Source: Candidatus Aerophobota bacterium (GTDB taxonomy: Bacteria; Aerophobota; Aerophobia; Aerophobales; B3-G15). Taken from it: 7,888 bases of DNA. Below the pieces are notes generated by a model. The model was not told where the DNA came from. It ran no database searches and saw only the letters and a program-made list of their open reading frames with translations. Within the stretch, counting starts at the first letter, position 1. Every line of letters begins with the position of its first letter. Positions 1 through 7,888 of the stretch are shown here, one piece after another. A program made the position numbers and the translations under genes. The DNA lies in NCBI GenBank assembly GCA_003648845.1, contig QMQA01000047.1, positions 1 through 7,888 on the forward strand, written 5' to 3'.

Positions 1-280
1 GGGATATAAAAATTATATCTGCCTGTTTTGAAGCCTCTTTAATGCACTCCAGGGCAATTTTCCTCAATTTTGACTTTTCCTCATCAGGAAGAGGATAGCT
101 TGGTTGCATGGCAGCTGCTCCCGGATCAACCAGGATCTTGATCTCCGGGGTTTCCACCAGAATACAACTTGATTTTGCTCCCATGGAATCAAACCAGATA
201 AGATAAACCTTTAAAGAGTTAACAGATATAGGTTTTTCCTTCCAGAATTGAGGAAGAAGGCTAAAATAATTTTTCTTCAA
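1..280 (-). CDS. UPF0282-like metallo-beta-lactamase-fold hydrolase, N-terminal part (3' end outside window)
   Basis: The frame is open for 93 residues and runs off the left edge. Visible landmarks are a short N-terminal extension, then VYLIWFDSMGAKSSCILVET (about 25-44), KILVDPGAA (48-56) and a helix leading to QADIIFIS (86-93). This matches the start of UPF0282/MBL-fold proteins, where a 'DSLGVRS-ATFVET-ILIDPG' block precedes 'ADIIIISHYHYDH'. The metal-binding HxHxDH motif would begin just beyond the window edge. The start is TTG at 280-278, chosen because AGGGGAGG lies 7 nt upstream (295-288) and an in-frame stop sits 3 nt before it. The family call rests on this N-terminal pattern only. 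The substrate is unknown, and the family is best known from archaea. Confidence 0.8.
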   Translation of the reverse strand, partial: MKKNYFSLLPQFWKEKPISVNSLKVYLIWFDSMGAKSSCILVETPEIKILVDPGAAAMQPSYPLPDEEKSKLRKIALECIKEASKQADIIFIS

Positions 281-310
281 TCAACAGCCTCCCCTACCTG
301 TTACATCCTT

Positions 311-333
311 AGTATAGCATTTTTAATTTATAA
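311..333 (-). promoter_or_regulatory. Extended -10 promoter for the UPF0282-like gene
   Basis: On the minus strand TGCTATACT is an extended -10 element (TGn plus TATACT at 316-311). The -35 region about 17 bp upstream (TTTTCT) is poor, as is common with extended -10 promoters. It predicts a leader of roughly 25 nt before the TTG start. A good-looking TTGACT at 360-355, inside the left direct repeat, is too far away to pair with this -10. Confidence 0.5.
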
Positions 334-349
334 AGAAAAATCATCTTGA

Positions 350-420
350 GTCTAAGTCAAAATCTGTGATGAAAATTTCATGGGGAAGGCCCCAACATCA
401 TCTTCTTGGCAATAAGCTTT
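350..420. repeat. 71-bp direct repeat, left copy (R1)
   Basis: Matches 5134-5205 in the same orientation with one indel (four versus five G) and two C/T substitutions, about 69 of 72 positions. It contains two adjacent small inverted repeats: ATGAAA-A-TTTCAT, then TGGGG-AAGG-CCCCA. Similarity stops abruptly at both ends. The right end abuts a truncated attC site, so R1 forms the left boundary of the cassette array. I do not recognise the repeat as a known IS end. Confidence 0.9.
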
Positions 421-482
421 AGCCGTAAGGCTGGATTTGGGCAAAGTCCCATAGGCACAAAGCCAGATACGCTCTGTTATAT
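421..482 (-). other. Truncated attC site of the DUF6544 cassette
   Basis: On the minus strand it begins with R'' ATATAAC (482-476), followed by CAGAGCGTATCTGG like the intact site at 3296-3381, then the CCCAAATCC segment shared with the 2338-2425 site. The expected second arm (a CAGATACGC-like L' and a GTTRRRY R') is absent. Instead the sequence passes through a small AGCC-GTAA-GGCT hairpin (421-432) directly into direct repeat R1. Without R' it lacks the normal cleavage point and is probably not a competent attC. The remaining DNA can still fold (431-439 with 458-466). Confidence 0.7.
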
Positions 483-501
483 GAAGTCCGCATTAAAACA
501 C

Positions 502-1350
502 CTAATAAACTAACGGTTTGTTGTATTCGATCTCGGTAATCTTAAACTTATAAACACTAAAATCTTCTGCTTTCAAGTTCCAGACGGCTTCTCCTTCTGT
601 TGGAATCTTTATACCATTTAATTCCTTATAATCCTTCAGATGGACAGAATAGTTCTCTAAGCTGTAATGGTCATTTACCCTCATATATCTCTTGCAAACA
701 AAGCTGGTAACCTCGCCATTATCTTTAAACTTAAATATCGCTGATGCTGTTACTCCCTTATAGCTCATAGTTGCTTCAGCTGAATTTGAATCAATGCTTT
801 CCCATTTTATGTACTTGCTCAAAGCTGCCGTTGGAAACCACACCGTCTCACCGAGGTATCGTAACATCGTTCCCTGATCTATTTCCTTTCCTCTGGCATT
901 CACAACGGTCATCAATGCCATAAATTTGATGAGCATGTTTCCTTTGCCTTCATAATATTTGTCTCTTCCGACAAGATATAAAAGTGGAGCCATTTTGACC
1001 TTGACTTTCCATATAAATCCCGGTTCATCTATTGTAAAATACTGCTCTGCTTCAGCAGGTATCCATGGTTGTCCTTCTTTAGTTCTTATCAAACCTTGTT
1101 GTCTCAATCTAACTGCAAATATTCTCTCCTTACCTATAACATTTGAGTTCTTTAGCCATTTTTGAACAGGTTCAGGTAACTCTTCAATATCTGATTCCGC
1201 AACGATTTTGGGTTTAGCATCTTTATTTTTCTCAAAAAGCTCCTCCACTTCACTTTTTACTTTTTGGTTGAATATAATAGTGCTGATGGTGATAGATAAC
1301 ACTATTAGAAGAATGATTATTCCCACAATGATTGGCGCAATTTTTATCAT
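502..1350 (-). CDS. Membrane-anchored DUF6544-like protein of unknown function (cassette gene)
   Basis: The protein has 282 residues. One hydrophobic segment (about 5-27) follows a short positive N-terminus and probably anchors it in the inner membrane with the rest outside the cytoplasm. The remainder matches the DUF6544 pattern as I know it: LPEPVQKWL (58-66), AEQYFTIDEPGFIWK (101-115), DQGTMLRYLGETVWFPTAAL (158-177) and IPTEGEAVW (249-257). No catalytic function is established for the family, and I infer none. The start is ATG with AGAGGTG just upstream, 39 nt after the preceding attC. The stop lies about 20 nt before its own attC R'' (482-476). It fills the cassette at 476-1394, whose ends are inverted copies. 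It is the most distal gene of the array, so any array promoter reaches it last. Confidence 0.8.
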   Translation of the reverse strand: MIKIAPIIVGIIILLIVLSITISTIIFNQKVKSEVEELFEKNKDAKPKIVAESDIEELPEPVQKWLKNSNVIGKERIFAVRLRQQGLIRTKEGQPWIPAEAEQYFTIDEPGFIWKVKVKMAPLLYLVGRDKYYEGKGNMLIKFMALMTVVNARGKEIDQGTMLRYLGETVWFPTAALSKYIKWESIDSNSAEATMSYKGVTASAIFKFKDNGEVTSFVCKRYMRVNDHYSLENYSVHLKDYKELNGIKIPTEGEAVWNLKAEDFSVYKFKITEIEYNKPLVY

Positions 1351-1387
1351 TTTTGTTCACCTCTTTTATTCAATAATAGCGGATTTC

Positions 1388-1465
1388 ATATAACGGTATG
1401 CGGATAAAAGAAGTTGCCGAAGGCAATTGGGGGGAGCGTAGCGGACCTTTTATCTGCTGTCATAT
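1388..1465 (-). other. attC site of the TauE/SafE cassette
   Basis: The site is 78 bp. On the minus strand R'' is ATATGAC (1465-1459), deviating from RYYYAAC, and R' is GTTATAT (1394-1388). The L arms pair over 8 bp (1403-1410 with 1447-1454, GATAAAAG/CTTTTATC). The tip carries TTGCC-GAA-GGCAA. It is very similar to the site at 4008-4087, sharing a 19-base identical tip block, so these two cassettes probably acquired related attC sites. Confidence 0.8.
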
Positions 1466-1502
1466 GGCCCGAAGGGAAAGGTTGCGAAGCAACTGCAGAG
1501 TC
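1466..1502. repeat. Extra hairpin-rich segment beside the attC at 1388-1465
   Basis: This stretch separates the mutated R'' box from GGGGCAAAGAA (1503-1513), which is the inverted copy of the other end of the TauE cassette (around 2322-2332). In the neighbouring cassettes that complementarity runs uninterrupted into R''. It holds two small stems with GAA loops, CCC-GAA-GGG (1468-1476) and GTTGC-GAA-GCAAC (1481-1493). These resemble attC tip hairpins, which suggests an inserted or duplicated attC fragment. Confidence 0.5.
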
Positions 1503-1541
1503 AGGGGCAAAGAAGATTTTCATTTCTTGTTCATCCTTTAA

Positions 1542-2294
1542 TTACAATGCCTTATAGATTGTTATAAAAGCAAGGGATATAATGAGTATTGTGAGCCCAA
1601 TTTCTAACCAAAATGGCTTTGTCTTTAATGACACTTTGCTTCCAATTCTTGCACCAATCATTGATCCTATAAGTACGAATAACGCTGGAAGCCAGATTAT
1701 ATTACCGCGATGCCAGTATATTGGTATAGCACCAAAGGCAGTAAAAATTGATACAGTTAATGAAGTGGCGATTGCTTGATGAGTATCAAGACCAAGACTT
1801 TTAAAAAGGGCTGGAAAGATTTGACCGCCACTGCCACCTCTTAAACCAGTTATAAAACTTACAAAAAAAGAAGAAATAAAGATATTTTTCTTAGTAGGTT
1901 TAACTTTTTGGGCAAGCTTTGGTATAATCTTACCTGAATGAATGCCAAGTGCCACTATAAAACAAAGGGTGACAAAGATAATTGCCAGGGTTAGCGTCGG
2001 AATAAATCCGACGGAAGTTGCCCCTATTATTTCTCCTAAGACACCTCCGACAATCGCATAAGTTACTATCTTTCTCGCGATATTCTTTCTCTGACTCATT
2101 GCACCTACTAATGATGAAAAAGGGATAACAAGAAAATTAATTCCGAAGGCACTTAATAAAGGCAAACCTGCAAGATTAAGCAAGGGTATTCTTACAGTTC
2201 CTCCGCCAATTCCAAACATGCCGCTCATAAAACCTGCGAAAAGTCCTATGCAAAGATAAATCAGGTTTTGTATTGTTATTATCATAATATTCAC
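1542..2294 (-). CDS. TauE/SafE family (sulfite exporter-like) membrane permease
   Basis: This is a 250-residue, strongly hydrophobic protein with about eight membrane segments and two internal halves. The first half carries GMFGIGGGTVRIPLL (25-39) and the second GLRGGSGGQIFPAL (150-163), the paired glycine-rich signatures of the TauE/SafE (formerly DUF81) family. Members move small anions such as sulfite, sulfoacetate or related organosulfur compounds across the inner membrane. The substrate here cannot be read from sequence. Length is normal for the family. The assigned start is GTG at 2294; ATG at 2285 is equally possible because no Shine-Dalgarno site is evident for either. It occupies its own integron cassette (about 1459-2344) and has no sulfur-metabolism neighbour, so it is probably a stand-alone acquired transporter. 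Confidence 0.88.
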   Translation of the reverse strand: MNIMIITIQNLIYLCIGLFAGFMSGMFGIGGGTVRIPLLNLAGLPLLSAFGINFLVIPFSSLVGAMSQRKNIARKIVTYAIVGGVLGEIIGATSVGFIPTLTLAIIFVTLCFIVALGIHSGKIIPKLAQKVKPTKKNIFISSFFVSFITGLRGGSGGQIFPALFKSLGLDTHQAIATSLTVSIFTAFGAIPIYWHRGNIIWLPALFVLIGSMIGARIGSKVSLKTKPFWLEIGLTILIISLAFITIYKAL

Positions 2295-2337
2295 ATTTTT
2301 ATTAGGCTTTGTACTTTAAATTCTTTGCCCCCAATTT

Positions 2338-2425
2338 CATATACGTTTTGCGGATATGAGAAGTCCGGGTGTAGCGAGGATTTGGGCGAAAGCCGAAGGC
2401 TGAAGCTTTATATCCCCTGTTAGGT
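2338..2425 (-). other. attC site of the MBL-hydrolase cassette
   Basis: The site is 88 bp. On the minus strand R'' is ACCTAAC (2425-2419) and the L arms pair as GGATAT/ATATCC (2352-2357 with 2410-2415). The tip bears AGCC-GAA-GGCT (2391-2401). R' reads GTATATG (2344-2338) where GTTATATG would be expected: one T of the GTT cleavage triplet is missing. The site may therefore recombine poorly. Confidence 0.75.
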
Positions 2426-2448
2426 GAAGTGCAAATTCAGGACGCATT

Positions 2449-3240
2449 TTATTCAACCTCGATTATTTTCCCTACCCCATATTCAATAAAATTTTCCTTA
2501 TATTCCTTCCGGAAAGCTTCTCTGATTAAGTCACCTGTACAGTGAGATGGGGCAACCTTTTCTACTTTTAATTCTCTAAATTCTTTAACACAAGATACTG
2601 GAGGATGATGAAAACCTCCAACAACTAAGTATACTTTATCCCTTTTCATCAACTCTTTGGCTTTTTTAACAATATTCACAATCCCGGGATGGGCACAGCC
2701 GGTAATAACTACTAATCCCCTTTTTGAATCAATAATCAAGGATTGCTCTTCTGGAGGTCCATAAAGTTCTCCTGTGGTGTAGACAAAATCAGAAATTTTT
2801 CTTGCTCCTGAAATTTCTCCAAATTTGGCTCCCTTTTCAGTTATCATATCCTTAATGGATTTGGGGAAAGAACTCGGAATGAAAACTACAACATTACTGT
2901 TTTTCCCTAAAAAACCTTCCAATCCTCCCAGATGGTCACCATGAATGTGAGAGATGACTACTTTCTTAATTGAGCTGAGCTTTATGCCTAATTTTTCCAT
3001 ATTAAAAAGCAGAATTTCTGAGTCTCCTCCAGTATCAAATAATATCAACTCCTTGGGAGTTTTTATTATAGTACCAAACCCCCAGGCAGTCTTCATTTTT
3101 GGGTCTACCTGATAGTTGTCATAGACAGAAATTAGCGTGACCTCAGGTTTTTCCGTCCTGTTTTCAACGGAAATAGCCTGATCAAAAGGAATTACTACTC
3201 CTATCAAAATACCAATTAAAACAAAAATTTTTAACTTCAT
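2449..3240 (-). CDS. Exported metallo-beta-lactamase-fold hydrolase, COG1237-like (cassette gene)
   Basis: The protein has 263 residues. A signal-peptide-like N-terminus (charged MKLK, hydrophobic core about 5-19) suggests export, unusual for this mostly cytoplasmic group. The metal site is complete: H98-I-H100-G-D102-H103 (HxHxDH), H184 in ITGCAHPG, the GGFHH motif (208-212) and H233 in PSHCTG. The TGCAHPGIVN, GGFHHPP and PSHCTG motifs are typical of COG1237 (7,8-dihydropterin-6-methyl-4-(beta-D-ribofuranosyl)aminobenzene-5'-phosphate synthase-like proteins). Most bacterial members of that group have no proven substrate, so I predict only a dinuclear-metal hydrolase. The start is ATG preceded by GGGGGTTGAG. 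The stop is 24 nt from its attC R'' box. Cassette ends 2419-2435 and 3286-3302 are inverted copies at 15 of 17 positions. Confidence 0.87.
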   Translation of the reverse strand: MKLKIFVLIGILIGVVIPFDQAISVENRTEKPEVTLISVYDNYQVDPKMKTAWGFGTIIKTPKELILFDTGGDSEILLFNMEKLGIKLSSIKKVVISHIHGDHLGGLEGFLGKNSNVVVFIPSSFPKSIKDMITEKGAKFGEISGARKISDFVYTTGELYGPPEEQSLIIDSKRGLVVITGCAHPGIVNIVKKAKELMKRDKVYLVVGGFHHPPVSCVKEFRELKVEKVAPSHCTGDLIREAFRKEYKENFIEYGVGKIIEVE

Positions 3241-3295
3241 TTCTCAACCCCCATTATTTTTTTCATTTACCCAGTATCAAATATTTTTGCATTTC

Positions 3296-3381
3296 GCCTA
3301 ACGTTCTGCGGGTATCTGAAGTCCGAGCAGAGCGAGGATTTAGACGGAGCGTGAGCAAAACCAGATACCTGTTTGTTATAC
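3296..3381 (-). other. attC site of the methyltransferase cassette
   Basis: The site is 86 bp. On the minus strand R'' is GTATAAC (3381-3375), followed by AAACAG and the L'' arm. The L arms pair over 8 bp (GGTATCTG 3311-3318 with CAGATACC 3362-3369). R' is a canonical GTTAGGC (3302-3296). The TAACAAAC after R'' resembles Vibrio cholerae repeat-type attC sites. The long central part forms the variable tip. Confidence 0.85.
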
Positions 3382-3406
3382 GCCATTGCTAACATTCTTT
3401 TCATAG

Positions 3407-3973
3407 TTACTCACCTTTTAAGTAAATCGTGAAATGCTGTTCTGGTAAAAAATCAAGCGCTTTTTCCAATTTATATCCCGCTTCTTCCATTTCTTGAATG
3501 AGAGTCTCTTTAGGAACGTGGTGTCCAAATAACCCACGGAATGTGAAAAATTTACCCTTTTTATATTCTATGATAATAACCTTTCCATATGGTTTCAAAA
3601 ACTGTTTTAGATTCTTAAAATACTCTACTCTGTTTGGTATATGGTGGGTCACATTACGCATAAATATGAAATCTAAGCTTTCTTCAGGTAAATCCAGTTT
3701 ATCTTTGGTTAAAATTGTAACTATATTGTTCAACCCATTTTCTTCACCCTTACTTTTGATAAATTGTAAAAATCCTGGATTTGTATCAACAGCGTAAACT
3801 TTGCCTTTCTCACCCACTATTTCAGCAAATCTTAGTGAAAAATAACCTCCTCCTGCACCTATATCAGCGATAGTCTGCCCTTGTTTTAATCCTATGAGTT
3901 CTATAGTTTTATCGGGTTTATTTTTCGCATCAGCTGCTTTCTTGTTAAACATTTTTGCTTTAAGGTTTCTCAT
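3407..3973 (-). CDS. Class I SAM-dependent methyltransferase (cassette gene)
   Basis: The protein has 188 residues. Motif I is ADIGAGGGYFSLRFA (36-50), the SAM-binding glycine loop. The acidic residue at the end of the second strand is D63 in YAVDTNP, binding the SAM ribose hydroxyls. MRNVTHHIPN (105-114) is the post-strand-4 segment of methyltransferase_11/UbiE-like enzymes, and YGKVIIIEY (129-137) is the following strand. It is soluble, with no signal peptide. The substrate (small molecule, lipid or metalloid) cannot be assigned. The start is ATG with GGGGGT upstream. The mouth of the cassette is unusually clear: GTTATACGCCATTGC at 3375-3389 and its exact inverse at 4000-4014 enclose only this gene. 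Confidence 0.9.
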   Translation of the reverse strand: MRNLKAKMFNKKAADAKNKPDKTIELIGLKQGQTIADIGAGGGYFSLRFAEIVGEKGKVYAVDTNPGFLQFIKSKGEENGLNNIVTILTKDKLDLPEESLDFIFMRNVTHHIPNRVEYFKNLKQFLKPYGKVIIIEYKKGKFFTFRGLFGHHVPKETLIQEMEEAGYKLEKALDFLPEQHFTIYLKGE

Positions 3974-4007
3974 TTTTTACCCCCATAGTATTTTTCGAGG
4001 CAATGGC

Positions 4008-4087
4008 GTATAACGTTTGGTGGATAAACGAAGTTGCCGAAGGCAATTTGGGTAAAGCGTAGCGAAACCTTTTATCCATTGTTAGGC
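4008..4087 (-). other. attC site of the first (small-gene) cassette
   Basis: The site is 80 bp. On the minus strand R'' is a canonical GCCTAAC (4087-4081) followed by AATGG, and R' is GTTATAC (4014-4008). The L arms pair perfectly over 8 bp (TGGATAAA 4021-4028 with TTTATCCA 4071-4078). The tip holds TTGCC-GAA-GGCAA. It is the clearest complete site in the window and closely resembles the one at 1388-1465. The stop codon of the upstream small gene lies inside its L'' arm. Confidence 0.87.
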
Positions 4088-4354
4088 GAAGTCGTTTTAA
4101 CATGTTGCTCACGAACCATTTTTTTAGGTCCCCATATTATTAAGACCACCTGGAATATTTTTAGGGTTTCTTCAAAGGTCATTATTTCAACTTTTAATTT
4201 ACGAGATATGCTTGCTAAGTCAACTAAATGCGATGCGCTTTTTTCAGAGAAATCTTGCATTTGGTAAGGTGGATGTCGATGACCAAAACGGAAACTTCAC
4301 ATAACCATACTTTGATGTATGGCAAGCTAACTCTTCTAAATGAAAAGTAAGCAT
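4072..4354 (-). pseudogene. Small unrecognised cassette gene, apparently frameshifted
   Basis: I do not recognise the product. An ATG at 4354-4352 has GAGGAG 9 nt upstream and begins MLTFHLEELACHTSKYGYVK, but that frame stops after 38 codons. The +1 frame is open from a stop at about 4301 to 4072 and holds a charged 62-residue stretch from its first ATG (4260), with no Shine-Dalgarno site there. Removing one A in the AAG codon near 4298 would join the two into a single protein of about 93 residues (…YGYVSFRFGHRHPPYQ…). I therefore read it as one gene broken by a single-base insertion or a sequencing error. Alternatively only the 62-residue part (4072-4260) is real. The C-terminus, reading into the attC, is typical of cassette genes. 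Confidence 0.4.
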
Positions 4355-4386
4355 AGTTGTAAGCTCCTCTGCTCATTTAGGCATTA

Positions 4387-4415
4387 ACCATATTGTTCTC
4401 ATCTGTCAATATCAA
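4387..4415 (-). promoter_or_regulatory. Possible promoter driving the cassette array
   Basis: On the minus strand TTGATA (4415-4410), a 17-bp spacer and TATGGT (4392-4387) form a moderate sigma70-like promoter directed into the first cassette. It lies where an integron Pc promoter would act. ATTGACA occurs twice nearby with 5 bp between copies. GTTAATG (4388-4382) immediately follows and could be the recombination junction. The -10 matches consensus at only four of six positions. Confidence 0.35.
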
Positions 4416-4436
4416 TGTCAATGTACTACCCACTTA

Positions 4437-4453
4437 CTAAATTTTTAATTTAG
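4437..4453. repeat. AT-rich hairpin at the end of the toxin gene
   Basis: CTAAATT and AATTTAG form a perfect 7-bp stem with a TTT loop overlapping the DUF5615 stop codon. No U-run follows on the minus strand, so it is not a standard intrinsic terminator. It might protect the mRNA 3' end or be chance in AT-rich DNA. Confidence 0.35.
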
Positions 4454-4812
4454 GGTTTTTCTCTTTTTCTATACTTTTTCTCGTCTACAACAAATAGAGT
4501 TTCTTTAAATCTTTTTTCTTTTTCTAGTAATTTTTCGAGCACTTTGTGGCAATTTTCAAGAGAGGTAAGGTTATAGACTTTAATTATGATTATGCCGCTA
4601 TGAGTGGAGGGAGGGTATTTTCTAATATTTCCAAATCCTCTGTCATAGGTAACTAAGGTAAGGTTTCTTTCTTGAGCGTATTTAAGAATTATCTCATCTT
4701 CTTTCCCTTCTAATCCTATATTTTGAACCTTAGTTACATTACATCCCAGTTTTTCAAGGAAAATTACTGTTTGATTAGATACACACTCGTCAACAAGAAA
4801 AACTAATTTCAC
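4450..4812 (-). CDS. DUF5615 PIN-like protein, probable toxin of a TA pair
   Basis: The protein has 120 residues. It starts FLVDECVS (5-12), continues LGCNVTKVQNIGLEGKEDEI (22-41) and LVTYDRGFGNI (53-63), and ends in a lysine-rich tail. This layout is the DUF5615/Mut7-C-like compact PIN fold. D8, E9, the acidic cluster at 38-40 and D57 are the expected metal-site positions. PIN-fold toxins cleave RNA; activity is inferred here, not shown. The start is GTG. It overlaps the stop of the DUF433 gene by 4 nt (GTGA), so the two are translationally coupled, and this order and pairing recur in many bacteria. It sits at the upstream end of the cassette array, inside the direct repeats. Confidence 0.85.
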   Translation of the reverse strand: MKLVFLVDECVSNQTVIFLEKLGCNVTKVQNIGLEGKEDEIILKYAQERNLTLVTYDRGFGNIRKYPPSTHSGIIIIKVYNLTSLENCHKVLEKLLEKEKRFKETLFVVDEKKYRKREKP

Positions 4813-5048
4813 TTTCCTATTTCCACTGGATATATTTCTTCCTCTTCTATCATCTGTTTGGCATATCTAATGCAGGCTAAAATATCCTCCTTTTTAATAT
4901 GAGGATAATGATCTCGGATTATCTGTTCCACCGTTAATCCATCTGCTAATAATCCCAGAATTATATCTACAGGAACCCGAGTTCCTGCAATATGAGGTTT
5001 CCCATGAAGAACTTTTGGATCAATTTCTATGCGCTCGGCAACTCTCAT
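4809..5048 (-). CDS. DUF433 antitoxin-like DNA-binding protein
   Basis: The protein has 79 residues. The family core is IEIDPKVLHGKPHIAGTRVP (7-26), followed by a small helix-turn-helix (about 28-47, VDIILGLLADGLTVEQIIRD), then YPHIKKEDILACIRYAK (48-64). In DUF433/DUF5615 modules this protein is taken to neutralise the PIN-like partner and repress the operon. The start is ATG with AAGGAGG 8 nt upstream (5063-5057), the strongest ribosome site in this operon. The longer coupled toxin gene follows by GTGA overlap. A palindrome upstream is a likely binding site. Confidence 0.88.
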   Translation of the reverse strand: MRVAERIEIDPKVLHGKPHIAGTRVPVDIILGLLADGLTVEQIIRDHYPHIKKEDILACIRYAKQMIEEEEIYPVEIGK

Positions 5049-5095
5049 ATTAATTTCCTCCTTCTGCGTATGTTGATTCTATTATTCTGTTGTAA

Positions 5096-5123
5096 ATGTT
5101 AGAAATATTTCTGGATTTGTCAA
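5096..5123 (-). promoter_or_regulatory. Promoter of the DUF433/DUF5615 operon
   Basis: On the minus strand TTGACA (5123-5118) is a perfect -35. With a 16-bp spacer it pairs with TAACAT (5101-5096), a four-of-six -10. The leader to the ATG would be about 40 nt. The -10 choice is the weak part. Confidence 0.45.
5101..5112. promoter_or_regulatory. 12-bp palindrome, candidate operator for antitoxin autoregulation
   Basis: AGAAATATTTCT is a perfect inverted repeat lying between the -35 and -10 of the predicted operon promoter. A bound dimer there would block RNA polymerase. Autoregulation by the antitoxin is the rule for type II TA operons, but no DUF433 operator consensus is known to me. Confidence 0.4.
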
Positions 5124-5133
5124 AATTTTAGGG

Positions 5134-5205
5134 GTCTAAGTCAAAATCTGTGATGAAAATTTCATGGGGGAAGGCCCCAACATTATTTTCTTGGCAATAA
5201 GCTTT
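5134..5205. repeat. 72-bp direct repeat, right copy (R2)
   Basis: Same orientation as the copy at 350-420, with one extra G and two transitions. It marks the right boundary of the accessory block. Read on the minus strand with its upstream flank it is open for about 45 codons ending FITDFDLDP. The left copy carries a one-base deletion in that frame, so a coding role is uncertain. Confidence 0.9.
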
Positions 5206-5315
5206 TGCTCTATAATAATGTGTGGGTTTAAAAATGAAAGAAGCCGAAAAATTGGATCCAGAGCTACGCTACCAACAAAAGTTTCTGATTTAAAGATATA
5301 TTATCCTGTTTTTTC

Positions 5316-5344
5316 TTGACAAGAATGATTATTTATCTTAATAT
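5316..5344 (+). promoter_or_regulatory. Sigma70-type promoter of the wzz-like gene
   Basis: TTGACA (5316-5321), a 17-bp spacer and TAATAT (5339-5344): a consensus -35 and a five-of-six -10 at ideal spacing. It predicts a leader of nearly 60 nt before the TTG at 5409. It lies just outside the right direct repeat, so it belongs to the chromosomal backbone. Confidence 0.75.
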
Positions 5345-5408
5345 AACTACTAAAAAAGAAATTAAAGTCTCTTTTTTCTGATAATTTTTATTGATGAGGC
5401 GAAAAAAT

Positions 5409-7031
5409 TTGAGCGAAGAATATGAGGAAATTGATCTTCGGGACTATATCAAGGTACTCCTGAGGCAAAAGTGGATTGTTATTTGCCTCACCCTGGGAGC
5501 AATAATAGGTGCAACAGTAGTAAATTTTTTTATCCTGAAGCCCGTTTATCAGGCAAAGGCGATCTTGCTGGTACCTAAATTCACCCCGGCTGTTGTCTCT
5601 AAAAGCATGACCATTGAAGAATATATAAACCTCCAGACTCTGGTGCCAAAAACACTTTCTCCTGATGCCTATGCTGCCCTTTTGAAAACCCCTGCTCTCG
5701 AAAGAGAAATTATCAACACCCTTAACCTTAGAAACTTCTCGGGTGAGATTTTGTCTCCGGATGAGCTTGAAAAGATGGTGGAAATAGAAGCTGTAAAGAA
5801 TACCGATTTAATTCAGATAAGAGTGGAACATTACAACCCGCAGAAGGCTGCTGAGATAGCCAATACCTGGGCCCGGTTATTTGTGGAAGAGAGTAAAAAA
5901 TCTGATATTCAAAGTGCTCTTAGTTCAGAGGAAGCTGTCAGGAAACAATTAGAAATTGCTAAAATGAACTTAATGAAGGCCGAAGAGGAAAAGAAAGATT
6001 TTCAAAAGAGGAACAGAATTCTCGTATTGGAAAAACAGGTTAACAGTAAGGTAAATAAGATAGCAGAATTTAATGCAAGATTATCTGATATTGACCGGCT
6101 GCTCCAGAAAACAAAAATGGAGATCAAAATATGGCTTTTCACTTTGATAAAGGGCGAGATGAGTGCTTATGAGTCAAGATTGGCAGATATAAGGCTCATC
6201 TTGCTCAAGCAAAAATTGGAAAAGGGAAAAATAAAAGATGAGTTAAAAGGTCAGACCAAGACACTCATCCTTCGTGAATCGTTAATTAAGGACGAGTACC
6301 TGGCCAAACTGTTAGCTGATCTTACAGAACAAAGTGCTATCTCTTTGGGTAACCTGGGGTTAGAAAGCGAAAAAGTGAACCCTATCTATCAAAATTTAAA
6401 ACAAAGGTTGGTAAACTTAAATATCTCTCAGGAAGTTTTGATAAAAGAAGCAGAAGAGTTAGAAGGTGCCGTTGGGGAACTTGAAAAAATATTATCCGCT
6501 CTACAGCAGCAACTTTCAAATGATGAATTAGAATATCAGAGATTGCCTTTCGTCGTCCATTCTATCTTATCTAAGTTGAGAAAAGTACAACTTGGAAGTC
6601 TCAGAAGCTCAATAGCAAAAAAGCTGGAAGGGCAATTAGTAGATGCAACTATTTCAATTCAATCCCTTCTGGAGGAAAAAAGACAGTTAAAGGACCATGT
6701 TAAAAGGTACTCAGAAGAACTTAACGAGCTTCAGGTAATGTTAGAGACCGAAAAATTAAAACTGAAAGATTTAGAGCGAAAACTTCGTATAGCAGAATCA
6801 ACCTGCGAGATGCTCTCAAAAAAATTAGAGGAGGCTCGTATTGCTACTACCATGAAGACCGATAAGGTAAAAATTGCTTCCTTGGCTGCTGAGCCAAAAC
6901 GCCCTATTAAACCCCGGAAAAAACAAAACATTTTAATCAGCGGGATTCTGGGATTATTTGGAGGGGTACTGGTAGCATTCTTTGTGGACTGGTGGACAAA
7001 AGGAGGGACTAATGCAGAAAAGAGAAATTAA
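5409..7031 (+). CDS. Wzz/GumC-type polysaccharide chain-length determinant (polysaccharide co-polymerase)
   Basis: This is a 540-residue inner-membrane protein. The N-terminal Wzz domain starts EEYEEIDLRDYIKVLLRQKW, with a first membrane helix at about 22-43. The periplasmic Wzz core follows (YQAKAILLVP, 47-56), then a very long, mostly coiled-coil region (about 165-480). A proline-containing EPKRPIKPRKK stretch leads into the second helix (about 507-529) and a short cytoplasmic tail. No Walker-motif tyrosine kinase is fused. Such proteins control chain length of O-antigen, capsule or exopolysaccharide. I chose TTG at 5409 because GATGAGG (5393-5399) fits as its ribosome site. Starts at TTG 5391 or ATG 5394 would add 5-6 residues but have no such site. 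No glycosyltransferase or export gene is visible beside it. Confidence 0.88.
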   Translation: MSEEYEEIDLRDYIKVLLRQKWIVICLTLGAIIGATVVNFFILKPVYQAKAILLVPKFTPAVVSKSMTIEEYINLQTLVPKTLSPDAYAALLKTPALEREIINTLNLRNFSGEILSPDELEKMVEIEAVKNTDLIQIRVEHYNPQKAAEIANTWARLFVEESKKSDIQSALSSEEAVRKQLEIAKMNLMKAEEEKKDFQKRNRILVLEKQVNSKVNKIAEFNARLSDIDRLLQKTKMEIKIWLFTLIKGEMSAYESRLADIRLILLKQKLEKGKIKDELKGQTKTLILRESLIKDEYLAKLLADLTEQSAISLGNLGLESEKVNPIYQNLKQRLVNLNISQEVLIKEAEELEGAVGELEKILSALQQQLSNDELEYQRLPFVVHSILSKLRKVQLGSLRSSIAKKLEGQLVDATISIQSLLEEKRQLKDHVKRYSEELNELQVMLETEKLKLKDLERKLRIAESTCEMLSKKLEEARIATTMKTDKVKIASLAAEPKRPIKPRKKQNILISGILGLFGGVLVAFFVDWWTKGGTNAEKRN

Positions 7032-7134
7032 AACTGGCAGGATAAAAGCAAAAAGAATGCTGTTTAATGTAATTATATGGAGCAGCATTATTGCAAGCGC
7101 TATTGTGGCTTTAATATTAAAATTTATGCCCTAA
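7012..7134 (+). CDS. 40-residue single-span membrane protein overlapping the wzz end
   Basis: AGGAGG (7001-7006) lies 5 nt before an ATG. The product has a basic N-terminus (MQKREIKTGRIKAKR) followed by one hydrophobic helix, roughly residues 17-37, and ends KFMP. The basic start predicts an N-in orientation. It overlaps the last 20 nt of the wzz-like gene in another frame, so it is probably co-translated with it. It does not resemble a family I can name. A role as small partner of the Wzz-type protein is a guess from position. The strong ribosome site together with the charge and hydrophobicity pattern argues that it is real. Confidence 0.6.
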   Translation: MQKREIKTGRIKAKRMLFNVIIWSSIIASAIVALILKFMP

Positions 7135-7148
7135 CTTCCGGAGGAAAG

Positions 7149-7631
7149 TTATACAAAACTTTTGAGTTTACGGGAATAAAAATGACACAGAGCAACAGCG
7201 ATAGCATCCGATGCATCATCGGGAGTGGGAAGAGAGGATAAATTAAGGATCTTTTTAATCATATGCTGAATCTGCTCCTTGCGAGCTCTTCCATAACCAG
7301 CTATAGCCTGTTTTACCTCTAAGGGAGTGTAGCTAAAAACTCTGGCTCCCTGAGAAGATACTGCCAGAAGAATAACTCCCCTTGCCTGCCCTACGGAAAG
7401 AGCAGTTTTAATATTCTGGTTGAAAAATACATCTTCTACCGCTATCTCTTCAGGGCAGAACCTTTCTACAATACATTTTATTTGCTTATAAATGGCCCTT
7501 AGCCTTTGAACCATCCCTTCTTTGCTGGACGTCCGAAGGCAACCATAATCAATAAGCTGAGGAGAATCTTCAACATCAATCACGCCATATCCTGTTGCCG
7601 CCGTTCCTGGATCTACTCCAAGAATAACCAT
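7149..7631 (-). CDS. ruvC: Holliday junction endodeoxyribonuclease RuvC
   Basis: The protein has 160 residues, close to the usual RuvC length. It begins MVILGVDPGTAATGYGVI. The catalytic acids are D7 (VDPG), E66 (AVEDVFF) and the C-terminal pair in PDDASDAIAVA (137-147), all in the RuvC order. SVGQARGVILLA (79-90) and YTPLEVKQAIAGYGRARKEQ (101-120) are also diagnostic. As a dimer it resolves Holliday junctions, normally together with the RuvAB branch-migration motor, and acts in recombinational repair. The ATG is 2 nt after the folP stop and lacks a clear ribosome site, so translation is probably coupled to folP. ruvA and ruvB are not visible downstream, where the wzz operon converges. All catalytic residues are intact. 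Confidence 0.97.
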   Translation of the reverse strand: MVILGVDPGTAATGYGVIDVEDSPQLIDYGCLRTSSKEGMVQRLRAIYKQIKCIVERFCPEEIAVEDVFFNQNIKTALSVGQARGVILLAVSSQGARVFSYTPLEVKQAIAGYGRARKEQIQHMIKKILNLSSLPTPDDASDAIAVALCHFYSRKLKSFV

Positions 7632-7633
7632 GG

Positions 7634-7888
7634 TTAAACTTTACTTTGCAGGATAGCGTTTACCAGATCAACTACCTGGCGGGTCTCCTTTACATCATGA
7701 GTTCGTACTACTCTTGCACCACCCATAACAGCTACGGAGGTTGCAGCTAAACCCCCCGAAAGTCTTTCTTCCAGAGGAAGATTCAGAACCTTTCCTATAA
7801 AGGATTTTCGAGAAACACCTATCAAAATAGGTCTTCCCAGAATTTTTAATTTTTTTAAATTTTTTAAAATAAAAAGATTATGCTCTAC
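7634..7888 (-). CDS. folP: Dihydropteroate synthase, C-terminal part (5' end outside window)
   Basis: The frame stays open to the right edge, giving the last 84 residues; the TTG within it near 7825 is internal, not the start. GRPILIGVSRKSFIG (18-32) is the conserved late-barrel segment whose SRK residues line the pterin/phosphate pocket. SGGLAATSVAVMGGARVVRTHDV (44-66) is the C-terminal block, with T63-H64-D65-V66 matching the family's R-x-HDV motif. The enzyme joins 6-hydroxymethyl-dihydropterin pyrophosphate to p-aminobenzoate in folate synthesis and is the sulfonamide target. It lies directly upstream of ruvC, 2 nt apart, in what looks like one transcription unit. Confidence 0.95.
   Translation of the reverse strand, partial: VEHNLFILKNLKKLKILGRPILIGVSRKSFIGKVLNLPLEERLSGGLAATSVAVMGGARVVRTHDVKETRQVVDLVNAILQSKV

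Follow-up and report, generated by a model that had tools for sequence, protein, structure and literature searches.

The gene array studied here probably belongs to an integron-like system of many bacteria and archaea, in which a tyrosine recombinase without the insert specific to IntI accompanies an attI-like element and cassettes with attC-like sites. The window, by which we mean the whole 7,888-nucleotide stretch of DNA analysed, we read as a recombinase-less (CALIN-like) array belonging to this class of insert-less integrons, in a host resembling Candidatus Aerophobetes. Four complete and one truncated attC-like sites, all in the same orientation, lie between single, unrelated minus-strand genes at the positions given by the first-pass annotation, and no intI, other recombinase or attI was seen in the window. 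The description of the stretch as an integrase-free cassette array on the minus strand is borne out. The array also agrees with the usual definition of a CALIN (two or more attC sites spaced under 4 kb, with no adjoining intI), as the four complete sites, scored with our own covariance model R2, are 0.6-0.9 kb apart; the annotation had proposed an attC covariance model as a check on the four, and R2 recognised all of them. The features, in order of position, are as follows.

350 to 423, plus strand: copy 1 of a direct repeat of about 73 bp; site 0 ends at its edge
421 to 482, minus strand: site 0, truncated attC-like site; R'' side (476-482) retained, L'/R' side ending at the repeat edge
421 to 1393, minus strand: DUF6544 cassette, truncated at its far end (gene 502-1350); its ends mirror at 10 of 11 positions
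1388 to 1465, minus strand: site 1, attC-like; R'' ATATGAC, R' GTTATAT; R2 70.1 bits, E 2e-15
1394 to 2343, minus strand: TauE/SafE-type transporter cassette (gene 1542-2294); ends mirror at 1 of 11 as read, the start lacking one T
2338 to 2425 (R2 match 2339-2425), minus strand: site 2, attC-like; R' GTATATG; R2 46.8 bits, E 5e-9
2344 to 3301, minus strand: metallo-beta-lactamase-fold cassette (gene 2449-3240); ends mirror at 9 of 11
3296 to 3381, minus strand: site 3, complete attC-like site; R'' GTATAAC, R' GTTAGGC; R2 49.2 bits, E 1e-9
3302 to 4013, minus strand: methyltransferase cassette (gene 3407-3973); ends mirror at 11 of 11 beyond TT/AA
4008 to 4087, minus strand: site 4, complete attC-like site; R'' GCCTAAC, R' GTTATAC; R2 90.1 bits, E 5e-21
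4014 to 4376, minus strand: probable remains of another cassette lying upstream of site 4, of uncertain extent, with short ORFs
5134 to 5208, plus strand: second copy of that repeat, past the array and a DUF5615/DUF433 pair

The attC anatomy proposed for these sites held for the hairpins and their positions, but the R boxes are only loosely canonical. Site 2 has GTATATG where a GTT-type R' is expected, one T fewer than its relatives, and in site 1 the R'' box is ATATGAC in place of one ending in AAC; a strict RYYYAAC...GTTRRRY scan of the window returned no pairs, and an Rfam scan of it gave no match. All four complete sites fold slightly better as bottom strand than as gene strand, and against simple shuffles the bottom-strand folding is weak (z of -2.3, -0.8, 0.0 and -1.8 for sites 4, 3, 2 and 1). 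The L'/R' side of site 0 stops at the edge of the repeat, at about position 420, and neither covariance model matched the remainder (421-482), in which the R'' end (476-482) and the beginning of the DUF6544 cassette mirror each other at 10 of 11 positions. The same repeat is also dispersed in related genomes. In the remnant upstream of site 4 a single ORF (4072-4260) was scanned, with no family match. A defence-family scan of six window proteins gave partial or weak matches only; the best of them, to mad2 (3.8e-20), covers the methyltransferase part alone. An empty site could not be read from the Aerophobetes genome that carries the Wzz ortholog (G069), as the ortholog lies there on a 3.8-kb contig without the ruvC neighbourhood.

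The cassettes, both in the window and in other genomes, have ends compatible with being excised and inserted at G|TT. In three of the four window cassettes the far end is mirrored by the opening 13 bases (at 11, 9 and 10 out of 11 informative positions; at 1 in the fourth), so that the two ends rebuild one site, as excision to circles needs. Among 86 cassettes, taken as the stretches between consecutive model matches less than 4 kb apart, the same comparison gave a mean of 6.74 of 11 positions, a value reached in none of 10,000 shuffles; the two sides of a single site gave 4.62, and cassettes unrelated to each other 4.81. The list of matches omits two far matches in L008, a close pair in L024, one partial match in L101, and L011, which is on the same contig as L148. 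Later cassettes in five further loci have ends mirrored at 6, 3, 7, 10 and 3 of 11 positions.

In ten aligned loci from relatives, a conserved attI-like block, placed by eye, was found just after the recombinase stop codon. The ends of the first cassette mirror each other at 5-10 of 11 positions in these ten loci (0 of 20,000 shuffles), and at 10, 9, 7, 1 and 10 of 11 in five further loci; this pairing supports the boundary of the attI-like element. The array head of L145 showed no clear attI block and was excluded from the ten. The element contains imperfect dyads, because of which a scan for palindromes alone performed weakly (3 of 13 loci; 0.7% in shuffles) and the alignment was used instead. 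It is very improbable that we are dealing with dispersed REP- or MITE-like hairpin repeats that have come to lie between genes by chance. Such an origin would suit those sites that lie alone and the single-contig archaeal genome G034, in which 40 sites are spread across the chromosome instead of forming one array, but it would not lead a cassette's own ends to match better than the two sides of one site, nor the first cassette to fit the attI boundary, nor mostly single genes of the same orientation to occupy the intervals between sites, as they do in L147.

Two covariance models were used, R1 built from 41 sites with the four of the window included, and R2 built from rows of loci other than the window that were gathered using R1. 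Neither matched any of 20 control regions (L211-L230; E<=0.001 for R1, E<=0.1 for R2). Near-identical sites were found in Bacteria and Archaea, in at least 28 named phyla. On 80 recombinase loci of viral contigs, R2 gave 23 matches (E<=0.1) in 10 loci, with none in L241, and a second pattern scan of the viral contigs gave nothing; a plasmid search with site DNA returned no match. Of ten plasmid rows in another listing, two were examined. Four loci (L012, L021, L042 and L061) have the 19-mer without a site. Literal structural scanners were abandoned, being noisy and too strict for degenerate sites.

Across genomes the R boxes are again loosely kept, with AAC in R'' in 170 and GTT in R' in 164 of 194 unique sites, and the strict consensus is confined to a minority (RYYYAAC in 64, GTTRRRY in 54 of 194). 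The L arms are paired in most of the 164 sites that could be scored, 30 of the 194 having no anchors; an L stem that runs without interruption over 7 or more pairs, counting G-T, was present in 125 and one over at least 9 in 111, leaving 39 without the former. The spacers are unequal, usually of 1 and 5 nt. The two or three extrahelical bases of the L stem that characterise canonical attC sites (PMC2727003) are not found in most of these sites; it is such bases that the insert of IntI reads. At a fixed register the covariation of the stems is modest, as is its excess over shuffles, and many of the 60 arm strings are register-shifted versions of each other.

The first-pass annotation had inferred an integron integrase elsewhere in this bacterium or in a donor, and for a canonical one the genomes gave no support. 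Among the 97 distinct genomes reached via the sites, only 6 have an IntI above the TIGR02249 cut-off, and no R2 site was found in eight IntI neighbourhoods (89 kb, some ended by contig ends). Both results weigh against an ordinary CALIN, in which a canonical IntI carrying the I2 insert would move ordinary attC sites in trans, as does the lack of extrahelical bases in most L stems. We consider that explanation improbable, though attC-like R boxes and hairpin architecture would fit it, and it gains from the reports that most archaeal integrons are CALINs and that IntI1 recombines 8 of 9 archaeal attCs at rates like those of the bacterial control (Ghaly et al. 2022, PMC9668308).

At the head of many arrays there is instead a XerA-like tyrosine recombinase without the IntI-specific insert; its association with the sites was observed, as was the anatomy of the system. 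Of 13 testable loci in the insert-less clade, 11 have sites downstream on the strand of the recombinase; among other recombinase loci this holds for 1 of 46 (Fisher 3e-9). These counts omit L154 and L155, which have recombinase fragments only and one site each, and, for the 11 of 13, also clade members at most 0.2 kb from a contig end (L143, L144, L191, L193, L196 and L198). Three fragments (L199, L200 and L201) were placed in the clade by reading the sequence rather than by the tree. Among the 46 others, L209 is the single positive; L149, L152 and L208 bear sites, but not downstream on the same strand. In 120 genomes from the phylum of G034, sites were present in 11 of 11 genomes with the recombinase against 29 of 109 without it (Fisher 2e-6) and, when eight genomes first met via sites were removed, in 7 of 7 against 25 of 105 (Fisher 9e-5). 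Eight recombinase genomes of this sample had recombinase regions not read earlier; six of them were fetched (not G160 or G224), among them G058, already known to bear sites. Half of the 12 recombinase matches cover the profile only in part, and at E 1e-70 no match to the recombinase was obtained in 29 of the 40 genomes with sites. No recombinase of this kind was detected in 17 genomes of Aerophobota, the apparent phylum of the window, at E 1e-55. With no recombinase adjoining it, the window array would have cassettes that move only with one acting in trans.

The insert-less clade has a support of 99/98 in the tree (100/99 for IntI), and the spacing from KGRKDR to LRHS is 65-69 residues in its members against 107 in the single IntI measured. 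The nearest solved chains are XerA and IntI4. Members often carry an N-terminal HARP-like domain (PF07443 in 29 of 45 at E<=0.5, best 2.4e-6), which in the modelled member scores 15.5 bits against a gathering cut-off of 25. At least 5 of 11 array-heading recombinases appear broken or shortened, and a sixth, in L194, seems to lose its end. Examples of intact ones are those of Chryseobacterium sp. SNU WT5 and of the Altiarchaeum contig, and arrays of this type are also present in Methanoperedenaceae archaeon GB37. The proteins of L147 (237.4 bits) and L122 (247.7 bits) exceed the cut-off of 220 for the XerA family NF040815, and some array heads are under it (219.5 in G013, for example).

NF040815 is named 'site-specific tyrosine recombinase/integron integrase', and in exceeding its cut-off the L147 protein resembles XerA-type recombinases. 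XerA has been described as a chromosome dimer resolvase (PMC8138268); the recombinase here differs from the XerA type in heading cassette arrays with an attI-like element and in having an extra N-terminal region. With integrons and CALINs, including archaeal integrons (Ghaly et al. 2022), the system shares a tyrosine recombinase, attI, mostly single-gene cassettes with hairpin sites, the G|TT boundary and occurrence in both domains. It differs from them in that the recombinase is without the IntI insert, often has a HARP-like N-terminus and is encoded in the same direction as the cassettes, in that L stems mostly have no extrahelical bases, and in that the strict R-box consensus is kept by a minority of sites. 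In the sections of Smyshlyaev et al. (2021, PMC8138268) drawn on here, the insertion is called essential for integron function and no insert-less member of the 'integron-like' subgroup is tied to cassette arrays. Among the titles and abstract openings of the matches listed for the open PMC literature (no preprints), no cassette arrays with an insert-less recombinase were found.

Complete examples are made up, in order, of the insert-less XerA-like recombinase, often with its HARP-like N-terminus, the attI-like element, and then co-directional cassettes that for the most part hold one gene, each with an attC-like site at its end. The recombinase may act on the folded bottom strand, cutting it to join cassette circles at attI and attC, and would recognise it by the mostly uninterrupted L stem and the unequal spacers rather than by extrahelical bases, with the HARP-like domain perhaps holding the hairpin. 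A less likely course, to which we give perhaps a quarter of our belief, is that the recombinase and cassettes are as proposed and the sites recombine as double-stranded, Xer-like palindromes rather than as folded single strands. The imperfect dyads in the attI-like element are in keeping with that course, and so is the absence of I2, the acquisition of which is regarded as the transition to single-strand use (PMC7790495). It is opposed by stem arms that vary among sites yet stay complementary, and by a tip with small hairpins, kept in most contexts, that a double-stranded site would not need.

Returning to the folded-strand reading, we lean, by a narrow degree, towards a class of insert-less integrons in both domains whose XerA-like recombinase carries a HARP-like domain and which have an attI of their own and attC sites free of bulges. 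Folded sites would be recombined there without the I2 helix, either as a surviving relative of the pre-I2 state or as a separate solution. Such integrons could serve gene exchange between archaea and bacteria in anoxic habitats and would not be registered as complete by finders based on IntI. The extra helix of IntI has been seen as the novelty by which a double-strand recombinase became an integron integrase, and missing intermediates have been named as an obstacle to reconstructing the ancestor (PMC7790495). If the reading is true, attI and attC cassettes without the I2 helix would open the question of how single-strand recombination arose to testing. The near-identical sites across many phyla of both domains also point to a wide, little-noticed route of gene exchange.

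The first-pass annotation placed attC-type sites between single minus-strand genes of unrelated function, and this was borne out. All four complete sites in the 7,888-base window matched R2, a covariance model of these attC-like sites, at 47 to 90 bits; its 150 rows all come from other loci, having been gathered through an earlier model, R1, whose training set included the window's own sites.

421-482, truncated attC-like site (site 0)
502-1350, minus strand, DUF6544 protein gene
1388-1465, complete attC-like site (site 1)
1542-2294, minus strand, TauE/SafE-type transporter gene
2338-2425, complete attC-like site (site 2)
2449-3240, minus strand, metallo-beta-lactamase-fold protein gene
3296-3381, complete attC-like site (site 3)
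3407-3973, minus strand, methyltransferase gene
4008-4087, complete attC-like site (site 4)

On the far side of the array are a DUF5615/DUF433 pair and genes for a Wzz-type protein, a RuvC (82-83% identity to three proteins annotated as Candidatus Aerophobetes) and part of a dihydropteroate synthase. The adjacent DUF5615 and DUF433 genes (4450-5048), which as a pair resemble a toxin-antitoxin module, are flanked by the array and the second copy (5134-5208) of the repeat at which site 0 breaks off; this repeat was found in 3 of 17 Aerophobota genomes, with six matches in total. R2 sites were present in 13 of these 17 genomes, and the insert-less recombinase described below was found in none of the 17 at E 1e-55. 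At 1466-1505 there is a shared stretch, approximately CTCTGCGGTTGCTTCGCAACCTTGCCCTTCGGGTCATATAAC, with small TTCG hairpins, which also precedes many sites elsewhere and is perhaps a terminator or a piece of a larger site.

Excision of the genes as circles would require the opening bases of a cassette to pair with those directly before its own R'' box. This pairing was present in three of the four window cassettes: scored over 11 informative positions, the methyltransferase cassette reached 11, the metallo-beta-lactamase-fold cassette 9 and the DUF6544 cassette 10, the last measured against truncated site 0, while the TauE cassette, whose start is one T short, scored only 1. For the 86 cassettes bounded by successive model hits, of which the window contributes three, the mean own-end score was 6.74; the two sides of a single site gave 4.62 and unrelated cassettes 4.81, and none of 10,000 shuffles matched the own-end value. 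The agreement extends past the 7-base R boxes. At the 10th position counted from the cut, these cassettes show a near-constant mismatch (GAAAT at the start, ACTTC at the end; identity 0.12), which may be a mark of strand or orientation.

When one genome per species (84,980 species) was scanned with the 19-base core of sites 1 and 4, at least 118 stretches were found, five of them on contigs already covered as other loci. Direct search of 113 loci with R1 gave a site at E≤1e-4 in 109 and none in four. The commonest form is almost a single sequence, YAACAGCGGATAAAAGG, a first small hairpin, CCCAAATTGCCTTCGGCAACTTC and TTTTATCCGCAAAACGTTAGGCGAAAT; because the core was the search term, only likeness outside it counts as a finding. 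With the four empty loci set aside, at least 28 named phyla are represented among the labels of the stretches. Among the matches listed, 34 loci belong to NCBI's Methanobacteriota, and other labels include Chloroflexota, Bacillota, WOR-3 and Atribacterota. Most of these genomes are MAGs, therefore individual host labels may be binning errors. The Methanoperedenaceae archaeon GB37, however, is a single 1.92-Mb contig that carries 40 R2 sites along with one full-length and one shortened match to the recombinase. Its sites are spread over both strands of the chromosome with no single array, so individual cassettes seem to insert at many different locations.

The sites are associated with a clade of XerA-like tyrosine recombinases that lack the IntI-specific insert (I2). 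Of the 13 clade loci that could be tested, 11 (all but L142 and L195) had R2 sites on the recombinase strand no more than 4 kb downstream; among 46 loci with other recombinases one did, L209 (Fisher 3e-9, the loci being drawn from site-bearing genomes). Sampling 120 genomes evenly across the phylum of GB37 reduced the bias from choosing site-bearing genomes; sites occurred in 11/11 genomes with the recombinase (E 1e-70) and 29/109 without it (Fisher 2e-6), or 7/7 and 25/105 after removal of eight genomes already known through their sites (Fisher 9e-5). AttC-like sites also lie downstream on two Bacteroidota plasmids and a viral-labelled contig (L232, L233 and L241), which were located via the recombinase. 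Their sites, chosen by eye, are detected poorly or not at all by R2, and own-end scores reached 48/63 across seven cassettes (p 3e-4). L142, which belongs to the clade, has neither the N-terminal region nor sites nearby and is followed by a frame that looks like an IS91-type transposase. Six further viral-labelled contigs (L261, L260, L262, L253, L258 and L259) carry a different insert-less recombinase without the HARP-like region, with attC-like sites on the opposite strand to it; L261 has 8 at E≤0.1, and the ORFs between them are mostly oriented against the sites.

Directly after the stop codon of the recombinase there is a conserved AT-rich, attI-like block with imperfect dyads, terminating in AG|TTR. 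This boundary was set by eye and tested against the far end of the first cassette; in all 10 loci that end mirrored the start, with 5 to 10 of the 11 positions agreeing (0/20,000 shuffles). The block was recognisable in all six further loci, with G|CAG replacing G|TT in one, and five of them had sites downstream. First-cassette scores in these five were 10, 9, 7, 1 and 10, the site used for the final 10 being 9.6 kb off; the following cassettes scored 6, 3, 7, 10 and 3.

The array-heading enzyme belongs to the XerA family NF040815 and differs from IntI. The NCBI name of this family already includes 'integron integrase'. IntI (TIGR02249 above cut-off) was present in 6 of the 97 distinct genomes that the sites led to, and no R2 sites were found in the eight IntI neighbourhoods examined. 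The spacing from KGRKDR to LRHS is 65-69 residues in array-heading recombinases and 107 in the single IntI measured; the closest solved chains are IntI4 and XerA. In the tree, the array-heading recombinases form their own clade (support 99/98) and IntI a separate one (100/99). Both fall into an unresolved group that also takes in archaeal XerA-like enzymes and lies apart from the XerC/D-type ones. About 65 N-terminal residues are similar to the HARP domain in 29 of 45 members (E≤0.5, best 2.4e-6), and a structure was predicted for one member whose HARP score is under the cut-off (pLDDT 80.6, pTM 0.50). HARP domains act on branched DNA, which they bind and anneal.

In the survey of Ghaly et al. 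2022 (PMC9668308), 75 of the 6,718 archaeal genomes contained integrons, with six IntIs, described as having the extra domain, and 539 attCs, mostly in clusters without an integrase (CALINs); some of those sites may belong to the type described here. Conservation of the insertion among integron-like recombinases is incomplete according to Smyshlyaev et al. 2021 (PMC8138268). Among the titles and abstract openings listed from the open PMC literature, nothing was found on cassette arrays with an insert-less recombinase.

According to PMC2727003, canonical attC carries two or three extrahelical bases, which, according to PMC7790495, are read by I2. In the present sites, uninterrupted stems of at least 7 pairs were found in 125 of 164 scored sites (at least 9 in 111), compared with 9 of 499 controls with shuffled insides, and the most frequent stem spacers were 1 and 5 nt. 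The arms comprise 60 different strings, many being offset versions of each other. In a fixed register (102 distinct arm pairs), the Watson-Crick fraction per position was 0.54-0.75, compared with 0.32-0.65 in shuffles; positions 3 and 6 hardly rose above the shuffled values. The loss of the bulges in the sites and the loss of the bulge-reading helix in the recombinase would appear to match each other.
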